Source of the DNA: Natrarchaeobaculum sulfurireducens
GTDB lineage: Archaea; Halobacteriota; Halobacteria; Halobacteriales; Natrialbaceae
Length of the DNA stretch: 64,000 bases
Reading direction: 5' to 3'
NCBI RefSeq assembly: GCF_003430825.1
Contig: NZ_CP024047.1
Span: 558,001-622,000, forward strand
Shown: positions 1-64,000 of the stretch, piece by piece
Numbering within the stretch: position 1 is the stretch's first letter
Layout of the letters: the number at the start of each line of letters is the position of its first letter
Program-made: the position numbers and the translations under genes
Notes under the pieces: generated by a model
What the model was told of the DNA's origin: nothing
Database searches by the model: none
The model's input: only the letters and a program-made list of their open reading frames with translations

Positions 1-168
1 GGGCTGCTGGACCTGGATACGAAAGCGACTGCTGGACGGGGCTCGGTCGCCCTGACAACGACTTTCCACGGCCCGTATGACTCGTCGGTCCACTCGACAG
101 TCCGGCGGATATGGTATTCAATTTGATGTGTACGAGACGTTTTTGTGGTCGCTCACCGAATCTCGAGT

Positions 169-585
169 ATGGGCCGTCTCGGTACCCTCGTGCTCAAAGG
201 ACTCGGACTCCTCGTGCTCGCGTTCATCGTCCTGAGCGTGCTCGCAACGATCGTCGGGATCGCGATCAATGTCGTGATGGCGATCGTCTCGATCGTCGTG
301 TCGCTGGCCGTTCTCGGGCTCGTCGTCGTCGGGATCGCCTGGCTGTTTTCCGAACTCACCGCCGACGACGATTCGACCGCCGAGTACGATACGTTCGATC
401 GTGTCGAGGACAACCGCGATCCCAAGGCACGCCTGCAAGAGCGCTACGTCGCAGGCGAACTGACCGACGCCGAGTTCGAACGGGAACTCGACCGAGTGAT
501 GCAGTCGGGAGACGCCATCGATCGATCCGAACACTCCGACGTGACTCGATCGCGAGACGTAGAGCGCGACCGAAGTCGCCGCTAA
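169..585 (+). CDS. SHOCT-domain membrane protein
   Basis: A 138-residue protein of unknown specific function. Two hydrophobic segments (about residues 4-26 and 28-58) form an N-terminal membrane hairpin. An acidic linker follows, then a short C-terminal SHOCT-like motif (ARLQERYVAGELTDAEFERE), a helical oligomerisation module common at the ends of small prokaryotic membrane proteins. An upstream GTG at 145 is in frame, but the ATG at 169 begins right before the first membrane segment and is preferred. The nuclease gene downstream is co-oriented about 70 nt away. The role is unknown; the membrane location is inferred from hydrophobicity. Confidence 0.75.
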   Translation: MGRLGTLVLKGLGLLVLAFIVLSVLATIVGIAINVVMAIVSIVVSLAVLGLVVVGIAWLFSELTADDDSTAEYDTFDRVEDNRDPKARLQERYVAGELTDAEFERELDRVMQSGDAIDRSEHSDVTRSRDVERDRSRR

Positions 586-656
586 ACCAGTCGTCTACGC
601 GGTCAGCGAGCGTCGAACCGACGGAGGCAAACGGCTCGAGTCGCAATCGCCACGTG

Positions 657-1943
657 ATGGAGGTCCAATTTCTCGGGGGCGCCCGCGAGATCGGTCGGAG
701 CGCGATCCTAATCGACGACCGGTTGCTGGTGGATTTCGGGATGGACTCGGGAAACCCACCGGCGTTTCCGATCGGCGACGTCGACCCCGAGGCCGTCGTC
801 GTCAGCCACGGCCACCTCGACCACGTCGGCACCGTTCCGGCGCTGCTGTCCGGCGATTCCCGCCCGTCGGTCCACTGGACGCCGCCGACGTACGACCTCG
901 CGATGACCCTCGCCCGGGATACCCTCGAGCTTCACGGTGGCAGTTACGACTGTCCGTTCACCCAGGCCGAACTCGCCCGGCTCACGCAGGTGTCGGAAAC
1001 CCACGACTATCGCGAGCCGTTCGAGGCGGCGGGCTACGAGATCACGTTCTACGACGCGGGTCACGTCCCCGGAAGTGCACACGTCCTGATCGACAGCGCG
1101 GGAGGAAGCCCCGCGAGCAATCGGACGAAGTCCGATGACGACGGCGACACCCGGCTGCTCTATACCGGTGACTTCCACACCGAAGACCAGCGACTCGTCG
1201 CCGCCACGACGGCGCGGCCCGAGGCCGACGTCGTGATCTGTGAGAGTACGTACGCGGACACGACGCGACCGCCCCGCGAGGAGATCGAACGCGAGTTCGC
1301 CGAGAGCCTCCGGACGACAATCTGGGAGGGTGGGACGGTCGTCGTCCCCGCGTTCGCAATCGGCCGCACGCAGGAGGTGCTCTGTCTCTGTGAGCGCTAC
1401 GACCTCGAGTGCTACGTCGACGGGATGGGCAAACGGATCACCGAGCTGTTGCTCCACGAGCAGAACCGGCCGTTCCTGCGCGATGCCGACGCGTTGCGAC
1501 GGGCGAAAGGAAACGCCCGCTTCGTCGACGGTCGGGACGGCCAGCGCAAACGGATCGCCGAGCAGAACACGGTCATCGTCACGACCAGCGGCATGCTTCA
1601 CGGCGGGCCCGCAATGACCTACGTGCCCGCGATTCGGACCCATCCGACGAACAAGATCGCGATGACCGGCCACCAGGTCGAGGGAACGCCGGGCCGTGAC
1701 TTACTCGAGACCGGCAGTGCCGAACTCGACGGTCGCCGGATGCCCGTCAGCGCCCAGGTCGAACAGTACGACTTCTCGGCACACGCGGATCGAACGGGCC
1801 TGTTCGAGTTCCTCGAGTCCTACCGGGACAGCGAGGTGCTCGTCGTCCACGGCGATCGTTGTGAGGCGTTCGCCGAGGAGCTACGGCGGGAGGGATTCGA
1901 CGCGAGCGCACCGGCACTCGGCGAGTCACGGACGCTCGAATAG
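657..1943 (+). CDS. Beta-CASP metallo-beta-lactamase-fold RNA nuclease
   Basis: A 428-residue metallo-beta-lactamase-fold nuclease of the beta-CASP group (archaeal CPSF-like or RNase J-like). The zinc motif HGHLDH is at residues 51-56. Further metal ligands sit in AGHVPGSAH and YTGDFH, and beta-CASP motifs appear as CESTYAD, TTSGMLHGG and FSAHADRTG. The family cleaves or trims RNA in the cytoplasm using two zinc ions. There is no N-terminal KH region, so it resembles the short aCPSF2 type rather than the termination factor aCPSF1. The frame is open from 111, but homology begins at MEVQFLGG, so the ATG at 657 is chosen. The product is a cytosolic RNA-processing enzyme; exact endo- or exonuclease activity cannot be read from sequence. 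Confidence 0.88.
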   Translation: MEVQFLGGAREIGRSAILIDDRLLVDFGMDSGNPPAFPIGDVDPEAVVVSHGHLDHVGTVPALLSGDSRPSVHWTPPTYDLAMTLARDTLELHGGSYDCPFTQAELARLTQVSETHDYREPFEAAGYEITFYDAGHVPGSAHVLIDSAGGSPASNRTKSDDDGDTRLLYTGDFHTEDQRLVAATTARPEADVVICESTYADTTRPPREEIEREFAESLRTTIWEGGTVVVPAFAIGRTQEVLCLCERYDLECYVDGMGKRITELLLHEQNRPFLRDADALRRAKGNARFVDGRDGQRKRIAEQNTVIVTTSGMLHGGPAMTYVPAIRTHPTNKIAMTGHQVEGTPGRDLLETGSAELDGRRMPVSAQVEQYDFSAHADRTGLFEFLESYRDSEVLVVHGDRCEAFAEELRREGFDASAPALGESRTLE

Positions 1944-1988
1944 CGGCGGCCAGCCGAAGCGTAACGGTGGCGAACCGGCGACTCCGCG

Positions 1989-2648
1989 TTACTCGGCCGT
2001 CGACTGCTCACCAACGGGCTGGAGCTCTTCGTCGACGAGCGTTTCGTAGGCTCGTCGGAATCGCTCCGAGAGCGCCTGATGAGAGATACCGAGTTCGTTG
2101 GCCAGTTCCTCCATCGAGATGCGCCGTGGGATCTCGAAGTAGCCGTACTTGAGCGCAGCCTCGAGCGCCTCGCGTTGTTCCGGCGTCAGGCGCGTATCGG
2201 GTTCGGTGCCGTTGGTCACGTCGCTGACGCGTCGTAAGTCGACGTTGATCTCGCGCTCGACGAGCCGGTCGTACGCGTTGGTCAGCGCCGTTCGATCCGG
2301 AAACCGGACCCGGACCTGCCACCAGCCGTCGGCTCCCCACGCTTCGAGCAGGGAGCCGCCGTCCTCGAGCAGTGGATCACACAGCCTCGAGATACCGTCG
2401 CCGTCGGGGAACACGACGTCGTAGAGCAGTCGGGTTCGTGTCTCCACGACGAGTTCGTACGCCTCGACCGACGGGTCCGCCTCGAACGCGACCTCGATGC
2501 CGTCGCGGTCGACGCCGGAGACCCAGAGACAGGGATTGGTCTTCGACACGGACGACTCGAGGTCGAACGTCGCGTCCGGGGCGTGCTCGAAAGCCGTCGC
2601 CAGTGTCGTCTCCGGAGCCGGAAGCCGGAGCTCGGCTATAGTCGACAT
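1989..2648 (-). CDS. Bat-type HTH_10 transcriptional regulator
   Basis: A 219-residue DNA-binding protein. The C-terminus (about residues 155-210) is the HTH_10 helix-turn-helix of bacterio-opsin activator proteins, recognisable from LTPEQREALEAALKYGYFE and the recognition helix in ELGISHQALSERFRRA. The N-terminal 150 residues are the usual haloarchaeal ligand or protein-interaction half without a recognisable catalytic motif. It is convergent with the nuclease gene. A TATA box 27 nt upstream of the ATG implies a leaderless transcript. Its target is unknown; these regulators are numerous in haloarchaea and often act on neighbouring genes. Confidence 0.85.
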   Translation of the reverse strand: MSTIAELRLPAPETTLATAFEHAPDATFDLESSVSKTNPCLWVSGVDRDGIEVAFEADPSVEAYELVVETRTRLLYDVVFPDGDGISRLCDPLLEDGGSLLEAWGADGWWQVRVRFPDRTALTNAYDRLVEREINVDLRRVSDVTNGTEPDTRLTPEQREALEAALKYGYFEIPRRISMEELANELGISHQALSERFRRAYETLVDEELQPVGEQSTAE

Positions 2649-2670
2649 CAGACGTGATACACCTCCAAAC

Positions 2671-2680
2671 CGTATAAATC
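2671..2680 (-). promoter_or_regulatory. TATA box for the HTH_10 gene
   Basis: GATTTATACG on the minus strand is centred about 27 nt upstream of the ATG at 2648. That is the spacing expected for a haloarchaeal leaderless transcript. A GGAGGTG run lies between the box and the start, but it would be upstream of the predicted transcription start. Confidence 0.6.
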
Positions 2681-2811
2681 GCAGTTCAGACGAGACTGAC
2701 TGTCTGGGTCGGTGAACGACGGTACAAGACCGTCAAGACCGGTGAGTGACGATGCAGGGTCGGCAACTATCGACGGCCGACTGTCACAGCGCCGTTCGAC
2801 CTGCCCACCGT

Positions 2812-4713
2812 TCACTCGGCCAGCTCGGTTACGGAGTCGAGCACACGCTCGAGGTCACGGACACCGACTTTCCCGCGCCGGTCGGGGTTCGCGAGGACAC
2901 GAACGGGCTGGTGACCGAGAGAGACGAACGCGAGGTCGAGTCGGTCGGCGGTGTCGGAAAGACCGAGCGCCACGTCGGCGTCGCCCGCGAGCACCTTCCG
3001 GGCGGGACTTTCGTGGGCTCGCACGGCGAGGTCGAAGCCCTCGATGGACTCGACGAGGTCGTGTCTGTCGACGCCCCGGTCGTCCGCGAGATCGGCGAGT
3101 GCGACGCCCAGACTCGTGCGGAGCCCGGAGTCGGTCGTTCGGTTGACAAAGCGCAGGTCACGATCGACCAGGTCGGTCAGTCCCGACACCTCGTCGGCCT
3201 CGTCCGGACGAACGAGCAGTCCCCACTCGCGCTCCCAGCGGGCGAGTTCGTCGGCGTCGACGTCGCGCTCGAGCGGACCGGCGACGACGGCGACGTCCGG
3301 AATGCCGTCACGCAGCCGCCGGAGGGCCGGCCGCGAGCCCACGGAAAGATAGCGCGGATTCTCGAGGGAATCGAGCAGCCGCGAGAGCGTGGGGTCGTCC
3401 TCGCCGACGCCGAGCAGCGTCGGTGGTCGGACGTCCGGTGAGAACAGCCGGACCGTGACGGGCTCACCCGTCTCGAGGTAGTCCGTTCCCGGCTCGACTT
3501 CGACGACGCCGTCGGCGTGAGCGAGGCTCGTCGTTGCGCCGCTGCCCTTATCGACGGGGTAGACGAGCGGCTCGCCGTCGCCGTCTGTGGTCACCCCGAC
3601 GGGCATCAGCCGCAACCGGCCTTCGGCGTAGCGCTCCTGGCGAGCCATCCGACCCGTGACAGTCGCAGTCTCGGGCTCGGGAAGGCCGGCAGCGTCGCGG
3701 ATCGCGGGTGCGACGAACGTCCGAAAGACCATCATCGCGGAGACGGGGTAGCCGGGGAGGCCGACGTACGCGGAGCCACCCGACGTCGAGCCAGCCGAGC
3801 CTGATTCGTCGTCGTCGAGTCGGCCGACGAGCATCGGCTTCCCCGGCTTGACGGCGACTCCGTGAAGCAGCAGTTCGCCCTGTGCTTCGATCACCCGATA
3901 GATGACGTCGACGGCACTCGCACTCGTCGATCCGGACGAGAGCACGAGGTCGCACTCCTCGGCGGCCTCACGAAGGAGGCGTTCCATCTCGTCCTGATCG
4001 TCACCCGCGTGGGGGTAAAGGACGGCCTCGCCGCCGGCGTCTTCGACCCCCGCGGCGATCGTGTAGCTGTTGACGTCGTAAATTTCCCCGCGGTCGCTCT
4101 CGAGGTCGCCACCAGGCCGGACGAGTTCATCGCCGGTCGAGACGATGCCGACGCGCGGGCTGGCCCGGACCGGAAGCTCCTCGACGCCGAGTGCCGACAG
4201 CAGGCCGACGTCACGGGGTGTAATTTGCGTGCCGGGACCGAGTGCCCGTTCGCCCGCGGCGACATCGGCTCCGGCGAACATCACGTTGTCACCCGGCGCG
4301 ACGGACGTCCTGACCAACACCTCGCCGGTCTCATCGTCGATGTCCGTCCGTTCGACCGGTACCATCGCATCCGCCCCGGACGGCATTACGGCACCCGTCG
4401 AAATCTCGACCGCCGCCCTGTCCTCGAGCGTCACGTCCGGCGCGTCACCGGCGTGGACCTCGCCGATGACCTCGAGTCGGGCAGGAGCTGCCTCGTCAGC
4501 GCCGAACGTTTCCCTCGCCCGAAGGGCGTAGCCGTCCAGGCTCGCCCGGTCGAATCCCGGCACGTCCAGTTCGGCGTCGAGCCGTTCGGCGAGGACCCGC
4601 CCGCGGGCCTCTGCGAGTGGGACACGTTCGACACCGGCCTCGAGCGGGAGCGAATCGATGGCTTCGCGCGCCGCTTCGGGCGAGGCGAGGTCGCGAAACT
4701 CCTTGCGGTTCAT
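2812..4713 (-). CDS. MoeA-type molybdopterin molybdotransferase fused to a PBP-like domain
   Basis: A 633-residue fusion. Residues about 1-405 are MoeA, which inserts molybdate into adenylylated molybdopterin. Visible signatures are FDRASLDGYALRA, ISTGAVMPSGADAMVPVE, the MoCF-binding region (GIVSTGDELV, SSGSTSAS) and GVAVKPGKPMLVG. Residues about 410-630 match the periplasmic-binding-protein-like domain often fused to archaeal MoeA or ModE/LysR-like proteins (LLRPDEADEVSGLTDLV-like region, VRAHESPARKVLAGDADVA). That domain probably senses molybdate or tungstate or the cofactor (inference). A second, unfused MoeA lies at 49464-50774. The ATG at 4713 gives a full-length MoeA N-terminus. Confidence 0.9.
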   Translation of the reverse strand: MNRKEFRDLASPEAAREAIDSLPLEAGVERVPLAEARGRVLAERLDAELDVPGFDRASLDGYALRARETFGADEAAPARLEVIGEVHAGDAPDVTLEDRAAVEISTGAVMPSGADAMVPVERTDIDDETGEVLVRTSVAPGDNVMFAGADVAAGERALGPGTQITPRDVGLLSALGVEELPVRASPRVGIVSTGDELVRPGGDLESDRGEIYDVNSYTIAAGVEDAGGEAVLYPHAGDDQDEMERLLREAAEECDLVLSSGSTSASAVDVIYRVIEAQGELLLHGVAVKPGKPMLVGRLDDDESGSAGSTSGGSAYVGLPGYPVSAMMVFRTFVAPAIRDAAGLPEPETATVTGRMARQERYAEGRLRLMPVGVTTDGDGEPLVYPVDKGSGATTSLAHADGVVEVEPGTDYLETGEPVTVRLFSPDVRPPTLLGVGEDDPTLSRLLDSLENPRYLSVGSRPALRRLRDGIPDVAVVAGPLERDVDADELARWEREWGLLVRPDEADEVSGLTDLVDRDLRFVNRTTDSGLRTSLGVALADLADDRGVDRHDLVESIEGFDLAVRAHESPARKVLAGDADVALGLSDTADRLDLAFVSLGHQPVRVLANPDRRGKVGVRDLERVLDSVTELAE

Positions 4714-4766
4714 ACGGTCACTTCTGTTCCGGAGCCTAAAAACATCGGCCGAATTCGCCGTCGAGG

Positions 4767-5588
4767 TTACGACGAGGAGTCGCCGGAGAACTCGTCAGCC
4801 GTCTCCTCGAGGGTTTCGACGCGGTCTTCGCGGTCGTCGTCGTCCATCTCGAGGAATCGTTGCCGGACGATGAGCACGGGACTGACAGTTCGGGTGGCGA
4901 TCCGTTCGGATGGATCGCCGAAGATACGGTCCTGGATCGACGGCTTGCTCTCACCGACGACCACGAAGTCGTGGTCGTCAGCGACCTCGACGATCGTTTC
5001 GAGCGGCGCGTCGTCGACGACGACGCTTTCGAGGAGCCGTTCGGGGTCGACGCCGTTCTCGACGAGGGTTTCTGCGGCTTCCTCGAGGAGTTCCCGGCCG
5101 GCGTCGGCGTCAGATTCCTCCGAAGTGACGTGTAAGAGCGTCACCTCGGCGTCACCGTCACCGAACGCCCTCGAGACCAGTTCGGCGATGTTCGAGACGT
5201 TGACACCGCTGCGAAGTGGAACCAGAACGCGATCGATCGCTCTGATCGGATTGAGCAAGACGACCCCGTCACACTCGAGTTCGACGGCGATCCGTTCGAA
5301 CGTCTGTAGGGCGTCTCTGGTGAAGACAAGTCGCGTCGTCCAGGTTCCACCGGCGTCCTCGAACGCGGCGGCGAGTTCGTCGAGTTTCGCGGTCGCTCGC
5401 TCTTCGAACTGGGTCCGTGCCTGCTCGGGTGGGGTCTGGTCGGGAAGTTCGTGGTAGCCGAGTAAGACGACGGGGATCGACTCGAACGCCGACGCGATCG
5501 ATTCGGGGATTCCCTCTCCCTCGAGCACCTCGATGGGGATCAGCACGCGGTGTTCGAGTTCATGCGGCTCCCGATCAGGCTCACTCAT
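4767..5588 (-). CDS. Universal stress protein (UspA family)
   Basis: A 273-residue cytosolic protein with two UspA-type alpha/beta halves. The first (about residues 12-125) begins [14 protein letters not shown]. The second (about 130-255) begins [19 protein letters not shown] and ends with [22 protein letters not shown], which resembles the Usp nucleotide loop (G-2x-G-9x-G-S/T). Its start overlaps the end of the upstream APC permease gene by 8 nt, so the two are co-transcribed and probably translationally coupled. Usp proteins paired with amino-acid permeases in haloarchaea are thought to modulate transport; that role is inferred here from the overlap. Confidence 0.85.
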
Positions 5589-6966
5589 CGTCCACCACCC
5601 CCTTCAGGCGCACATCTCGAGCGTAGTAGCCGTACCAGACGAGTGCGATGATCATCACCGCCAGCCCGATGAGCTGTGCGGATCGTTGCATAAAGAGGAT
5701 GAGCCCGAAACTCGAGACCGCACCGAGGATCGGCACGAACGGATAGCCCGGCGTTCGGAACGACGGCTCGTACCAGTCGGGGTCCGACCGTCGGATCGCG
5801 ACGAGGGCAATGCAGATCAGTCCGTACATGACCAGATGGAGGAAGTTTGCGACCTCTGCTAATAGTTCCGTCTGTCCCGTCGCCACGAGTACGACGACCG
5901 GTCCGCCGACCAGCGCGAGCGCGACGTGTGGCGTTCCGTATCGCAGGTTGACCCGGCCTGCAGCCGTCGGAACCAGCCGGTCCCGGCTAACGGCGTACAG
6001 CGCCCTCGAGGCCGAGAGGATCGATGCGTTGGCACTCGAGAGCGTCGCCAACAGGCCAGCGATGAGAATGGCGATCGCACCGGGGAGCCCGAAGAACTCG
6101 CGGGCGACCTCGACGATCGCCGTCTCGCCTGCAGCCGCAAGCACGTCGCTGCCGAGGGCGCTGGTCGCGACGAAGATCGTCACCACGTAAAACGTGCCGA
6201 CGAGGACGACGGAGCCGACCATCGCCAGGGGAAGGTTCCTGCCGGGGTCTTCGATCTCGCCCGCGACGGTCGCTACCTGTGCGAAGCCGAGATACGAGGT
6301 GAACACGAGCGCCGCGGTGGTCAGGACCGGCGCGTAGCCCTGCGGGGCGAACGTCTCGGGGACGGTCGTCGCGCCGAAGAGACCGGCAGCGTCGAGCAGA
6401 CCGTAGGCGAGAAACCCACTCAACAGGAAGAGCAACACGCCGACGACGACGTTCTGGAGGGATTCGACGTTCTCGGTCCCGCGAATGCTCATCGCCGTCA
6501 ATCCGATGCCGACGACGACGCCGAGGGGCGCGACGAGCGTTCGGCCGCCGACGGGTACGCCAGCTTCGGCGAGGCTGGCGACGGCATACTCGCCGAGGCC
6601 GACGAGGTAGAACGCCGATGCGAAGACGAGTCCGAGCCAGAGGCTGATCCCCACGACCGCGCCGAATACCGCCCCCATCCCTCGAGAGATGAAGTAGTAG
6701 CCACCGCCGCTTTTGGGCATCGCCGTCGCCAGTTCGGACGTCGGCAACGCGACCAACAGCGCGATTACGGCACCGATCGCGAACGAAGCCGACGCAGCGG
6801 GTCCAGCCGTTCCTGCCGCCAGCCCGGGGAAGACGAAGATGCCGGCACCGATCATCGTCCCGACACCGATCGTGAGCGCACCGAGTAGCCCGACGGTTCG
6901 CTCGAGTTCGACGTCCTCCGCCGAATCGACCGACGATGTGGCCGCCACCGACGAGTCACTCGACAT
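5581..6966 (-). CDS. APC-family amino acid permease
   Basis: A 461-residue integral membrane transporter of the amino acid-polyamine-organocation superfamily. About 12 membrane segments are visible, starting with [15 protein letters not shown], the family helix-1 signature around the unwound substrate site. The substrate is not identifiable. A TTG start at 6996 is possible, but the ATG at 6966 (MSSDSSVAA) is preferred. The 3' end overlaps the UspA gene by 8 nt. The next gene upstream is a homologous permease with UspA domains fused to it, so the two loci are a split and a fused version of the same design. Confidence 0.87.
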
Positions 6967-7029
6967 TACAACATTCAGTTCCGACCAGACGATCAAAAGT
7001 GTCCTGACTCGAGTTCGCCCTCGAGTCGC

Positions 7030-9396
7030 TCAGAACAGGTAGTCCCTGATGAACCGTTCGAGCAGTCCCCGATGCCGTCCGTCGTAGGTCTGGACCATGA
7101 CGGTGGTACAGTCGACCGCATCGACGAGATCGTCGGCGGCGCTACCGCGGAATCGCGCTTCCACGCCGATCGGCCCGGCCCCGACGATGAGTAACTCCGC
7201 GTCGGCGACGAAGCGAGCCATTCCCTCGACCGGCGAATCGGTCTCGAGCACGCGCGATCGAACCGGAACGGTACAGATCCGCATCAGTTCGGAGTGGTAC
7301 CGTTCTGCGGCCTCCCGTCGGCTCTCCGGCGCGTCCTCGGGAATCACGCGAACCAGTACGATCTCAGCGCCGGTCTCTTCGGCGACCGCATCCGCTAAGA
7401 GGAGTTTCACCGGGTCGTACGGTCCACCGCCCCGGCTGGCGACGGCGATCCGTTCGACCGTCTCGAGGCCTCGGTCCTCGACGAGGGCGACATCACACGG
7501 GGCGTTCTGGCGCAGCCACGCCGTCTCGCTTGCACCGAGGAGTCCGGGAATCCCGTTGCCAGTGTGTCGCTGGGTGATGATGAGGTCGATGTCCTCGAAG
7601 GTCGCGAAGTCGACGATCGCCGCCTTGTGATCCTCGCTGACGATCCGGCGATACTCGACGTGAGTGTCGTATTCACTGGGCCCCTCGAGTGTCGCGGCGG
7701 CTGGTCCGCCGCCGGAGGTTCGATGGTCCGTTTCCAGCATCTCCGGCGGGAACCACTCCGGTGCGTCCTCGGGGTCGTCAGGCAACCAGTCGGGAAGCTC
7801 CGTCGATCGAACCCTGGACCGACGCGAAGGGAGGATGTGCTCCGGTTCGTCGTAGAACTCGACGACCGAGACGGCCGTCGACCGGAGTCGGCCGAGGTCG
7901 AGGGCGATTCGAAGCATGTCACGTCTGGCGCGGTCCGGCGTCGCTTCGGTGATCGCTACCAGCAGGGTGTACTCCCGCTCGGATTCGAACAGGCCACGGG
8001 TTCGGTCGGTCGCCGACGCTCCGACACTCTCACGGACCTTTGCTCGAGCGACGCCCTCACGATCGATCCCACCCTGGTAGTACCTGACGTAAGCAAAATA
8101 CCAGGCGCCAGCGAGTGCGCCGATGCCCACCGCTCCGACGACCGCAACGATGCCGGTGTACGCCAGCACAACGAATCCGCCCGCGATTCCGAACAGCGGC
8201 ATCCACGGGTACAGTGGCGCCTCGAACTCCGGGTCGTACTCCTGGACAGCCCCTTCCCGGAACCCGATCAGGGCAACGTTCAGGAGAATAAAGACGAGAA
8301 TCTGGAACGCACTCCCGAAGGCAGCGACCTGCTGGATCGGGAAGATCGCGACCAGCGCGATCAGGACGAGACCCGTCAGCGCCACGGCGTAGACGGGTGT
8401 CGTAAAGCGCTCGCTCACCTCCTCGAGTCTCGAGGGGAGCACGCCGTCACGGGCCATCGCGAGCGGGAATCGCGATGCGGCGAGGATACCGGCGTTGGCA
8501 GTCGAAGCGAGCGCCAGCAGGGCTGCAACGACGATAACCAGTGCGAACACGTTGCCGAACCCATCGAAGAGCTGCTCGGCTGCTAGCGCGATGATCGCAC
8601 CCTCGCCCTCGCTCGTGAGGATCGCCTCCGGAGTGGCAGCGATCGCTTCCGGGATGTCGAGGACGCCGATCGTCACGTAGACGACGACTGCATAGACGAG
8701 GGAGACGAACGCAAGCGCCAGCCCGATTGCGAGCGGCAGGTTTCGACCTGGGTCTTCGACCTCCTCTGCGACCGCGCCGACTTTGGTCAATCCCGCGTAC
8801 GAAATGAAGACGATCGCCGTCGCCTCCAAGAGTGCCGAGCCGCCGACGGCCGGGCTGAACGCACCTTCGACGCGGACGCCTTCGATCTGTGGAACTCCTG
8901 AGAAGACGTAGGCTGCGAGAATCGCAATCAGGATGCCGACCAAGCCGAACTGCAGCTTTCCGGAGCCTTCGGCACTGACGAGGTTGATTACCGTAAAGAA
9001 AATCGCGAGTACGACCGCGATCAGCGTCACGAACTCCGCGAGCGTCTCGCTGACGTACAACAGATACGGGACGCCGCCGACCAGCGCGAGCGCGCTCTTC
9101 AACGACAGCATCAGCCAGGTCCCGATGCCAGCGATCGTTCCGAGCAGCGGCCCCATACTGCGCTCGACGTAGAGGTATGGGCCACCGTCTTCGGGAATCG
9201 CCGTCGACATCTCAGCGACGGCCAGCGCGGCAGGGAGGACGAGTACGGCGGCAATGACGAAGCCGAGTACGGCTGCGGCGTCGGCTAGAATCCACGCGAC
9301 GCCAGGAAGAACGAAGATCCCCGACCCGATCATGGCACCGACCGCGATCGCGAACGTCTCGGCCAGCCCGAGGTCTCGTTTCAATCCACTCGGCAT
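7030..9396 (-). CDS. APC permease fused to C-terminal UspA domains
   Basis: A 788-residue protein. Residues about 1-435 form a 12-segment APC permease with GAMIGSGIFVLPG near the N-terminus. Residues about 455-785 are cytosolic and contain two UspA-like domains (LLVAITEATPDRARRDMLR; VERIAVASRGGGPYDPVKLL). The last domain carries a GAGPIGVEARFRGSAADD stretch similar to the Usp nucleotide-binding loop. The protein is likely an amino-acid transporter with a built-in stress or nucleotide sensor (inference). It precedes the unfused permease and UspA genes on the same strand, about 60 nt away, and may share their transcript. The ATG at 9396 opens a normal APC N-terminus. Confidence 0.88.
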   Translation of the reverse strand: MPSGLKRDLGLAETFAIAVGAMIGSGIFVLPGVAWILADAAAVLGFVIAAVLVLPAALAVAEMSTAIPEDGGPYLYVERSMGPLLGTIAGIGTWLMLSLKSALALVGGVPYLLYVSETLAEFVTLIAVVLAIFFTVINLVSAEGSGKLQFGLVGILIAILAAYVFSGVPQIEGVRVEGAFSPAVGGSALLEATAIVFISYAGLTKVGAVAEEVEDPGRNLPLAIGLALAFVSLVYAVVVYVTIGVLDIPEAIAATPEAILTSEGEGAIIALAAEQLFDGFGNVFALVIVVAALLALASTANAGILAASRFPLAMARDGVLPSRLEEVSERFTTPVYAVALTGLVLIALVAIFPIQQVAAFGSAFQILVFILLNVALIGFREGAVQEYDPEFEAPLYPWMPLFGIAGGFVVLAYTGIVAVVGAVGIGALAGAWYFAYVRYYQGGIDREGVARAKVRESVGASATDRTRGLFESEREYTLLVAITEATPDRARRDMLRIALDLGRLRSTAVSVVEFYDEPEHILPSRRSRVRSTELPDWLPDDPEDAPEWFPPEMLETDHRTSGGGPAAATLEGPSEYDTHVEYRRIVSEDHKAAIVDFATFEDIDLIITQRHTGNGIPGLLGASETAWLRQNAPCDVALVEDRGLETVERIAVASRGGGPYDPVKLLLADAVAEETGAEIVLVRVIPEDAPESRREAAERYHSELMRICTVPVRSRVLETDSPVEGMARFVADAELLIVGAGPIGVEARFRGSAADDLVDAVDCTTVMVQTYDGRHRGLLERFIRDYLF

Positions 9397-9975
9397 CGGT
9401 CTCTCCCCTCGTGTACGAGGTGTTCTCGGGGACGGATCGGGTCGGTTCGATCGGCGCTTCTGTGGCCGCCAGCGGGGTCGCCCCGTTCGGAGAGCCGTTC
9501 TGGCGGGTTGGACGGACGGTGGGCAAGCAGTGCGCTGCGGTGTTCGTCAGCGGGATGCACCCGCCGTCCGTGCCAATCGGTCGGGACGAGAGACGACGCT
9601 GTTCGATGGAGCGGTCGGCTCGGGCACGCGAACGGACACTGTCGGGCGGGAGCCACCGAAGCGCAGTCACGCGGCGAGAGCGGCGGCGTCACACACCCGA
9701 TCTGTCCGGCGGTATCAGTCACTACGTGGGAGTTGGTTGGCACGGGTACATCACCGGTCGAAAGCCAGCCTGCATGCCGGCGGGTAATTCACCTGACGAG
9801 ACGGGACACGATTCGGCGTCGACTGCGGATTACGTCCAACCGGTCGCTCGACCGGTCGACGTCACTAGTAGCTACTGACCGTCAGTGCACGCCCGACCGG
9901 ACGGCGGCTGTACGATCGGTATGGGACCGTTTCAGTCGGTGCTCTCCGAAGCTCGGGGTTGGACCGAGTTGGTTC
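9397..9975. other. Intergenic region without a recognisable gene
   Basis: This 580-bp G+C-rich stretch lies between the start of the permease-Usp gene and the halorhodopsin 3' end. Open frames on both strands (for example 9411-9878) are arginine- and serine-rich, show no family similarity and look like spurious frames. A perfect palindrome, ACCGGTCG-CT-CGACCGGT, occurs at 9839-9856. The permease promoter should lie near 9400-9450, but no clear TATA box is visible. Confidence 0.5.
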
Positions 9976-10012
9976 GTCCGCGCCGGGTGGAGCCTCTAAC
10001 GCCGGCGCGGAC
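9976..10012 (-). terminator. Stem-loop downstream of halorhodopsin
   Basis: GTCCGCGCCGG at 9976-9986 pairs perfectly with CCGGCGCGGAC at 10002-10012 (11 bp, 15-nt loop). It lies 25 nt beyond the hop stop codon in the direction of transcription. It could be a terminator-associated or 3'-UTR stabilising hairpin. No strong T-tract follows, so termination itself is inferred. Confidence 0.45.
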
Positions 10013-10036
10013 CGACGATGCCTGTGTGAGGGGGGC

Positions 10037-10900
10037 TCAGTCGTCAGCCGGACTGAAGCCGGGCAGGCTCGAGCCGTAGTCTGCACCCGCGGTGACCTCC
10101 GAGGGTTCTTTGATCAGCCACATCATGATGAGCACCGTCACGATGTACTTGCTGATGATGTCGAGGATGCTGTAGCCCCAGGAGGTGATCGCCACGTCGA
10201 GCAGGGCGAACCCTTCGACACCGAGCGCCCACAGGATCGGGTAGCCGAACCACGAGACGACGGTCAGGATCTTCAGCGTGTTGAACAGGTCGATCGTCCC
10301 TGTCTGTTTCGCCTCGGCCGTCCACTCGACGAGGATGATGTAGACGATGACCAGGAAGAACAGCGAGCTAATCACGAACCACCACCAGCGCATGACCAGC
10401 GAGGAGGTCGTGAGTGCCGCTGCGAGGCCGGTGACACACATCGCGATGGTGAACGCGACCGACGTCAGGATCTTCGTCATGTTCGAGCCGGCGATCATTC
10501 CGAGGGCGATCAGGATAAACGGCGTCGAGAACGTCCACGTGAGGTATCGGCCCCACATCGTCAGGACGCCGTCCTCACCGGCGGTCGTCATTCCCTCCGC
10601 GGGATGGCCCGCCGGCATCTCGATAATACTCAATGTGAGTCCCGAGGTCAACCCGGAATAACTCGAGATCGATACGACGGAGATCAACATCACCGACACC
10701 GCGATGAGCTTCGCTCGTGGATCAGTGAGGTTACGCCCGAGATAGACGATCAGGAGGATCGTCAGACCCGCGAGCGCGATGTTGAGTACGAACGACCACG
10801 CAAGCAAGGGGTCGCTGAATACGTATTCGAAGAGGTCTGCCTGTGTTATCTCGAGCGGCTGTGCGAGTGCCGTCTTGTCGAGGGGTGCTGAGGGTACCAT
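10037..10900 (-). CDS. hop: Halorhodopsin (light-driven chloride pump)
   Basis: A 287-residue seven-helix microbial rhodopsin. The retinal Schiff-base lysine is K251 in ISKYIVTVLIM. Helix C reads GRYLTWTFSTPFILIALG: R118 is kept, the proton-acceptor Asp (bacteriorhodopsin D85) is T121, T89 is S125 and the donor D96 is A132. This TSA pattern defines inward chloride pumps rather than proton pumps. The protein acts in the cytoplasmic membrane, using light to import chloride and hyperpolarise the cell. It sits beside genes for carotenoid desaturation, retinal formation (brp) and Bat regulators. A TATA-like element and a degenerate Bat-type site lie upstream. Confidence 0.96.
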   Translation of the reverse strand: MVPSAPLDKTALAQPLEITQADLFEYVFSDPLLAWSFVLNIALAGLTILLIVYLGRNLTDPRAKLIAVSVMLISVVSISSYSGLTSGLTLSIIEMPAGHPAEGMTTAGEDGVLTMWGRYLTWTFSTPFILIALGMIAGSNMTKILTSVAFTIAMCVTGLAAALTTSSLVMRWWWFVISSLFFLVIVYIILVEWTAEAKQTGTIDLFNTLKILTVVSWFGYPILWALGVEGFALLDVAITSWGYSILDIISKYIVTVLIMMWLIKEPSEVTAGADYGSSLPGFSPADD

Positions 10901-10930
10901 ACGTCCAGTTTAGATCTCAGTGTATCGTGG

Positions 10931-10959
10931 GTAAAAGGACCCCCCCTTACCTGTATGGG
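10931..10959 (-). promoter_or_regulatory. hop promoter: TATA-like box and degenerate Bat-type UAS
   Basis: On the minus strand a TTTTAC TATA-like element (10931-10937) lies about 34 nt upstream of the hop ATG, placing transcription start near 10907. The 15-mer at 10945-10959 (CCCATACAGGTAAGG) falls at about -38 to -52, where the bop upstream activating sequence sits. It keeps CC, one T and the terminal GG of the ACCcnactagTTnGG consensus. The position is suggestive but the match is poor. Confidence 0.35.
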
Positions 10960-11133
10960 CAAGAGAGGTTTCACCGAGTTGACCTGGACAAATACGGTGG
11001 CGAGAAGGGGTAGTAAGTCAACATAGTCACGGACCTAATACTCTCTTTGGAGCGACAGTAGCCGGTGGAAACTCGAGAACGAGGTCCGAGTCGTTCGGGT
11101 CGGAGCCGTGGGGTGTTCGCACGTCCGACGGGA

Positions 11134-12651
11134 TCAGAACGGCAGGAGACGGCCGACGCCGGTCGGTCGCATGTCGGCTCGGATGGTTTCGGCGACGTGT
11201 TCGCCGCTCAACAGACACATCGGGACGCCGATTCCGGGGTTCGTGTCGCCGCCGACGTAGTAGAGGCCGTCGACACCGGGCGCACGATGGCCGGGACGCA
11301 TCGGACCGGTCTGAAAGAGCGTGTGAGCGAGGCCGAGCGCAGTGCCCTGTGGTCGGTCGAGTCGCCGTTCGTAATCGGAGACGGCGGTCAGCTCCTCGAG
11401 TAGGATTCGGTCGCGGAGGTCGACCCCCGTCGTCGCTGCCAGATCCGCGAGCACCGCATCGCGGTAGGTCGTCCGAAGTTCCGGCCCGTCCTCGAGTCCC
11501 GGCGCGATCGGGACGAGGATCACGACGGTCGAACAACCCTCGGGTGCGACCGACGGGTCCGTTTCCGAAGGGACGTTGACGTAGTAGGCAGGGTCCTCGG
11601 GCCAGTGTGGCTCCTCAAAGATCGACTCGAAGTGGGGGTCCCAGTCGGTCGGCAACACGAGCGTGTGATGCTCGAGCGGGTCGACGTCGCCGTCGACGCC
11701 GAGATAGAGCATGAACGCCGACGGTCCCCACGTCCTGTCGTCCCAGTAGTCCGGTTTCCGGTCGACCGCGTCGGCCGGGAGCAGCGATCGTTCGACCGAC
11801 GCCGGCGGCGCGTTGCAGACGACTCTGTCGTGGACGTACTCGTCGCCGCCGAGGCTCACCGCGAGCCCGTCCGCCCGTGGGACGACCCCGTCGACCTCGG
11901 CGTCGGTGTGGATTTCGACGCCCTGGGCCTGCGCGACTCGCTCCATCGCCTCGACGACCTCGTACATTCCACCCTGTGGGTAGTAGACGCCCATTCCGAG
12001 GTCGACGTGGCTCATCAATTTATACAGGGACGGGGTGTTGTGCGGCGAGCCACCGAGGAAGACCAACGTGTACTGGAGGAGCTGGCGAAGTTTCGGATGG
12101 TCGATGTACGTCCGGACGTGGTCGTCCATCGAGCCGAGCAAGGTAAGCCCGCGGGCTGACCGAGCAACCTCGAGCGAGAGGTAGTCGCGAAACCGGGTTC
12201 GGTTCGCCATCACGAACCGGTTCATTCCGATCTCGTAGGCCTCCGCGGCGTCCTCGAGATAGCGCCGAAGCGCGTCGCCGGCACCCGCCTCGTAGGATTC
12301 GAACAGGGCGGCGGTTTCCTCGAGATCGGTCGTCACGTCTGCCCGGTCGCCGTCGTCCCAGAAGACACGATAGTTCGGCTCGAGTTCGACGAGCTCGTAG
12401 TGGTCGGCCGGCGAGTCGTCGAAGTGCTCGAAAAAGCGCTCGAAGACCTCGGGGATGAGATACCACGACGGCCCGGTGTCGAACCGGAAGCCGTCGGACT
12501 CGAGCCGGTTGGCTACGCCGCCGACTCGACTCTCGCGTTCGTAGACGGAGACGTCAGCGCCGGCAGCGCCGAGGTACGCACTGGCGGCGAGTCCACCGAT
12601 CCCGGCACCGACGACGCCGATCGTCTCGTCGTTGCGGTCAGCGTCAACCAT
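11134..12651 (-). CDS. CrtI-family phytoene desaturase / carotenoid oxidoreductase
   Basis: A 505-residue FAD-dependent carotenoid desaturase of the CrtI/CrtN/CrtD family. The N-terminal Rossmann motif is VVGAGIGGLAASAYLGAAGA, followed by ERESRVGG. The C-terminal FAD and membrane-associating region contains DGLYYVGGDTNPGIGVPM. CrtI enzymes convert phytoene to lycopene, the substrate of the lycopene cyclase at 16940-17719; related family members instead make 3,4-desaturations in bacterioruberin synthesis, which cannot be excluded. It lies between hop and a divergent Bat-like regulator gene, which supports a role in the retinal pathway. A TATA-like TGTTTTGAAG lies near 12703-12713. Confidence 0.9.
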   Translation of the reverse strand: MVDADRNDETIGVVGAGIGGLAASAYLGAAGADVSVYERESRVGGVANRLESDGFRFDTGPSWYLIPEVFERFFEHFDDSPADHYELVELEPNYRVFWDDGDRADVTTDLEETAALFESYEAGAGDALRRYLEDAAEAYEIGMNRFVMANRTRFRDYLSLEVARSARGLTLLGSMDDHVRTYIDHPKLRQLLQYTLVFLGGSPHNTPSLYKLMSHVDLGMGVYYPQGGMYEVVEAMERVAQAQGVEIHTDAEVDGVVPRADGLAVSLGGDEYVHDRVVCNAPPASVERSLLPADAVDRKPDYWDDRTWGPSAFMLYLGVDGDVDPLEHHTLVLPTDWDPHFESIFEEPHWPEDPAYYVNVPSETDPSVAPEGCSTVVILVPIAPGLEDGPELRTTYRDAVLADLAATTGVDLRDRILLEELTAVSDYERRLDRPQGTALGLAHTLFQTGPMRPGHRAPGVDGLYYVGGDTNPGIGVPMCLLSGEHVAETIRADMRPTGVGRLLPF

Positions 12652-12755
12652 TATCCGATGTTAGCCGCCGAGTCGGGAAAGCGCGAACCGCCGTGGTCGG
12701 GGTCTTCAAAACAGTTCTCCACTGGGGGGTGTAGATCAGCCCGGACTCGACTCGA

Positions 12756-12784
12756 GGCAGACTAGTTTGGCCCTCGTTATATCA
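12756..12784 (+). promoter_or_regulatory. bop-type UAS and TATA box upstream of the Bat-like gene
   Basis: ACTAGTTTGG at 12761-12770 reproduces the ACTAG-TT-n-GG half of the bop promoter activating sequence (ACCcnactagTTnGG). The 15-mer at 12756-12770 matches at all but the first two fixed bases and one weaker position. A TATA box GTTATATCA (12776-12784) follows, with the ATG at 12807 about 27 nt downstream. The UAS therefore spans roughly -51 to -37, the known bop geometry. Because ACTAGT is palindromic and the crtI-type gene diverges from here, the site might also serve that gene. Confidence 0.65.
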
Positions 12785-12806
12785 CGATCCCACCGAATCG
12801 ATCGGT

Positions 12807-13514
12807 ATGGCAACGACCGGTCGTCCAGAGATCGACGACGGCGAGCGGGACGTGAGTACGTCGGGTGCTGATGGACCGATCGAGAGCGATACCTCCGGCG
12901 GCGTTCGTGCACGGCTGGCGATCCGCGACCCACCCGGCTGTGCGGTCGCCGACGTGGTAGCCGACGGAGCAACTGCAACCGACGTCCAGTGGGCCGATGC
13001 GTCCGCCGGCACCGTCGAACAGTTCCGCGCCCGTCGTGGCCTCGAGGCCGAGCCGATCTTCGCCGCGGACGAAGAATCCGTCTACCGCCTCGCCGACGCT
13101 GATGCCGACAGGGACTGTCCATGTCGGTGGATCGAGTCGCTTGGCTATCCGATCGCGGACGTCTCGGTGACGGGTCAGCCAAGCCAGCTCGTCGTGACGC
13201 TCTTGCTTCCCTCTCCGGAGCCGATCGTCGAGATCGTCGACGCCCTCGAGTCCCGTGGCGTGTCGGTCCGACTCGAGTGTCTCGTCAGATCGATCCCGCA
13301 CGACGACGAGTCGATCGTCGTCGACGCCGGTCGGTTGACCGACCGCCAGCGCGAGGTGCTCGAGGTCGCCTACCGGATGGGGTACTTTTCGTATCCGCGG
13401 GAGGGGAACGCGACGGCGGTGGCCGAAGAACTCGGTATCGTCAGGTCGACGTTCACCGAGCACCTCGCAGCCGCTCAGCGCCGGCTGTTCGAGGGGGTCT
13501 TCGACGAGCGCTAA
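12807..13514 (+). CDS. Bat-like HTH_10 regulator of the phototrophy cluster
   Basis: A 235-residue regulator. The C-terminal HTH_10 domain (about residues 178-232) reads LTDRQREVLEVAYRMGYFSY, then ELGIVRSTFTEHLAAAQRR, closely like the end of Bat. The N-terminal region (about 40-170) is the effector half typical of short haloarchaeal Bat paralogues; no PAS or GAF motif is visible. It diverges from the crtI-type gene and converges on brp. Its promoter carries a bop-type UAS, so it may be under Bat control and relay the signal. Transcription appears leaderless. That it regulates hop or carotenoid genes is inference. Confidence 0.85.
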   Translation: MATTGRPEIDDGERDVSTSGADGPIESDTSGGVRARLAIRDPPGCAVADVVADGATATDVQWADASAGTVEQFRARRGLEAEPIFAADEESVYRLADADADRDCPCRWIESLGYPIADVSVTGQPSQLVVTLLLPSPEPIVEIVDALESRGVSVRLECLVRSIPHDDESIVVDAGRLTDRQREVLEVAYRMGYFSYPREGNATAVAEELGIVRSTFTEHLAAAQRRLFEGVFDER

Positions 13515-13569
13515 ACGCGGTTTTTCGAGGGCGATGAGGTGGTAGAGCGGAGCGCCGCAGCGTCGCAGG

Positions 13570-14607
13570 TCAGGGGACGTACCAGATCCCGCGTTTGAAA
13601 TCGAGCCACTCGCCGACGACGACGTGTGGCAGGGCAACGATACAGATGAACAGGGTGTAAAACGCTACCAGTCCGGGGAGCAACGCCGCGCCGCCGAGGG
13701 GGTCCGGCGCGATACCCCAGATCGCGACCATCACGAGTGCCGTCGCCAGTGCGCCGACGACCAATACTCCCCAGGCGGCAACGACGGGCATCCCGTCATC
13801 GGGACTGGCTTCCTCGCGTTCGACGACGACGCTACGGGCGGACTGACGCAGCGAGTACCACAGCGGGAAGTAGAGCCCGATGGCGACGACGACGGGCACG
13901 ACCGTAAAAAAGACGACGAGCAACGAGGTTTCGAACGCGTCGAGCATCCAGGAACGACTCATCCCATCGATCAACAGGCCGCCGCCGAGGTGGGCGACGA
14001 CGCCGACCCCGAACAGTCCGAGCAGCGCGATCCGGGCGGGTTCGACGTACGCGATGCCGGGCAGTCCAGCCCCAGGGTCGAAGACGTTCAGCATGATCGT
14101 AGAGAAACTGGTGTACGGTCCGACCCACAGCGCAAGCGGGAGGATCATCACAGCACCGCCACGGACCAGTGCGGCCAGCACCCGCTGTGATCGGTACTGC
14201 AGGTGGTCGGTCCCGACGATGGCGTCCATCACCCGGAGGTCGCCGTGTCCTCCCTTCGCGACCGCCGTCGCGAGCGCGATCAGTAACGCCAGTGCCGGGG
14301 CGACCAGAAACAATCCGACGAACGCGGCGAGAAACGCCACGTAGAGTGCGACGTACCGGAGGCCAAAGGGCAGCCCCCGGCGCCTGACGTTCGTGAAGTG
14401 CTCGTAGCCGCCGTGGGGGAGGTTCAACGCAACCATCCCCACCAGATAGATCACCATCTGCGTCTCGAGCGAAGGTCGGATGCCAAGAAGCAGTGTCGCG
14501 CCGAAGATGACGATGAGCGCGATCAATGCCCCTCTGGACGCGTTGATAAGTGTGTGCTCGACTGACGGCACACGCCGCGACTCGAGCCCGAACGAGTGCG
14601 TTCCCAT
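13570..14607 (-). CDS. brp: Brp/Blh-type beta-carotene 15,15'-dioxygenase
   Basis: A 345-residue integral membrane protein of the Brp/Blh family, which splits beta-carotene into two retinals for microbial rhodopsins. Conserved His-containing motifs are visible: NLPHGGYEHF (about residues 52-61), AKGGHGD in the middle and ALPHVVVGEWLD near the C-terminus, consistent with the family's iron site. Eight or more hydrophobic segments are present. A longer in-frame start at 14700 exists, but ATG 14607 (MGTHSFGLES) directly precedes the first membrane helix and leaves room for the promoter at 14661-14670. It is divergent from bat, as in bop clusters, and would supply retinal to halorhodopsin. Confidence 0.93.
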   Translation of the reverse strand: MGTHSFGLESRRVPSVEHTLINASRGALIALIVIFGATLLLGIRPSLETQMVIYLVGMVALNLPHGGYEHFTNVRRRGLPFGLRYVALYVAFLAAFVGLFLVAPALALLIALATAVAKGGHGDLRVMDAIVGTDHLQYRSQRVLAALVRGGAVMILPLALWVGPYTSFSTIMLNVFDPGAGLPGIAYVEPARIALLGLFGVGVVAHLGGGLLIDGMSRSWMLDAFETSLLVVFFTVVPVVVAIGLYFPLWYSLRQSARSVVVEREEASPDDGMPVVAAWGVLVVGALATALVMVAIWGIAPDPLGGAALLPGLVAFYTLFICIVALPHVVVGEWLDFKRGIWYVP

Positions 14608-14660
14608 ACCAACTCGTTGGGCCGACGAACGGTTGGGTACTGACCGTACCACGGCGGCTC

Positions 14661-14711
14661 TTTTTAACGGGGTTAACGACCGACTGCTGGGAGTTGGCAC
14701 AAACGTTTAGC
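14661..14711. promoter_or_regulatory. Divergent brp / bat promoter region
   Basis: For brp, a minus-strand TATA-like CCGTTAAAAA at 14661-14670 predicts a leader of about 33 nt. For bat, AAACGTTTAGC at 14701-14711 is centred 29 nt before the ATG at 14735, suggesting a leaderless message. A 15-mer at 14683-14697 sits at -51 to -37 of bat and keeps only part of the bop UAS consensus (first AC, one T, final GG). Co-regulation of both genes from this 127-bp region is plausible. Confidence 0.45.
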
Positions 14712-14734
14712 ACGCCAAATTAGAAACATCCGAC

Positions 14735-16735
14735 ATGAGAGACGGTCGTATCCTCGTGGTCCATCCGGAGGACGGAAGCGGTCCCATCGAGCGTGCGCTC
14801 GAGGAGGCTGGCTATCTGGTCACCGTCGTCGAGCGGGCGACGACCGCAGTAGCCAGAGTCTCCTCGGGTGAATTCGACTGCGTCGTCAGCGGTTACGAGT
14901 TGCCAGGTGACGACGGGGTGGCGTTGCTCGAGGCGATCCGTGAGGTCGACCCAACGCTCCCGAAGATCATGTACACGGCCGACGATGCCGTCGCTGACGA
15001 CGCGTTCGAGTGTGGAATCGATCGGTTCGTCACGCGGAACGGGGCGGCGTCGCTCGATCGACTGATCGGGGAGGTCACGGCAGTTACCTCGGAGACGACC
15101 GACCCGCCACAGGACGTCTCCGATCACGAACCCGATCCCGAAGCGATCGTCCGGGCGATCGACGATGCACCGATCGGGATCAGTCTGAGTCACGCGTCGC
15201 TCCCCGACGACCCGCTCGTGTACATCAACGATGCCTGGGAAGACATCACTGGCTACGATCGACAACACGCCCTCGGGCGAAATCCACGATTCCTCCAGGG
15301 ACCCGCCACCGACGCAGAGACGGTCGAGGCGATCGGAAACGCCATCGGGAACGACGTTCCGATCACCGTCGAGGTCCAGAACTACCGGCGCGACGGAACG
15401 CCATTCTGGAACGAGTTGACGGTCGCCCCCGTTCGCGACGACGACGGCGAGGTCACCCACTACGTCGGCTTCCAGAACGACGTCACCGATCGCAAAACCG
15501 CAGAAACCATCGTCGAAGAGCGAACCGCGAAACTCGCCGAAGAACGACGGGCACTCCGGCGGCTGCTCGAGCACGTCCACGGGCTACTCAACGAGATTAC
15601 GGACGTGCTAGTCACCGAACGTGACCGACGCGTCATCGCCCAGCGTGTCTGTGACGAAATCGCCACCGTTGGGACCTATCCCGCCTGCTGGTTCGGGTCG
15701 ACCACGCCGACGGGCGACGCGCTCGTGCTGGAGGCGTCGACCGGACTCTCCGAAACCGTCGACTCTCAACTCGAGCTAACAACGCTTCCAGCGCCCGTCG
15801 AGGACGTCCTCGAGTCCGGCGAGCCTGGGGCCTGTCGGGTCGGTGAGTGTACAAGCGAGATCCTCGGTCCGGCCACGGTCGGTGCCAGACGGCTCGCGGT
15901 CGTCCCGGTCGCGTACGGACACAAGCGCTACGGGCTGCTCGGTGTCTACGGCGACCGAGGTGAGACCCTCGACCGTCGCGAACAACAACTGTTCGCATCG
16001 ATCGGACGCATGGTCGGCAGTCGACTGAACGCCATCCAGACGCAAGAGCTGCTCACTGCAGACCGGGTCACCGAAATCGAAGTCGAGATCAGAGACGAGC
16101 AGTTCCCGCTGTCTGCGGTCGCTGGCGAGCTCGAGGGGCCGGTCGAATACGTTGGACTGACTCATACCCCGGACAGCGCGTCCTGTGAGTTGTTCTGTAC
16201 GACGACGGCCGACACGTCGTCTGTCGACCTGTCGGCACTCGCGTTCGTCGACGATGTCCGGAGGATAACCGACACAGGGGCCGGGACGACGTTCGCACTC
16301 ACCGTCGAGTCGGCGTCGCCGTTCCGTGACCTCGCTGAGTACGGCGCATCGATCAGCGAACTCATCGCTCACCCGAGACGGGTGGTGCTCACGCTCGAAC
16401 TCTCGCCGTCGGACGAGGTTCGGTCGATTCTCGACGTTCTCAAAGCCCAGTACGATCAGGTGACGCTTCGATCCCGGACCGAACGCGAGACGCGCACACG
16501 AACGGTGCTCGATTGTTCGGCGATGCTCGAGGAGCGTCTGACGGACCGACAACAGGCCGCGCTCGAGGCGGCACAACTGAACGGCTACTTCGAGTGGCCA
16601 CGACCAGCGGATGGGGCGGAGATCGCAGAGACGATGGGGATCACTCGACAGACGTTCCACCAGCACCTTCGAGCGGCCGAACGAAAGCTCGTCGAGACCT
16701 ACGTCGGTACCGGATCGAACGGACAGGTGTCCTGA
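14735..16735 (+). CDS. bat: Bat: bacterio-opsin activator with pseudo-receiver, LOV-like PAS, GAF and HTH_10 domains
   Basis: A 666-residue regulator. Domains in order are a receiver-like domain (about 1-115), PAS (about 135-255), a short coiled coil, GAF (about 290-430), the BAT region and C-terminal HTH_10 (about 605-660; LTDRQQAALEAAQLNGYFEW). Bat activates opsin and retinal genes in response to light and low oxygen in Halobacterium. Two input residues are altered. The receiver phospho-Asp is Gly53 (VVSGYELPGDDG) and its conserved Lys is Arg101. In the LOV-like PAS signature (GRNPRFLQG) the photoactive Cys is Pro184. The protein therefore probably senses through the GAF domain or non-covalently. 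It is divergent from brp and precedes lycopene cyclase. Confidence 0.93.
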   Translation: MRDGRILVVHPEDGSGPIERALEEAGYLVTVVERATTAVARVSSGEFDCVVSGYELPGDDGVALLEAIREVDPTLPKIMYTADDAVADDAFECGIDRFVTRNGAASLDRLIGEVTAVTSETTDPPQDVSDHEPDPEAIVRAIDDAPIGISLSHASLPDDPLVYINDAWEDITGYDRQHALGRNPRFLQGPATDAETVEAIGNAIGNDVPITVEVQNYRRDGTPFWNELTVAPVRDDDGEVTHYVGFQNDVTDRKTAETIVEERTAKLAEERRALRRLLEHVHGLLNEITDVLVTERDRRVIAQRVCDEIATVGTYPACWFGSTTPTGDALVLEASTGLSETVDSQLELTTLPAPVEDVLESGEPGACRVGECTSEILGPATVGARRLAVVPVAYGHKRYGLLGVYGDRGETLDRREQQLFASIGRMVGSRLNAIQTQELLTADRVTEIEVEIRDEQFPLSAVAGELEGPVEYVGLTHTPDSASCELFCTTTADTSSVDLSALAFVDDVRRITDTGAGTTFALTVESASPFRDLAEYGASISELIAHPRRVVLTLELSPSDEVRSILDVLKAQYDQVTLRSRTERETRTRTVLDCSAMLEERLTDRQQAALEAAQLNGYFEWPRPADGAEIAETMGITRQTFHQHLRAAERKLVETYVGTGSNGQVS

Positions 16736-16939
16736 CGTGTTTGGCCACACCCCTATGCCCGTTGGGGTACAATCAATCGGTGTGATGACGTCGCGTGTAC
16801 GCTCGAGGAGTCGGTGTCGAGGACGGTCGAGGAGTCCGTGGTGTATCGACGGCAGCCTAAAACCCGGTACGACGCAGTCCGTCCCATCACCGGTAGGACT
16901 CACGACGAACCGATGCGTGCCGCTCGAGGGTGATCGTCG

Positions 16940-17719
16940 ATGAGTCCGCCGCTCAGTTATCTCGAGTTTCACCTGGTGTTCATCGTACCGCCGATCCTGC
17001 TCCTCGGAGCGCTCGCCTGGTGGCGAGACGACGCCTGGCTCGACCGCCGGTCGCTGTCCGGACTCGGGATTTTGATCGGGCTGGCGGTCGTGTACACGAC
17101 CCCGTGGACGAACGTGATGATTCCGGAGGGGGTCTGGTGGTACGGCGAGGGTGCCGTCGTCGAGCGGATCTGGTATACGCCGGTCGAGGAGTACCTCTTT
17201 TTCGTCTTACAGCCAGTGGTGACGGCGTTGTGGCTGTTCCAGTTTCTCGACGTCGCGGACCGGTCACTGCAGATCCCGCTGTCCCACCGCGTCGTCGGCG
17301 TCCTGGCGGGACTCGCGATCTGTCTCGTCGGCTGGCTGCTGCTCGGAACGACGTCGACGTACTACCTCGGCTCGATCCTGTTCTGGGCCGGGCCGATCCT
17401 CGCGATTCAGTGGGGCTTCGGGCTGACATACCTCCGGGACACCTGGCCGATCGTCACGCTGGGCATCGCCGTCCCGACGCTCTATCTCTGGGTCGCCGAC
17501 GGAATCGCGATCGGCCTCGGTATCTGGGAAATTTCGACGACCCACACCGTCGGCGTGTCGGTACTCGGGCTCCCACTCGAGGAGGCGCTGTTCTTCCTCG
17601 TAACGAACGTCTTCATCGTCCAGGGGATCGTCATGTACGTCTGGGTGCTCGAGCGCAAGCACGAACTGGTCGAGCTGGCCTCGTTCAACGATCGACCTGC
17701 GGCCTACGAAACCGACTGA
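16940..17719 (+). CDS. crtY: Lycopene beta-cyclase (CrtYcd-type)
   Basis: A 259-residue membrane protein made of two repeated lycopene-cyclase domains, the fused form of the heterodimeric CrtYc/CrtYd enzymes. Each half carries the acidic P-x-E-E motif (PVEEYLFF near residue 78; PLEEALFF near residue 214), and about seven hydrophobic helices are present. It closes both ends of lycopene to make beta-carotene, the substrate of Brp/Blh. It follows bat on the same strand after about 200 nt and completes the retinal branch of this cluster. No cofactor-binding Rossmann fold is present, as expected for this class. Confidence 0.93.
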   Translation: MSPPLSYLEFHLVFIVPPILLLGALAWWRDDAWLDRRSLSGLGILIGLAVVYTTPWTNVMIPEGVWWYGEGAVVERIWYTPVEEYLFFVLQPVVTALWLFQFLDVADRSLQIPLSHRVVGVLAGLAICLVGWLLLGTTSTYYLGSILFWAGPILAIQWGFGLTYLRDTWPIVTLGIAVPTLYLWVADGIAIGLGIWEISTTHTVGVSVLGLPLEEALFFLVTNVFIVQGIVMYVWVLERKHELVELASFNDRPAAYETD

Positions 17720-17964
17720 CGATGCGCCACGCTCACACCGCGATCGGTCGTCGATCACGGACGGGTCTCTCTCCCCGCCGAGATGCTCGACGCCCACACT
17801 GTGAGTGTCGGTGTAAGTCACAGACTCGAGTTCGACGCGAGCGTGGCGGCGATCCGTGCGGAGTGACATCGAGCCGAACGGCTGTACGAACGAGGGGGCG
17901 CTGACGTCGCGTCTCCAAATGAGCAGGACGTGGTTTCTTTACCATCGTACTCGTGTGACCCAAC

Positions 17965-18402
17965 ATGCTCACGGTCAGTGACTCGATCGAGATCGACACC
18001 GACGTCGAACGCGTCTTCGAGTACCTCGACGATCCGTACAATCACGCCGAGGTGACGCCGAGTCTCTCGGACGTTCGGGATGTCGAACCCCTCGAGAACG
18101 GCGGGAAGCGACTGGCGTTCACCTACCAGATGGCCGGAATCGGCCTCGACGGCGAGTTGGTCCAGACGGTCGCCGAGCCGAACGAGCGGCTGACCTTCGA
18201 CATGCGCGGACGGCTCGAGGGTGAGATCGACCTCGCGCTCGAGCCGACGGCCGACGGGACGCAGCTGACTTACACCGGCCGGTACGACCTTCCGGGCGCT
18301 GTTCTCTCGCGAGTCGCCGAGCCGTTCGTCAGACGGTACAACGAGCGTGAACTCCAGACGACGCTCGAGAACACCAAGAACCGACTCGAAGTCGAGGAGT
18401 GA
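17965..18402 (+). CDS. SRPBCC (START-like) superfamily protein
   Basis: A 145-residue single-domain protein with the SRPBCC helix-grip fold pattern: an opening strand SDSIEIDTDVERVFEYLDDP, hydrophobic strands through the middle and a long C-terminal helix ending NTKNRLEVEE. Such proteins bind hydrophobic ligands in a deep cavity (CoxG- and polyketide-cyclase-like members). The ligand is unknown. A promoter-like TTTCTTTA lies near -28 of the ATG. It is co-oriented with crtY, but the 245-nt gap argues for its own transcript. Confidence 0.78.
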   Translation: MLTVSDSIEIDTDVERVFEYLDDPYNHAEVTPSLSDVRDVEPLENGGKRLAFTYQMAGIGLDGELVQTVAEPNERLTFDMRGRLEGEIDLALEPTADGTQLTYTGRYDLPGAVLSRVAEPFVRRYNERELQTTLENTKNRLEVEE

Positions 18403-18503
18403 GCGGCGAAACCACACGACGGGCAACGGTATCGGTACTGACCGATCCCATCGACGCCTCCGCGAGCGTCAACAGTTAACTGGACACCTGTAGACGAGCC
18501 CGT

Positions 18504-19640
18504 ATGTCACGACTCGACCGGGCCGACCGCGAGCGGATCACCGCGCTGTTCGACCGCCAGCTCGAGGTCGGACTCCACCACGGCGCGCAGTTGGCCGTCT
18601 TCGTCGACGGCGAACTGGCGCTCGACCTCGCCGGCGGCGTGACCGAACCGAACGGCAGTGAGACGACACGCGATACCCGACACGTCCTCTTCTCGTGTAC
18701 GAAGCCGTACGCAGCCGTCACGCTGCACGCGCTGGTCGATGACGGCGACCTCGGCTACGACGACCGCGTGGTCGACCACTGGCCCGAGTTCGCCGACGAG
18801 GGGACTACGAAAGCCGAGATCACCGTCCGACAGGTACTGAGTCACACCGCCGGACTCACCCAGAGCGAACTCGACGCACGACCCGATCTGTGGGCCGACT
18901 GGGTCGCCTGCATCGAGACGCTCGAGGCCACAGACCCCGTCTACCAACCCGGTGAGCGGGCGGCCTACCATCCGCTGACCTACGGCTGGCTGGTCGGTGA
19001 ACTCGTCCGCCGCGTCGCGGGGACGCCGATCGAGGAAGCCGCTGCCGAGCGCGTCTTCGACCCACTGGAGATGGTCGACACCGGGATCGGCCTCCAGAGC
19101 CACGAACCCGACGACGTCGCAACGCTGGTCGCGTTCGATGAGTTCGATCGCTGTCACGACCCCGGCGAAGGACTCGGCGACTATTCTCAGGTGGCCGCCC
19201 CGTTCAACACGACGGCCGTCCGCCGAGCCGTCGTCCCCGCCGCGACGGGGATCGGCACCGCACGCGACATGGCCAGATTCTACGCCTGTCTGGCCAACGG
19301 CGGCGAGTTCGAGGGGACTCGCATCCTCTCTGCGGAGACCGTCGAGGCGGCGACCACGCTCGAGGCCGAAACCGACGCCGACGGCACTCTCGGCCGGCCC
19401 GGCCGGTTCGCACTGGGCTTCTGGAAGGGTGGGACGGCCGCAGACCCGTACGGCTCGCTCACTCCCGAGTACGTGTTCGGTCACGCCGGCCTCGGGAGCA
19501 GCGTCGGCTGGGCGGACCCGGAACTGAACGTCGGCTTCGCGTCCGTCACGAACGGCGTCCGCGAAGGATCGTACGAGCACGTCGCACGGGCCCGACAGCT
19601 GGCAGATGCCGTCCGCGTGGCGCTTCACCGGTCCGAGTGA
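18504..19640 (+). CDS. Serine hydrolase, beta-lactamase class C / S12 family
   Basis: A 378-residue cytosolic protein of the beta-lactamase-related serine hydrolase family (esterase EstB/AmpC-like). The nucleophile motif S-x-x-K is SCTK at about residues 69-72, the YHP-containing segment (about 153) takes the Y-x-N position and GHAGLGS near residue 328 takes the K/H-x-G position. No signal peptide is visible, so an intracellular esterase or peptidase acting on small substrates is likely. Archaea lack peptidoglycan, so a cell-wall role is excluded. Substrate unknown. Confidence 0.86.
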   Translation: MSRLDRADRERITALFDRQLEVGLHHGAQLAVFVDGELALDLAGGVTEPNGSETTRDTRHVLFSCTKPYAAVTLHALVDDGDLGYDDRVVDHWPEFADEGTTKAEITVRQVLSHTAGLTQSELDARPDLWADWVACIETLEATDPVYQPGERAAYHPLTYGWLVGELVRRVAGTPIEEAAAERVFDPLEMVDTGIGLQSHEPDDVATLVAFDEFDRCHDPGEGLGDYSQVAAPFNTTAVRRAVVPAATGIGTARDMARFYACLANGGEFEGTRILSAETVEAATTLEAETDADGTLGRPGRFALGFWKGGTAADPYGSLTPEYVFGHAGLGSSVGWADPELNVGFASVTNGVREGSYEHVARARQLADAVRVALHRSE

Positions 19641-19668
19641 CTATACTCGAGCAGCCCGAAGCCGTCAC

Positions 19669-19893
19669 ATGGGTCGACGCAGACGCACGCTGGCGCTTCT
19701 CGCACTTCTCGCCTGGCTCGGAACCGCACTCTCAGGGCTCGCCGCCAGCATAGCCACCGAAGAACGCGAGCGAATCGAGTGGACCCAGCGGCGAAACCAG
19801 TTTCTGCTGTGCTTGAGTCTCGCGACGAACGCGCTCGCGTTCTCGACCGCGTACACCCGTCTAAAACGGTTTCGACGCGGCCACAGTGAGTGA
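19669..19893 (+). CDS. Small membrane protein, hypothetical
   Basis: A 74-residue basic protein with a signal-anchor-like N-terminus (MGRRRRTLALLALLAWLG) and a second hydrophobic stretch (about 44-60). ATG 19669 is chosen over the longer frame from 19606, which overlaps the hydrolase gene. No family was recognised. It lies 28 nt after the serine hydrolase stop, so co-transcription is possible. Confidence 0.5.
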   Translation: MGRRRRTLALLALLAWLGTALSGLAASIATEERERIEWTQRRNQFLLCLSLATNALAFSTAYTRLKRFRRGHSE

Positions 19894-19943
19894 TTGCACG
19901 GCAGAGGGCCCTTATCGAAGTTCGTTGAAGGGCCAGTCTGGCG

Positions 19944-20318
19944 ATGGACGTCCGCGAGTTCATGGCCGACGACCTCTGGCTCTTGATCGCCATCGTGACG
20001 GTCGTCGCCGTCTCGCTGGTCAGCCTCGCCGGGCTCGAGATGGTCGCAGGGGTACTCTCGACCGTCGGCTTCGTCTTACTCGTGCCGGTTTTCCTGCTCT
20101 GGGGCGAGGAGATCGCCGACTGGTACGTCGACGAGTCCGCCACCGATGTGCCGAGTCACGACCACGGCGGTACCGAGTCGGACACCGACGACGGCCTCGA
20201 GGAACTCAAACGCCGCTACGCTGGCGGCGAGACGTGGACGACGAGCTACGAGTACGAGGCTTCTGAATCGATCGATGATGTTACGGTTCGACCCGGTTGG
20301 GTCAACGAGATTCGTTGA
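19944..20318 (+). CDS. Membrane protein with SHOCT-like C-terminus
   Basis: A 124-residue protein with two membrane segments (about residues 9-31 and 33-53), a WGEEIADWY amphipathic stretch, an acidic linker and a short SHOCT-like helix (DDGLEELKRRYAGGE). The architecture parallels the protein at 169-585, though the sequences differ. The function is unknown. It is the last gene before the A+T-rich patch with dispersed repeats. Confidence 0.7.
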   Translation: MDVREFMADDLWLLIAIVTVVAVSLVSLAGLEMVAGVLSTVGFVLLVPVFLLWGEEIADWYVDESATDVPSHDHGGTESDTDDGLEELKRRYAGGETWTTSYEYEASESIDDVTVRPGWVNEIR

Positions 20319-20460
20319 ACCCTATTGGACCTGACCGATCTGGTGAATATAGAGAGTGGATCCATTCCTAGCATCCGCACGAGCGAAGCGAGCGCGGTTC
20401 CCGGACGGCGAGGCCGAAGGCCGAGCAGTCCGCCTTTTTCATCGAAGTTTTTGTGCGAGC

Positions 20461-20479
20461 GGTTCGCCGAAGGCGAACC
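20461..20479. repeat. Perfect GAA-loop hairpin
   Basis: GGTTCGCC-GAA-GGCGAACC forms an 8-bp perfect stem with a three-base GAA loop. A shorter GGCC-GAA-GGCC hairpin lies about 60 nt upstream in the same patch. The shared loop suggests a repeated structural motif rather than chance. Confidence 0.55.
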
Positions 20480-20493
20480 CGACGCGGAAAAAG

Positions 20494-20600
20494 TTCGCGC
20501 TGTGGATTCAGCACGGATTCTTCGAACTACTCAGCTTTTCTCAGGGGCTGCGTGACTGACTTAGAGGATCAGTTCAGCAACATGGGTACGTTTATTCCAT
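20494..20600 (-). repeat. Dispersed repeat, copy 1
   Basis: Read on the minus strand, this contains a core CGTGCTGAATCCACAGCGCG (about 20494-20515) and, upstream of it, GCTGAACTGATCCTCTAAG. The same order of motifs with similar spacing occurs at 20945-21060 (minus) and 52272-52375 (plus). This is the most diverged of the three copies. Confidence 0.55.
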
Positions 20601-20677
20601 ATGGCCATAACGAAACCAACTGCTCCAGACACCTGCGACGTGAACGCTAATGAGTAGTCAGAATACAAATAAACGTC

Positions 20678-20869
20678 TCAAGTAGCTTTGCTCGGTTGTC
20701 GAAATGCATCTCGAAAGAGAAGGCATCCACCGACGATAGCCAGTATGCCACCAATCGACTGTAACAACACTGAAACGGAAATCCCTACGAACACGTCTCC
20801 TGAAAAGACGGGGGCTAAGAGTGCCATTGAGAGTCCACAAATTGCCGCGCCAAGAACTCTATTATTCAT
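20678..20869 (-). CDS. Small two-helix membrane protein, hypothetical
   Basis: A 63-residue protein almost wholly made of two hydrophobic helices separated by a short turn (NRVLGAAICGLSMALLAPVF; ISVSVLLQSIGGILAIVGG). A GGAGGT Shine-Dalgarno sequence lies immediately before the ATG. It sits between two copies of the dispersed repeat in an A+T-rich patch, so it may be mobile cargo. No family was recognised. Confidence 0.5.
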   Translation of the reverse strand: MNNRVLGAAICGLSMALLAPVFSGDVFVGISVSVLLQSIGGILAIVGGCLLFRDAFRQPSKAT

Positions 20870-21273
20870 TTACCTCCAATTATGTCGGAACTCTCAAACA
20901 TCTTTCGTTGACTGGTAATACACCACCTGTACCGATCGTTCGAACATCAACGCTGATTGATCCTCAATCCGTGCCACATTCCGCTGTGAGTTCAGCACGC
21001 TTCACTCAATTTATGCAGTAGTTGGCAGAAAGTCCGCGCAACATTTAGAGCATCAGTGCAGCACAACGACTCCATTTGTTTCACGGTAAAATCAGTGAAC
21101 CGTCCACTCACTACACGTGCGAATGTATCGCCAGCACCCCTATGTTCAACAATAATGGTGTGGTCGTGCCCATCCCCAGCACGATATAGAATCTAATCCG
21201 ATTTCGCGCCCCCGTCTCGCGGGCCAGCACACCCCACAACTGATTTTCCCCCACACCCAATCCGATCGTATCG
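20870..21273. other. Gene-free A+T-rich region
   Basis: This region of about 400 bp lies between the small membrane protein and endonuclease V. It holds repeat copy 2 (20945-21060) and, at its right end, the promoter region of endonuclease V. Open frames are short and unconvincing. Confidence 0.5.
20945..21060 (-). repeat. Dispersed repeat, copy 2
   Basis: On the minus strand this runs from GATGCTCTAAATGTTGCGCG through a variable stretch of about 40 nt to the core CGTGCTGAACTCACAGCG (about 20981-20999) and on into AATGTGGCACGGATTGAGGA. The core is identical over 18 nt to the copy at 52323-52340, and similarity continues on both sides. Confidence 0.65.
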
Positions 21274-22065
21274 ATGCGCGCCTCACGCCCCGACCTCGAG
21301 CCAGACCCTACGCTCTCCCGCAAGGAGATGGAAACCCTCCAGCGCGAGATCGCCGACGCCGCTGTCTTCGAAGACCGGTTCGAGTTCGACCCCGAAACGC
21401 TGTCGAATCCGCTCGAGGCGGCCGTGAGTGGGCGCGAGCCCCCGACCGTCGTTGGCGTCGATCAGTCGTTTCTCACGAACGAGGCGGGCGAACAGGATCG
21501 AGCCCTTTCGGCCGTTGTCGCCACTCGCGGCGGCGAGGTGATCGAACGCGTCCACGCGGTGACGCCCCTCGAGAGCCCCTACATTCCGGGCTTGCTCTCG
21601 TTTCGCGAGGGACGGCCGATCCTCGCGGCACTCGAGACGCTCTCCGTCGAGCCCGATCTGCTGTTGTTCGACGGCAGCGGCCGCATTCACTTCCGCCAGG
21701 CTGGCATCGCGACGCACATGGGCGTCGTACTGGACGTGCCGAGCGTCGGCGTCGCGAAAAGCCTTCTCTGTGGCACTCCACGCGAGTCCATCGAGAACCT
21801 GCCAGCAGGAGCCTGCGTCCCGATCGAGGCGAACTCGAGGGTCGGCGTCACAGACGGCACCTTGCTCGGCTACGCCGTCCAGACGCGCCAGTACGACTCG
21901 CCGGATCGTCACATCAACCCACTCTACGTCAGTCCAGGCCACCGCGTCGGGCCCGAGACGGCCGCCAATGCGGTCCTCGAACTCGCCTCGTCGTACAAAC
22001 TCCCAGAACCGGTCCGGCTCGCCGACGCCTACGCCGACGAGGCCAAACGCGACCTCGGGTGCTGA
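21274..22065 (+). CDS. nfi: Endonuclease V (deoxyinosine 3' endonuclease)
   Basis: A 263-residue DNA-repair nuclease that nicks DNA one base 3' of deoxyinosine. Family signatures are the first catalytic Asp in VVGVDQSF (about residue 59), the YIPGLLSFREG wedge-region motif (about 105) and DLLLFDGSGRIHFRQAGIA with the second metal Asp, followed by HMGV and a catalytic Lys in VGVAKSLL. The length matches the archaeal family with a slightly extended N-terminus. Start ATG 21274 follows an A+T-rich upstream segment. It is cytosolic and lies upstream of an SDR gene, with no obvious functional link. Confidence 0.93.
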   Translation: MRASRPDLEPDPTLSRKEMETLQREIADAAVFEDRFEFDPETLSNPLEAAVSGREPPTVVGVDQSFLTNEAGEQDRALSAVVATRGGEVIERVHAVTPLESPYIPGLLSFREGRPILAALETLSVEPDLLLFDGSGRIHFRQAGIATHMGVVLDVPSVGVAKSLLCGTPRESIENLPAGACVPIEANSRVGVTDGTLLGYAVQTRQYDSPDRHINPLYVSPGHRVGPETAANAVLELASSYKLPEPVRLADAYADEAKRDLGC

Positions 22066-22235
22066 CGCACCGACACTCTTCGGGTGTCACTCGAGCGCCC
22101 AGTTCCGGTTTGTCAGTGACTCGAGCCCGGCCGACTGTCACGGCGCGTTGCTGGCCGATCGTCGTGGCGACGTGACGTTCCGACGAGCGCGACAAACCGT
22201 CGATACTTAGGTATCGTCTCTCGTACCCATCACGT

Positions 22236-23183
22236 ATGGCCACCGCTGAGGACGTCGACGGAACCGACGACGGGCCGGACGGCACCGTCGACGACGACCA
22301 CGAGCCCGATAGCGACCACGAGACGCCGAACGAACGCGCAGACGACCGATATACCCGCAAGAAGACCGTCCTGATCACTGGCTGTTCGTCGGGCATCGGC
22401 CGGGCGACTGCCCACGCCTTTCTCGAGAAAGAGTGGCTCGTCGTCGCGACGGCACGCGACCCAGCGGACATCGAAGACCTCGCGGAAGCGGGCTGTGAGA
22501 CGCTTGCGCTCGACGTCACCGATCCCGACCAGGTCGCCAGAGTTGTCGAGGAGACCGTCGACCGCGGCGGTGCGATCGACTGTCTCGTCAACAACGCCGG
22601 CTACGCCCAGATGGGGCCGCTCGAGGACGTTTCGACGGCGGATCTCCACCGACAGTTCGACGTCAACGTCTACGGCCCACACCGGCTCACTCGTGCGGCA
22701 GTACCACACATGCGTGCCCAGGGTGAGGGCTTGATCGTCAACGTCTCCACCGTCGCTGGACGCATCTCGTTCCCCGGATCGGGCGCATACTCCGGCTCGA
22801 AGTTCGCGCTCGAAGCGATGAGCGACTCGTTGCGTGCGGAAGTCGAGGAGTTCGGTATCGACGTCGTCGTGATCGAACCGGGGCCGGTCGAGACGAACTT
22901 CTCGGACCGCGTCGACGAGGAACTCCCCGAAGCCGAACGGACGCCCGCCTACGAGACGTTGTACGAACTGTACGACGAGATGCAACTGATCGGCGGCGGC
23001 GCCGGAGGCCCCTTCGCATCCGACCCCGAGGACGTCGCCCGCGCGATCCTCGAGGCGGCCAGCCACCCCGAACCGCCAGCCCGATACCCGGTCGGTCCGC
23101 TGGCCCAGTTCGGCGTCTACGCACGTTTCCTCCCGGAGCGGCTCCGCGACGCTGGCTACGCGCTCCTTCGAAAACTCGTCTAA
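22236..23183 (+). CDS. SDR-family short-chain dehydrogenase/reductase
   Basis: A 315-residue NAD(P)-dependent oxidoreductase. After an acidic 45-residue N-terminal extension, a classical SDR domain shows TGCSSGIGRATAHAF (cofactor loop), LVNNAGYAQMG (NNAG motif), a catalytic Ser in VNVSTVAGRISFPGSGAYSG and the YSGSKFALEAM catalytic Tyr-Lys. The C-terminal 70 residues resemble the 17-beta-HSD/retinol-dehydrogenase-like SDR branch. Substrate unknown. The acidic extension is haloarchaeal in style, and a later start cannot be excluded. Confidence 0.9.
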   Translation: MATAEDVDGTDDGPDGTVDDDHEPDSDHETPNERADDRYTRKKTVLITGCSSGIGRATAHAFLEKEWLVVATARDPADIEDLAEAGCETLALDVTDPDQVARVVEETVDRGGAIDCLVNNAGYAQMGPLEDVSTADLHRQFDVNVYGPHRLTRAAVPHMRAQGEGLIVNVSTVAGRISFPGSGAYSGSKFALEAMSDSLRAEVEEFGIDVVVIEPGPVETNFSDRVDEELPEAERTPAYETLYELYDEMQLIGGGAGGPFASDPEDVARAILEAASHPEPPARYPVGPLAQFGVYARFLPERLRDAGYALLRKLV

Positions 23184-23299
23184 CTCCCTTTCGCTCAGTT
23201 CTCACTTGTACTCGATTCGATCGACTCGTCGGGACCGCTCGAGGCGAGCCCCTGTCCCGTCGCGGAACCTTCATGTCGCCCTCTGTATAAGATCGGTTC

Positions 23300-23908
23300 G
23301 TGACCTCCAATCGCGACCCTCCATCGGGCGCCGTCGCTCTCGCGGATAGCGTCTCCGAGCTCCTCTATGGCGTCGCTGGCTGGCTCCTCGTCCTCCTCGG
23401 CCTCGCACTCGGCGTCACGAGTCTGCGCGTCCTCCTCGAGGTCGGCCTCACGGCCGGCGGCGTTCTCGGTGCGACCGTCCTGTTCGTGCTGGCGTTTCTC
23501 ACCGTTGCGTTCGGCGTGTTCGTCAACCCCAGATTCCGCCGTCGGCTGGATCGGCGCCATGCCCCATCGCAGTTCGGCCGCGTCCGGAGCGTCGACCAGC
23601 GCGTCGTCCGCCCTGAAGAAGAGTGCCACGAACGGTGTGTCGCCTGTCGATCACGCGTCGACGCGGGCGCCGTCCGACGCTATCGCGAGGAGTTCGCCCT
23701 CGCTGGCGTTCCGATCTATACGTCGTCGGTCGGCTACAACCACTACTGTCTCGAGTGTGCGACGGCCGAGTTTCTCGGCTCCGACCTCGAGGCCGAACCC
23801 GCCGACGACCCGTCCGGTCGCCCGTCATCGGACACACAACCGACCGACTCACCAGCGCGAGAGACTAATGCGGACGAGCGAATTCGTGAACGGGACCGAT
23901 CGGGCTGA
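23300..23908 (+). CDS. Membrane protein with a C-terminal zinc-binding cysteine cluster
   Basis: A 202-residue protein with two membrane segments (about 20-43 and 48-75). A cytosolic region follows with CHERCVACRSRVD and YNHYCLECATAEFLG, six cysteines in C-x2-C-x2-C...C-x2-C-type spacing that suggests a zinc site. The tail is polar and low complexity. Translation appears to start at GTG 23300, with a TGTATAA element about 12-16 nt upstream. No named family was recognised. Confidence 0.65.
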   Translation: MTSNRDPPSGAVALADSVSELLYGVAGWLLVLLGLALGVTSLRVLLEVGLTAGGVLGATVLFVLAFLTVAFGVFVNPRFRRRLDRRHAPSQFGRVRSVDQRVVRPEEECHERCVACRSRVDAGAVRRYREEFALAGVPIYTSSVGYNHYCLECATAEFLGSDLEAEPADDPSGRPSSDTQPTDSPARETNADERIRERDRSG

Positions 23909-23947
23909 TGCGTGTCGATCGGCCGCTCTGCGACCGCTGCTGTACCG

Positions 23948-24178
23948 TCAGTCGCCAGCGACCTGTTCGGTCGGATCGCCGTCGACGATGGTAAGTTTAC
24001 CCCCGGTACACTGACGGATACGACCGGCACGCTGGAGTTCGACACACCAGCGTTCGACGGCGGCAGGATGGTGCTCGAGAATCGCTGCGAGTTCGGGGGT
24101 CGTAATCGGTCCGGCATCGTCGAGTGCCCTGAGAACGGCACGTTCCTGGCGGTACCTCGGAGAGTCGCGTTCCGGCAT
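23948..24178 (-). CDS. Small winged-helix DNA-binding protein
   Basis: A 76-residue protein that is essentially one winged helix: RYRQERAVLRALDDAGPITT forms helix 1 and the turn, ELAAILEHHPAAVERWCVEL the recognition region, and GRIRQCTGGKLTIVD the wing. Haloarchaea encode many such mini-regulators; the target is unknown. It is convergent with the preceding zinc-cluster gene and divergent from the tautomerase gene, which it might control (inference). Confidence 0.65.
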   Translation of the reverse strand: MPERDSPRYRQERAVLRALDDAGPITTPELAAILEHHPAAVERWCVELQRAGRIRQCTGGKLTIVDGDPTEQVAGD

Positions 24179-24346
24179 TCCTGGCTCTACGTTTCGTAAC
24201 TCTGGTACGGAGTATCAAGCGCACTCACCGTTCTCTGGAAGTGGGAAACGCGGCGGTTGCCGATCGTCTGGCCCGTAAACGCGCCAACTCTCGTACGACT
24301 CGAGAGACACCAGAATCTACAATCGGTTCGCCCGAGACGGTGAACC

Positions 24347-24721
24347 ATGCCACTGTTGCAGTTCGATACGACGCTCTCGCTATCGTCCGACCAGAAGACC
24401 GAGTTGGCCGAGCGCGTGACGGCGCTTTACACCGAAGCGATGGCGACGACTGCGGGCCACGTCGCGGTCTCGATTCGCGAGCGAGACGACGCCGACCTTC
24501 ACCTCGGACGGGCCGTCGACGGGCCGCTGGTGTTTCTCGACGCCGAAATCCGGCAGGGACGACCGTTCGAGCGCAAGCGGGCGTTCGCCCTCGAGACGAT
24601 GACCTACCTCTGTGAGACGTTCGACGTGCCCGAAGCGAACGCGAAGGTCGTCTTCACCGAACACCCCGGCGAGTCGATGATGGGCGTCGACCGCGTCGGC
24701 GGCGAATGGGACGAAGACTGA
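24347..24721 (+). CDS. Tautomerase-superfamily protein
   Basis: A 124-residue protein with the 4-oxalocrotonate tautomerase/MIF fold pattern. Proline follows the initiator Met (MPLLQFDTTL), as needed for the catalytic N-terminal Pro after Met removal. The helix SDQKTELAERVTALYTEAM and strand GHVAVSIRERDDADL are typical. The single chain is long enough for one MIF-like double beta-alpha-beta unit. The substrate is unknown and the location cytosolic. Confidence 0.8.
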   Translation: MPLLQFDTTLSLSSDQKTELAERVTALYTEAMATTAGHVAVSIRERDDADLHLGRAVDGPLVFLDAEIRQGRPFERKRAFALETMTYLCETFDVPEANAKVVFTEHPGESMMGVDRVGGEWDED

Positions 24722-24815
24722 TGTCGGCCCGGACGACCGATCCGACGGGAGCGACTCGAGCCTGAGACGTCGAATCACCGGCGAAAGACGTCGGGCCACC
24801 GGGAAGCGCATCGAC

Positions 24816-24875
24816 GCATCGGTTGGGGTATCGACTCATCGGCGTGGTGTATCGATGCATCGGCATGGTACGGCG
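24816..24875 (+). repeat. Three imperfect 21-nt direct repeats
   Basis: Units at 24816-24836, 24837-24857 and 24858-24875 share a CATCGG-n-rTGG-n-TATCGA-like sequence. They lie directly upstream of the MFS gene promoter. The regular 21-nt phase (two helical turns) fits a repeated operator, but could also be a simple local duplication. Confidence 0.5.
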
Positions 24876-24920
24876 AACCACCACAGTAAAGCACCGGGTC
24901 GAGAAATCACCGTTCAGTCG

Positions 24921-26117
24921 ATGGACTGGTCGTACTGGCGGACGGTCTCGCTCGTGACGCTGTGTCAGGTGGCGGCGAGCATCTGTTATTACACCGTGTT
25001 CGCGGCGACGCCGTTTTTCCGGGCCGAGTTCGGCCTCTCGAGGTTTCACGTCGGCTTCGTCGTCACCGCACTCACGCTTGGGTACGCAATCTTTCTCCTG
25101 CCCGCAGGGGCCGTCATCGACCGGTTCGGCGAAGCGCGGATGCTCACCCTTGGGTTGGTTGGCCTCTCGGCGGGGACGCTTCTCGTTGCGGGCGCGCCGA
25201 CGTTCGCGCTCTTGCTCGCGGCGGCTTTCTTCCTCGGATCGACGTACGCCTCGGCGATTCCGGGGACGAACAAAGCGATCTACGACAGCATCGCCCCCGG
25301 CAAACAGAACCTCGCGATCGGGATCAAACAGGTCGGCGTCACTGCCGGCAGCGGCATCAGCGCGCTACTCGTGACGGGGCTCGCAGGAGTCCTCTTCTGG
25401 CAGGCAGGGTTTCTGATCGCGACCGCCGTCGGCCTCGTGGTCGCCGTGATTTTCGCACTCGTTTACAGCGGTGTGGGTGGGGAAGGGACGGCCGAGTACC
25501 CGGACTTTCGGGACCTGGCCGGCAACCGCCCATACCGCGTCCTCGTCCTCGCCGGCTTCTTTCTCGGAGCGGCCTTTTTTACGACGACCGGATACGCCGT
25601 GTTGTACGTCAACGAGGAAATCGGCACCTCGGTCGCATTCGCCGGTGCCGTGCTCGCTCTCGTCCAGGTGACCGGCAGCGTCGGCCGCATCGTCGGCGGC
25701 TGGCTGAGCGACACTTTGCCGGGTGCCCCTCGAGCCCGAATCGGATCGATCCTGCTGGTGCAGGCCCTCGTCGGTGCTGGGCTGTTCGTAGCCGTTGCAG
25801 CCGCGTCGACCGCCGTTACCGTCACGATCGCTTTCGCCGCCCTCGGCTTTTTCATCCTCGGGAACACCGGCGTCTACTACTCCTGTATGTCGACGGTCGT
25901 CGGTGCCGACGAGATGGGCAGTGCAACCGCTGGGGGCCAGTTATCACTCGTGGCCGGCTCGATCGTTGCCCCGCCTGCGTTCGGATACCTCGCAGACACC
26001 GTCGGCTACCGCGCCTCGTGGTGGCTGCTCGGCGCTGGCTGCGTCGTTGCCGCTGGACTGCTCGTCTTCGTGATTCGCCTCGAGCCCCCGATCGACGAGC
26101 CGGCGATGCAAGAGTGA
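24921..26117 (+). CDS. MFS transporter
   Basis: A 398-residue major facilitator superfamily transporter with 12 predicted membrane helices. The loop 2-3 signature is visible as GAVIDRFGEARML. The frame is open from 24855, but ATG 24921 (MDWSYWRTV) directly precedes helix 1, and a CAGTAAAGC box about 30 nt upstream fits a leaderless message. The substrate cannot be told from sequence; the general look is of the nitrate/OFA-like or drug-resistance branches. Three 21-nt direct repeats lie just upstream. Confidence 0.85.
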   Translation: MDWSYWRTVSLVTLCQVAASICYYTVFAATPFFRAEFGLSRFHVGFVVTALTLGYAIFLLPAGAVIDRFGEARMLTLGLVGLSAGTLLVAGAPTFALLLAAAFFLGSTYASAIPGTNKAIYDSIAPGKQNLAIGIKQVGVTAGSGISALLVTGLAGVLFWQAGFLIATAVGLVVAVIFALVYSGVGGEGTAEYPDFRDLAGNRPYRVLVLAGFFLGAAFFTTTGYAVLYVNEEIGTSVAFAGAVLALVQVTGSVGRIVGGWLSDTLPGAPRARIGSILLVQALVGAGLFVAVAAASTAVTVTIAFAALGFFILGNTGVYYSCMSTVVGADEMGSATAGGQLSLVAGSIVAPPAFGYLADTVGYRASWWLLGAGCVVAAGLLVFVIRLEPPIDEPAMQE

Positions 26118-26135
26118 TCTACCGGCGTGACCAGC

Positions 26136-27272
26136 TTACCGCAGGCAGGCCGCGACGACCTCGAGCATCTTCTCGCCCCGAACTTCGTCGGCGAACAGCG
26201 GGACGCGACGGACGTCAGGCCCGCGGAATAGCTCCTGGGCCTCCATCAGCGCCCCCTGTTGGACGTCCCAGCGTCGCTGACAGAACGCACAGTCCTCGAG
26301 GTCGGGCTGGAGAAACACCCCGTCGACGTCCTCGGTGACGTCCGACAGCGGCTCCATGACGCGGTTGACGACGACCGTCCCGACCGGGATGTCGAACTCC
26401 TGGAGTTGTTCGCGCAGCCGTTTGGACTCGAAGACGCTCATCTCCTCGGGCACCATGACGATCCGGAAATCCGTCCGCGTGGGGTCCCGAAGGGCGGCTC
26501 GCAACCGTTCGATTCGCTCGCGCAACACGTCCAGATCCTCGAGCTCGTGCTCTTCGGTCGGTGGCTCCTCGCCGCCGAACATCCCCTTCATCCCTTCGAA
26601 CATGCCGCTCAGCCGTTGGCGAACCTGCATGATACGGCCGACCATCGAGTCCATCACCTCGGGTAACTGGAGCAGTCGAAGCGTGTGCCCCGTCGGGGCC
26701 GTGTCGACGACGACCCGGTCAAACCGGGGGTCGTCCAGATACTCGAGTAAGAGTTGCATCGCCGCGGCCTCGTCGGCACCGGGCATCGCGCCGCCGCCGA
26801 AGATGGCGTCCATCGGGTTCTCGTCGCCGAGCATCTCGCCGAGACCGCCGAGTCCGCCGGGTGCCTCCGCACCATCGCCGACGAGGGTCGCCTGGCCGCG
26901 TTCGATCGCCGCTTCGGGGTCGATCTCGGCGGCGTACAGCGGAACGTCGTCTCGAATGCGTCCAGGTTCGGCTGGAATGTCACACTCGTAGGTATCTGAT
27001 AGCGAGTGAGCCGGGTCCGTCGAAACGACGAGCGTTCGGACCCCCGAGCGGGCGCTATCCAGTGCTGTCGCCGCCGCCATCGTGGTCTTACCCACACCGC
27101 CTTTGCCGCCGTAGAGTACGTACTCCGGCCCCTCGAGCGGTTCGTCGATGGGGTCGACGTCGACCGTCTCGCGCTCGTCGCCGACGGAGTCGGTGGGCGT
27201 CACCTCGATCGTGTTGTCCTCGCGCTCGGCGTCCGATTCCTCGTTGGCCGGCTCGACGTCGAGTCCGCTCAT
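26136..27272 (-). CDS. ArsA/Get3-family ATPase
   Basis: A 378-residue cytosolic P-loop ATPase of the ArsA/Get3 (TRC40) family. After an acidic leader of about 50 residues come the deviant Walker A YGGKGGVGKTTMAAA, switch I in STDPAHSLSDTYE, and switch II DTAPTGHTLRLL. A hydrophobic Met-rich segment (MQVRQRLSGMFEGMKGMFGG) resembles the Get3 client-binding region. CAFCQRR supplies the C-x2-C of Get3 zinc dimers. A role in tail-anchored membrane protein targeting is more likely than arsenite export, since no arsB/arsR genes are nearby. ATG 27272 is preferred over an upstream in-frame start. Confidence 0.9.
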   Translation of the reverse strand: MSGLDVEPANEESDAEREDNTIEVTPTDSVGDERETVDVDPIDEPLEGPEYVLYGGKGGVGKTTMAAATALDSARSGVRTLVVSTDPAHSLSDTYECDIPAEPGRIRDDVPLYAAEIDPEAAIERGQATLVGDGAEAPGGLGGLGEMLGDENPMDAIFGGGAMPGADEAAAMQLLLEYLDDPRFDRVVVDTAPTGHTLRLLQLPEVMDSMVGRIMQVRQRLSGMFEGMKGMFGGEEPPTEEHELEDLDVLRERIERLRAALRDPTRTDFRIVMVPEEMSVFESKRLREQLQEFDIPVGTVVVNRVMEPLSDVTEDVDGVFLQPDLEDCAFCQRRWDVQQGALMEAQELFRGPDVRRVPLFADEVRGEKMLEVVAACLR

Positions 27273-27428
27273 GCCCCCCCGTTTCCGTCCGGGACACGAG
27301 TATTCGTCGGTTGGGACCGTTCGCGAACGCCGGCCGGGTAGCTGTGCTCGCACCCGGTGTGCCCTCTGTTACCTTATATTCTCTGTACAATCTTAATACG
27401 ATGAGGGTGTTGTATCCATCTGAGGCGA

Positions 27429-27441
27429 ACGGTTATATACG
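27429..27441 (+). promoter_or_regulatory. TATA box ahead of the uORF/zinc-ribbon gene
   Basis: GGTTATATACGAG is centred about 32 nt before the ATG at 27467 and about 70 nt before the zinc-ribbon ATG at 27505. The box therefore predicts a transcript that begins close to the short upstream reading frame. Confidence 0.6.
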
Positions 27442-27466
27442 AGGTCGATGTTCCAACGGTCGAACG

Positions 27467-27508
27467 ATGGGACCCGGACGGTCTGTCCACCCACGTACTA
27501 ACCCATGA
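27467..27508 (+). CDS. Putative 13-codon upstream ORF
   Basis: ATG 27467 starts MGPGRSVHPRTNP and stops at TGA 27506-27508, overlapping the ATG of the zinc-ribbon gene in an ATGA junction. The TATA box at 27429-27441 places transcription start near 27462, so this start is near-leaderless and would be read first. The arrangement suggests translational coupling or attenuation. Peptide production is inferred. Confidence 0.4.
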   Translation: MGPGRSVHPRTNP

Positions 27509-27762
27509 CGCCACAGCTTACGACGCCCGACCTTCGAGACACGACCGACACCGCCTCAACGTATCCCTTCCCGTACGGCGGATCGCACTCCGGCGTGGCT
27601 ATTCCACACCATCGCTGCCGTGGCGTGCTTCGATCCGTCGACGGCGACGGTCCGATCGGTGCCGCTGGAACACTCGAGTGTCCCGTTTGTCACGGGGAGA
27701 CGACGAGCGGCGCGGGTCTGTTCGCCTGTGTTGACTGCTCGTGGACCGGTACGCTACGCTGA
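27505..27762 (+). CDS. Small zinc-ribbon protein (haloarchaeal)
   Basis: An 85-residue protein whose C-terminal half is a zinc ribbon: LECPVCHGE and LFACVDCSWTG supply two C-x2-C knuckles. The N-terminal 50 residues are polar and contain one further Cys (HHRCRG). It matches the style of the many haloarchaeal one-domain zinc proteins, which often act in regulation or as RNA/DNA-binding cofactors. Its start overlaps a short upstream ORF. Confidence 0.7.
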   Translation: MTPQLTTPDLRDTTDTASTYPFPYGGSHSGVAIPHHRCRGVLRSVDGDGPIGAAGTLECPVCHGETTSGAGLFACVDCSWTGTLR

Positions 27763-27782
27763 GTCCGGTTGCACCCGTCGAG

Positions 27783-28883
27783 TCACCCGAAGTACGTCGC
27801 CAGTCGCTCGGCCGCTTCCTCGATCCGCGGCGTCACTAGCGCGAACCGGAGCCACTCGCGTCGGGACTCGCCGAAGGCTTCGCCGGGCATCCCCGCGACT
27901 CCAGCCTCGTCGATCAGCCGGTAGGTGTTCTCGAGTGTCCCTGGGAAGCCGTCGAACCGAGCCATGACGTAGAACGCCCCCTGGGGCGTGGTGTATTCTG
28001 CGCCCACAGCGTCGAGTGCATCGGTGAACGTCTCGACGCGCTCGCGAAGCAGGTCACGGTTGCGCTCGTAGTACGCTGGCTCGGTCTCCCGAAGCGCGTT
28101 CAGGACGGCGTACTGGCCCGGTCGCGTCGTCGAGACGTTGACCAGCATGTGCCGACTCCGGGCGTTTTCGACCAGGTCGTGCGGGAAAATCGCGTAGCCA
28201 ACGCGGACACCCGTGATCGCCATCGACTTCGAGAACCCGTTCGTGACGATCCGGTGAGCGGACTCGACTTCGAGGGCGCTCGCGAACCGCCCCTCGAGGT
28301 CGAAGTGGTCGTACACCTCGTCGCTGACGAGGAGCGCGTCGTGCTCTTCGGCGATGGCGACGAGTTTTCGGATCGTCTCTGCGGGGTATATCGCACCCGT
28401 CGGGTTGTTCGGTGAGTTGACGACGATCGCGGCGGTCTCCTCGCTCGCTGCCTCGCGGACGGCTGCCGGGTCGAGCTGGCCGTCTGCGTCCGTCGCGACG
28501 AACGTCTGGCGGCCGCCGAGCATCGTCGTCTTCCCTGGGTAGTAGGGATAGACCGGGTCGGTCAGCAGGATCTCGTCGCCACGGTCGCGCTCGAGTGCGC
28601 GAGCCATGGCCAGATAGTTCGCTTCGCCTGTCCCGTTCGTGATGATGACCTGCTCGACGTCGACACCGCGACGGGTTGCGATCTCCTCGCGAAGCTCCGT
28701 CAGCCCCACACTCGGCGCGTACTGGAAGGCGTCGGGCTCGAGATCGGCGTACTCTCGCAATCCGTCGCGGAGCGCCGTGGGCGGCTCCCAGTCGGGGTTT
28801 CCGCTGACGACGTCGATCACATCGCGGTCGGCGTCGGCCGCGTACTTCATCACTCGAAAGAACAGCGGCGTCTCGTACTCCAT
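27783..28883 (-). CDS. PLP-dependent aminotransferase, class I/II
   Basis: A 366-residue fold-type I aminotransferase. Features in order are the substrate-recognition DVVSGNPDWEPP, the phosphate-binding TNGTGEANYLAMARAL, NSPNNPTGAIY (the Asn contacting PLP), SDEVYDHF (Asp to the pyridine nitrogen), the Schiff-base Lys in TNGFSKSMAITGVRVGY and a C-terminal Arg in REWLRFALVTP. It resembles the aspartate/aromatic aminotransferase subgroup; the amino donor is not predictable. It is convergent with the zinc-ribbon gene and has a second class I/II homologue at 44923-45984. Confidence 0.9.
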   Translation of the reverse strand: MEYETPLFFRVMKYAADADRDVIDVVSGNPDWEPPTALRDGLREYADLEPDAFQYAPSVGLTELREEIATRRGVDVEQVIITNGTGEANYLAMARALERDRGDEILLTDPVYPYYPGKTTMLGGRQTFVATDADGQLDPAAVREAASEETAAIVVNSPNNPTGAIYPAETIRKLVAIAEEHDALLVSDEVYDHFDLEGRFASALEVESAHRIVTNGFSKSMAITGVRVGYAIFPHDLVENARSRHMLVNVSTTRPGQYAVLNALRETEPAYYERNRDLLRERVETFTDALDAVGAEYTTPQGAFYVMARFDGFPGTLENTYRLIDEAGVAGMPGEAFGESRREWLRFALVTPRIEEAAERLATYFG

Positions 28884-28974
28884 ACCTCAACTGGGAGCGC
28901 TCGCCGGTCGTGTTTTTCGATCGGCCTCAGGCGTTGGGACGGGAAGATTATGCCAGTAGGAATAGCTGTTAGCC

Positions 28975-29304
28975 ATGATGACCGCCCTCCGCGAGTACGG
29001 CCTCACCGTCCTCTTTGGACCGATTCTCCCGCCGTCGACCGGTCGGACGCTCCTGCTCGTCGGCGCGATCGTCGTTTCGTCCGTCTTGCTCACCGCCCGG
29101 ATGAGACCCGCCGACGGTGGCGTTCGATTGGCCCTGTTTTGCGGCGGGACGTCGCTCCTGTTGGTCGGCGCGTCGACGCTCCCGACCGATCGCCGGTGGC
29201 TCGTTGCGGGATTGCGATTCACAGCGCTTCTCGCACTCAGTGCGATGCTCTTCGTCCTCGCGGGACTGCTGGTCTTTCTCTGGGGGATGCAACAGCCCAA
29301 GTGA
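28975..29304 (+). CDS. Three-helix membrane protein, hypothetical
   Basis: A 109-residue protein with three clear hydrophobic segments (about 21-39, 51-66 and 79-104) and short polar loops. It begins with two Met codons (28975 and 28978). No family was recognised. It lies upstream of the CinA gene on the same strand, about 90 nt away. Confidence 0.6.
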   Translation: MMTALREYGLTVLFGPILPPSTGRTLLLVGAIVVSSVLLTARMRPADGGVRLALFCGGTSLLLVGASTLPTDRRWLVAGLRFTALLALSAMLFVLAGLLVFLWGMQQPK

Positions 29305-29397
29305 CCCGCGCTCTCTCGAATGCCTGTCCGCACGCACTCGCTGTGAACGCGTCGGTTGCCCCTCCCTTTGACAACCCCGTCGCCCGTCCCCTCGAGC

Positions 29398-29907
29398 ATG
29401 CACGTCGACATCGACCCCGACCTGCCCGAGCGGGTCGGCGACGCCTTGCGCGAGACTGACGCGACGCTTGCGGTCGCCGAATCCTGTACCGGCGGGCTCA
29501 TCGGGGCCGCGATCACGGCGGTACCGGGCTCGAGCGACTACTTCGACGCCGCCCTCGCCACGTACGCCTACGGCGCGAAGCGTCGCCACCTCGGCGTCAA
29601 CCGCGAATCGCTCGATGAACATGGTGCCGTTTCCGAGCCGGTTGCCCTCGAGATGGCCAGGGGTGTCCGAGACGCCTGTGACGTTACGTGGGGTGTCTCC
29701 ACGACCGGGATCGCTGGCCCCACGGGCGGTACGGCGGACGACCCCGTTGGCACGGTGTACGTCGGCATCGCCTACGCCGGTCCCTGGGGTAGCGAGTCGT
29801 CGTACGCGACGGCCTCCCGATACGTCTTCGACGGCGACCGGACGGCCGTCCGCGAGCAGACCGTCGAACGCGCACTCGAGGACCTTCTCACCGAGATCGA
29901 CGCCTGA
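29398..29907 (+). CDS. CinA C-terminal domain protein (NMN amidohydrolase type)
   Basis: A 169-residue stand-alone CinA C-terminal domain, equivalent to PncC, which deamidates nicotinamide mononucleotide in the pyridine-nucleotide cycle. Signatures are AVAESCTGGLIGAAIT at residues 23-38 with the catalytic Ser, then SDYFDAALATYAYGAKR, and TTGIAGPTGGT (about 102-112). The long frame begins at 29356, but ATG 29398 gives the usual family N-terminus. No MoaB-like N-terminal domain is present, as in other archaea. Cytosolic. Confidence 0.88.
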   Translation: MHVDIDPDLPERVGDALRETDATLAVAESCTGGLIGAAITAVPGSSDYFDAALATYAYGAKRRHLGVNRESLDEHGAVSEPVALEMARGVRDACDVTWGVSTTGIAGPTGGTADDPVGTVYVGIAYAGPWGSESSYATASRYVFDGDRTAVREQTVERALEDLLTEIDA

Positions 29908-29991
29908 GAGTGGGTCGCCGTCCGAAACCGGTCGCTAATCGAGACAGTCAGAGAGAAAGGTATTCGGGGACACCGCAGCGAGTAGGAGTAG

Positions 29992-30489
29992 ATGAACAAG
30001 AAGGGGCACGTACTCAACGCTATACTGTTGAGCGTCGGACTCGGATATCTCCTCGAGCCAGCGACCGAACCGGGCGAGATCATGGTGACGCTCGAGACGA
30101 TGCTGATGATCGGCGTTCCCGTAACACTCGGGGCGCTGTTTCCGGACGTCGACACCGACTTCGGCAAGCACCGCAAGACGCTGCACAACCTGCCAGTGCT
30201 TGCCGCGTTTGTCGCCTTCCCGTACGTCTTCGGAAACCTCGAGTACGTCTGGATCGGCGTCCTGACTCACTACGTGCTGGACGTCGCGGGAAGCAGACGC
30301 GGTATCGCGCTGTTCTACCCGCTGTCGCCGAAAGAGTACAACCTCCCGTTCGGGGTTCCAGTCAGCAGTAGCAAAGCAACCCTCGTGACGGTGCTGGTCA
30401 CGATTGCCGAAGTGGCTCTTGCAGCGGTGATCATCTTCGAGGTGCCCCAGTGGGGCTTCGAGCTCGGCCGACAGACGCTCGGACTCTGA
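29992..30489 (+). CDS. YdjM-family membrane-bound metal-dependent hydrolase
   Basis: A 165-residue membrane protein of the YdjM/LexA-binding-like hydrolase family (DUF457-related). The HVLNA near the N-terminus (GHVLNAILLSVGLG), the PDVDTDFGKHRKTLHNLP segment with clustered Asp/His, and LTHYVLDVAGSRRG are the conserved polar motifs set among about four hydrophobic helices. The biochemical activity of the family is not well defined. ATG 29992 is the only good start. Confidence 0.82.
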   Translation: MNKKGHVLNAILLSVGLGYLLEPATEPGEIMVTLETMLMIGVPVTLGALFPDVDTDFGKHRKTLHNLPVLAAFVAFPYVFGNLEYVWIGVLTHYVLDVAGSRRGIALFYPLSPKEYNLPFGVPVSSSKATLVTVLVTIAEVALAAVIIFEVPQWGFELGRQTLGL

Positions 30490-30586
30490 ACTGGCTCGTT
30501 GCCGGTATCCGAAGGAGTGTTGCCTATCGTCAGAGTAATATGTAATTCTGCCGAACTTATTGCTCATGCTGTCGTTTCCCACGTCG

Positions 30587-31774
30587 ATGCGAGTCCTCGC
30601 TGTCGTCGCCCTCGCCGTCGTGCTGTCCGTCGTTGGCGCCGTCGGCGTTATTGCCCTCGACATCGACGTCCTCGCGAGCGATCCCGATGCCGACGCGCTG
30701 GTCGATGAGGTACTCGAGACGCACGGCGACGTCGAGACGATTCAGGCGACGCGTCACTCGAGCTACGAACTCTACCACACGCGCGACGATGGGCCAACCA
30801 CGGGCGAAACCACCGCCGAGGTCTGGAAGCGGTTCCCCGACCAGTCCCGGACCGAGGTGACCTCGAGTACGGCACCAGAGTTCGACGTCGGCGACGTTCG
30901 CGTCGTCGACGGCACCACGTTCAAACAGTACGATGCCAGGGCAGAGTCGATGCTGGTCGACGACGACTGGGATGGCGAGGCGATCGACTGGGGAGCGGAC
31001 ACACACGACGTCGATCTCGAGGCGGCCTACCTAGGGACCGAAACCGTCGACGACCGAGAGGCCCACGTCGTCGAGATCGAACCGGCCGACGACGAGACGG
31101 CCGACGGGATCAGCCTCCTCGTCGGCGATACGGAGTTCGCCCTCGAGGTCGGCGCGGACGAGGACGCGAACGCGACGCGGACGACGACCTGGTGGATCGA
31201 CGCCGACGCTGGCTTCCCGATCAAAGAGCGAATCGAGAGCGAGTACGAGAACCCGGACGAGCACGTCTTCCAGCGCGAGCGGGAGGTCCGGACGGTCACC
31301 TATGAAAACGCTACATTCGACGACCCCATCGACGACGATCGGTTCGTGGTCGACCCGCCAGCGGGGACCGACGTCTACGAGCCGTCCGACTCGGTCGACG
31401 TCGACACCCTCGCGGAGGCCAACGAAGCCGTCCCGTTCGACGTCCAGAAACCACCCGTTCCCGACCGATTCGAGCGCGTCATCGTGAGTGCGAGCGAGTT
31501 TCAGGGCGACGTCAGCGTCGACGCACTCTACCGCGATGGCGAACTCGAGGACGGCGACGAAATTTACGTTCACGTCTCCGACGCTCCGTTCGATCGCGGG
31601 GAGATAAAAGAGCAATCGGTCGGCGACCACGGCGGGGACGTCGTCTCGACCGCGGTAGGAACGGGCTACACCTGGGAATGTGACGGCATCTACTACGAAC
31701 TCGTCGTCGACGACGACCAGCGAGACGATGATGCGTTCGCGATCGAACTCGCCGAGGGGATCGCCTGTTCCTGA
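30587..31774 (+). CDS. LolA-like secreted or membrane-anchored protein
   Basis: A 395-residue acidic protein with one N-terminal hydrophobic segment (MRVLAVVALAVVLSVVGAVG). The mature part has the LolA/LppX-like repeated strand pattern that begins with the helix VDEVLETHGDVETIQATR (about 40-55) and continues through YEL...TTAEVWKRFPDQSRTEV. These folds bind hydrophobic or lipid ligands at the cell surface. A C-terminal domain (about 285-395) resembles DUF4367. ATG 30587 is preferred over 30560 because it places the basic residue and hydrophobic core as in a signal peptide. Ligand unknown. Confidence 0.75.
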   Translation: MRVLAVVALAVVLSVVGAVGVIALDIDVLASDPDADALVDEVLETHGDVETIQATRHSSYELYHTRDDGPTTGETTAEVWKRFPDQSRTEVTSSTAPEFDVGDVRVVDGTTFKQYDARAESMLVDDDWDGEAIDWGADTHDVDLEAAYLGTETVDDREAHVVEIEPADDETADGISLLVGDTEFALEVGADEDANATRTTTWWIDADAGFPIKERIESEYENPDEHVFQREREVRTVTYENATFDDPIDDDRFVVDPPAGTDVYEPSDSVDVDTLAEANEAVPFDVQKPPVPDRFERVIVSASEFQGDVSVDALYRDGELEDGDEIYVHVSDAPFDRGEIKEQSVGDHGGDVVSTAVGTGYTWECDGIYYELVVDDDQRDDDAFAIELAEGIACS

Positions 31775-31926
31775 CCCGGTCGTCCCGTCGCCGCCTTCAG
31801 TTCTCGAGACGCGTCCCCGGAACGGTTCACATAGCCCGGAGAAACCGTCGGCTACCGTTTGGACGGTGTGACAATCGAGGCGGAAGTCGCCCGACGGCTC
31901 GAGTGTCCTCGAGCGTTTGCCGGGCG

Positions 31927-32961
31927 TTATCGGCGGTTCGGCCCCCACTCCTCGCAGGCGTCCATATCGTCCATCGCCTGCTCGTGACGACCACAGTAAG
32001 GAACTATTCCGGACGAGGAGCGGACGTACTCGAAGTGCCGGCAGTTGCCACAGTAGTTGTCGCCTGCACTCTCGGTGGCGGCGTTTGCGGTCGGTGACTC
32101 GACGATTTCGGCGTCGTGGCCGTCGCCCGTCTCGCCTCCGTCGAGCGGCGAGGAGATGTCGGAGGCGGCCGACCCGCCGTCGCTCGTCGCCACACCGGCG
32201 CGTCGAGTCGACGACGTCGAACCTCGAGACTGAGTTTGAGATTGCCCGCCCGTACTCGAGAGACCGTCATACGAGAAGCTGGTCGCGTCGTCGCTCGTGG
32301 TGTGCTCGTCGGGCGTGTTCGTCTGGGTTTCGACGTTCCCATCCGGTGTTTCGCCGAAGAAGCCGACGCCGCCGAAACCAGTTGATTCGGGCTCCGAATC
32401 GGGTGCTTCGACGACGGTCTGGTTGTGTCGGGTGACGTTCATTTCGAGCATGCCGCCGGGGTCGTTTCGCGTTTTGAAGTTGACGACGGCGGTGAACAGA
32501 CACCAGACGGCGATGAACAGCCCGAGGAGGTAGACGGCCGAGACCTGCAGCGTGAGGTCGTCACCCATGCCACGCCAGTGAATCGGATAGGCGTACCAGA
32601 AGAGCGTGACACCGAACAGACAGAGGCTCGCACTGATCGCCCCCGCCGCACGCACCCAGCGGCCGGCCGGCAACACGAGGAAGACGCCGACTAGTGCCGC
32701 AGGGACGCCGAGACCTGCCATAACGCCAGCGAGACGAACTGAGGCGTAGTGGTCGATGCTTCCCGCCGCTGATGCCTCGATGGTCCCGAACGGATCGGCG
32801 ACCGAGGTCGCAGCGCCCGAGAAGAGATCGGTCGTCGCGACGACGAGGGCAATCACCGAGAGCACCGCACCGAGGAGGACGAGCCCCGTCCCCGTGTACA
32901 ACCGCCGGAGGCTGGTCACCTCCCGAGCGTTCCCGTCGTAGGCCTCCGTCAGGCTTGTCAT
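31927..32961 (-). CDS. Haloarchaeal four-helix membrane protein with C-terminal Cys cluster
   Basis: A 344-residue protein. Four membrane segments lie between about residues 20 and 170. A long Ser/Thr/Gly-rich, probably disordered linker (about 190-300) follows, then a C-terminal DNYCGNCRHFEYVRSSSG...YCGRHEQAMDDMDACEEW motif with four cysteines and two histidines, likely a zinc-binding site. The C-terminal pattern is known from several haloarchaeal membrane proteins, without known function. ATG 32961 is chosen over an in-frame start at 32988. Confidence 0.72.
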   Translation of the reverse strand: MTSLTEAYDGNAREVTSLRRLYTGTGLVLLGAVLSVIALVVATTDLFSGAATSVADPFGTIEASAAGSIDHYASVRLAGVMAGLGVPAALVGVFLVLPAGRWVRAAGAISASLCLFGVTLFWYAYPIHWRGMGDDLTLQVSAVYLLGLFIAVWCLFTAVVNFKTRNDPGGMLEMNVTRHNQTVVEAPDSEPESTGFGGVGFFGETPDGNVETQTNTPDEHTTSDDATSFSYDGLSSTGGQSQTQSRGSTSSTRRAGVATSDGGSAASDISSPLDGGETGDGHDAEIVESPTANAATESAGDNYCGNCRHFEYVRSSSGIVPYCGRHEQAMDDMDACEEWGPNRR

Positions 32962-33083
32962 GCGGTGGCGTTCGTTCTCCCTCCACAAAACGATACGTCA
33001 GACACACCTCGGCTGCCAGAGAGGTTTGTCGGGAGGTCGTGGAAACGAAAGCTTGAATCGACGGGCTCTCGAATCGGTCAGAC

Positions 33084-33371
33084 ATGAGCGACGACGATGA
33101 CGACTCGGAGCCGGCGGTCGCACTCGGGGAACGGACGCCGGTCGAGGGCGCACCACTCGCACGTGTGAGTTCGCGGCTGACCTGGCCAAAAGAGAAAAGC
33201 GAAGTCGATCGCCTCGAGGGCGACAGCGTGATCCGGACGCCCGATGGGGCTCGCGAACTCTCAGCGGTTCTCGAGGACGTCGAGGAGACGTACTTCGAGC
33301 GCCACCAAGAGTTCGAAACCCACGTGCGCGAGGTCATCGGTACGGGTCCGATCCCGACGACTGACGAGTAA
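33084..33371 (+). CDS. DUF5789-family protein
   Basis: A 95-residue acidic, soluble protein. The segment LARVSSRLTWPKEKSEVDRL and the following EGDSVIRTPDGARELSAVLE are characteristic of the haloarchaeal DUF5789 family, whose function is unknown. It ends only 5 nt before the GTG of the CPBP-family gene, so the two genes probably form an operon. Confidence 0.72.
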   Translation: MSDDDDDSEPAVALGERTPVEGAPLARVSSRLTWPKEKSEVDRLEGDSVIRTPDGARELSAVLEDVEETYFERHQEFETHVREVIGTGPIPTTDE

Positions 33372-33376
33372 CGACA

Positions 33377-34069
33377 GTGGCGACCGAGGACGGCACCTCC
33401 GGATGGCTCCGCGACCAGTTTAATCGTCTCTCCTGGTTTCAGAAGTCGCTGTTGACGGGAGCCATCCTGACGATTCTGTGGACGAACACCGTCTCTGGTG
33501 ATCTCGAGCGGCGGGTACTCGTCGACAGCGTACTCCTGATTGGCGGCCCACTCGCGCTCGCGGTGACTCACCGACGACACATCGGGTGGACGATCAACCG
33601 CGTCGCCGTCCGTAACGCAGTCTTGCTTTCGATGTTCGTCCTTCCCTTTTATCTGATCGGATCGACGCTGCCGACGATCAGGGAGTTTTACCCGATGTGG
33701 CACACGACGGTAGCCCCGGAAACGTTTCTCCCACACGCCGTCCAGTTGTTCGTCCTCGCGGTCGCCGCCGAGACCTACTACCGTGGTTTGCTCTGTGTCG
33801 GTGTCAAAGAGATCGGCTTCAAAGCGGTCCTCATCAGCCCCATCGTCTACATGATCCACCACTCGACGAAACCCCCCATCGAATTCTTGCTCTCCGGGCC
33901 GACGGACGTCCTCTTCGGCGCCGTCGACTACAAATCGAACTCTATCCTTCCGTCGGTGATCGCCCACGGTGCCGGCCTCGTCTTACTCGACTGGCTCGTT
34001 CTCCACGACCCGCTGTTCGATCCAATGCCGTTCCTGTCAGCACTCGAGTGGCTCCCCATCCCGCTGTGA
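33377..34069 (+). CDS. CPBP/CAAX-protease-like membrane protein with altered active site
   Basis: A 230-residue, 7-8 helix membrane protein with the CPBP (Rce1-like) layout. Motif 1 reads AETYYR, where the family has EExxxR, so the first Glu is Ala. Motif 2 is in YMIHHSTKP and motif 3 in SVIAHGAGL. CPBP proteins are glutamate intramembrane proteases or, where the motif decays, membrane scaffolds. The missing Glu argues for loss of, or change in, catalysis (inference). GTG 33377 follows the DUF5789 stop by 5 nt. Confidence 0.7.
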   Translation: MATEDGTSGWLRDQFNRLSWFQKSLLTGAILTILWTNTVSGDLERRVLVDSVLLIGGPLALAVTHRRHIGWTINRVAVRNAVLLSMFVLPFYLIGSTLPTIREFYPMWHTTVAPETFLPHAVQLFVLAVAAETYYRGLLCVGVKEIGFKAVLISPIVYMIHHSTKPPIEFLLSGPTDVLFGAVDYKSNSILPSVIAHGAGLVLLDWLVLHDPLFDPMPFLSALEWLPIPL

Positions 34070-34145
34070 TCGCCGGGACCGAGGCGACCCGGTGCGGTCG
34101 GTAACTGGGGGACGGTTTAACTCGCGTGCCGACGAACCACCGTAC

Positions 34146-34622
34146 ATGAGTCTCCCACTCGATCCCGAGACGATCGATCCCGACGACTACGGCGAGAAAC
34201 AGGCCGTCCTCGAGATGGGCCACGAGGAAGCGATCGACCACGTCCGCGAAGTCTGTGAAGACGTGGGGTTCGGCATCCCCGTCGAGTTCTCACCCTCGGA
34301 GCTGTTGAACGAGAAGGTCGACGCCGACCGCGACCCCTACTACGTACTCGGAGCCTGTAACCCCGAAATCGCCGATCGGGCGCTCGAGCAGACGATGGGG
34401 ATCGGCGGACTCTTCCCGTGTAATATGATCGTCTGGGAGGAAACGCCGGGCCGCCAGCGCGTCTACCACGTCTCGATCATGAAGATCGCCCGCCTGCTCG
34501 GGATTGCCCCGAACGACGAGGCGTGGGCCGAGATCATCGACGAGACCGGCGACTACGTCGAGGAGACGTTCGAGAAACTCGAGACGATCGAGACCGAACA
34601 CACTGAGGGGGACGACGACTGA
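34146..34622 (+). CDS. DUF302-family protein
   Basis: A 158-residue soluble, acidic protein. A DUF302 fold is indicated by AIDHVREVCEDVGFGIP, then PYYVLGACNPEIADRALE and GGLFPCNMIVWEE, matching the family's conserved LGACNP and LPCNV-type motifs. Function is unknown; members bind small ligands or metals in some structures. The open frame begins at 33969, but the family N-terminus starts at ATG 34146. Confidence 0.8.
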   Translation: MSLPLDPETIDPDDYGEKQAVLEMGHEEAIDHVREVCEDVGFGIPVEFSPSELLNEKVDADRDPYYVLGACNPEIADRALEQTMGIGGLFPCNMIVWEETPGRQRVYHVSIMKIARLLGIAPNDEAWAEIIDETGDYVEETFEKLETIETEHTEGDDD

Positions 34623-34800
34623 GGTGTGCCCATACGCCGGTTTCGACCTATCTACGACCTGCGTACGATTGTGCTGGAACTGATCGACCGGCCGACCGAA
34701 CCGACAGGGACGAACGCCCGTAGCCGTCGCCGAATCGCTCGAGGCGAGGCTATTCGACCAGCCAGCCGTTTAATGCGTGGCATCGTACACGCACAGGATA

Positions 34801-34848
34801 ATGTCGTCTCGAGCGAACCGATTCTCGATCAATGGTGGTCCAGCGTGA
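34801..34848 (+). CDS. Possible 15-codon upstream ORF
   Basis: ATG 34801 lies about 28 nt downstream of the TATA-like CGTTTAATG (34768-34776), a typical leaderless position. It encodes 15 residues before TGA 34846-34848 and overlaps the Tat-metzincin start (34832) in another frame. Without expression data it could be chance. Confidence 0.25.
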   Translation: MSSRANRFSINGGPA

Positions 34849-35689
34849 CGGTGACGACCGCCGGTCGAGTCGGCGGTCGTTTCTCAGTTCGATTGGTGTT
34901 ACCGGGGGGATGTCGTTTCTCGCCGGCGGTAGCGTCCTCGGCTCTCGCTGGCGCAACACGGATAGCGACGACGACGGCATTCCCGATCGAAAGAAGCGAT
35001 CGACGGCCTTTCATCGCCGTCTCGAGTCGGTGTTCGGACCGGACCAGTTCGAGGGACTCGAGCCTGGTCGGCCGACGCTTCTCATCGACGTCAGGTACAT
35101 CGGCCAGACGGCGGTCTTTCCCTCGACGAAGTGGACGGTCGTCAACCTGTTTCGCCGACACGGCATCGACGCACAGTGGCTCGAGTATCCCCACCGGTAC
35201 GCCCTCGAGACGGTCACCGAACGGTACGGATCGACCGTCAGGGACCTGCTGTGGAGACCCGGCTGCTTCTACAGCGAGGAGGTCGAGACCGATCTCAAAG
35301 ACGTCGCCCTCCAGTTGCTGATCGTTCCGGGAGCGAGCACCCCTCCCCACGAAGGACGAATTTACAGCCACGTGATGGATCTGGCCGGTGGGGACGCCGA
35401 CGGCTACGTCAACGGGTTCAGTGCGGGCAATCGCGCGGTGGTCGCGAATCGGACCGACCGGTTTGCGGAGGCCCGACTCGTCTTGCACGAACTCGCTCAC
35501 CTCGCGCTCGGTCACGACGACGATCCGACGAACCCGGGCGTGATGGGGTCCGGTGAGGAGGTCGACTTGCTGGACGCCGAGTGGAACCAGCTCCGCGGCG
35601 GCCTCGCGAACATCCGGGACAGGACCGGTTACGACGTCGTCTTCCGCCCGTGTCTCTGGTTCGAGGACCTGGCTTCCTCGCTCGAGTAG
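34832..35689 (+). CDS. Tat-exported metzincin-like zinc metalloprotease
   Basis: A 285-residue protein with a Tat signal (SRRSFLSSIGVTGGMSFLAGG). Next comes a short Asp-rich DSDDDGIPD, like a thrombospondin type-3 calcium motif. The catalytic segment is HELAHLALGHDDDPTNPG followed by VMGSG, giving H-E-x-x-H-x5-H with a following Asp and a Met-turn candidate. Unlike classical metzincins (HExxHxxGxxH) the third ligand spacing is slightly longer. It is probably a secreted or surface protease. The family is not firmly recognised; archaemetzincin- or matrixin-like enzymes are the nearest idea. Confidence 0.72.
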   Translation: MVVQRDGDDRRSSRRSFLSSIGVTGGMSFLAGGSVLGSRWRNTDSDDDGIPDRKKRSTAFHRRLESVFGPDQFEGLEPGRPTLLIDVRYIGQTAVFPSTKWTVVNLFRRHGIDAQWLEYPHRYALETVTERYGSTVRDLLWRPGCFYSEEVETDLKDVALQLLIVPGASTPPHEGRIYSHVMDLAGGDADGYVNGFSAGNRAVVANRTDRFAEARLVLHELAHLALGHDDDPTNPGVMGSGEEVDLLDAEWNQLRGGLANIRDRTGYDVVFRPCLWFEDLASSLE

Positions 35690-35907
35690 CGCCAGCAGTG
35701 GTATCACAGCTCGAGGTGGAACCGGTCGCGTCGCTGGCTCCGATCGCCGGTCGTTCTAAAAGGGATGGTTATTTCCTATTGGTGCCGGAACGCTGAATAA
35801 TACGGCGACCTTGCTAACGTTATGGATATTTGTGGTGGAATGAGTGAGTCGAACACGGATTTGGTGGACGGTCACAGGGTCGACTGTGCCGTGCGAGGGA
35901 GACCCAA

Positions 35908-37791
35908 ATGAGTTCCGAGACGGGAGATCGGCTCTCGCCCGACGCGTCGGCGGCGCAGGTATTTGCCCGGATCGACGACCCGGTGGTCGCACTCGATGGG
36001 AACTGGACGTTCACGTTCGTCAACCAGCAAGCAGCCGCGCTGTTCGGTCAGGACGGTGACGAACTCCTAGGCGAGTGTGGTTGGGGCCCACTCGAGGACC
36101 TGTTCGGCCCGTCCATCCGAGACGACCTGCAGCGGGCGATGGAGACACAGGAATCGAGACGGATCGAGACGGACACAGCGGCGCTCGATGCGCGGGTTCG
36201 ATTCCGAGCGTATCCCGCGCCGGATGGGATCACGCTCTGTCTTCGTGACGTCACGGCCGATCCAGTACCCGACTCGTCCGAAGATGACGGACACTCGAGT
36301 GCGATAGATGGGACGGCCGACGGCGACGCGATCATCGATGCCGACGAGAAGCAAGTCCTCGAAGACATCAGTCAGCGCCTTTCGATCGCGCTGGAGGCCG
36401 CTGATGCCGGTGCCTGGGAGTGGGATGTACAGTCGGACGAGGTAGTCTGGCACGAGAGCATGGAACGATTGCTCGGATCCGAGCCCGGCACGTTCGAGGG
36501 TACCTACGACGCCTTCCTGAAGCGGATCCACCCGGCGGACCGAGACGAGGTCGAGACGGCGATGGCGAAGGCACTCGAGCGAGCCGAAGACCTCAAACTC
36601 GAGTTCAGGTTTCGCGACGAATGCGGCGACGTGGTGTGGAGTGAGACCAAAGCACGACTGTTCACCGACGAGGATGGAACGCCTCGTCGAGTAGTCGGGG
36701 TCAACATCGACGTCGCCGATCGTAGAACTAGCGAGGGGGCTGCCGAGCGAGCACGCGAGGAGCTACGACAGGTCATCGATCTCGTTCCTGACCTCATCTT
36801 CGCAAAAAATCGAGAGGGCGAGTATCTCCTTGCCAACGAGACGACCGCCAACGCCTATGGTCTCTCGCCTCATGAGGTCGAGGGACGATTGGAAGCGGAG
36901 GTCCTTCCAGAGGCGTCCCAGCACGAAGCGTTCCAGAAAGACGACCTGGCCGTAATCGACTCCGGTGAACCGATCGAGATTCAAGCAGAGGAACTCATCA
37001 CTGCCGACGGCGAGACCCGTCTCCTTCGAACGACTAAGATCCCGTATGAGGTTATCGGTACCGACGAGGACGCCGTTCTCGCTTACAGCCGCGACATCAC
37101 GGACCTCGACCGATACGAACGACGACTCGAGGCCCAGCGGGACGACCTCACCGTCATCAACCAGATCGTCCGCCACGACGTCCGAAACGACCTCCAGCTC
37201 GTACTCGCCTACGCCGAGGCCCTCACAGACCACGTCGACGAGTCGGGTGCGGCATACGTCGATCAGATCCGAAACGCCGCACACGAAGCCGTCGACATCA
37301 CAGCCACTGCTCGAGACATGACGGACGTCTTGCTTCGGGCCGAAGCCACGCCGGTCCCGATCGAGTTACGATCCGTCCTCGGCGATCGGATCGAACACGC
37401 TCGCTCGAGTCACCAAAACGCACTGATCTTGACCGACGGGCCGATCGACGACGTTCGAGTGCTGGCCGACGACATGCTCGAGTCCGTGTTCCGAAATCTG
37501 TTCCAGAACGCGATCGTCCACAGCGACACTGCCGTTCCCGAGGTACGCGTCTCCACCACCGTAACGGACGATCGTGCTCGGATCACGATCGCAGACGACG
37601 GCCCCGGCGTTTCGGATGCCCGGAAGGCGGAGATCTTCGAGGAGGGTATCCAGGGACTCGAAAGCGGCGGAACCGGAATCGGGTTGTATCTCGTCCGGAC
37701 GCTCGTCGACAAGTACGGCGGTGACGTCTGGGTCGAAAACAGCGACCTCGGTGGGGCGGCGTTCGTCGTCGAACTCCCTCGGGCACCGTAA
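35908..37791 (+). CDS. PAS-domain sensor histidine kinase
   Basis: A 627-residue cytosolic kinase. Three PAS-like regions (about 15-115, 155-275 and 285-405) precede a HisKA-like helix with the H-box INQIVRHDVRNDLQ (the His is near residue 417) and a C-terminal HATPase_c domain with LFQNAIVHSD (N box), DDGPGVSD (G1) and GTGIGLYLVRTL (G2). No membrane segment is present, so signals come from the cytosol. The partner response regulator is not adjacent. The promoter may use the A+T-rich stretch near 35770-35830. Signal and target unknown. Confidence 0.92.
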   Translation: MSSETGDRLSPDASAAQVFARIDDPVVALDGNWTFTFVNQQAAALFGQDGDELLGECGWGPLEDLFGPSIRDDLQRAMETQESRRIETDTAALDARVRFRAYPAPDGITLCLRDVTADPVPDSSEDDGHSSAIDGTADGDAIIDADEKQVLEDISQRLSIALEAADAGAWEWDVQSDEVVWHESMERLLGSEPGTFEGTYDAFLKRIHPADRDEVETAMAKALERAEDLKLEFRFRDECGDVVWSETKARLFTDEDGTPRRVVGVNIDVADRRTSEGAAERAREELRQVIDLVPDLIFAKNREGEYLLANETTANAYGLSPHEVEGRLEAEVLPEASQHEAFQKDDLAVIDSGEPIEIQAEELITADGETRLLRTTKIPYEVIGTDEDAVLAYSRDITDLDRYERRLEAQRDDLTVINQIVRHDVRNDLQLVLAYAEALTDHVDESGAAYVDQIRNAAHEAVDITATARDMTDVLLRAEATPVPIELRSVLGDRIEHARSSHQNALILTDGPIDDVRVLADDMLESVFRNLFQNAIVHSDTAVPEVRVSTTVTDDRARITIADDGPGVSDARKAEIFEEGIQGLESGGTGIGLYLVRTLVDKYGGDVWVENSDLGGAAFVVELPRAP

Positions 37792-38089
37792 CCGGCGGCC
37801 TACCCCGTCCCAACTGAACCGGTTCCCACACCGACGATAGACACGTCTCGAAATCGGCCGGGCACTGACCGTGTCGGTCTGAGAACGCACTCTTCACGTA
37901 TCGATGCCTCAGACCGCACCACGAGTGCCCTCCGCCACGGCTTCTCGAGCGATCACGACCAGTAACACCCTGTGAACCCCCGAACGAATACGTTACTCGT
38001 GTCCCGCTCGAAACCGGGTAGCCGACGAGCAACACTATATGCTACTAGGTAACTAATATACCTTTACAGAAAGATATATATGATTCACG

Positions 38090-38111
38090 GTGTCATGTGT
38101 GGGCATGACAC
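38090..38111. promoter_or_regulatory. Inverted repeat at a predicted transcription start
   Basis: GTGTCATG (38090-38097) and CATGACAC (38104-38111) form a perfect 8-bp inverted repeat with a 6-nt spacer. It begins just downstream of the TATA-like AGATATATATG (about 38071-38081) and covers the ATG at 38105. This could be an operator or a 5' hairpin. Confidence 0.5.
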
Positions 38112-38194
38112 GAACAATGAAAGATGTCTCGCACACACCACCTACTGGAGACCTGCCGGACATCTGGAAACGAGGACCCGACGACGATCCGTAA
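38105..38194 (+). CDS. Candidate 29-residue peptide
   Basis: ATG 38105 to TAA 38192-38194 encodes 29 residues ending in WKRGPDDDP. The acidic C-terminus is halophile-like. A TATA box about 30 nt upstream fits a leaderless start, and the inverted repeat 38090-38111 overlaps the start. There is no homology evidence; it may be real or a gene remnant. Confidence 0.25.
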   Translation: MTRTMKDVSHTPPTGDLPDIWKRGPDDDP

Positions 38195-38496
38195 GGGGTT
38201 CTTGCAGTATCGCCGACGCACGTAACCCGACCTCGCATCACGCTCGAGACGGCTGTTTTTCGCGATCCGGAGATACATACGCGAGCGATGCGCTATCCGT
38301 TCTCGACGCGAAGATAGTTGACGCTCACGAATGGGTCGTGGAAACCGATGGCCTCGGTACTCATAGGGCTCCTCACGGCCGGGTGCCGAGTCCGGCTCCG
38401 GTCGGGTCCATCGTCATCGGCCAGCCAGGGATACGGCCGGTACTCAAAAGACGGTTTGGATCGGCGTCCGTATTACGGCGCGAAACAGCAGGCCAG

Positions 38497-38697
38497 CTAA
38501 TCGCTTCGGGCGCTCGAGCCGGCGAACCCAGCGTTCCATTCGTCGATGAGGTTCTGGAGTCGCCCCGTCGAGCGGTGAGAGAACGTCTGGGGCGCACGTT
38601 CCGTAGCTGTTGGTGGAACGGTCGGTCGTGTTCGGGTCGTGGTGCGGTCAAACGTCGGTTCGGCGTCGGTCCTGGATTGCAAGTTTCGTGTGCTCAT
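38497..38697 (-). CDS. Possible small protein, weak support
   Basis: The frame encodes 66 residues from ATG 38697, rich in Thr, Arg and Ser, ending NLIDEWNAGFAGSS. A longer in-frame start at 38742 exists. No TATA box or family match was seen. It is listed only because it is the best minus-strand frame in an otherwise empty region. Confidence 0.2.
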   Translation of the reverse strand: MSTRNLQSRTDAEPTFDRTTTRTRPTVPPTATERAPQTFSHRSTGRLQNLIDEWNAGFAGSSARSD

Positions 38698-39123
38698 GTC
38701 GGTCGGGATCGAATGCGGTGTCGAAGACGGTGCTGTCGGCAAACGGAATCAGGCTCTTACGTGTACGACCGACATCTGTACTCACCCCTACTGACTGCAA
38801 GCACATAAAAGTTCATGATAGATCTCTCGAGCGCCAGAACATGTGTGAAAGAAACCCATATGGCTCGTCAAAGCACACCATACGACCGAGTCCCCAGCCA
38901 CTCAGTCGGATCCGGTTTCCCCCGTTCTGGGCGCTCGAGGCTGGCCGGTAGGGGTACTGTACCGGGTAGTAGGCACGATCGTCGTGGGGCTCGTGGGTGG
39001 GTCGAAACCGACGTCCAGCAGTTCGTCGTGGCGGTTGGGGACGAGTACCACCTATTCGGGAACCGGACCGGCTCGGCAACCCCATGCCGACTGCTTTTGC
39101 GTCTCGCCGACGCCGACACGACC
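38698..39123. other. Intergenic region upstream of the flavin-fold protein
   Basis: This stretch of about 425 bp has no convincing gene. The plus-strand frame from 38815 is open into the next gene, but its first 100 codons show no conserved pattern. A TATA-like ATAAAAG lies near 38805-38811. Confidence 0.4.
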
Positions 39124-39510
39124 GTGACGAACGTCCCGCCCGAGGCGAAGCGACTGCTCGAAAGCGAGCCACTGATGGCTCACCTTGCGACGTGCGTCGA
39201 CGGCCGCCCACACGTCGCCCCGGTCTGGTATCGGTACGACGACGGCACCATCGAACTCGTCACCACGGGACGGAAGCTGGCGAACGTTCGCGAAAACCCA
39301 CGCGTCGCGCTCTCCGTACAGGCCGACGACGCGGGCGAAGCGAGGTGGTCGGTGACGCTGCTCGGGACCGCGACCGTCGTTGCGGACGAGGACGCCACCA
39401 GGCGAGCACGTAAACGGATCAATGCGAAGTACGGCGCAACGCCGGACGCCTACGAGGAGAACGAACTGGTTCGGATCGACGTCGGGTCGGCGTCTTCGCG
39501 GACGTACTGA
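39124..39510 (+). CDS. Pyridoxamine-5'-phosphate-oxidase-like flavin-fold protein
   Basis: A 128-residue split-barrel flavin-binding protein. The pattern EAKRLLESEPLMAHLATCVD, GRPHVAPVWYRYDDGTIEL and VTTGRKLANVRENPRVALSV is typical of the PNPOx-like/F420-binding superfamily. It would bind FMN or F420 as a cytosolic dimer and reduce a small substrate. GTG 39124 (MTNVPPEAK) is chosen because family homology starts there, although the frame is open from 38815. The product is unlikely to be true PNPOx, since the PLP-site C-terminus is missing. Confidence 0.8.
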   Translation: MTNVPPEAKRLLESEPLMAHLATCVDGRPHVAPVWYRYDDGTIELVTTGRKLANVRENPRVALSVQADDAGEARWSVTLLGTATVVADEDATRRARKRINAKYGATPDAYEENELVRIDVGSASSRTY

Positions 39511-39650
39511 CGACGAACCGATCGGTGTCGGACTCGAGTGTCCTCCACGGGCGGACCTCGTTGGGGACCACCTGCGGAGGCTACCGGTCCGTTCGGGAGC
39601 GCCTGTAGAGACGCGGCACTCGCTCGAGACGGGATCGGTGTCGCGTTGGA

Positions 39651-40775
39651 TTAGCAGGTGTCGTCCGGATCGCTCACGTCGGCGCCGACGACCTCGCCCT
39701 CGTAGTACAGCGAGACCGACGCTTCGCCGTCGGGAGCTGGCACCCAGAACGTCTCTGCGCTCGCGAGCGAGTCCTCGACGGTGATGCGACCGGTCGCGCC
39801 AGTTTCGGCCACGTAGATGACGAACGTCAGGTCGCGGTCGGTCCCGTTGTGGACGTAAAATCGCGCTGCGCCCTCGACTGGATCATAGCACTCGGCGTTG
39901 AGTGCGATCGAATCGCGTGGGACACACTCGGTTTCGATTGCGCTTTCGCGTTCGTCGAGCGTCTCTCCGTCGGCGGCGATCGAAACAGTCGCCTCTCCCT
40001 CCGGTGCGGCGACCTCGAAGTAGGTCGCGCTGTACGGTTCGACCGCGATGGTGCCGCTTTCATCGGTGTCTTCGACGTCGTATACGGCTTCGATCTGCGT
40101 GTGATTGCCGTTTCGAACCCGGTACCGGGCCAGTCCGCGTTCCGAGTCGACGCAGACGGCCTGCAACGAGATGTCGTCGAGATCAAAGACCCCCTCACCC
40201 TCGAACGTCCGCTGATACGGTTCAGCACACGCGTTGGGGTTCTGGAACGTGGTCCCGTCCATCGTGACCGCGACGATGCTGTCGCCGGCACCGATCGGTC
40301 GGTCGAAGAACTGGTAGACGTTGAACGTGTACGCGAACACGTCGCCGACGTCGTCTTCACCGTGGAGCGTCGACGACCGCAGATCGCCTATCGTAACCGT
40401 CCGATCGTAGTTTTCGACGCGGTCGTGTCGTGCGTTGTACAGCCGGATTCGGAGCCCTTTGACGATGCCATCATCGCTAGCAACGGCTTCGACGTACTCC
40501 TGGTCGAACAGGATCGCCACCGAGTGACACTGCTGGAAATCGAGTTTGTCGACGCCGACGACGTCGGCGACTCCATCCGGATCCTCTTTTTTACCCTTTG
40601 CGTGCTCTTTCTCTTTTGGCGTCTTCTCTCGGTCTGTCTCTTTTTTCTCGTCCGCCTTGTCTTTCTTGCCGGCGCTAACCGAGTTCGCACCGATTCCAGC
40701 GCCAGCGATGAACGTGCCGGTCGCCGCGATACCTTTGAGGCTTCTTCGCCTGGAGATTCGATTGTCGTCTGACAT
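39651..40775 (-). CDS. Tat-exported surface protein, hypothetical
   Basis: A 374-residue secreted protein. The N-terminus RISRRRSLKGIAATGTFIAG is a Tat signal with cleavage probably after VSAG. A lysine/glutamate-rich linker (about residues 30-58) follows, then several beta-sandwich-like units that repeat a Y-V-x-N-G-T motif (RVRNGNHTQIEAVYDVEDT near 230; YVHNGTDRDLTFVIY near 318). Repeat boundaries near 165, 250 and 345 are approximate. It probably sits on or outside the S-layer. No enzymatic motif is seen. Confidence 0.7.
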   Translation of the reverse strand: MSDDNRISRRRSLKGIAATGTFIAGAGIGANSVSAGKKDKADEKKETDREKTPKEKEHAKGKKEDPDGVADVVGVDKLDFQQCHSVAILFDQEYVEAVASDDGIVKGLRIRLYNARHDRVENYDRTVTIGDLRSSTLHGEDDVGDVFAYTFNVYQFFDRPIGAGDSIVAVTMDGTTFQNPNACAEPYQRTFEGEGVFDLDDISLQAVCVDSERGLARYRVRNGNHTQIEAVYDVEDTDESGTIAVEPYSATYFEVAAPEGEATVSIAADGETLDERESAIETECVPRDSIALNAECYDPVEGAARFYVHNGTDRDLTFVIYVAETGATGRITVEDSLASAETFWVPAPDGEASVSLYYEGEVVGADVSDPDDTC

Positions 40776-41124
40776 GGTGGGATCGTCCCGCCACTGACGG
40801 CGACGCCGCCAGACCAGCGAGTACCGGATCTCCACCGTATCGACGTTTTGTAATCAGCGAACTACCCGATAGAATGACAGTTCTAACCCGAAAACACTCA
40901 TTTTCGCCGGAGAGTCATCCAGCTCGGAGCGAACCAGCACCCGATTTGGCCGTCGCAAACTCGCTCGAAGTATCGGGCTAACCCGAGGCCATGGACGTTC
41001 AGCCTCCGCCTGTTCGAACGTCAGGGTCGAGTCCCCCGTACGGCAGATTCGAGCCCAGTCCGTCCGGCATACGGAGTCCCTACCGGTGCCACGGACTGTG
41101 AACGGCCGAGTAGTCCTCGAGCGC
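40776..41124. other. Intergenic region of 349 bp
   Basis: This stretch lies between the Tat-exported protein and the NIF3-like gene on the same strand. A TATA-like minus-strand element near 40848-40856 (GATTACAAAACG) may drive the Tat gene. No other structure was found, and overlapping frames show no recognisable protein pattern. Confidence 0.4.
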
Positions 41125-41898
41125 CTACAGGCCGGTCGGACACTCGAGGAACGTCGTCTCGAGGCCCCAGTCGTCGACCAGCGACTGCAGTGCGCGGACG
41201 CCGAATGTCTCGGTCGCGTAGTGGCCAGCGAGGACAACGTGGACGCCGGCTTCGTTCGCCTCGTGGTAGACCTGCTGTTTCCCTTCGCCGGTCACGAGCG
41301 CGTCGGCTCCGACGTCGACAGCTTCGTCGAGCCAGTCGGTACCGCTGCCGGTGACGATCGCGACCTCCTCGATCTCGTCAGGCCCGAACTCGAGGAGTTG
41401 AACGGGCTGGTCGCCGGTTTCGAGGGTGGCGGCGAGCGTCTCACGAAGCGTTTCAGGCGTATATGGGTTGGACGCTCGCCCACGCTGGCCGATGTACTCC
41501 GGACCGAGTTCGCCGAATGGCTCGCGGTCTTCGAGGTCGAGCACGTCGGCGACGCCAGCGGCGTTGCCAAGCTCCTGGTGGCCGTCGAGCGGGAGATGAG
41601 AGACGTACAGGGCGAGGTCGTTCGCGACCAGGGGCTCGAGCCGGTCGTAGGTGCGCCCTGTCACGCGGTCGAACCCACCCCACGAGAGGCCGTGGTGAGT
41701 GACCAACAGATCGGCATCGGCCTCGAGCGCCCGGTCGATCGTCTCGCGGACACCGTCGACGGCAAACGCGACGTGGTCGACAGTCCCCTCCTCAGGGCCG
41801 ACCTGCAGGCCGTTCGCACTGGCGTCCAGCTTCGCAAAATCGTCGGTGCGTACCTCCTCGTCGAGTCGGGACACGAGTTCCGGCAGTTCCATGGACAT
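41125..41898 (-). CDS. NIF3-like dinuclear-metal-centre protein (YbgI/GTP cyclohydrolase I type 2 family)
   Basis: A 257-residue protein of the NIF3/YbgI family, ring-shaped hexamers with a dinuclear metal site. Metal-ligand motifs are LLVTHHGLSWGG (His pair, residues 65-69), DGHQELGNAAG (about 104) and the C-terminal VVLAGHYATETFG (about 222-234) with His and Glu. It also carries the helix NGLQVGPEE at the N-terminus. The enzymatic role is still debated in the family. Cytosolic; ATG 41898 gives the standard N-terminus. Confidence 0.9.
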   Translation of the reverse strand: MSMELPELVSRLDEEVRTDDFAKLDASANGLQVGPEEGTVDHVAFAVDGVRETIDRALEADADLLVTHHGLSWGGFDRVTGRTYDRLEPLVANDLALYVSHLPLDGHQELGNAAGVADVLDLEDREPFGELGPEYIGQRGRASNPYTPETLRETLAATLETGDQPVQLLEFGPDEIEEVAIVTGSGTDWLDEAVDVGADALVTGEGKQQVYHEANEAGVHVVLAGHYATETFGVRALQSLVDDWGLETTFLECPTGL

Positions 41899-42029
41899 AC
41901 TCGAGCATACGCCTCGGGGGGCTTGTATGTGTGCGATCGGATCGTTCCACCCGTCCGTCCCGTCGTGGCGCTGTCGGTGATCGGTGCTCGAGGTGATGAT
42001 TTACCGTCCCAGGTCCCAATGGATCAGGT

Positions 42030-42947
42030 ATGGCGCGACAAACGGTTTCACACGAGGAGGGAGCGATCTACGAGTTCACCCCGGATCTGACGCCCATCGA
42101 GACGGTCCGGTCGGGTACACGGCTCACGATCGAGACGCGAGATAGCCTCGACGGTGCCGTCCAGTCCGACGCCGACGTACTCGAGTCGGTTCCCGAAGAA
42201 GTCAACGCGGCGACTGGCCCCATCGCCCTCGAGGGTGCCGAACCGGGCGACGTTCTGCGCGTCGAGATCGACGCCGTCCGTGTCGCCGAAGACCGGGGGC
42301 GCGTGATCACCATCGACTGGTTCGGCCTGCTCGACGGCCACGAGGCCATCGAGGCCCCCCGTTCCCGAACGACCCCCGTCGACGACGACGGCGAGACGAT
42401 CGTCTTCGACGGCCTCGAGGTTCCCGTCGAGCCGGTCATCGGCACGATCGGCGTCGCCCCCGAGGAAGACTCGTACACGACGCTCGTCCCGCACGACCAC
42501 GGCGGCAACCTCGATACGACGGACGTGACCGCCGGCAACGCGATCTACTTCCCCGTCTTCCAGTCGGGTGCCATGCTCGCGATGGGCGATTGCAAGGCCG
42601 CGATGGCCGACGGCGAGATGTGTGGCACTGGCTCCGAAATCGCCTGCGAGATCGACGTCACCCTCGAAGTGATCGACGGCGAGACGATCGGCGTCGACCT
42701 CGAGCGCCCACTGCTCGAGACGCCCGACGCCTGGAAGACGGTCGCCAGCGCGGAGACGCTCGAGGCGGCGTGCGAACTCGCGAATCTGGACGCCATCGAC
42801 CTGCTCGCGGCCGACCACGGCTTCGACGAAACGGACGCCTACATGTTCTCGAGTCTAGTTGGGGGCCTCGAGATCAGCCAGGTGGTCGATCCGCTGGTGA
42901 CGGTGCGCAACGCGGTGCCGAAGGCGTACCTCTCTTCGCCGTTCTGA
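42030..42947 (+). CDS. Acetamidase/formamidase family protein
   Basis: A 305-residue enzyme of the FmdA/AmdA family, which hydrolyses short-chain amides to ammonia and acids. Visible signatures are TGPIALEGAEPGDVLRVEI, the VPHDHGGNLDTTDVTAGNA motif with metal-binding His/Asp residues (about 153-171) and GDCKAAMADGEMCGTG with the conserved Cys. The length matches the smaller archaeal type. It is transcribed toward the agmatinase gene (convergent). A role in nitrogen scavenging is inferred. Confidence 0.9.
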   Translation: MARQTVSHEEGAIYEFTPDLTPIETVRSGTRLTIETRDSLDGAVQSDADVLESVPEEVNAATGPIALEGAEPGDVLRVEIDAVRVAEDRGRVITIDWFGLLDGHEAIEAPRSRTTPVDDDGETIVFDGLEVPVEPVIGTIGVAPEEDSYTTLVPHDHGGNLDTTDVTAGNAIYFPVFQSGAMLAMGDCKAAMADGEMCGTGSEIACEIDVTLEVIDGETIGVDLERPLLETPDAWKTVASAETLEAACELANLDAIDLLAADHGFDETDAYMFSSLVGGLEISQVVDPLVTVRNAVPKAYLSSPF

Positions 42948-42978
42948 CGCCCCACCAGGGCCGGGAGTTCGATCCGGC

Positions 42979-43830
42979 CTACCGGCTCACAGTGCGTGAA
43001 AAGACGAACTCCCGGAGCAGTTTCCCCGCCAGCGACGCGGCCTGGCCGTCGTCGCGGTCGTTGACCTCGACCACGTCGAAGCCCGTCGTCTGTGGTGCGA
43101 CCTCGCGGACGACGTCGCGCATCTCGCGGGGCTCGAGGCCGAACGGCTCCATCGTGCCCGTCCCCGGCGCGTATGCGGGATCGGCACCGTCGATGTCGAC
43201 GCTCAAGTAGGCCTCACGGCCCTCGAGTCGGTCGGCGACCGAGACCTCGGCGACGTCCTCCGGTGGGACGACGGTTACGTCGTCGGCCTCGGCGCGGTCC
43301 CACTCGGCTTCGCTGCCAGTCCGTGCGCCGAGGATGATCGCCTCCTCGACGGAATCGACGTCCTCGAGGATTCGTCGCGTGACGCAGGCGTGGCTCAGCG
43401 GGTTCCCGTCGTAGGCATCACGAAGGTCGAGGTGGGCATCGAGACAGACGAACACCTCGGGTTCGACGGCGCGGACGGCCGGGAGCGAGACGGTGTGTTC
43501 GCCCCCGAGCACCAGCGGTATGGCCTCGTCCCAGACGACATCCCGGACGGTTCCCTCGAGCCACTCGAGGTACGCCTCGACGTCGTCCCACGCGCGGACG
43601 TCGCCGTGGTCGACGACGCCGAGGTCGGAAAAGTACTGGTCGGTTCGACGGTCGTAATCGTCGAACGTCTCCGCAAACGTTCTGATTCGCCGGGGACCAA
43701 ACCGAGTGCCCGGTTGAAAGGTCGTCGACACGTCCAGGGGCGCACCGACGACCACGAAGTTCGCGTTCGCGCGACCGGATTCGTCGGCCACGTCGCCCGC
43801 CTCGCGTCTGTCGCTCGCCCCGGGAAACAT
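42979..43830 (-). CDS. speB: Agmatinase / ureohydrolase
   Basis: A 283-residue ureohydrolase of the arginase family. Dinuclear manganese ligands lie in LVLGGEHTVSLP, FVCLDAHLDLRDAY and SVDIDGADPAYAPGTGT. The gene follows IF-5A on the same strand with the start overlapping the IF-5A stop by one base (ATGA junction), so the two are translationally coupled. Haloarchaeal IF-5A hypusination depends on an agmatinase-like step. The arrangement suggests this enzyme acts on agmatine or agmatine-modified IF-5A. ATG 43830 is fixed by the overlap. Confidence 0.92.
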   Translation of the reverse strand: MFPGASDRREAGDVADESGRANANFVVVGAPLDVSTTFQPGTRFGPRRIRTFAETFDDYDRRTDQYFSDLGVVDHGDVRAWDDVEAYLEWLEGTVRDVVWDEAIPLVLGGEHTVSLPAVRAVEPEVFVCLDAHLDLRDAYDGNPLSHACVTRRILEDVDSVEEAIILGARTGSEAEWDRAEADDVTVVPPEDVAEVSVADRLEGREAYLSVDIDGADPAYAPGTGTMEPFGLEPREMRDVVREVAPQTTGFDVVEVNDRDDGQAASLAGKLLREFVFSRTVSR

Positions 43831-44204
43831 CAGACGATCTTTCGCTGCTCTTCCATCTCGAGGAACTCGATCTCGTCGTCGGGCGAGACGTCGACGTCGT
43901 CGGGGACGCGCATCGTCATCGTCTCGTACGTCTCGAGGTCCATTACCTGCATATCGTCGCCGTCGACGGAGACGACCTGGCCCTGTTTCCGGTTGATGAT
44001 TGGGACCCAGATCTTCGCGTCGACGGGCTGAGAGAGCGAGCGTTTTTTGCCGTCGAAGACGCCTTTGGCCTCGATTCGGGCCTTGGCGCTCCCGTGTTTG
44101 CCGGGCTTGGCGGTCGAGTAGGCGTTGATCTTACACGCCGCGTCGTCGATAACTACGTAGCCACCTTCCTGAAGATCGCGAACTTCCTTCTGCTGTCTCG
44201 CCAT
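43830..44204 (-). CDS. eif5a: Translation initiation factor IF-5A
   Basis: A 124-residue IF-5A (aIF5A), which relieves ribosome stalling at polyproline and other hard sequences. The modified lysine is K36 in [11 protein letters not shown], the hypusine loop. The N-terminal SH3-like barrel and C-terminal OB domain are both complete ([17 protein letters not shown], then [11 protein letters not shown]). The start is ATG 44204; a TATA box 27 nt upstream indicates a leaderless transcript. It is followed by agmatinase with a one-base overlap, which links hypusine-pathway genes. Confidence 0.96.
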
Positions 44205-44225
44205 ACGGCGGGGTAAACAACCGAA

Positions 44226-44235
44226 CTTCATAAAC
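44226..44235 (-). promoter_or_regulatory. TATA box of the IF-5A/agmatinase operon
   Basis: GTTTATGAAG on the minus strand is centred 27 nt upstream of the ATG at 44204. This is the standard spacing for a haloarchaeal leaderless promoter. Confidence 0.6.
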
Positions 44236-44307
44236 CGTTTGGATCGTCCGAACGACCAGTCAAACGAGGATAACAACGTCTTTTTCGTCCGGGTTCGACC
44301 CGTGGAT

Positions 44308-44868
44308 ATGCTCGGGATGCAGACGGAGGTACTGGTTGGCGGACTCTTGTTTGTAGCCCTCGTGGCTGGCGTCGCAATCGTCGCCTCCCACCGCCGACGC
44401 TCACAGCCCCGGCCCGAACTCGTTCGCACGTGCAACGATCGGCTCGCTGGGACCCACTCAGAACGTCGAACCCACCTCGAGCGACCGCCCACGATCCGCA
44501 AACTGGCCGTCGCCGACCGAGCTGACGACGACCCTGTCTACGCGCCGGTCGTCCGCGTCGACCTCGGAACAGCCGACACGCCCGGGATCGAACTCGTCTT
44601 CGAGTACGTCGCGAGCGTTCTCGCAGCGATCCACCCAGAACTCGCAGACGAGCGCGTCGACCGCTACGACCTCGAGTTCACGTTCGGGCCGGGTGGACTG
44701 GTCGTCTCGAGTGAGTGTCGACGGGTATCGATCCCCGCGTCGCTCGCGGATCGGTTCGTCGACGACGAGCGATTTCGGGCGTTCGACCTCCAGCGAGCCG
44801 TCGAGCGTGCCGACGACGATCCGGCGTCGCCGGCTGAGCTGTGGGTGCCGTGTTCGGACGTACGCTGA
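44308..44868 (+). CDS. Haloarchaeal membrane-anchored protein, hypothetical
   Basis: A 186-residue protein with one N-terminal membrane anchor ([18 protein letters not shown]) followed by an acidic soluble domain that contains a conserved-looking [18 protein letters not shown] segment and the repeated [20 protein letters not shown]. No family was recognised. ATG 44308 is chosen; ATG 44317 is an alternative three codons later. Function unknown. Confidence 0.6.
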
Positions 44869-44922
44869 GTATCGGCCAGCAGACCACAGCCGACGCTGCA
44901 CTCGCCCGGGCGGCGGTCCGTC

Positions 44923-45984
44923 TCAGCCCTCGAGCACCTGCCCGACTCGCTCGAGGCCCGCTTCCAACTCCGCCGTCGGCAGGCCGAAGCCGATCCGGAA
45001 CCGATCCGGGTGCCCGAAGAATTCGCCGGGTGCGAGGACGACGCCCTCCTCCTCGACGACCGTTCGGCAGAACACGGTCCCGTCCTCGAAGCCGTCAGGG
45101 ACCGTCAGGAAGCCGTTAACACCGACCGGCTCGTACCACTCGAGGTCGTGTCGGTCGACGAACGCCCGAACGCGGTCGCGGTTGGTCGCTACGAGTTCCC
45201 GGTTCTCGGCGAGGATCTCGGCTTCCTCTTCCAGGGCTTGTCTCGCGACGTGCTGGCCGAACGCCGGCGGCGAGATAGTGGTATAATCTTTCAGGTTCCA
45301 GGCCGCCTCGACGACCTCGCGGTCGCCGACGAGCCAGCCAAACCGGAGGCCGGCGAGCCCGTAGGCTTTCGAGAGCCCGGTTGTCGAGAGACCGTGGGGG
45401 CCGAGGCTCGCGACCGGCGGGAGGGGATCGTCGGCCAGCAGCCGGTAGACCTCATCACACAGCAAGTAGGCTCCGGCATCGGCGGCGAGATCGTACAGGG
45501 CTTCGATCGTCTCGAGCGAGTGAGAGCGCCCAGTCGGGTTGTTCGGGTTGTTCACTACGACGAGTCGCGTCTCCGGCTGGATCGCCTCGGCCACCGCATC
45601 GACGGTGAGCTCCCAGGCTGGCGGCTCGAGGGGGACTCGGCTCACCGCACAGATGCTGTCGGGGACCGCGTGTAGCGACTGGTAGGTCGGCGTTACTACG
45701 ACCGCGTGGTCGCCCGCCTCGAGCAGCGCGTGGACGGCGAGAAAGTTGGCTTCCTGCGTGCCACAGGTACAGAGTACCTCGTCCGGCCCGCGGTCGTACC
45801 GGGCAGCGATTCGCCGGCGGAGGTCGGGGTCACCGTTGGTTGGGATGACGTACCCAAGCTCGCCAGGATCGGTGTCGAAACGGTCGGCTGTAAGGCTCCG
45901 AATCCCGCTCTCGGCGAGCATGATGTCTGCGTCGTGTTCGTACGCGGCGAACCAGCGCTCGAGGCCGAACTCGTCGATCTGCAT
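44923..45984 (-). CDS. PLP-dependent aminotransferase, class I/II
   Basis: A 353-residue fold-type I aminotransferase. Key motifs are CTCGTQEANFLAVHAL (phosphate cup), VNNPNNPTGRSHS (PLP Asn), LCDEVYRLL, the Schiff-base Lys in STTGLSKAYGLAGLRFGW and RIGFGLP (C-terminal Arg). It resembles the HisC/AspC-like or capreomycidine-like branch with a short N-terminus. Its neighbour is an enolase-superfamily protein. Substrate not determined. Confidence 0.9.
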   Translation of the reverse strand: MQIDEFGLERWFAAYEHDADIMLAESGIRSLTADRFDTDPGELGYVIPTNGDPDLRRRIAARYDRGPDEVLCTCGTQEANFLAVHALLEAGDHAVVVTPTYQSLHAVPDSICAVSRVPLEPPAWELTVDAVAEAIQPETRLVVVNNPNNPTGRSHSLETIEALYDLAADAGAYLLCDEVYRLLADDPLPPVASLGPHGLSTTGLSKAYGLAGLRFGWLVGDREVVEAAWNLKDYTTISPPAFGQHVARQALEEEAEILAENRELVATNRDRVRAFVDRHDLEWYEPVGVNGFLTVPDGFEDGTVFCRTVVEEEGVVLAPGEFFGHPDRFRIGFGLPTAELEAGLERVGQVLEG

Positions 45985-46128
45985 ACGCTCCGGTTCGTGG
46001 GTTGGCTATTAAACGCGATGTGCGTTCGCAGACCCAGCCAATCTGTCCTCCCGGGCGAGCTGATCGAGCGACGGTCCAGTGCTCTCACGGGGCGGAATCC
46101 GACATTCGAGACCGACTGTGAGGCCGTA

Positions 46129-47220
46129 TCAGCCGCTTGAGGCCCAGCGGAATCCGAGATGATCGTCCGCCGGCTCGAGCGGACTCGACGGAACGCCCGC
46201 CTCGAGCGTGGGATCATTGTACGCCCGCGGGGCGACGTCGTTTGGCCCGTCGGGATACCACAGCGCGGCGAGCGTCTGGAGCTGGCCGCGGCCGACGCCG
46301 AGTTCGAACTGGCCGCCGCCGTAGAGGCACACGTCGCGTTCTGTGCAGTAGTCGATCGTCTCGAGAAGCGACTCGATCGAGCCGAACCGCGAGGGTTTGA
46401 CGTTGAGCCAGTCTGGCTCCCAGGGCAACGCCTCGACGTCCTCGAGACCGTGAATCGGCGCGTCCCAGGAGACGCGTCGGCGGACGTCGGGATCGTCGAA
46501 CAGCGGCTCCGTCTCCTCGGTCAGTGCCGGGTCCTCGACGACGGCACTGGGGAACGCCTCGAGGACGCGGCCGTACAGCTCGGGGTCGGCCGGAACGTCG
46601 ACGTCGGTTCCCTCGTACTGGCCTTTGAGGTCGAGAATTCGGACGGCGTCCCTGCCGACGGCAGTTTGGATTTGCGAGACGACGGCGTCGTCCCACGCTG
46701 GAGTCGGATCGAGCTTGAACTCGAGGTCGGGTTGTTGTTCCCGGAGGCGCTCGAGCCGATCGACCGTTGGCGGATCGCCGAGGCGGGTGCTCGCGACGAA
46801 TCGAACTGGCTCGAGCGCACGGCCGAGACGACTCGCGAGGTCCGTTTCTGCCTGCCGGAGCGCGAGGTCCAGCGCCGCGCTCTCGACCCCCCAGCGGCGG
46901 TAGTTCCGAAAGACCGCGCGGTCGGGCGGGCCCGCCGGGAAGAGATCGACCTCCTCGAGCCGACTCGAAAGTCCGCCGACGGTGTACTCACCGGCGAGAT
47001 CGGGCATCCCGTGTTCGGCGAGGGCGTCGTGTTCTGCCGTCTCGTAGGTGACGTCTTCTCCCGTACCGACGACGTCGTTTGGCCCCCGGAGGGTTATTTC
47101 GGTGGTGACGCGAGTAAACTCACTCGAGGTCTCGCGCTCGAGGCGAGCCGTCGACGTCGACGAGATCGTCACCGGAAGATCGGCGAGTCGGTCGTACATG
47201 GCACTGTCGACCACGCCCAT
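46129..47220 (-). CDS. Enolase-superfamily (mandelate racemase-like) protein
   Basis: A 363-residue member of the enolase superfamily. An N-terminal capping domain (about 1-130) precedes a barrel with EFKLDPTPAWDD (K-x-D in place of K-x-K), ILDLKGQYEG (metal Asp), VVEDPAL (metal Glu), RVSWDAPIHG (third metal ligand Asp) and NVKPSRFG (catalytic Lys). This metal set fits the superfamily, although the first lysine pair is modified. It could be an epimerase or cycloisomerase-like enzyme; the reaction is not assignable. ATG 47220 gives the standard N-terminus. Confidence 0.8.
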   Translation of the reverse strand: MGVVDSAMYDRLADLPVTISSTSTARLERETSSEFTRVTTEITLRGPNDVVGTGEDVTYETAEHDALAEHGMPDLAGEYTVGGLSSRLEEVDLFPAGPPDRAVFRNYRRWGVESAALDLALRQAETDLASRLGRALEPVRFVASTRLGDPPTVDRLERLREQQPDLEFKLDPTPAWDDAVVSQIQTAVGRDAVRILDLKGQYEGTDVDVPADPELYGRVLEAFPSAVVEDPALTEETEPLFDDPDVRRRVSWDAPIHGLEDVEALPWEPDWLNVKPSRFGSIESLLETIDYCTERDVCLYGGGQFELGVGRGQLQTLAALWYPDGPNDVAPRAYNDPTLEAGVPSSPLEPADDHLGFRWASSG

Positions 47221-47283
47221 GGTGAAAACGGTACCCCGACGATTACCGCCTCGTCGTGGTGGTCGTCGCCAGGAGACGACCAC

Positions 47284-48954
47284 TCACTCGTCGCCACGAC
47301 GCTGGCGAAGGTTCTGTCTGGTGAACTGCGGCGTCGCCTGTAGCCCGCGGCGTCGGCGCCGGAACGAGAGGAACAACAGCACGATGAGCAACGCCGAGAG
47401 CGAGCCGGAGACGATGACCGCAAGGTCGAGTCCGCGGAACGCGTAGATGATCGCCGTCGAGATCAGCCCGACCGAGAGCAACAGCCCGTAGATGAGCCGT
47501 TTCGCCAGCCGGTCGAACACCCGGTGGGCGTCCTCGAGTTCGATCGTCACGGTGACGGCCTCGCGGTCGAGTTTATCGAGGCTCCGCTCGAGCTTCGGAG
47601 GGACTCGAATGAGCGACTCGGTGGTGTCACGGAGCTGGTCGCCGGAGGCGGAGACGAACTGGCGAATCGATTCCTCGCGATAGCCCTGTTCGGTGAGGTA
47701 CTCCGTCGCCGTGGTGATGAAGTCGAAGTCCTGATCTAACGTGACACAGACGCCCTCGACGACGGTGGCGACGCGAAGGACGAGCGCCAGGTTCTTCGGA
47801 AGTCGTAACGGGAACTCGTAGATCGAATCTTCGACCTGACCGATGATCTGTTGGACCCGGTACTGTTCGATGTCCTCGCCACGGGCGTCGGCGATCGCTA
47901 GCTCGAGGACCTCAGCCATCACCGCCCGGTCGGCTTCGGGGCTCAGTGTGCCGATTTCGATCAGCGAGTCGAGGATCGCGTCGATGTCCTGGTTGGCGAC
48001 GGCGATGTAGAAGTCGACGATCTTGTCCTGGACGAAGTCGTCGACCCGGCCGGACATCCCGAAGTCATAGAAGACGATCTGTCCGTCGTCGGTCACCGCG
48101 AGGTTGCCAGGGTGGGGGTCGGCGTGGAAGACGCCGTCGTCGATGATCATCTGTAGGTACGACCGCTGGAGCGCCTCGGCGAGTTCACTCCGGTCGATCC
48201 CCTTTCGATCCAGTTCTGCCACGTCGTTGATCTTCGTTCCGCCGACGTACTCCATCGTGAGGACGCGTGAGCCCGAGTGAGAGTCGATCACAGCCGGGAT
48301 ACGAAACCGTTCGTCGCCCTCGAAGTTCGACCGAATCTCTTTGAGCATCTTCGCTTCGCGGCTGTAGTCCATCTCCTCGCGGATCGTCTTCGCGAACTCG
48401 TCGGCCAAGTTCTCGAGCGAGAACGATCGAGCGTCGTCGACGAAGTACAACAGCAACGGCATCGACCAGCGGATGACCCGGAGGTCGGCTTCGATGAGGG
48501 GTTCGACGTTCGGCCGGCGGATCTTTACCGCGACTGATTCGCCGTCGATCCGTCCCCGATAGACCTGTCCGAGACTCGCACCGCTGATCGCCTCGGTGTC
48601 GAACTCGTCGAACCGTTCGTCGACGGGGCCGAGTTCGTCTTCGAGCACCGTCTTCGCGTCGGACCACTCCGCCGGTGGCACCTCGTCCTGGAGCGCCGAC
48701 AGTACCTCGATGTACTCCGGCGGCAACACGTCCGGCCGCGTCGAGAGCAACTGGCCGAGTTTGATGAACGTCGGGCCGAGTGTCAACAGCGACTCGAGCA
48801 ACACCTCGGCACGGCGTCGGTGGGTCTCCGGCCCGACGCGTCGCCGACGGCCGAACAGGAGAAAGCGACGCCGATCACGGGCGTACGCGAGCAACAGGGG
48901 GAGAAACTGCCATGCGACGAGAACGAACCGCCTGTACGCGCGGAAGGAAGCCAG
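47284..48954 (-). CDS. UbiB/ABC1-family atypical kinase, apparent CTG start
   Basis: A 556-residue UbiB-type atypical protein kinase-like protein. Signatures are LGPTFIKLGQLLSTRPDVLP (KxGQ loop), SGASLGQVYRGRIDGESVA (glycine-rich loop), VFHADPHPGNLAVTDDGQ (catalytic HADPHPGN) and FYDFGMSG. Two C-terminal membrane helices (about 498-540) anchor it. Family members support isoprenoid-quinone synthesis or lipid homeostasis. The conserved N-terminus reaches back to codon CTG 48954; a GAGGTGA Shine-Dalgarno ends 6 nt before it. The nearest canonical alternative, TTG 48894, would remove a conserved helix. Confidence 0.9.
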   Translation of the reverse strand: MASFRAYRRFVLVAWQFLPLLLAYARDRRRFLLFGRRRRVGPETHRRRAEVLLESLLTLGPTFIKLGQLLSTRPDVLPPEYIEVLSALQDEVPPAEWSDAKTVLEDELGPVDERFDEFDTEAISGASLGQVYRGRIDGESVAVKIRRPNVEPLIEADLRVIRWSMPLLLYFVDDARSFSLENLADEFAKTIREEMDYSREAKMLKEIRSNFEGDERFRIPAVIDSHSGSRVLTMEYVGGTKINDVAELDRKGIDRSELAEALQRSYLQMIIDDGVFHADPHPGNLAVTDDGQIVFYDFGMSGRVDDFVQDKIVDFYIAVANQDIDAILDSLIEIGTLSPEADRAVMAEVLELAIADARGEDIEQYRVQQIIGQVEDSIYEFPLRLPKNLALVLRVATVVEGVCVTLDQDFDFITTATEYLTEQGYREESIRQFVSASGDQLRDTTESLIRVPPKLERSLDKLDREAVTVTIELEDAHRVFDRLAKRLIYGLLLSVGLISTAIIYAFRGLDLAVIVSGSLSALLIVLLFLSFRRRRRGLQATPQFTRQNLRQRRGDE

Positions 48955-48960
48955 TCTCGG

Positions 48961-48967
48961 TCACCTC
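48961..48967 (-). promoter_or_regulatory. Shine-Dalgarno sequence setting the UbiB start
   Basis: Read on the minus strand, GAGGTGA ends in the HSP20 stop codon TGA and lies 6 nt upstream of CTG 48954. It is complementary to the 16S rRNA 3' end at near-ideal spacing. No ATG, GTG or TTG occurs between it and TTG 48894. Confidence 0.65.
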
Positions 48968-49353
48968 GGTTCGGCGTCGACGTCGTCGTTCGAGCGCTCA
49001 CGATCCGGTGCCGTGACGTCGATCGTCGTCTCCGTCGTTCGCCGGGGAATGTTGATCTCGAGGACGCCACGGTCGACCTCAGCTGATGGTGCATCGGCGC
49101 TCGCGTCGTCGGGAAGCGGGAGTGAGAGATCGACGAACACCGGCCGGTTCTCTTCGACGTATCGGTAGTCACCCGGTCGATCCTTCTCTCGCTCGGCATT
49201 GACGACGAGTCGACCCTCCTCGACGGCGACGTCGAGCGATTCGAGGGTAACGCCAGGGACATCGAGGACGAGCAAGTATGCGTCCTCGCTTTCGAGCAGA
49301 TCGAAGAAGACGTCGTCGGAGAGATCCCGCAGTGCGTCGCGGAGCGCTGACAT
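48961..49353 (-). CDS. HSP20/alpha-crystallin small heat shock protein
   Basis: A 130-residue small heat shock protein. The alpha-crystallin domain runs from about residue 22 to 110 (YLLVLDVPGVTLESLDVAVE, then LVVNAEREK) and ends with a GVLEINIPRR version of the conserved GVLxIxxP motif. An IxI-like tail is not obvious. It holds unfolding proteins in a refoldable state in the cytosol. The gene lies 6 nt before the UbiB start on the same strand, and the two are in the same reading frame separated only by the TGA stop. Confidence 0.92.
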   Translation of the reverse strand: MSALRDALRDLSDDVFFDLLESEDAYLLVLDVPGVTLESLDVAVEEGRLVVNAEREKDRPGDYRYVEENRPVFVDLSLPLPDDASADAPSAEVDRGVLEINIPRRTTETTIDVTAPDRERSNDDVDAEPR

Positions 49354-49463
49354 GGCTATCGGTTCGAACGCCGATACAAAAAAGGCCGCGGTAGCAGCCA
49401 GTTCGGCTGCAACGGTCTGATCGGTCCCGCACGCTTTTACTCCCCGGCGACTCGAGTCAGAGT

Positions 49464-50774
49464 ATGAAAGGTGCCGACCGCGAACGCACGGAGGCCGGCT
49501 TCAAGGTACGGACGCCGGTCGACGAGGCGCGCCGGGTCCTCCGAGACGCACTCGAGCAGCGACGGAACGGGGACGTGACGGACGGGGCGTTCACTCCGCT
49601 TACGGGGACCGACCGCGTCGCCGTCGAACGTGCCGACGGACGCGTCCTCGCGACGGCCATCACGTCCGCACGGAACGTCCCACACTACCGACGGGCAGCG
49701 ATGGACGGCTACGCCGTCTGTGCTGCGGACACGTTCGGAGCGAGCGAGCGTTCGCCAGCTGTCCTCCGGCTCACGGAGGGAACCGGGCGCGAGGCCACCG
49801 TCGTACCCGAGACGGCCGCACGCGTCCACACCGGCAGCGCGCTCCCCGACGGCGCGGACGCGGTCGTGATGATCGAGCACGTCTCCGAACTCGAGTCGGT
49901 CGGTGAACTCGAGGTCGAAGACGCCGTTGCCGAGGGCGAAAACGTCGCCCCAGTCGGCGAGGACGTCGAAGACGGCCAACCCCTCTACGACGCGGGCCAC
50001 CGACTGCGCCCGTCCGATCTCGGCTTGCTGCGCTCGGTCGGCTACGATCGCGTCGATGTCGCGAAGCGGCCGACGGTGGGCGTGATCCCCACGGGTGAAG
50101 AACTCGTCACGGCAGACCCCGGCCCCGGCCAGGTGATCGAGACCAACGGCCTCACCGTCTCGCGACTCGCCGACCGCTGGGGCGCAAACGCGACGTATCG
50201 AGACGTCGTCACCGACGACCCCGAATCGCTGCGCGTCGCGATCCAGCGCGACCTCACGAAAGACGTCGTCGTCACCACCGGCGGCTCATCCGTCGGCAAG
50301 CGCGACCTCCTCCCCGAAGTGATCGACGACCTCGGCGAGGTGGTCGTCCACGGTGTCGGGCTCAAACCCGGCCACCCGGTCTGTCTCGGCATCGTCGAGG
50401 ACACCCCCGTTATCGCGCTGCCAGGCTACCCCGTCGCCTGCATCGTCAACGCCGTCCAGTTCCTCCGACCCACGCTCCGTTGGCTCGAGGGCACCACTCC
50501 CGATCCCCACCCGACTACGCAGGCCGTCCTCGACCGCAAGATTCCCAGCGAACCCGGCACCCGAACGTTCGCTCGGGTGCAACTCGAGCAACGCAACCCC
50601 GTCGATGTCGAGGACGGCGAGCACGAATACCGGGCGATTCCGACGCGTGCGAGCGGGTCGGGTGTCCTCTCGAGCGTCGCGCTCGCCGACGGCTGGGTGG
50701 TCGTCGACGACGGTCGTGAGGGGATTCCCGCTGGCGAGACGGTCTCGGTCGAAAACTGGGAACCTGGTTACTGA
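49464..50774 (+). CDS. moeA: MoeA molybdopterin molybdotransferase
   Basis: A 436-residue MoeA. Motifs are HYRRAAMDGYAVCAAD (substrate-binding), HTGSALPDGADAVVMIEHVS (second domain), VGVIPTGEELV, TTGGSSVGKRD and HGVGLKPGHPVCLG, and a C-terminal domain IV. It inserts molybdate into the adenylylated pterin. It is a paralogue of the MoeA-PBP fusion at 2812-4713 but lacks the C-terminal PBP domain; in archaea one copy may serve tungsten and the other molybdenum (inference). ATG 49464 gives the normal N-terminus with a short extension. Confidence 0.92.
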   Translation: MKGADRERTEAGFKVRTPVDEARRVLRDALEQRRNGDVTDGAFTPLTGTDRVAVERADGRVLATAITSARNVPHYRRAAMDGYAVCAADTFGASERSPAVLRLTEGTGREATVVPETAARVHTGSALPDGADAVVMIEHVSELESVGELEVEDAVAEGENVAPVGEDVEDGQPLYDAGHRLRPSDLGLLRSVGYDRVDVAKRPTVGVIPTGEELVTADPGPGQVIETNGLTVSRLADRWGANATYRDVVTDDPESLRVAIQRDLTKDVVVTTGGSSVGKRDLLPEVIDDLGEVVVHGVGLKPGHPVCLGIVEDTPVIALPGYPVACIVNAVQFLRPTLRWLEGTTPDPHPTTQAVLDRKIPSEPGTRTFARVQLEQRNPVDVEDGEHEYRAIPTRASGSGVLSSVALADGWVVVDDGREGIPAGETVSVENWEPGY

Positions 50775-50838
50775 CACTTTCGGACGGTCTTATTGAAATC
50801 CTCGATCGCGGACAGGTTTTAGCAACCGTGCTGACTCG

Positions 50839-50853
50839 ATGGAAATTCTGCTA
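50839..50853 (+). repeat. Left subterminal inverted repeat of the IS
   Basis: ATGGAAATTCTGCTA, the perfect reverse complement of the sequence at 52244-52258. Confidence 0.8.
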
Positions 50854-50972
50854 TAGCCCATGAGAGCGTGAAACAAGTATGGGACGCAAGAGACCGAGCT
50901 GTATTCCGTGCCCGAGAGCACGTGGTGCTGACTGGTCCGAGTGCGTAGGAAGCCGAGTCCTGGGCATCACAG

Positions 50973-51001
50973 CCCGACTGCCGCTCCCGGCGGCAGTCGG
51001 G
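50973..51001 (+). ncRNA. Left-end hairpin, candidate bridge-RNA element
   Basis: CCCGACTGCCGC and GCGGCAGTCGGG form a 12-bp perfect stem with a 5-nt loop (TCCCG) in the non-coding region 56-84 nt upstream of the transposase ATG. Strong structure in an IS110 non-coding end is what a bridge RNA would show. An alternative is a hairpin that blocks read-through into the transposase. Confidence 0.45.
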
Positions 51002-51056
51002 AAAGCCCGCATAGGTGAATCTCTGTTTCACGCACCGGCGTTCCAAGGTGAGTCCA

Positions 51057-52055
51057 ATGTTCATTGGAATCGACGTACACAAGCGGTACTCACAGATCGC
51101 AGTACTGGACAAAAACGGTGAGATTGTCGAAGAGACTCGCGTTGAAAACGCGAACCTCGACGACTTTGCCCAGCGGTACGCTGGGTCCAAAGCCGCGCTT
51201 GAAGCCACCAGCAACTACTACCACATCCACGATACGCTTTTAGCGTATCTGGATGTGACTGTCGCTAACCCCGGCGAATTGAAGCTGATCTCTGACTCGG
51301 ACAAGAAAACTGACCGCGTTGATGCGAAACAACTCGCTCGAATGCTTCGGTTAGGCTCAGTTCCAGAAAGCTACGTTCCAACCGATGAGGTTCGGCAAGC
51401 CCGCGCACTCGTGCGCGGGCGCCAGAAGCTCGTCGAGAACCGGACCGAGTACGCGAACAAGATCCATGGCCTGTTGAGTGACCACGGCATCACTCGGGAG
51501 GTAAAGCCGTTGAGTGTGAAGGGACGAGAGTTCCTGGCGGAACTCTCGCTCCCGGCCCCGTGGGATGCGTTGTTGGAGTCGTATCTAGAGATCATTCAGG
51601 TGCTCACCGAGCAGATCGAATCGTTGGAAGCGGAGATCGAGGAACGGGCTGGGTCTCTGAAGGAGACCCAGCTCCTGATGACGATTCCTGGAGTGAGTTA
51701 CTTTACGGCGTTGACGATTTACGCGGAGTTGGGCGAGGTCAACCGGTTTGACCGGGCCAAAGAGGTCGTAAGTTACGTCGGGCTGAACCCGATAATCCGC
51801 GAGTCTGGTGACTCGCGGTTTGAGGGGAGCATCTCGAAGCGAGGATCAGGACGAGTCCGGTGGTTGCTCGTTCAAGCGTCGTACAGTGCGGTTCATACGT
51901 GCGAAGACGAGTACCTCAGCCGGTTTTACAACCGGTTAGCTCGAAAGAAGAACTCGAAAACAGCGATTGTGGCAACCGCTCGGAAGTTGCTGGTTTCAAT
52001 GTATCACATGCTTGACCGTGAGGAGGTGTACGATCCACCAGGGGTGAGTGCCTGA
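51057..52055 (+). CDS. IS110-family transposase
   Basis: A 332-residue DEDD transposase/recombinase. The N-terminal RuvC-like domain (about 1-165) shows Asp6 in MFIGIDVHK, the Glu of LEATSNYYH and the aspartates of KKTDRVDAKQLARML. A helical middle region contains TIPGVSYFTALTIYAELG. The C-terminal Tnp domain carries SISKRGSGRVRWLLVQASYSA, in which a conserved Ser is thought to attack DNA. The gene is intact. Translation starts at ATG 51057, preceded by AAGGTGAG as a possible ribosome-binding site; the frame is also open from 51015. Confidence 0.93.
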   Translation: MFIGIDVHKRYSQIAVLDKNGEIVEETRVENANLDDFAQRYAGSKAALEATSNYYHIHDTLLAYLDVTVANPGELKLISDSDKKTDRVDAKQLARMLRLGSVPESYVPTDEVRQARALVRGRQKLVENRTEYANKIHGLLSDHGITREVKPLSVKGREFLAELSLPAPWDALLESYLEIIQVLTEQIESLEAEIEERAGSLKETQLLMTIPGVSYFTALTIYAELGEVNRFDRAKEVVSYVGLNPIIRESGDSRFEGSISKRGSGRVRWLLVQASYSAVHTCEDEYLSRFYNRLARKKNSKTAIVATARKLLVSMYHMLDREEVYDPPGVSA

Positions 52056-52075
52056 GCGCCGCCGGGGCGGCGCTC
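52054..52075 (+). ncRNA. Hairpin overlapping the transposase stop codon
   Basis: GAGCGCCGCC-GG-GGCGGCGCTC, a 10-bp perfect palindromic stem that begins inside the TGA stop codon (52053-52055). It could end the transposase transcript, stabilise it or head a right-end guide RNA; IS1111-type elements carry the guide at the right end. Confidence 0.45.
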
Positions 52076-52243
52076 ATTGGCTGGCTGGTGGCAGCATGAG
52101 TGATTACTCTCGCAAACAGGAAGTCCTCCGCCTGATGGTTGTGACAGTAGCCACCGGTTCGCCGGTTGTCGATTCTAGGCCAGAAAACTACAGCAAGTCC
52201 TTGTCGCCCGAAGAATTATCTTGGCAAACGTGGTTTGATCGAT

Positions 52244-52258
52244 TAGCAGAATTTCCAT
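52244..52258 (-). repeat. Right subterminal inverted repeat of the IS
   Basis: TAGCAGAATTTCCAT, the perfect reverse complement of 50839-50853. Confidence 0.8.
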
Positions 52259-52525
52259 AGGTGTATACAGCCTCTGAATGTTGCACTCGCTTTATAACAG
52301 TTGCTGGATAGATTAAATGAGACGTGCTGAACTCACAGCGCGAATGTAGCACGGACTGGGAGTCGATCTGCAAAGGGAGTGATCGGTCAGTATATCTCAA
52401 ACAAGTACTGCACCAACGTCGGTCTCGCAGACAGTTATCCGGACCTCCACGAATACGGAGGACATGAACTACTAGTCAGGAGTCGCCAGCTTCAATTCAA
52501 GCGCACCACAGTGGTTGCAAGTCAG
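52259..52525. other. Gene-free A+T-rich strip between the IS and the membrane-protein gene
   Basis: This strip of about 270 bp contains dispersed-repeat copy 3 at 52272-52375. The plus-strand frame 52379-52588 (69 codons) shows no recognisable pattern and overlaps the next gene. A+T content is high, as in the 20.3-21.2 kb patch that carries the other copies. Confidence 0.45.
52272..52375 (+). repeat. Dispersed repeat, copy 3
   Basis: On the plus strand this runs CCTCTGAATGTTGCACTCGC, a variable stretch of about 40 nt and the core CGTGCTGAACTCACAGCG (52323-52340), then CGAATGTAGCACGGACTGGG. It matches copy 2 (20945-21060, minus) on both sides of the 18-nt core. It directly adjoins the right end of the IS. 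Confidence 0.65.
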
Positions 52526-52993
52526 TTACTGCAAAAGGAACTTGCTCGCACCGAGGAGAGATACATTAAACGAACCACTGCTGGCTAACACACCTACGAT
52601 TCCCTCTTGAGGAAATCCGACCGATGCCTCTATCAAAAGGATAGTTACGAACCATCCGAAAACAGCCAGTAGGAACGTGATGAGTGCTATCGCACCAAAC
52701 TCACCACGCAAATCGGTGTCTGGAAACCATCCACTCCAGCGGTAATCAACGAGGACAACTGCCGTGAACAGGACACCGAGGAGTAGCACGAACGTGCCCC
52801 CTCTCGCTACGTCTATCCAATGTGGTACGCCATAGACGGAAACCTCTCCAAAAATAGCATCGCTGAGAACCCCAGCGTGGAAGTACGCATTGAATAGCGC
52901 GAACAGCCCCCCAATATAGTACAGCCACGGCCTATTCCACGTCTTTGCGGTAGTGACTCGGCTAATACTGGATTGGAGGGCAGGAACGTTCAT
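52526..52993 (-). CDS. A+T-rich membrane protein, hypothetical
   Basis: A 155-residue membrane protein with about four hydrophobic segments (PWLYYIGGLFALFNAYFHA; GTFVLLLGVLFTAVVLVDY; IALITFLLAVFGWFVTILL; and a shorter C-terminal one). The codon usage is more A+T-rich than in the neighbours, suggesting recent transfer with the adjoining IS and repeat. A TATA-like TATATTTATG lies upstream on the minus strand. Function unknown. Confidence 0.6.
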   Translation of the reverse strand: MNVPALQSSISRVTTAKTWNRPWLYYIGGLFALFNAYFHAGVLSDAIFGEVSVYGVPHWIDVARGGTFVLLLGVLFTAVVLVDYRWSGWFPDTDLRGEFGAIALITFLLAVFGWFVTILLIEASVGFPQEGIVGVLASSGSFNVSLLGASKFLLQ

Positions 52994-53044
52994 GACTGTC
53001 TATTAGTGCGGAATTCATAAATATATCAGGTGAACCACAACGAA

Positions 53045-53998
53045 TTAGAACCGACGACGACCGCCGGGGCCGCCAGGTCCTCCCGGACCGCCGGGTCCAC
53101 CAGGACCGCCAGGACCGCCACCGAGCTGGAACTGGTTCGGTGCCCGGACGTTCTGAGTACGTTTGACGTATTCACCGTAGGCGAGGCCGACGAGCAGTCC
53201 CACGAGGTGTGCACCGTGGGCGATGCCACCGGCACCGCCGCCACCCGTGCCGATAAAGAAAACGCTGATGGCGGCCGTCCCGAGGGTCAACAGCCAGATG
53301 GGGATGGGGAGGATGAAGTAGAGATACACCTTGAGCCCCGGGTTCAGAACCGTCAGTACGCCCATGATCGCGAGCGCAGCGCCGCTGGCGCCGAGCACGC
53401 TCGAGGGGACGCCCTGCCACATCGAGATACCGATTTGACCGAACCCGGCGAGGACGCCGCTGACGATGAACAGGGCGGCGAACTTCTTCGAGCCGACGTA
53501 GCGCTCGACGAGCGGCCCGAAGAAGAAGATCACGATGCTGTTAAAGACGATGTGGAAGATGTTGACCGGACTGTGGGCGAAGATGGAGGTGACCCAGGTC
53601 CAGACGTACTCCGGATGGGCCGTCGAAAGGGTAAAGAGTGCGTTGTGGAGGCCCTGGCCGCCGATCAGCATCGCAATCCACTGCAGGGCGAACGTGACCC
53701 ACATGAGCAAAAGGACGGTGTACGTCACGTTTCCACGGAAGTACGCCAGCGGGCCGCCGGGCCCCGTATCGATCGGGAGCTTATCGGTCAGACTCGAGGA
53801 GCGCTTCGCGCTGGCCCCACCGCTCTGGACGCTGTCGTCGAAGCCGCTGTCGAAGACCCCGCTCGGGTCGTTCCACTCGTAGAGGGCCGAGCAGTCGTGG
53901 TTCTCCGGCAGCCGATGCTCGGCACAGTAGGTTCCCCCGCAGTGCCGACAGTTATACGGCATGCTTTCGTCTTTCCCACACACGTCGCAGGTGGCCAT
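53045..53998 (-). CDS. Rhomboid-family intramembrane protease with N-terminal zinc finger and GGP tail
   Basis: A 317-residue rhomboid protease. An AN1-like zinc finger (CDVCGKDESMPYNCRHCGGT, then YCAEHRLPENHDC; residues 4-36) precedes about six membrane helices. The catalytic Ser is in VLGASGAALA (about 182) and the His in GIAHGAHLVGL (about 254), with the HIVFNSIVIFF segment from helix 2. The C-terminus ends in six GGP-like repeats and GGRRRF. Rhomboids cut transmembrane segments of other proteins; the zinc finger likely recruits substrates or partners (inference). Cytosolic N-terminus expected. Confidence 0.92.
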   Translation of the reverse strand: MATCDVCGKDESMPYNCRHCGGTYCAEHRLPENHDCSALYEWNDPSGVFDSGFDDSVQSGGASAKRSSSLTDKLPIDTGPGGPLAYFRGNVTYTVLLLMWVTFALQWIAMLIGGQGLHNALFTLSTAHPEYVWTWVTSIFAHSPVNIFHIVFNSIVIFFFGPLVERYVGSKKFAALFIVSGVLAGFGQIGISMWQGVPSSVLGASGAALAIMGVLTVLNPGLKVYLYFILPIPIWLLTLGTAAISVFFIGTGGGGAGGIAHGAHLVGLLVGLAYGEYVKRTQNVRAPNQFQLGGGPGGPGGPGGPGGPGGPGGRRRF

Positions 53999-54153
53999 TG
54001 CCGGGGGGTATGTGTGGCACAGCTAAGGGATTTGGGGTTCTCTCTGCCGTGAGGAAGGACTTCGTATTCGGGTCGGCAGTCGAGGGCTGTTCCGTATCCG
54101 GATCGTCAGTCAGGGACTGTACATTTTTGCCCCACCAACCCGGAGTTCGATGC

Positions 54154-54594
54154 GTGCAAGCATACGAGCGCAAACAGCTGCTCGAGCGCGTCGAGCGCGA
54201 GGGGGCGACCGTCGGCGCGGACATCCCGGACACCATCGAGGTTCAGGGCGAGGAGTTCGACCTCCGGACGTTCGTCTTCGAGATCAAGCGCCGCGAGACG
54301 GTCCCGCCGGGCGAGCGCGAGCGTGTCGAGCGGGCGAAGCGAAACCTGCGTCGTGAACGGCTACAGCGACTCGAGGCCATCGAGGACGGAGACATCTCCC
54401 GTGAGAAAGGCGAGGAACTGGCGAAAAGCATCATCGGTATCGACCGAGCGCTCAACGCCTTAGAGAGCCTCGGGCCGACCGATCTCGAGCGTGAGCAGAA
54501 AGCCCAGCAGGCCGCCGATGAGAAACGCTGGCTGTCGTTCCTGAAACAGGCTCTCGGCAAGGACGACGGCGGCGCCGGACGGAGGGGGCGCTGA
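54154..54594 (+). CDS. DUF5788-family protein
   Basis: A 146-residue soluble, charged helical protein with the haloarchaeal DUF5788 pattern: YERKQLLERVEREGATVGAD, DIPDTIEVQGEEFDLRTFVF, VPPGERERVERAKRNLRRER and GIDRALNALESLGP. Function unknown. The start is GTG 54154; the frame is open from 53998, but the conserved N-terminus begins here. Its stop overlaps the PolX start (TGATG), so the two are one operon, suggesting a link to DNA repair. Confidence 0.8.
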   Translation: MQAYERKQLLERVEREGATVGADIPDTIEVQGEEFDLRTFVFEIKRRETVPPGERERVERAKRNLRRERLQRLEAIEDGDISREKGEELAKSIIGIDRALNALESLGPTDLEREQKAQQAADEKRWLSFLKQALGKDDGGAGRRGR

Positions 54595-56345
54595 TGGCGA
54601 CCAACGCGGAGATCGCCGGTCGGTTCGAGGAGTTCGCCGACTTACTCGAGGCTGACGACGTCGAGTACAAACCCCGGGCCTACCGTCGCGCCGCGGAGAA
54701 CATCCAGGCACACCCGGTGCCGATCGCCGACCGCGTCGAAGCCGGTGACGAGGCGGTTCTCGAGGAGATCGACGGCGTGGGCGACGCCATCGCCTCGAAG
54801 ATCGTCGAGTACGTCGAGACGGGCACGATCGAGGAACTCGGGGAGCTGCGCGCCGAGTTACCGATCGACATCGCGGACATTACCCGGATCGAAGGCGTCG
54901 GTCCGAAGACCGCGGGAAAACTCTATCGAGAACTCGGGATCGAGACGTTAGACGACCTCGAGGAAGCGGCCGAAGCCGGAGAGATTCAGGACGTCAGCGG
55001 ATTCGGCCCCAAAACCGAAGGGAACATTCGCGACAACATCGCGTTCGCCCGCGAGGTCGGTGGGCGTCACCTGCTCGGAGAGGGGCGACCGCTGGCCGAC
55101 GACGTGCTCGGCTTTCTCGAGGAACTCGAGGCCGTCGAGCGGGCCGAAGTCGCGGGCTCGATCCGACGCTGGCGCGAGACGATCGGCGACGTCGACGTCC
55201 TGGTCGGAACCGAGGCTGGTGAGGACGTCGTCGAATCGTTCGTCGGTTGGAACTCCGTCGACGCGGAAATCGAGTCCGGCCCGGAGAAAGCGAGCGTCCG
55301 CGTCGGCGAGATTCGGGTCGACCTCCGCGTCGTCGTTCCCGAGGAGTTCGGCTCCGCACTGCAGTACTTCACCGGGAGCAAGGACCACAACGTCCGCCTT
55401 CGCAACTACGCGATCGATCGCGGGATGAAACTGAACGAGTACGGCGCTTTCGACGTCTCGGGCGTCGGGGACGAGGCCTCGGGTCAACGGGTCGGCGAGC
55501 GCGTCGCTGGCGAGACGGAAGCGGGGATGTACGAGTCGCTTGGACTCCCGTGGATCCCCCCCGAACTCCGTGAGGACCGCGGCGAGATCGCCGCCGCCGA
55601 GAACGGCGAACTGCCCGACCTCATCACGCGCGAGGACGTCCGCGGCGACCTCCACACGCACACCGAGTGGTCCGACGGCACCACCTCGATCGAGGCGATG
55701 GTCGAGGCCGCCGAGGCTCGAGGATACGACTACTACGCCGTCGCCGATCACGCCGAGGGCCCCGGCATCGTCAGCGGGGTTGGCCTCTCGGATACCGAGA
55801 TACTCGAGCAGGTCGAGCAGATCCGCGAGATCGACGCCGCGAGCGAGATCACCGTCTTCGCGGGAATCGAGGCCAACGTCGACGCCGAGGGCGAAATCGG
55901 CCTCGCTGACGAGGTCGTCGACGAGCTAGATGTGATCGTCGCCTCGCCCCACAGTGGACTGAGCCAGGACGCCGAAACGGCGACCGAGCGCCTGCTCCGG
56001 GCGATCGAGCACCCCGCCGTCGACGTGCTTGGCCATCCCAGCGGCCGACTACTCAACGAACGCTCTGGCCTCGACTTCGACGCCACCGCGCTGGGCCAGG
56101 CTGCCGCCGAACACGACACCGCCCTCGAGATCAACGCCAATCCCCGCCGACTCGACCTCTGGGGGAGCGCCGTCCAGGCTGCCCTCGAGAAAGGTGCCCC
56201 TATCGCAGTCAACACCGATGCACACCAGCCCGCGACGCTCGAGTACATGCGCTGGGGCGTCCACACCGCCAGACGCGGCTGGACCGAAGACGACGACGTG
56301 ATCAACACCTGGGACCTCGGGACCCTCCAGGAGTTCCTCCACTGA
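54594..56345 (+). CDS. polX: Family X DNA polymerase with C-terminal PHP domain
   Basis: A 583-residue DNA polymerase/exonuclease. The N-terminal 8-kDa domain (about 1-90) has the helix-hairpin-helix DGVGDAIASKIVEYV. A second helix-hairpin-helix (EGVGPKTAGKLYRELG) precedes the nucleotidyltransferase palm with GDVDVLVG (Asp dyad, about residue 198) and RVDLRVVVP. The C-terminal PHP domain (about 345-583) has DLHTHTEWSDG, AVADHAEGPG, HSGL and HPSG motifs and ends DAHQ. It acts in gap-filling base-excision repair, with the PHP domain adding 3'-5' exonuclease or phosphatase activity. It overlaps the DUF5788 gene by one base. Confidence 0.95.
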   Translation: MATNAEIAGRFEEFADLLEADDVEYKPRAYRRAAENIQAHPVPIADRVEAGDEAVLEEIDGVGDAIASKIVEYVETGTIEELGELRAELPIDIADITRIEGVGPKTAGKLYRELGIETLDDLEEAAEAGEIQDVSGFGPKTEGNIRDNIAFAREVGGRHLLGEGRPLADDVLGFLEELEAVERAEVAGSIRRWRETIGDVDVLVGTEAGEDVVESFVGWNSVDAEIESGPEKASVRVGEIRVDLRVVVPEEFGSALQYFTGSKDHNVRLRNYAIDRGMKLNEYGAFDVSGVGDEASGQRVGERVAGETEAGMYESLGLPWIPPELREDRGEIAAAENGELPDLITREDVRGDLHTHTEWSDGTTSIEAMVEAAEARGYDYYAVADHAEGPGIVSGVGLSDTEILEQVEQIREIDAASEITVFAGIEANVDAEGEIGLADEVVDELDVIVASPHSGLSQDAETATERLLRAIEHPAVDVLGHPSGRLLNERSGLDFDATALGQAAAEHDTALEINANPRRLDLWGSAVQAALEKGAPIAVNTDAHQPATLEYMRWGVHTARRGWTEDDDVINTWDLGTLQEFLH

Positions 56346-56363
56346 CCACCCCTACCCCACCAG

Positions 56364-56849
56364 ATGCGACTCCTCCTCGACGTCATGTGCGGCGGACTCG
56401 TCTCCTACCTGCGGATGTGCAACTACGATACCGCCTCCGCCGGCGACCGCGGAATCGAAGCCGACGACGACCTGCTGGCGCTCGCTCGAGCCGAGGGCCG
56501 AACGCTGCTCACGCGAGACGTCCAGCTTGCGAGCCGTTCGGACGACGCCATCCTGCTCGAGTCACGCGAGGTCGAGGATCAGCTCCGCGAACTCGCCGCG
56601 ACGGGCCTCGACCTCTCGTTGGCGGACGAGCCTGCGTTCTGTGGGCGGTGTAACGGGCCGCTGACGACTGTCTCCGAGACGGCGTCGACGCCCGAGTATG
56701 CACCCGATGGTGCGGCGACGACGGTCTGGCGCTGTCAGGATTGCGGCCAGCATTTCTGGCGTGGCAGCCACTGGGATCGGGTGGCTGCGACGCTCGCGAG
56801 AGTCACCGACGCAGCGCACACCGACGATCAGTCGGGTACGTTTCAGTAG
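56364..56849 (+). CDS. Mut7-C PIN-like RNase domain protein with zinc ribbon
   Basis: A 161-residue protein of the Mut7-C family. The N-terminal PIN-like part begins RLLLDVMCGGLVSYLRMCN and contains LLTRDVQLASRSDDAIL (an acidic, nuclease-like site). The C-terminal half is a zinc ribbon, FCGRCNGPL and WRCQDCGQHFW, followed by GSHWDRV. Mut7-C proteins are putative RNases. It lies 18 nt downstream of polX, likely in the same operon. Confidence 0.85.
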   Translation: MRLLLDVMCGGLVSYLRMCNYDTASAGDRGIEADDDLLALARAEGRTLLTRDVQLASRSDDAILLESREVEDQLRELAATGLDLSLADEPAFCGRCNGPLTTVSETASTPEYAPDGAATTVWRCQDCGQHFWRGSHWDRVAATLARVTDAAHTDDQSGTFQ

Positions 56850-57187
56850 CCGAGTCAGCGCTCGAGCGTGAACGAGACGTGTCCCGAGCAGCGTCACGAC
56901 TCGACCGATTCGAAACGCCGAGTGATGGACGACTCGAGACACCTGCTGAATCGGGGGAGAAACAGTCAGCTACCGGTTACGACCGTGCTCTCGTACTGGA
57001 TCGGCGAAAAGAGCCGAACGGTGTTCGGCTCTCTGTCAGACAATACCAACCCCGTAGACTCTGGAGGAGGGGTGGGTCGGTGTGGAAGCGTACCTCCAGA
57101 GCGGTTCGTGAGTTCGAGGTGTACCCGCAAATAGCGTCGTAATGTCGGTCCGAATTTCCGGTTCTTCGAGCGACTACATCGACCGAA
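56850..57187. other. Structured intergenic region between convergent genes
   Basis: This 338-bp stretch lies between the Mut7-C and PHP genes, which point toward each other. It contains two strong hairpins (57010-57032 and 57059-57101). Frames through it show no protein family. Possible roles are bidirectional termination or an independent non-coding RNA. Confidence 0.5.
57010..57101 (+). ncRNA. Tandem stem-loops, candidate ncRNA or bidirectional terminator
   Basis: AGAGCCGAAC-GGT-GTTCGGCTCT (57010-57032) is a perfect 10-bp stem with a 3-nt loop. CTCTGGAGG at 57059-57067 pairs perfectly with CCTCCAGAG at 57093-57101 across a 25-nt loop. Two exact stems within 92 bp of non-coding DNA are unlikely by chance. 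The strand is arbitrary because the stems work in both directions. Confidence 0.4.
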
Positions 57188-57937
57188 TCAGTAGACAGCA
57201 GCGTCGTCGAACCGACCGTCGTAGGCGATGTGGTGTGGATGTGTGGGTTCGGTACCCGAAAGGAACAGGCGGTCGACTTTCTCCCAGGTGTTTTCATAAC
57301 AGAGGTGGGCGAGTTCGCTCGCCGTCGTCCGCAGGCGGCACAGGCCGTTATCGTAGACGACCCGGCGTGCGACGTTGTCCTCGAGCGCCCGCTGCAGGTC
57401 GGCGTCGGTCTCGATCTCGCGGTCGAACGCCGTGTATGCCACCCCGACCGAACTCGGGAGATGGGCGTACGACGACGTAAACGGCGGCAGCTCGAGCCCA
57501 TCGGCGAGTTCGCTCGCCCGTCCGTTGTGCCACGGCAGGTGTTTCGGGTTGAAAATCTCGACCGCGTCGATCGTCTCTCGGTACTGGCGGAGATCAGACT
57601 CCTCGAGACTCACGGTAGCGAACTCGGGGTGTGGTGCGAGCACCGTCGCACCCTGGCGGTCGAACTCCGCCATCGCCGCCTCGAGCGAGATGAAATCCGG
57701 GACCGGCTCGTCGAGTCCGATCGCAAGCACGTGCTTGCGAGTTCGCCAGGTGCCGGTGAACACCTCGCGGGCGGGGACGACCAGTAACTCGTCGCTCGAG
57801 TACGCAGCCGCCCGCCGACGGATCTCGGGCAGCCGGGTGAAATGTGGCGCATAGACGAGGACGTCCAGGCCCGCACGGATCGCCCGCTCGACGACGTCGT
57901 CGTCTAACACCTTCACGTGACAGTCGACTCGAGACAC
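57188..57937 (-). CDS. PHP-domain phosphoesterase-like protein
   Basis: A 249-residue PHP-family protein. The N-terminal motif is VDCHVKVLDD, where the usual HxH is HVK (second His replaced by Lys). Later metal motifs are VYAPHFTRL (about 36-44), VVPAREVFT and LAPHPEFATVS (about 97-107), and IFNPKHLPWHNG marks the late part of the barrel. A C-terminal extension resembles the PHP-associated domain. It may hydrolyse a phosphoester or bind metals in DNA repair. The frame is open from 58069, but the family pattern starts at GTG 57937. Confidence 0.8.
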   Translation of the reverse strand: MSRVDCHVKVLDDDVVERAIRAGLDVLVYAPHFTRLPEIRRRAAAYSSDELLVVPAREVFTGTWRTRKHVLAIGLDEPVPDFISLEAAMAEFDRQGATVLAPHPEFATVSLEESDLRQYRETIDAVEIFNPKHLPWHNGRASELADGLELPPFTSSYAHLPSSVGVAYTAFDREIETDADLQRALEDNVARRVVYDNGLCRLRTTASELAHLCYENTWEKVDRLFLSGTEPTHPHHIAYDGRFDDAAVY

Positions 57938-58096
57938 TACTCCGTCGATCACGTGACTGTCTTTCGAGAGCGGTGAGTTAGGGATTCTGATTCGAGAATC
58001 GACCACCGAAGTGCTGGATCGGCCGCCCGAACGCTGATTCGAAATGCGAGAAGACGACGAAAAAGCCATTAGGTGGGGCCATCGATGTCACATCGA

Positions 58097-58384
58097 ATGG
58101 CCTGGGAATGCGGAATCGACGGCTGTGGCGCGATCTTCGAGGACGTCGAGGCTGCCGTCGTCCATCAGGCGACCGAGCACGAACGTCCCGAGTGTAACGT
58201 CTGTGGAACCGTCGTTCCCGACGGGTACCTCGCGATCCGCCACGCGTTCACTGAACACAGCCGCGCCGAGTACGTCCGCGCGTACGGTGCTAGCTCCGAA
58301 GACGTCCGCGAACGAGAAGAACTCCTCGAGGAGATCGAATCAGAAGCCAATATCGAACGAATTGCCAGCGAACTGACGCGGTAA
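58097..58384 (+). CDS. C2H2-type zinc-finger small protein (haloarchaeal)
   Basis: A 95-residue protein with two zinc-finger-like segments: MAWECGIDGCGAIFEDVEAA plus HQATEH gives a C2H2-type site, and CNVCGTVVPDGYLAIRHAFTEH gives another C-x2-C...H-x4-H. The acidic C-terminal helix (EDVREREELLEEIESEANIE) may be a protein-interaction arm. This fits a known haloarchaeal conserved family of unknown function. ATG 58097 (MAWECG) is preferred; ATG 58085 is four codons upstream. Confidence 0.78.
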   Translation: MAWECGIDGCGAIFEDVEAAVVHQATEHERPECNVCGTVVPDGYLAIRHAFTEHSRAEYVRAYGASSEDVREREELLEEIESEANIERIASELTR

Positions 58385-58655
58385 CGACGATTCCGGTGTG
58401 ACGACGTCTCGAGCGCGACGGCACCAGTAGCGCTGGCTGTCTGACTTGGGACCGTCGCGCTCACACGGGTTACGGCGTCAGGTTCCGACCGAGTGGTACG
58501 TCGGGTTGCCTTGCGTCGCTCGGTCACGCTTTTCGAAACATGTCGGTTACGGCCTCATCAGTGCTCGACCCAGTCTCGGATCGAGTAAACCGACTCGCTA
58601 TCGCTCGTCGAAATCGTTCGCGGGCACGCCCTGCCCGCTCGCACAATACGACGAA
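58385..58655. other. Intergenic region between convergent genes
   Basis: This 271-bp gap between the zinc-finger gene and spt5 is G+C-rich, with no gene or strong symmetric structure recognised. Confidence 0.4.
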
Positions 58656-59093
58656 CTACCGTTCGTCGCTATCGAGGACGCGGATCTGGTCACCCCGTAC
58701 CGTAACGGGAATCGGGACCGTCGCCTCGTACAGTTCGACCGTGACCTGGTCTTTGCCTTCGTCGATGCGCTGGACCTGAGCCTTCTCGCCTTTGAACGGG
58801 CCAGCGATGAGTTCGACGATGTCGCCTTCGGCGATCCCCTCGACGTCGGGTTTCGGCGAAAGGAAGTGCTCGACCTCCGAGATGTCGGATTCGCCGGGAA
58901 CGATACTTCGAGCGTGCGGGATGTCCTCGAGCACGCGCTCTAAGACCGCGTTGTTGTCGGCCTCGACCATCACGTAGGAGGTGAGCGAGTCGGGGGCGAG
59001 CGCGGCGTGCACGTCGGGCTCCTCGCGGTTGATGATCATGTCGGCGACGGTCTGTTCCTGGCTCGCCGTGGTCTTGACCGCGAAGATGCCCAT
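58656..59093 (-). CDS. spt5: Transcription elongation factor Spt5
   Basis: A 145-residue archaeal Spt5 (NusG homologue). The N-terminal NGN domain (about 1-85) begins [20 protein letters not shown] and contains [19 protein letters not shown]. The KOW domain (about 90-135) shows [20 protein letters not shown]. With Spt4 it clamps RNA polymerase and promotes processive elongation. It overlaps the secE stop by one base (ATGA), the conserved SecE-Spt5 operon, so the start at 59093 is well fixed. Confidence 0.96.
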
Positions 59094-59278
59094 CAGAAGC
59101 CACCACCGGCGTCGCCGGTCAACAACAGCATGATGCCGCCGATGATGAAGCCGATGAAGCCGACGAGCAGGATCCCTGCACCCGCAATTTTCGACACCTG
59201 AACGAATTCCTCGGTCGTGGGTGTCGTCGCCATTTTCAACACCCGAACGTACGAGGTGAGGTCGTACGGAACGTCCAT
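59093..59278 (-). CDS. secE: SecE/Sec61-gamma protein translocase subunit
   Basis: A 61-residue single-span membrane protein, the gamma subunit of the SecYEbeta translocon. A cytosolic amphipathic helix ([20 protein letters not shown]) is followed by a hydrophobic transmembrane helix ([20 protein letters not shown]). It stabilises SecY in the cytoplasmic membrane. It is the first gene of a secE-spt5 operon. A TATA-like GATAAAAGG about 30-33 nt upstream suggests a near-leaderless start. Confidence 0.95.
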
Positions 59279-59444
59279 ATCTGTCTGTTTACACTGCGCG
59301 GCCTTTTATCTGTCTTTCGTGTCTGGCGGCATATCGCTCGAGCGAACGACCACCCCGAAGGCGAGTGACCGACCCGGACTGCACTCGAGACGTTGCAGTC
59401 GACGGCCCGGCGGCCAACCCGTTCCACCACCAACGACGAGTGCT

Positions 59445-59636
59445 ATGGCCGAAGACGACGCCGACCGGGCAAACGAGCACGAGGCGGAACGAGACGCAGA
59501 GATCGAAGACGAACTCGAGCGAATCGACCGCGATCCCGACGAGGGTTCCGCCGGCGACGATGATCTCGGCACCCAGAACGCACCGCGGACCGACGAGGAG
59601 GAGATGGACGACCGAGAGGGCGCCGACGAAGGATAA
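59445..59636 (+). CDS. Small acidic protein, hypothetical
   Basis: A 63-residue extremely acidic protein (MAEDDADRANEHEAERDAEI at the start, DEEEMDDREG near the end) with heptad-like charge. No family was recognised. It ends 18 nt before the HtrA stop, on the opposite strand (convergent). The strongly acidic composition fits a real halophile protein, but the support is compositional only. Confidence 0.5.
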   Translation: MAEDDADRANEHEAERDAEIEDELERIDRDPDEGSAGDDDLGTQNAPRTDEEEMDDREGADEG

Positions 59637-59654
59637 CTCGGCCGACAGACCGTC

Positions 59655-60704
59655 TCAGGGAGCCTCGACGTCCGGACGCTCTTCGAGCGTCACGCCGACG
59701 GTTTCGCGCTCGCCGTCGCGAACCACCTCGACGTCGATCTCGTCGCCCGGTGACGTCTCGAGGGCGAGATACGAGGAGAGTTGCTCCTGATTCGGGATCT
59801 CCTCATCGTCGATCGCAACGACGACGTCGCCGTCGACGGGAATGGGCACACCGTCGACGATCGATACGTCGGCTGCCGGCTCGAGGACGTCAGCGGCGGG
59901 TGCGTCCGATGCGACATCGACGATGAGGACGCCGCGTGGCTCCTCGAGGTCGTTGGCATCGGCAATCAGCGGACCGACGGGTTCGACGCCGACGCCCATG
60001 TACGCGTGCTGGTACTCGCCGTCCTCGACGAGGGCAGGGACGACGCGATCCGCCAGTCGGGCAGAGATGGCGAAGCCGACGGTCCGGCCGGCACCGGCGA
60101 AGACGATCCCCAGAGCGTCACCGTCGAGATCGACGAGCGGGCCGCCACTGTTTCCGGGATCGACCGGGGCGTCGGTCTGGATGGCCGCGGGGATCGAGAA
60201 GCCGGTCGGACTGGGAAGCGATCGGTCGACGCCGCTTATGATACCCCGCGAGACGGAGGCGTCGAGCCCGAGCGGATTGCCGAGTGCGAGCACCTCCTGG
60301 CCGATCTCCGGTTCGTCGTCGGCCAGCGAGAAGCCGTCGACGGCGTCGGGGAAGTCCTCGACCTCGAGGACGGCCAGATCACTGTGGACGTCCGTGCCGA
60401 GAACCGATCCCGTCCGCCACTGTTCGTCCCGGAACTGGAGTTCGATCTCGTCGGCATCGCCGACGACGTGTTCGTTCGTCACGACGTAGCCGTCGACGAC
60501 GAATCCGGAGCCGAGTCCAGCAGGTTCCGCGTCGTCGACACCTGCGACGGAGACCAGGACCACGTCGTCGATGGTCTCCTCGTAGACGTCCACGTAGCGG
60601 TCGTCTTCGGCCGAAGCAACCGGGAGAGCGATACCGAGCACTGCGCCCGCACTGGTGAGTCGGAGCAGCCGCCTTCGGGTAAGCGTAGACCGATGTGTCG
60701 TCAC
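59655..60704 (-). CDS. Tat-exported HtrA/DegP-type serine protease with PDZ domain
   Basis: A 349-residue trypsin-like protease. A Tat signal (LTRRRLLRLTSAGAVLGIAL) ends near PVASA. The catalytic triad is His in DGYVVTNEHVVG (about 78), Asp in DVHSDLAVLEVED (about 108) and Ser in DPGNSGGPLVD (about 185). A C-terminal PDZ domain (about 237-345) reads MGVGVEPVGPLIA and VDGVPIPVDGDVVVAIDDEE. It is likely exported for quality control of surface proteins. GTG 60704 is chosen since the Tat motif begins right after it and a GTTTACG element lies 29 nt upstream. Its promoter lies in the adjoining GH15 remnant. Confidence 0.9.
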   Translation of the reverse strand: MTTHRSTLTRRRLLRLTSAGAVLGIALPVASAEDDRYVDVYEETIDDVVLVSVAGVDDAEPAGLGSGFVVDGYVVTNEHVVGDADEIELQFRDEQWRTGSVLGTDVHSDLAVLEVEDFPDAVDGFSLADDEPEIGQEVLALGNPLGLDASVSRGIISGVDRSLPSPTGFSIPAAIQTDAPVDPGNSGGPLVDLDGDALGIVFAGAGRTVGFAISARLADRVVPALVEDGEYQHAYMGVGVEPVGPLIADANDLEEPRGVLIVDVASDAPAADVLEPAADVSIVDGVPIPVDGDVVVAIDDEEIPNQEQLSSYLALETSPGDEIDVEVVRDGERETVGVTLEERPDVEAP

Positions 60705-60770
60705 GGAAGGGACCACCTCGAGGAGCAACGTAAACGTTCCACCGGCACGGATCGACGGTCGCCGACTGGA

Positions 60771-61025
60771 GACTGGGCGGAGGCGATCGACCTCGAAAAC
60801 GTCCTCGAGTGTGCCAGCCCGCTCGGGCTTTACTCGGAGAAGGTCGATCCCGAGAACGGCACGCTTCTTGGAAACTTCCCGCAGGCGTTCTCTCACCTCG
60901 GGCTGAGCAACAGCGTCACCTATCTCGCGCGGGCGCTGGATGCTGGTGGGAAAGTCACATCGGAAGCGTTCGATCCGAACCCCGTCGAGACGCTGTTCAG
61001 GCGCGGCGATCCACCAGAACCGTAA
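60771..61025 (+). pseudogene. GH15 glucoamylase 3' remnant
   Basis: The 84 residues encoded here match only the C-terminal end of GH15 (glucoamylase-like) enzymes: DWAEAIDLENVLECASPLGL, then LYSEKVDPENGTLLGNFPQA and FSHLGLSNSVTYLARALD. No start codon or catalytic region remains upstream; instead the divergent HtrA gene and its promoter occupy the space. This is a truncated remnant. Its place beside glucose-oxidising genes suggests an ancestral starch/glucose cluster (inference). Confidence 0.75.
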
Positions 61026-61043
61026 CCGTCGTCTGGTCCAGCA

Positions 61044-62282
61044 TCAGGCCTCGTCGAACAGCTCCTCACCGTCGATCATGTGTTCGGAGACGGCGTCCAT
61101 GTCGAGGGTGACGCCAAGTCCCGGCTCTTCGGGGATCTCGATGTAGCCGTCCTCGATGACGTCCTCTTCGACCAGATCCGCCCACCAGCCGAGTTCGTAG
61201 GAGTGGTACTCCACCGCCAGCGCGTTCGGGATCGCCGCACCGACGTGTGCGCTGGCCATCGTCGCGACCGGGGAGGAGACGTTGTGCATCGCCACGGGGA
61301 CGTAGTAGAGGTCCGCGAGGTCGGCGATCCGCCGAGTCTCACGCATCCCACCGACTTTGGGCATATCCGGCGCGATAATGTCGACGGACTGTTCTTCGAG
61401 CAGGCGACGCTGGCCGTGGGTGCGGTAGACGTTCTCGCCGACGGTGATCGGCGTCGTCGTCGACTGCGTTACCTCACGCTGGACGTCGTGGTTCTCCGGC
61501 GGCACCGGGTCCTCGAGCCACCAGACGTCGTACTCCTCGAGTCGCTTCGCGAGGCGTTTCGCCGAGCCGCCCGAAAAGGACCAGTGGCAGTCGAACGCGA
61601 CGTCGGCACGCGAGCCGACTCGCTCGGTGACAGCCTCGACGATCGAGGCCTTGTGTTCGATTTCGGGGTTCCGGAGGTGGCGGTTCGCGCGGTCTTTCTC
61701 GTGACCCGAAGGGACGTCTAAGTCGAACTTCAGCGCGTCGTAGCCGAGTTCCTCGACGACGCGTTCGGCCTCGTCAGCACAGGCGATCGGGTCGGCCTCT
61801 TCTTCGGTGTGACAGTCGCAGTAGACGCGCATCGTATCGCGATACTTGCCGCCCAGCAACTGGTAGGCCGGCATCTCGAGGATCTTACCCGCGAGGTCGT
61901 GCAGGGCGATCTCGATGCCGGAGATGGCGGTCACGGTGACGCCGCCGATCGAGCCTTCGCCGGACATTTTCTGGACGAGGTGTTCGGTCAGCCGGTCGAT
62001 GTCGAGGGGGTTTTCGCCCCGCAAGAAGGGAGCCATTCGCTCGATGAGTTCGGGCGCACCGGCACCCCAGTAGGCTTCGCCCGTCCCGACGATACCCGCG
62101 TCGGTGTAGACACGCACGAGCGTCCAGGGGAAGTTGCCGTCGACCATCGTCGTCTGGACGTCGGTGATCTCGACGTCGCGGCTGCCCCCACGCTCGCGGG
62201 TGACGTTCATCGTCTCCGCCGAGAGGTCCCGCATGGTGTACTCGGCGTTCGGATCGTGGAGTTGTGTGTAATCGATACCCAT
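61044..62282 (-). CDS. gad: D-gluconate dehydratase (enolase superfamily)
   Basis: A 412-residue sugar-acid dehydratase of the mandelate racemase/enolase superfamily. Visible are the N-terminal capping domain, ALKFDLDVPSG (about 175-185), metal ligands Asp in VAFDCHWSF (about 226), Glu in WWLEDPVPP and Glu in TVGENVYR, then PDMPKVGG and the catalytic His in AMHNVSSP. It dehydrates gluconate to 2-keto-3-deoxygluconate in the semiphosphorylative Entner-Doudoroff pathway; a xylonate dehydratase role is possible, but the glucose dehydrogenase and KDPG aldolase neighbours favour gluconate. A TrmB-like operator lies upstream. An internal ATG at 62234 is an alternative start. Confidence 0.88.
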   Translation of the reverse strand: MGIDYTQLHDPNAEYTMRDLSAETMNVTRERGGSRDVEITDVQTTMVDGNFPWTLVRVYTDAGIVGTGEAYWGAGAPELIERMAPFLRGENPLDIDRLTEHLVQKMSGEGSIGGVTVTAISGIEIALHDLAGKILEMPAYQLLGGKYRDTMRVYCDCHTEEEADPIACADEAERVVEELGYDALKFDLDVPSGHEKDRANRHLRNPEIEHKASIVEAVTERVGSRADVAFDCHWSFSGGSAKRLAKRLEEYDVWWLEDPVPPENHDVQREVTQSTTTPITVGENVYRTHGQRRLLEEQSVDIIAPDMPKVGGMRETRRIADLADLYYVPVAMHNVSSPVATMASAHVGAAIPNALAVEYHSYELGWWADLVEEDVIEDGYIEIPEEPGLGVTLDMDAVSEHMIDGEELFDEA

Positions 62283-62294
62283 AGGTAAAATTAA

Positions 62295-62312
62295 TTACAC
62301 CAAAGGTAGTAA
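62295..62312 (-). promoter_or_regulatory. TrmB-like operator upstream of gad
   Basis: TTACTACCTTTGGTGTAA contains TACT-N7-GTGTA, one mismatch from the TACT-N7/8-GAGTA motif of the haloarchaeal glucose regulator TrmB. It adjoins an A+T-rich TATA-like stretch (TAATTAATTTTA, about 62286-62297). The TTAC/GTAA ends are symmetric. Confidence 0.55.
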
Positions 62313-62393
62313 TTGTTTTCATCCATCGGAAGCGCTAGACGACGCTCGGACGCCCCGAGTGTGTGGTGTCAAGCAGCGACGGTGGGACATCCG

Positions 62394-63461
62394 TTAGATG
62401 CCGTCGAACTCGACGGCCGTCTTGATAACTCCATCGGCGGTGTCGAACGCCGCCTCAGCGTCTTCGAGGCCGTAGACACCCGTGACGAGGGCGTCGGTGA
62501 ACCACGCCGGAAGCTGTGACAAGGTGTCGATGGCCGACTCGAAGTGGCCTCGATGGGAGTTGACGGTGCCGACCAGTGCCTTGTTGTGTAAGACGAGCTC
62601 CCGGTGGAGTCGTCCCCCATCGACCTCGAACGTCCAGGGTTCGGGAACACCGAGCAGCACACCGACGCCGTTGGGTGCGAGGGCGTCGACCGTCTCGACG
62701 GCGTGTTTCGCATAGCCCGTCGCCTCGTAGACGAAGTCGACCGGTTCGTACGTGTCGGGAATCTCGGGAACCGGCGTTTCTCGGGAATCGACGTACGTTG
62801 CGCCCAGCTCTTCGATCAGATCGATTGTCGGGTCCGGGCGATCCCTGCGGCCCAGACAGTACGTCCGTTCGACGTCGAATACCGTCTCGAGCATCGCCAA
62901 CGTGAGCAGGCCGAGCGAACCGTTGCCCAGGACGAGCGCCGACTCGAGTTCCCACTCGAACGCCGACCGGGAGGCGACGGCGTGTTCGATGGCTTTCTCG
63001 GTGATACTGATCGGCTCGACGAGAAACCCAAGCGGTGCGAGTTCTTCGGGGATTGGAACGAGAGACTCGGCAGGGCTGGTGATGTATTCGGCCATGAAGC
63101 CGTGTGCACCGACGATGCCGCGCTCGACGTATTCGCCGTCCGGAGCCATGTCGGGTTCGCCGCGGTCGAAATACGCATTGGTCCCGTTGGGCGGTCGCCG
63201 GACCGTCGGGACCACGTACTGACCATCCTCGAGATCGGTGCCGTTCGGGTCTTCGACGACGCCGACCGCTTCATGGCCGAGAACGAGTCGATCCGAACCG
63301 ACGGGGACGTCGCCGTGGTGGCCCGCAATGACTTCGTGATCGGTTCCGTCGACACCGACTCGTAGCGTCCGAACGAGAGCCTCGCCCGGCCCCGGTTCCG
63401 GTCGAGGGATGTCGATCACCGTGGGCGTTCCCGCCCCCGGTTCGACGGCGATCGCTTTCAT
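62394..63461 (-). CDS. gdh: Glucose 1-dehydrogenase (zinc MDR family)
   Basis: A 355-residue zinc-containing medium-chain dehydrogenase of the haloarchaeal glucose dehydrogenase type. The catalytic-zinc region has GVDGTDHEVIAGHHGD (Asp in the first ligand position) and LGHEAVGVV (His-Glu). The coenzyme loop is LVLGNGSLGLLTLAM with the following LGRRDRPD. It oxidises glucose with NAD(P) to gluconolactone, the first step of the semiphosphorylative Entner-Doudoroff pathway. ATG 63461 (MKAIAVEPG) is preferred over an upstream ATG at 63482, since the TATA-like element would put transcription start near 63465. A TrmB-like site lies upstream. Confidence 0.93.
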   Translation of the reverse strand: MKAIAVEPGAGTPTVIDIPRPEPGPGEALVRTLRVGVDGTDHEVIAGHHGDVPVGSDRLVLGHEAVGVVEDPNGTDLEDGQYVVPTVRRPPNGTNAYFDRGEPDMAPDGEYVERGIVGAHGFMAEYITSPAESLVPIPEELAPLGFLVEPISITEKAIEHAVASRSAFEWELESALVLGNGSLGLLTLAMLETVFDVERTYCLGRRDRPDPTIDLIEELGATYVDSRETPVPEIPDTYEPVDFVYEATGYAKHAVETVDALAPNGVGVLLGVPEPWTFEVDGGRLHRELVLHNKALVGTVNSHRGHFESAIDTLSQLPAWFTDALVTGVYGLEDAEAAFDTADGVIKTAVEFDGI

Positions 63462-63493
63462 ACTGACGGGAACGCAGCCCATGGCTAAAAGAT

Positions 63494-63511
63494 TTACCCA
63501 TGTTGTAGTAA
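63494..63511 (-). promoter_or_regulatory. TrmB-like operator upstream of gdh
   Basis: TTACTACAACATGGGTAA contains TACT-N7-GGGTA, one mismatch from the TrmB motif TACT-N7/8-GAGTA. The same layout (TTACTAC, then G-n-GTAA) occurs upstream of gad at 62295-62312. It lies directly upstream of a TATA-like AAATCTTTTA. Confidence 0.55.
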
Positions 63512-63638
63512 ATTATTGAGTGACGCTCGACTGACAACCAGTACTTATCTCCTGGGTGGCACGTTTCCAAGGACGGCGAGAACTCATGCTCCACCCAGAA
63601 CTGACTCAGGCGACCGAATCGCGACGGTGTCGACAGCG

Positions 63639-64000
63639 TTACTCGGCTCGAGCGTCGGTGACGGCCTCGACGAACGCCGCGGCAGTTTCGCGGACGCGGT
63701 CCATGTCACCGTCGTCGATCGCGTCGTAATCGACGAGCGCGCTACCTGCACCGACGGCGACGGCCCCGGCCTCGAGGTACTCACCCACGTTGTCGGCGTC
63801 CACGCCGCCGGTGGGGATGACGTCGATGTCGCCGAGCGGTCCCCGGATCGCGCTGATGTGATTCGGTCCGACGGTTCCCGCTGGAAACAGTTTCAGGACG
63901 TCTGCCCCGGCTTCCATCGCGGTTACCGCCTCCGTCGGTGTCAGAACACCTGGCGCTGCAAGCACCCGCTGTCGGTTGCACGTTTCGATCACCTCACACG
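63639..64000 (-). CDS. kdgA: 2-keto-3-deoxy-6-phosphogluconate (KDPG) aldolase, 5' end outside window
   Basis: A C-terminal 120-residue part of a KDPG/KHG aldolase of the bacterial Eda type; the frame is open past base 64000. The Schiff-base Lys is in AGADVLKLFPAGTVG. PTGGVDADNV and a phosphate-binding GAVAVGAGSALVD follow. It cleaves KDPG to pyruvate and glyceraldehyde 3-phosphate. Together with gdh and gad it forms the semiphosphorylative Entner-Doudoroff module; KDG kinase is not in the window and may lie beyond. Confidence 0.9.
   Translation of the reverse strand, partial: CEVIETCNRQRVLAAPGVLTPTEAVTAMEAGADVLKLFPAGTVGPNHISAIRGPLGDIDVIPTGGVDADNVGEYLEAGAVAVGAGSALVDYDAIDDGDMDRVRETAAAFVEAVTDARAE

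Follow-up and report, generated by a model that had tools for sequence, protein, structure and literature searches.

Archaeal activators of the GvpE and Ptr2 type bind next to the BRE and TATA box. Few archaeal activator circuits have a site that was mutated and verified. One that does is that of Bat and its upstream activating sequence (UAS), described for the bacteriorhodopsin genes of a single species: in Halobacterium, this Bat-dependent element serves bop, brp, bat and crtB1. It was verified experimentally for the bop genes (PMC1502140), instances are said to occur at up to 108 genes (PMC1502140), and Brz and Brb are also required for bop (PMC3184054). Here we analysed a stretch of 64,000 nucleotides from Natrarchaeobaculum sulfurireducens (the window), in which, judging from sequence, two new members of the Bat/UAS kind precede the gene of a small HTH_10 factor and hop (Table 1). 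Both systems appear to have the inverted-repeat core CCnnAC-nn-gTnnGG in common, and they share a position just 5' of the TATA box (about -52 to -38) and a retinal-protein context. Unlike in Halobacterium, the element precedes hop and the gene of a transcription factor here, the left half of the regulator site is degenerate, and bat and blh of this clade lack it. With GvpE/Ptr2-type activators it has in common a site abutting the core promoter, whereas the proteins are unrelated.

Table 1. Coordinates of the features of the locus in the window, with the basis of assignment.
Feature	Positions	Strand	Remarks
hop, halorhodopsin-type opsin, light-driven chloride pump	10037..10900	-	translation, domain and sequence comparison
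TATA-like TTTTAC of hop	10931..10936	-	8 nt past dyad; sequence
Perfect dyad CCATAC-AG-GTAAGG, CCATACAGGTAAGG	10945..10958	-	-58 from hop ATG; sequence and comparison
Phytoene desaturase CrtI/CrtD	11134..12651	-	divergent from small regulator; syntenic partner
UAS-type dyad GCAGAC-TA-GTTTGG	12757..12770	+	before small HTH_10 gene; 7/8 dyad positions; sequence and comparison
TATA box TTATAT	12777..12782	+	6 nt past dyad, ~27 nt 5' of ATG; sequence
Small regulator, 235 aa, DmsR_N + HTH_10	12807..13514	+	domain matches
Brp/Blh beta-carotene dioxygenase (retinal synthesis)	13570..14607	-	domain matches
Bat orthologue: degenerate receiver, LOV-like PAS, GAF, BAT domain, HTH_10	14735..16735	+	presumed dyad binder
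Lycopene cyclase	16940-17719	+	

The original prediction had described the small regulator as Bat-like. Its domain matches, DmsR_N (84.5 bits) followed by HTH_10 (72.9 bits), both above the cut-off, make it DmsR-like instead, and we classify the predicted product as a DmsR-type factor, not a Bat. In Halorubrum its gene is linked to hop and crtI, not to bat. A domain search returned only these two domains and no PAS, GAF or BAT sensor domain. The same pair is found in DmsR of Halobacterium sp. NRC-1, the activator of the dms operon; the small factor, however, sits with hop and crtI and not with DMSO reductase genes. With Bat, the bacterio-opsin activator, it shares the C-terminal HTH_10 domain but neither the receiver nor the PAS, GAF and BAT domains, and the recognition helices differ (T[FY]HQHL in Bat, STF[AST]EHLAAAQ in the small factor). 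Its AlphaFold model is poor (mean pLDDT 58), and no relative was found in the PDB. The product of 14735-16735, in contrast, combines PAS, GAF, BAT and HTH_10 domains, adjoins brp/blh and is 33-36% identical to Halobacterium Bat, with the HQHL helix, and we identify it as Bat. In the window protein and at loci L305-L322, the LOV-like PAS domain of Bat no longer has the adduct cysteine (the segment reads GRNPRFLQG in the window and GANHRFLQG in Halobacterium), and the usual phospho-acceptor Asp is absent from the receiver (SGY/SEY); distant Bat paralogues in genomes G034 and G110 retain GRNCRFLQG.

We then considered the site before the small regulator gene. The 15-mer GGCAGACTAGTTTGG spans 12756-12770, that is, -51 to -37 relative to the ATG at 12807, and the core ACTAGTTTGG (12761-12770) lies 46 nt 5' of this ATG with TTATAT in between, so that the predicted coordinates are confirmed. 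The dyad starts at -50, just upstream of the TATA box, where the bop UAS also lies. The TATA-to-ATG spacing fits a leaderless promoter with a presumed transcription start at the ATG. Compared with the bop UAS consensus, the ACC half is absent and replaced by GGC, the left dyad half being degenerate. As a string, the site is unremarkable. ACTAGTTNGG has a single exact match in the window, and 11 matches against 5.6 expected when one mismatch is allowed; the 15-mer with up to three mismatches has 41 window matches against 32 expected. When the 127,972 15-mers of the window were ranked with a matrix built from bop promoters only, taken from other genomes, the regulator site came 26th, with the hop candidate in 36th place and the bat candidate in 712th. 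When window genes of 150 codons or more were scored by promoter position, the small regulator and hop alone figured in the top 25. ACTAGTTTGG occurs twice in the whole 3.79 Mb genome, the second copy lying within a recombinase-like ORF, and ACTMGTTYGG sites elsewhere in the genome are nearly all inside long open frames, without promoter geometry. The bare string match is thus ordinary, no better than chance, and would not carry the claim by itself; what goes beyond chance at this site is its position and its conservation.

Conservation was followed in orthologues of the small factor, which were found in Natrialbaceae MAGs, Halobiforma nitratireducens and Halorubrum; judged by this gene, the first two are the nearest named relatives, and the window is haloarchaeal, from Natrialbaceae. 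At the orthologue loci the small factor is divergent from crtI, with hop behind crtI, and in Halorubrum this unit stands apart from the bop-blh-bat cluster. Counting from the start codon, the exact motif is found at -46 to -48 in most of the opsin-linked orthologues, as ACTAGTTTGG in MAG G121 and H. nitratireducens and as ACTCGTTCGG in Halorubrum, and the full dyads read CCGTACTAGTTTGG (perfect) in H. nitratireducens and GCGTACTCGTTCGG in Halorubrum (dyad start -51); within the 450 upstream bases searched, the exact motif is missing from all unlinked HTH_10 paralogues. Across 15 Halorubrum genomes, 13 consecutive columns (-50 to -38) are invariant, and the dyad holds a mean of 1.95 bits, compared with 1.10 bits upstream of it and 1.34 bits downstream. 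A dyad of at least 7/8 was found at 16 of the 23 orthologue-type loci, always at -50 to -52, and at 2 of 56 other paralogues (Fisher p ~1e-9, uncorrected for relatedness); since the species are related, this value overstates the number of independent events, and the independent lineages with the regulator site are three at most. That the site is a functionless chance match agrees with its plain string scores in the window; given the invariant 13-column block at a fixed distance in 15 genomes, the same site in two further lineages and its lack in the paralogues, we hold this to be highly improbable. The comparison supports a bop-UAS-family element in bop promoter geometry, kept over genera in orthologous promoters, as originally proposed.

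Aligning the bop, hop and regulator sites yields one inverted repeat, CCnnAC-nn-GTnnGG, which appears to be a better description of the element and which also seems to underlie ACCcnactagTTnGG. The latter, quoted in the original prediction and compared here with bop promoters, we take to be the bop UAS consensus; against the dyad, the regulator site scores 7/8, without the ACC of this consensus, and the hop site 8/8. We adopted the dyad in place of the bop matrix, by which Halorubrum sites score low because it weights ACC. The fit to bop, hop and regulator promoters is partly by construction, since the dyad was derived from them; genomes without the small factor and the pattern search of the N. 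sulfurireducens genome were examined after it had been fixed. All 18 cluster genomes have a perfect dyad in the hop promoter, at -56 to -58 from the ATG, while regulator promoters reach at least 7/8 in 19 of 21 and bop promoters mostly score 7/8, at -53 to -58. As a background, 46 of 910 gene starts, these loci included, score 7 or 8, and 7/8 dyads are common in the genome. The hop candidate at 10945-10959, predicted as a weaker site, is thus real but not weaker: its dyad is perfect and conserved in hop promoters, which makes it the better of the two. At hop it is retained in nearly all Halorubrum and in many Natrialbaceae, whereas the hop promoters of Natrinema-like genomes, Halobacterium and Haloarcula-like genomes do not have it, so the dyad is not universal at hop; its extension to hop is nonetheless well supported. 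The element, its fixed geometry, its conservation and its sharing with hop and bop are direct observations. Scanning the bat and blh promoters of the clusters revealed no convincing dyad, and the candidate once placed before bat (14683-14697) falls away, being poorly ranked and not conserved in close relatives.

Some further observations are worth recording. A conserved block around CGGTCAGTACCCAACCGT lies before blh, 3' of its TATA-like box (window 14609-14660 and loci L079-L082), and is a possible leader or operator. The window hop shares 83% identity with a hop of H. nitratireducens that is unlinked, but 57% with the hop in the crtI-regulator cluster of that species (L082, L280), which suggests gene replacement at the cluster. 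In one locus (L120, G182:C1:1-124), a bacteriorhodopsin identical to the Halobacterium query has a bop upstream region unlike other bop promoters; it lies at a contig end, and an insertion or an assembly edge is likely.

As to the protein that binds these dyads, Bat is the likeliest candidate, because the UAS is Bat's in Halobacterium (PMC1502140, PMC3184054), because five genomes have Bat and hop linked and because the recognition helix of Bat is unlike that of the small factor. In G079, G389, G204, G210 and G250, a Bat orthologue or homologue adjoins hop or lies within 5 kb of it; each of these genomes has a perfect hop dyad. Local autoregulation, in which the small factor would bind its own site and that of hop with no Bat-driven tier, would account for the dyad in both promoters and for the linkage of the factor to hop and crtI, not bat, in Halorubrum. 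Yet hop has a perfect dyad in Natrialbaceae genomes that yielded no small-factor orthologue (G034, G110, G113, G021, G084, G103, G079 and others) and in 9 of 10 Halorubrum genomes without the factor, so the factor is not required at hop and is probably not the hop binder; this dyad also serves as the bop UAS in genomes with no detected orthologue, and the helix class of the factor is common to unlinked paralogues whose promoters lack the dyad. We consider autoregulation quite unlikely, on evidence that concerns binding at hop; the small factor may still act on its own promoter alone. Another Bat-like activator, either a LOV-PAS/GAF/BAT/HTH_10 paralogue or a Brz-type cofactor, could be the main binder, since some genomes with hop dyads have only distant Bat homologues: in G034, G110, G113, G021, G084 and G103 the closest one found is ~37% identical, lacks the receiver and reads HEHL. 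The 43 HTH_10 matches in the N. sulfurireducens genome and the need for Brz and Brb at Halobacterium bop (PMC3184054) also favour it. Against it, the Bat gene lies two genes from the site and is hop-linked in the five other genomes, and we judge such a binder unlikely. Against Bat itself, the region near hop holds no bat in nine Halorubrum genomes that lack the small factor; in favour of Bat, all 16 sampled genomes of the genus with the factor carry the bat-linked type of Blh.

With fair confidence, we favour the reading that this site works as an element of the bop-UAS family, with Bat as its most probable user. Bound to CCnnAC-nn-GTnnGG directly upstream of the TATA box, an activator (most likely the neighbouring Bat, as a dimer) would help basal transcription factors onto the leaderless promoter and so switch on the gene of the small DmsR-type factor along with that of halorhodopsin. 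Since the same signal precedes the small regulator and hop, both probably belong to one light/oxygen-controlled circuit. With a transcription factor as the target, control by Bat would moreover extend to a second regulatory tier; the targets of the small factor might be crtI, which is divergent from it in most clusters and is the first suspect by position only, and perhaps other carotenoid or opsin genes. Binding by Bat, activation and the downstream tier are what we infer, and the two-tier circuit is plausible. Weighing against this reading, bat and blh themselves lack the dyad here, 7/8 dyads are frequent in the genome, the small-factor orthologues of G115 and G123 are without the full site, and in several hop-dyad genomes only a distant Bat homologue was found. 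Separately, crtI promoters of Halorubrum (e.g. L088-L092) contain a conserved imperfect inverted repeat, approximately GAGAGTTGGCAACGACTC, just 3' of the crtI TATA-like box; it is a possible operator, perhaps of the small factor.

The genome-wide dyad search covered two spacings of the pattern. With 36 bases between C-nn-AC-nn-GT-nn-GG and ATG, the genome has eight matches, one being the regulator site; at the hop spacing it has four, one being hop. Outside the window, a perfect dyad, CCTTACTAGTTGGG, is located at -50 (L348, G000 C3:506841-506854, minus strand), followed by an AT-rich stretch and an htr gene, then a sensory-rhodopsin-like opsin, which together form an htr-opsin operon. We estimate from base composition that a genome this large should hold about two perfect dyads at promoter distance by chance, and we therefore treat this dyad as a lead, not a result; a search with Htr for relatives of the sensory operon returned general transducers only. 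The site of the other htr-opsin operon (C3:461569-461582) scores 7/8 at an unusual distance and was too weak to count. No bacteriorhodopsin-type pump was found in the N. sulfurireducens genome; besides halorhodopsin and the two htr-linked opsins, it encodes two very divergent opsin-family proteins (G000 C3:2844482 and C3:862213). It is conceivable, and we put it forward only tentatively, that a Bat-type dyad runs the retinal proteins of this organism, in which bacteriorhodopsin was not found, as one regulon, comprising the chloride pump, the htr-opsin operon and, in a feed-forward loop over pigment genes, the second-tier DmsR-type factor.

If the preferred reading is true, the Bat/UAS regulon would be widened to other retinal proteins, with hop included over many genera, and to a transcription factor. 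The clean dyad would offer a sharper search pattern, and Halorubrum may provide a two-tier archaeal circuit that is open to experimental test.

Follow-up and report, generated by a model that had tools for sequence, protein, structure and literature searches.

The UbiB/ABC1-like kinase gene of the window (the whole 64,000-nucleotide stretch analysed, part of a 3.8-Mb genome with haloarchaea as its named relatives) very probably begins at a CTG codon, set behind a strong Shine-Dalgarno (SD) sequence that overlaps the end of the preceding HSP20 gene (Table 1). We propose that translation of UbiB starts at CUG 48954, on an mRNA that also carries HSP20. The GAGGUGA lying over the HSP20 stop would pair with the tail of the 16S rRNA and so bring the CUG into the P site; the initiator tRNA would read it there with a mismatch at the first position, and methionine would be inserted. 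Part of the initiation is probably due to termination-reinitiation by ribosomes that complete HSP20 6 nt upstream. The weak CUG would limit UbiB output, possibly under selection for low output, and the strong SD would offset it, a pairing that appears to be kept across many haloarchaeal genera. Taken as a whole, an SD-positioned CUG start on an mRNA shared with HSP20, served in part by reinitiation, is an explanation in which we place high confidence.

Table 1. Features at the HSP20-UbiB junction, in window coordinates
Feature	Coordinates	Strand	Remark
UbiB/ABC1-like kinase gene	48954-47284	minus	556 residues counted from the CTG
CTG, proposed (putative) UbiB/ABC1-like start codon	48954-48952	minus	From orthologue comparison
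GAGGTGA Shine-Dalgarno sequence	48967-48961	minus	Overlaps the last HSP20 codons and the TGA stop
HSP20 TGA stop	48963-48961	minus	In the UbiB frame; three codons 5' of the CTG
UbiB codons 1-20	48954-48895	minus	Lost if the start is TTG 48894; evolves as coding sequence
TTG, first canonical in-frame UbiB start, rejected	48894-48892	minus	Weak SD pairing; codon varies among relatives
HSP20 (small heat-shock protein) gene, directly 5' of UbiB	49353-48961	minus	PF00011, E 7.1e-14

The product of the gene matches Pfam PF03109 (ABC1) with an E value of 1.9e-73 and 247 bits, against a gathering score of 22.9. Its best NCBIfam match is TIGR01982, the UbiB equivalog of ubiquinone biosynthesis, at 336.1 bits; since the cut-off of 487.55 is not reached, we name the gene UbiB/ABC1-like (UbiB for short). 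The KxGQ motif, which defines the ABC1/UbiB family of atypical kinases, occupies residues 65-68 counted from the CTG, is invariant in all nine sequences aligned and stands at the same position in 71 of 71 genomes of the CTG-only group defined below. UbiB is an ordinary gene whose start codon is unusual but robustly supported, and very probably functional. All 170 genomes compared have an HSP20 match directly 5' of UbiB (tblastn, E up to 0.01). When the HSP20 frame is aligned to relatives, the alignments extend 14-31 codons 5' of its ATG (window 49446-49354, minus strand), into what may be a conserved promoter or leader.

On the minus strand the junction reads GCC GAA CCG AGG TGA CCG AGA CTG GCT TCC TTC CGC GCG TAC. 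The sequence-only reading had pointed to a GAGGTGA SD 6 nt ahead of CTG 48954, and to the absence of any ATG, GTG or TTG in the UbiB frame from the HSP20 stop to TTG 48894. The window sequence bears out the first (the spacer is 48960-48955), and the second holds base by base. Because the HSP20 TGA falls in the UbiB frame, an in-frame start further upstream is excluded in the window, and from that stop to the conserved N-terminus UbiB offers no canonical codon. The first one in frame is TTG 48894, 20 codons past the CTG, and it is there that the mechanical list of open reading frames begins the gene.

We compared this junction across haloarchaeal genomes, anchoring each on the UbiB protein for codon numbering. 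From 178 loci (L009-L186), 8 duplicates were removed, leaving 170 genomes with one locus each, the window included; L001-L008 come from genomes already among L009-L186 and were left out of the junction counts. The 170 genomes stem mostly from the best-scoring of the matches listed (391 genomes were searched in one survey, all matching), and the sample leans to the family of the window (77/170). Codon 1 is CTG in 126 genomes, GTG in 14, ATG in 3, TTG in 3 and another codon in 24. Twenty-one of these 24 carry GTG at codon 2, and the remaining three have ATG at codon 3 (L127, L143) or CTG and then GTG at codons 2-3 (L022). Across all 170 genomes, therefore, an NTG start is found within codons 1-3, with CTG the commonest. 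Leucine-type codons at codon 1 (n = 129) are CTG in 126 genomes and TTG in 3, and none of the 129 is CTC, CTT, CTA or TTA; at nine other conserved leucine columns of the same genomes, non-CTG codons make up 25-95%. This restriction fits a start codon and is unlike an internal leucine. The CTG therefore lines up with ATG, GTG and TTG starts in orthologues, and its codon identity is constrained. These results support the earlier proposal of a CTG start behind a strong SD, and the comparison of orthologous junctions that had been suggested as its check favours the CTG as the real start. In three genomes of family f4 (L101, L102, L117), codon 1 is an in-frame TAG and codon 2 is GTG; the start there cannot be further upstream, which fixes the N-terminal boundary. 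A CTG directly precedes the TAG in these three genomes, and the start in family f4 is displaced by one codon.

The CTG is widely but unevenly distributed. It occupies codon 1 in 74/77 genomes of the window's family (f1), 30/33 of f5, 9/9 of f7, 10/10 of f12 and 1/1 of both f3 and f8, in 1/23 of f4 (the ambiguous L133), and in no genome of f10 (0/10), f13 (0/3), f14 (0/1) or f6 (0/2). Of 72 genera, 50 show nothing but CTG, 20 lack it and 2 are mixed. Among the named haloarchaea, CTG occurs for instance in Natronococcus, Halopiger, Halobiforma, Natrinema, Halovivax, Halorubellus, Haladaptatus, Halolamina, Haloferax sp. Q22 and Halorubrum; GTG is found in Halobacterium salinarum. The named set comprised 80 loci, of which 39 non-haloarchaeal ones were left out, as were further non-haloarchaeal matches; CTG is present in 23 of the 41 haloarchaeal loci, which overlap the 170 genomes and are kept apart from the counts. 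On a quick tree of the proteins from codon 6 onward in the 170 genomes, at least 10 changes between CTG and not-CTG are required, and 14 when six states are distinguished. It had also been suggested that a canonical start codon was recently mutated. We reject this for the window: CTG is present in 4/4 genomes examined of its genus and in nearly all of its family, as counted above, and 52 of the 72 genera have it wholly or partly, so that the chance of a sequencing error or of a recent mutation of an ATG or GTG start is practically nil. Among 13 second UbiB copies, none has CTG at the aligned codon 1; nine, including the window genome's own paralogue, have ATG at the aligned codon 3, and the other four have long in-frame extensions upstream. 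The own-genome paralogue is L296 (C3:2423276-2424676), and the other second copies (L297-L308) are in some cases plasmid-borne.

In 71 genomes, which we call CTG-only, no ATG, GTG or TTG occurs from the preceding in-frame stop to the CTG. In 69 of them, covering 24 genera and two families, there is also no canonical start up to 16 codons past the CTG, the exceptions being L133 (GTG at codon 2) and L079 (GTG at codon 11), and in 18 there is none within 29 codons downstream. In 10, one of which (L015) belongs to the window's genus, the first canonical start lies past the KxGQ lysine (residue 65); these 10 proteins would lose the motif unless the CTG or another non-canonical codon initiates. Pairwise differences at codon positions 1/2/3 among the CTG-only genomes are 0.176/0.080/0.344 for codons 5-12 and 0.102/0.056/0.355 for codons 13-20, whereas codons -20 to -13 differ by about 0.69/0.67/0.68; codon 1 is invariant here because the set was selected by it. 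The pattern of substitution indicates that codons 2-20 evolve as coding sequence and that the stretch 5' of the SD does not. This bears directly on the possibility that translation starts at TTG 48894, the upstream 20 codons being untranslated. Such a start would use the first canonical in-frame codon, and TTG is found at that position (codon 21) in 46/71 CTG-only genomes. However, it is at odds with the coding-like evolution of codons 5-20 and with orthologues that begin with ATG, GTG or TTG at codon 1; the position holds another codon in 25/71, and in the 10 genomes just mentioned the next canonical start would cost the motif. Moreover, SD pairing ahead of this TTG is weak, at -3.4 kcal/mol in the window and -4.3 on average over the 73 genomes that have it. 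We consider a start at TTG 48894 very unlikely and reject it for the window gene. The TTG leucine codon is generally rare in haloarchaea, and TTG at codon 21 is kept more than this rarity would suggest.

Ahead of the CTG, SD pairing is much stronger than ahead of an ATG, GTG or TTG occupying the same codon. Pairing was predicted against GGAUCACCUCC for the 17 nt ending 3 nt before each start; the 16S tail GCGGCTGGATCACCTCC occurs three times in the window genome. Predicted pairing ahead of the window CTG is -14.9 kcal/mol. Mean values are -13.4 kcal/mol for CTG-only genomes and -12.2 for CTG genomes with an upstream GTG, followed by -9.9 for GTG at codon 2, -7.5 for GTG at codon 1 and -6.4 for ATG at codon 1. 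For pairing within UbiB itself, the 5% level is -9.3 kcal/mol; 94% of the CTG genomes lie beyond it, versus 20% of the 20 whose codon 1 is canonical. The difference in pairing between CTG (126) and canonical codon 1 (20) has a p value of 4e-12, uncorrected for relatedness; a tree-paired test of CTG against strong SD had 2 supported pairs only and shows nothing, so SD compensation stands only as an uncorrected association. As an association over related genomes, the stronger SD before the CTG fits compensation of a weak codon.

For 53 relatives, a different start has to be weighed. These genomes have a GTG two or three codons upstream of the CTG, and if that GTG were the start, the CTG would be an internal leucine and CTG initiation would be confined to the CTG-only lineages. 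The GTG is canonical and in frame, but SD pairing is better ahead of the CTG than ahead of this GTG in 53/53 (the mean given above, against -5.2 kcal/mol). Moreover, all 58 genomes with such an upstream start keep either CTG, TTG or GTG as codon 1 or GTG as codon 2, a constraint not expected of an internal leucine. When it lies three codons 5' of the CTG, the GTG forms part of the SD itself; three of the 53 genomes also have GTG at codon 2. We consider the upstream GTG unlikely to be the start in these relatives. It is probably the gene caller's choice, and we infer from the sequences that the CTG is the start here too, with less certainty than in the CTG-only group.

The HSP20 stop lies close to the proposed CTG start in most genomes. 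Among the CTG-only genomes, 34 have a gap of 6 nt, 32 one of 14-16 nt and 3 one of 56-62 nt, with the HSP20 stop unplaced in 2; across CTG genomes it is mostly 6 to 21 nt, and in genomes with a canonical codon 1 it is 1-6 nt in 15/20. In the window the two genes are separated by 6 nt, with no -4/-1 overlap of stop and start. The position of the stop also bears on a read-through of the TGA that would yield a single HSP20-UbiB protein. In the window the stop is indeed in the UbiB frame, three codons 5' of the CTG, but where it could be placed in CTG genomes it is in frame in 81/122 and out of frame in 41/122, and in many genomes of family f1 the in-frame TGA is part of the SD, HSP20 ending earlier in another frame. 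We regard such a fusion as scarcely conceivable, and reject it for the window. A different route into the UbiB frame would begin at the out-of-frame GTG within the SD, 10 nt ahead of the CTG, and continue by a +1 frameshift. This GTG is present in 69/71 CTG-only genomes, and an out-of-frame start with slippage has been proposed for another haloarchaeal gene, HVO_1510 (PMC8305020). Yet the GTG belongs to the GGTGA of the SD itself, no shift motif is evident by eye in the 6 nt from SD to CTG, and the GTG frame stops after two codons in 9/70 genomes. A frameshift would also leave the absence of CTC at codon 1 unexplained and is unneeded in relatives with ATG, GTG or TTG there. We therefore reject this route as well for the window gene, as exceedingly improbable.

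What is reported for Haloferax volcanii helps to place the proposed CUG start. SDs give no help to initiation at 5' UTRs there, and SD motifs are enriched ahead of distal operon genes (PMC3986360); the SD would thus aid UbiB only if active at distal operon genes. When SDs were removed, reinitiation fell by 20-80% in 6/7 gene pairs and rose in one (PMC6728339), and in one pair a 13-nt gap made reinitiation ~60% lower, with loss at 22 nt (PMC10666635), which counts against the proposal, given the gaps of mostly 6 to 21 nt in CTG genomes. HSP20-UbiB resembles these termination-reinitiation pairs in having a distal operon gene, an SD that overlaps the preceding gene's end and close spacing (PMC6728339, PMC10666635, PMC3986360), but the H. 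volcanii pairs typically overlap by 4 or 1 nt, whereas here there is a 6-nt gap and a CTG start. Leaderless transcripts require AUG, with GUG and UUG non-functional (cited in PMC3986360), which speaks against a leaderless start at the CTG. Taken together, these points make SD-assisted initiation or reinitiation at the CUG of an HSP20-UbiB mRNA most likely.

A base-rate scan covered the 14 window genes for which two or more of five relatives had homologues in the syntenic stretch. Seven of the 14, UbiB among them, were flagged as having no canonical start upstream of the alignment edge; the flag is unspecific, because alignments extend into the upstream gene or promoter. One flagged case, an arginase-family gene (window 42982-44130, minus strand), has an ATG at codon 101, ahead of which the wrong frame of another gene had been read. 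Its stop-to-stop frame runs about 100 codons upstream of the ATG through that other gene, which traps stop-to-stop scans. HSP20 and a MoeA-like gene at 49464 have ATG starts. It is plausible that gene callers overlooked the CTG of the window UbiB, which fits the start of the listed reading frame at TTG 48894.

The openly licensed literature searched on CUG starts, archaeal initiation, coupling and N-terminal proteomics yielded no paper describing a CTG start for UbiB, and a term search of a manual curation paper on haloarchaeal starts gives no mention of CTG (PMC4500146). A CTG start has been suspected in the haloarchaeal orthologues of HVO_1510 (LeuA-type), where, as for UbiB, canonical starts cut the conserved N-terminus or are absent and an in-frame CTG was proposed; the authors left CTG versus an out-of-frame ATG undecided, for one ortholog set in 16 genomes (PMC8305020). 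Unlike that case, the UbiB CTG is conserved over many genera, aligned with canonical starts and accompanied by an SD. The small ORFs sRNA_7, sRNA_23 and sRNA_81 of H. volcanii, listed with mass-spectrometry support (PMC12482152), likewise use CTG as initiation codon in a haloarchaeon, but they are small ORFs in sRNAs with an assigned start, whereas UbiB is a conserved large gene with an SD in a two-gene unit. AUG switched to CUG in 2 of 61,358 ancestral AUG starts in closely related genome triplets (PMC5622118), and in 69 bacterial genomes CTG starts account for 0.024% of the annotated ORFs (quoted in PMC9845219). CUG initiation in haloarchaea thus has precedents; the novelty of UbiB is that a large gene shows it with deep conservation and a link to an SD.

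The infC gene of Escherichia coli, encoding IF3, starts with AUU, and its product rejects its own start codon. UbiB would resemble infC in keeping a weak start codon in a conserved gene, where it limits or regulates output. It differs in that the codon is CUG instead of AUU and that the product has an ABC1 kinase domain and is no initiation factor; autoregulation of the infC kind does not apply to it. The CUG could act as a sensor, with UbiB synthesis depending on the strictness of aIF1 against non-AUG codons and on the translation of HSP20, a reading that we consider improbable. If it were true, stress that loosens start selection or raises HSP20 translation would yield more kinase, and infC-type control would have an archaeal analogue that is conserved in several haloarchaeal families.

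Many haloarchaeal genomes probably carry wrongly annotated UbiB N-termini, and other CTG starts may have gone unnoticed. Genomes with CTG and a strong SD, set beside those with ATG or GTG and a weak SD at the same codon, form a natural set that would suit measurements of start-codon strength and of SD compensation in a genetic model. A start codon that is rare in bacteria would be the prevailing start of one orthologous gene across many archaeal genera.
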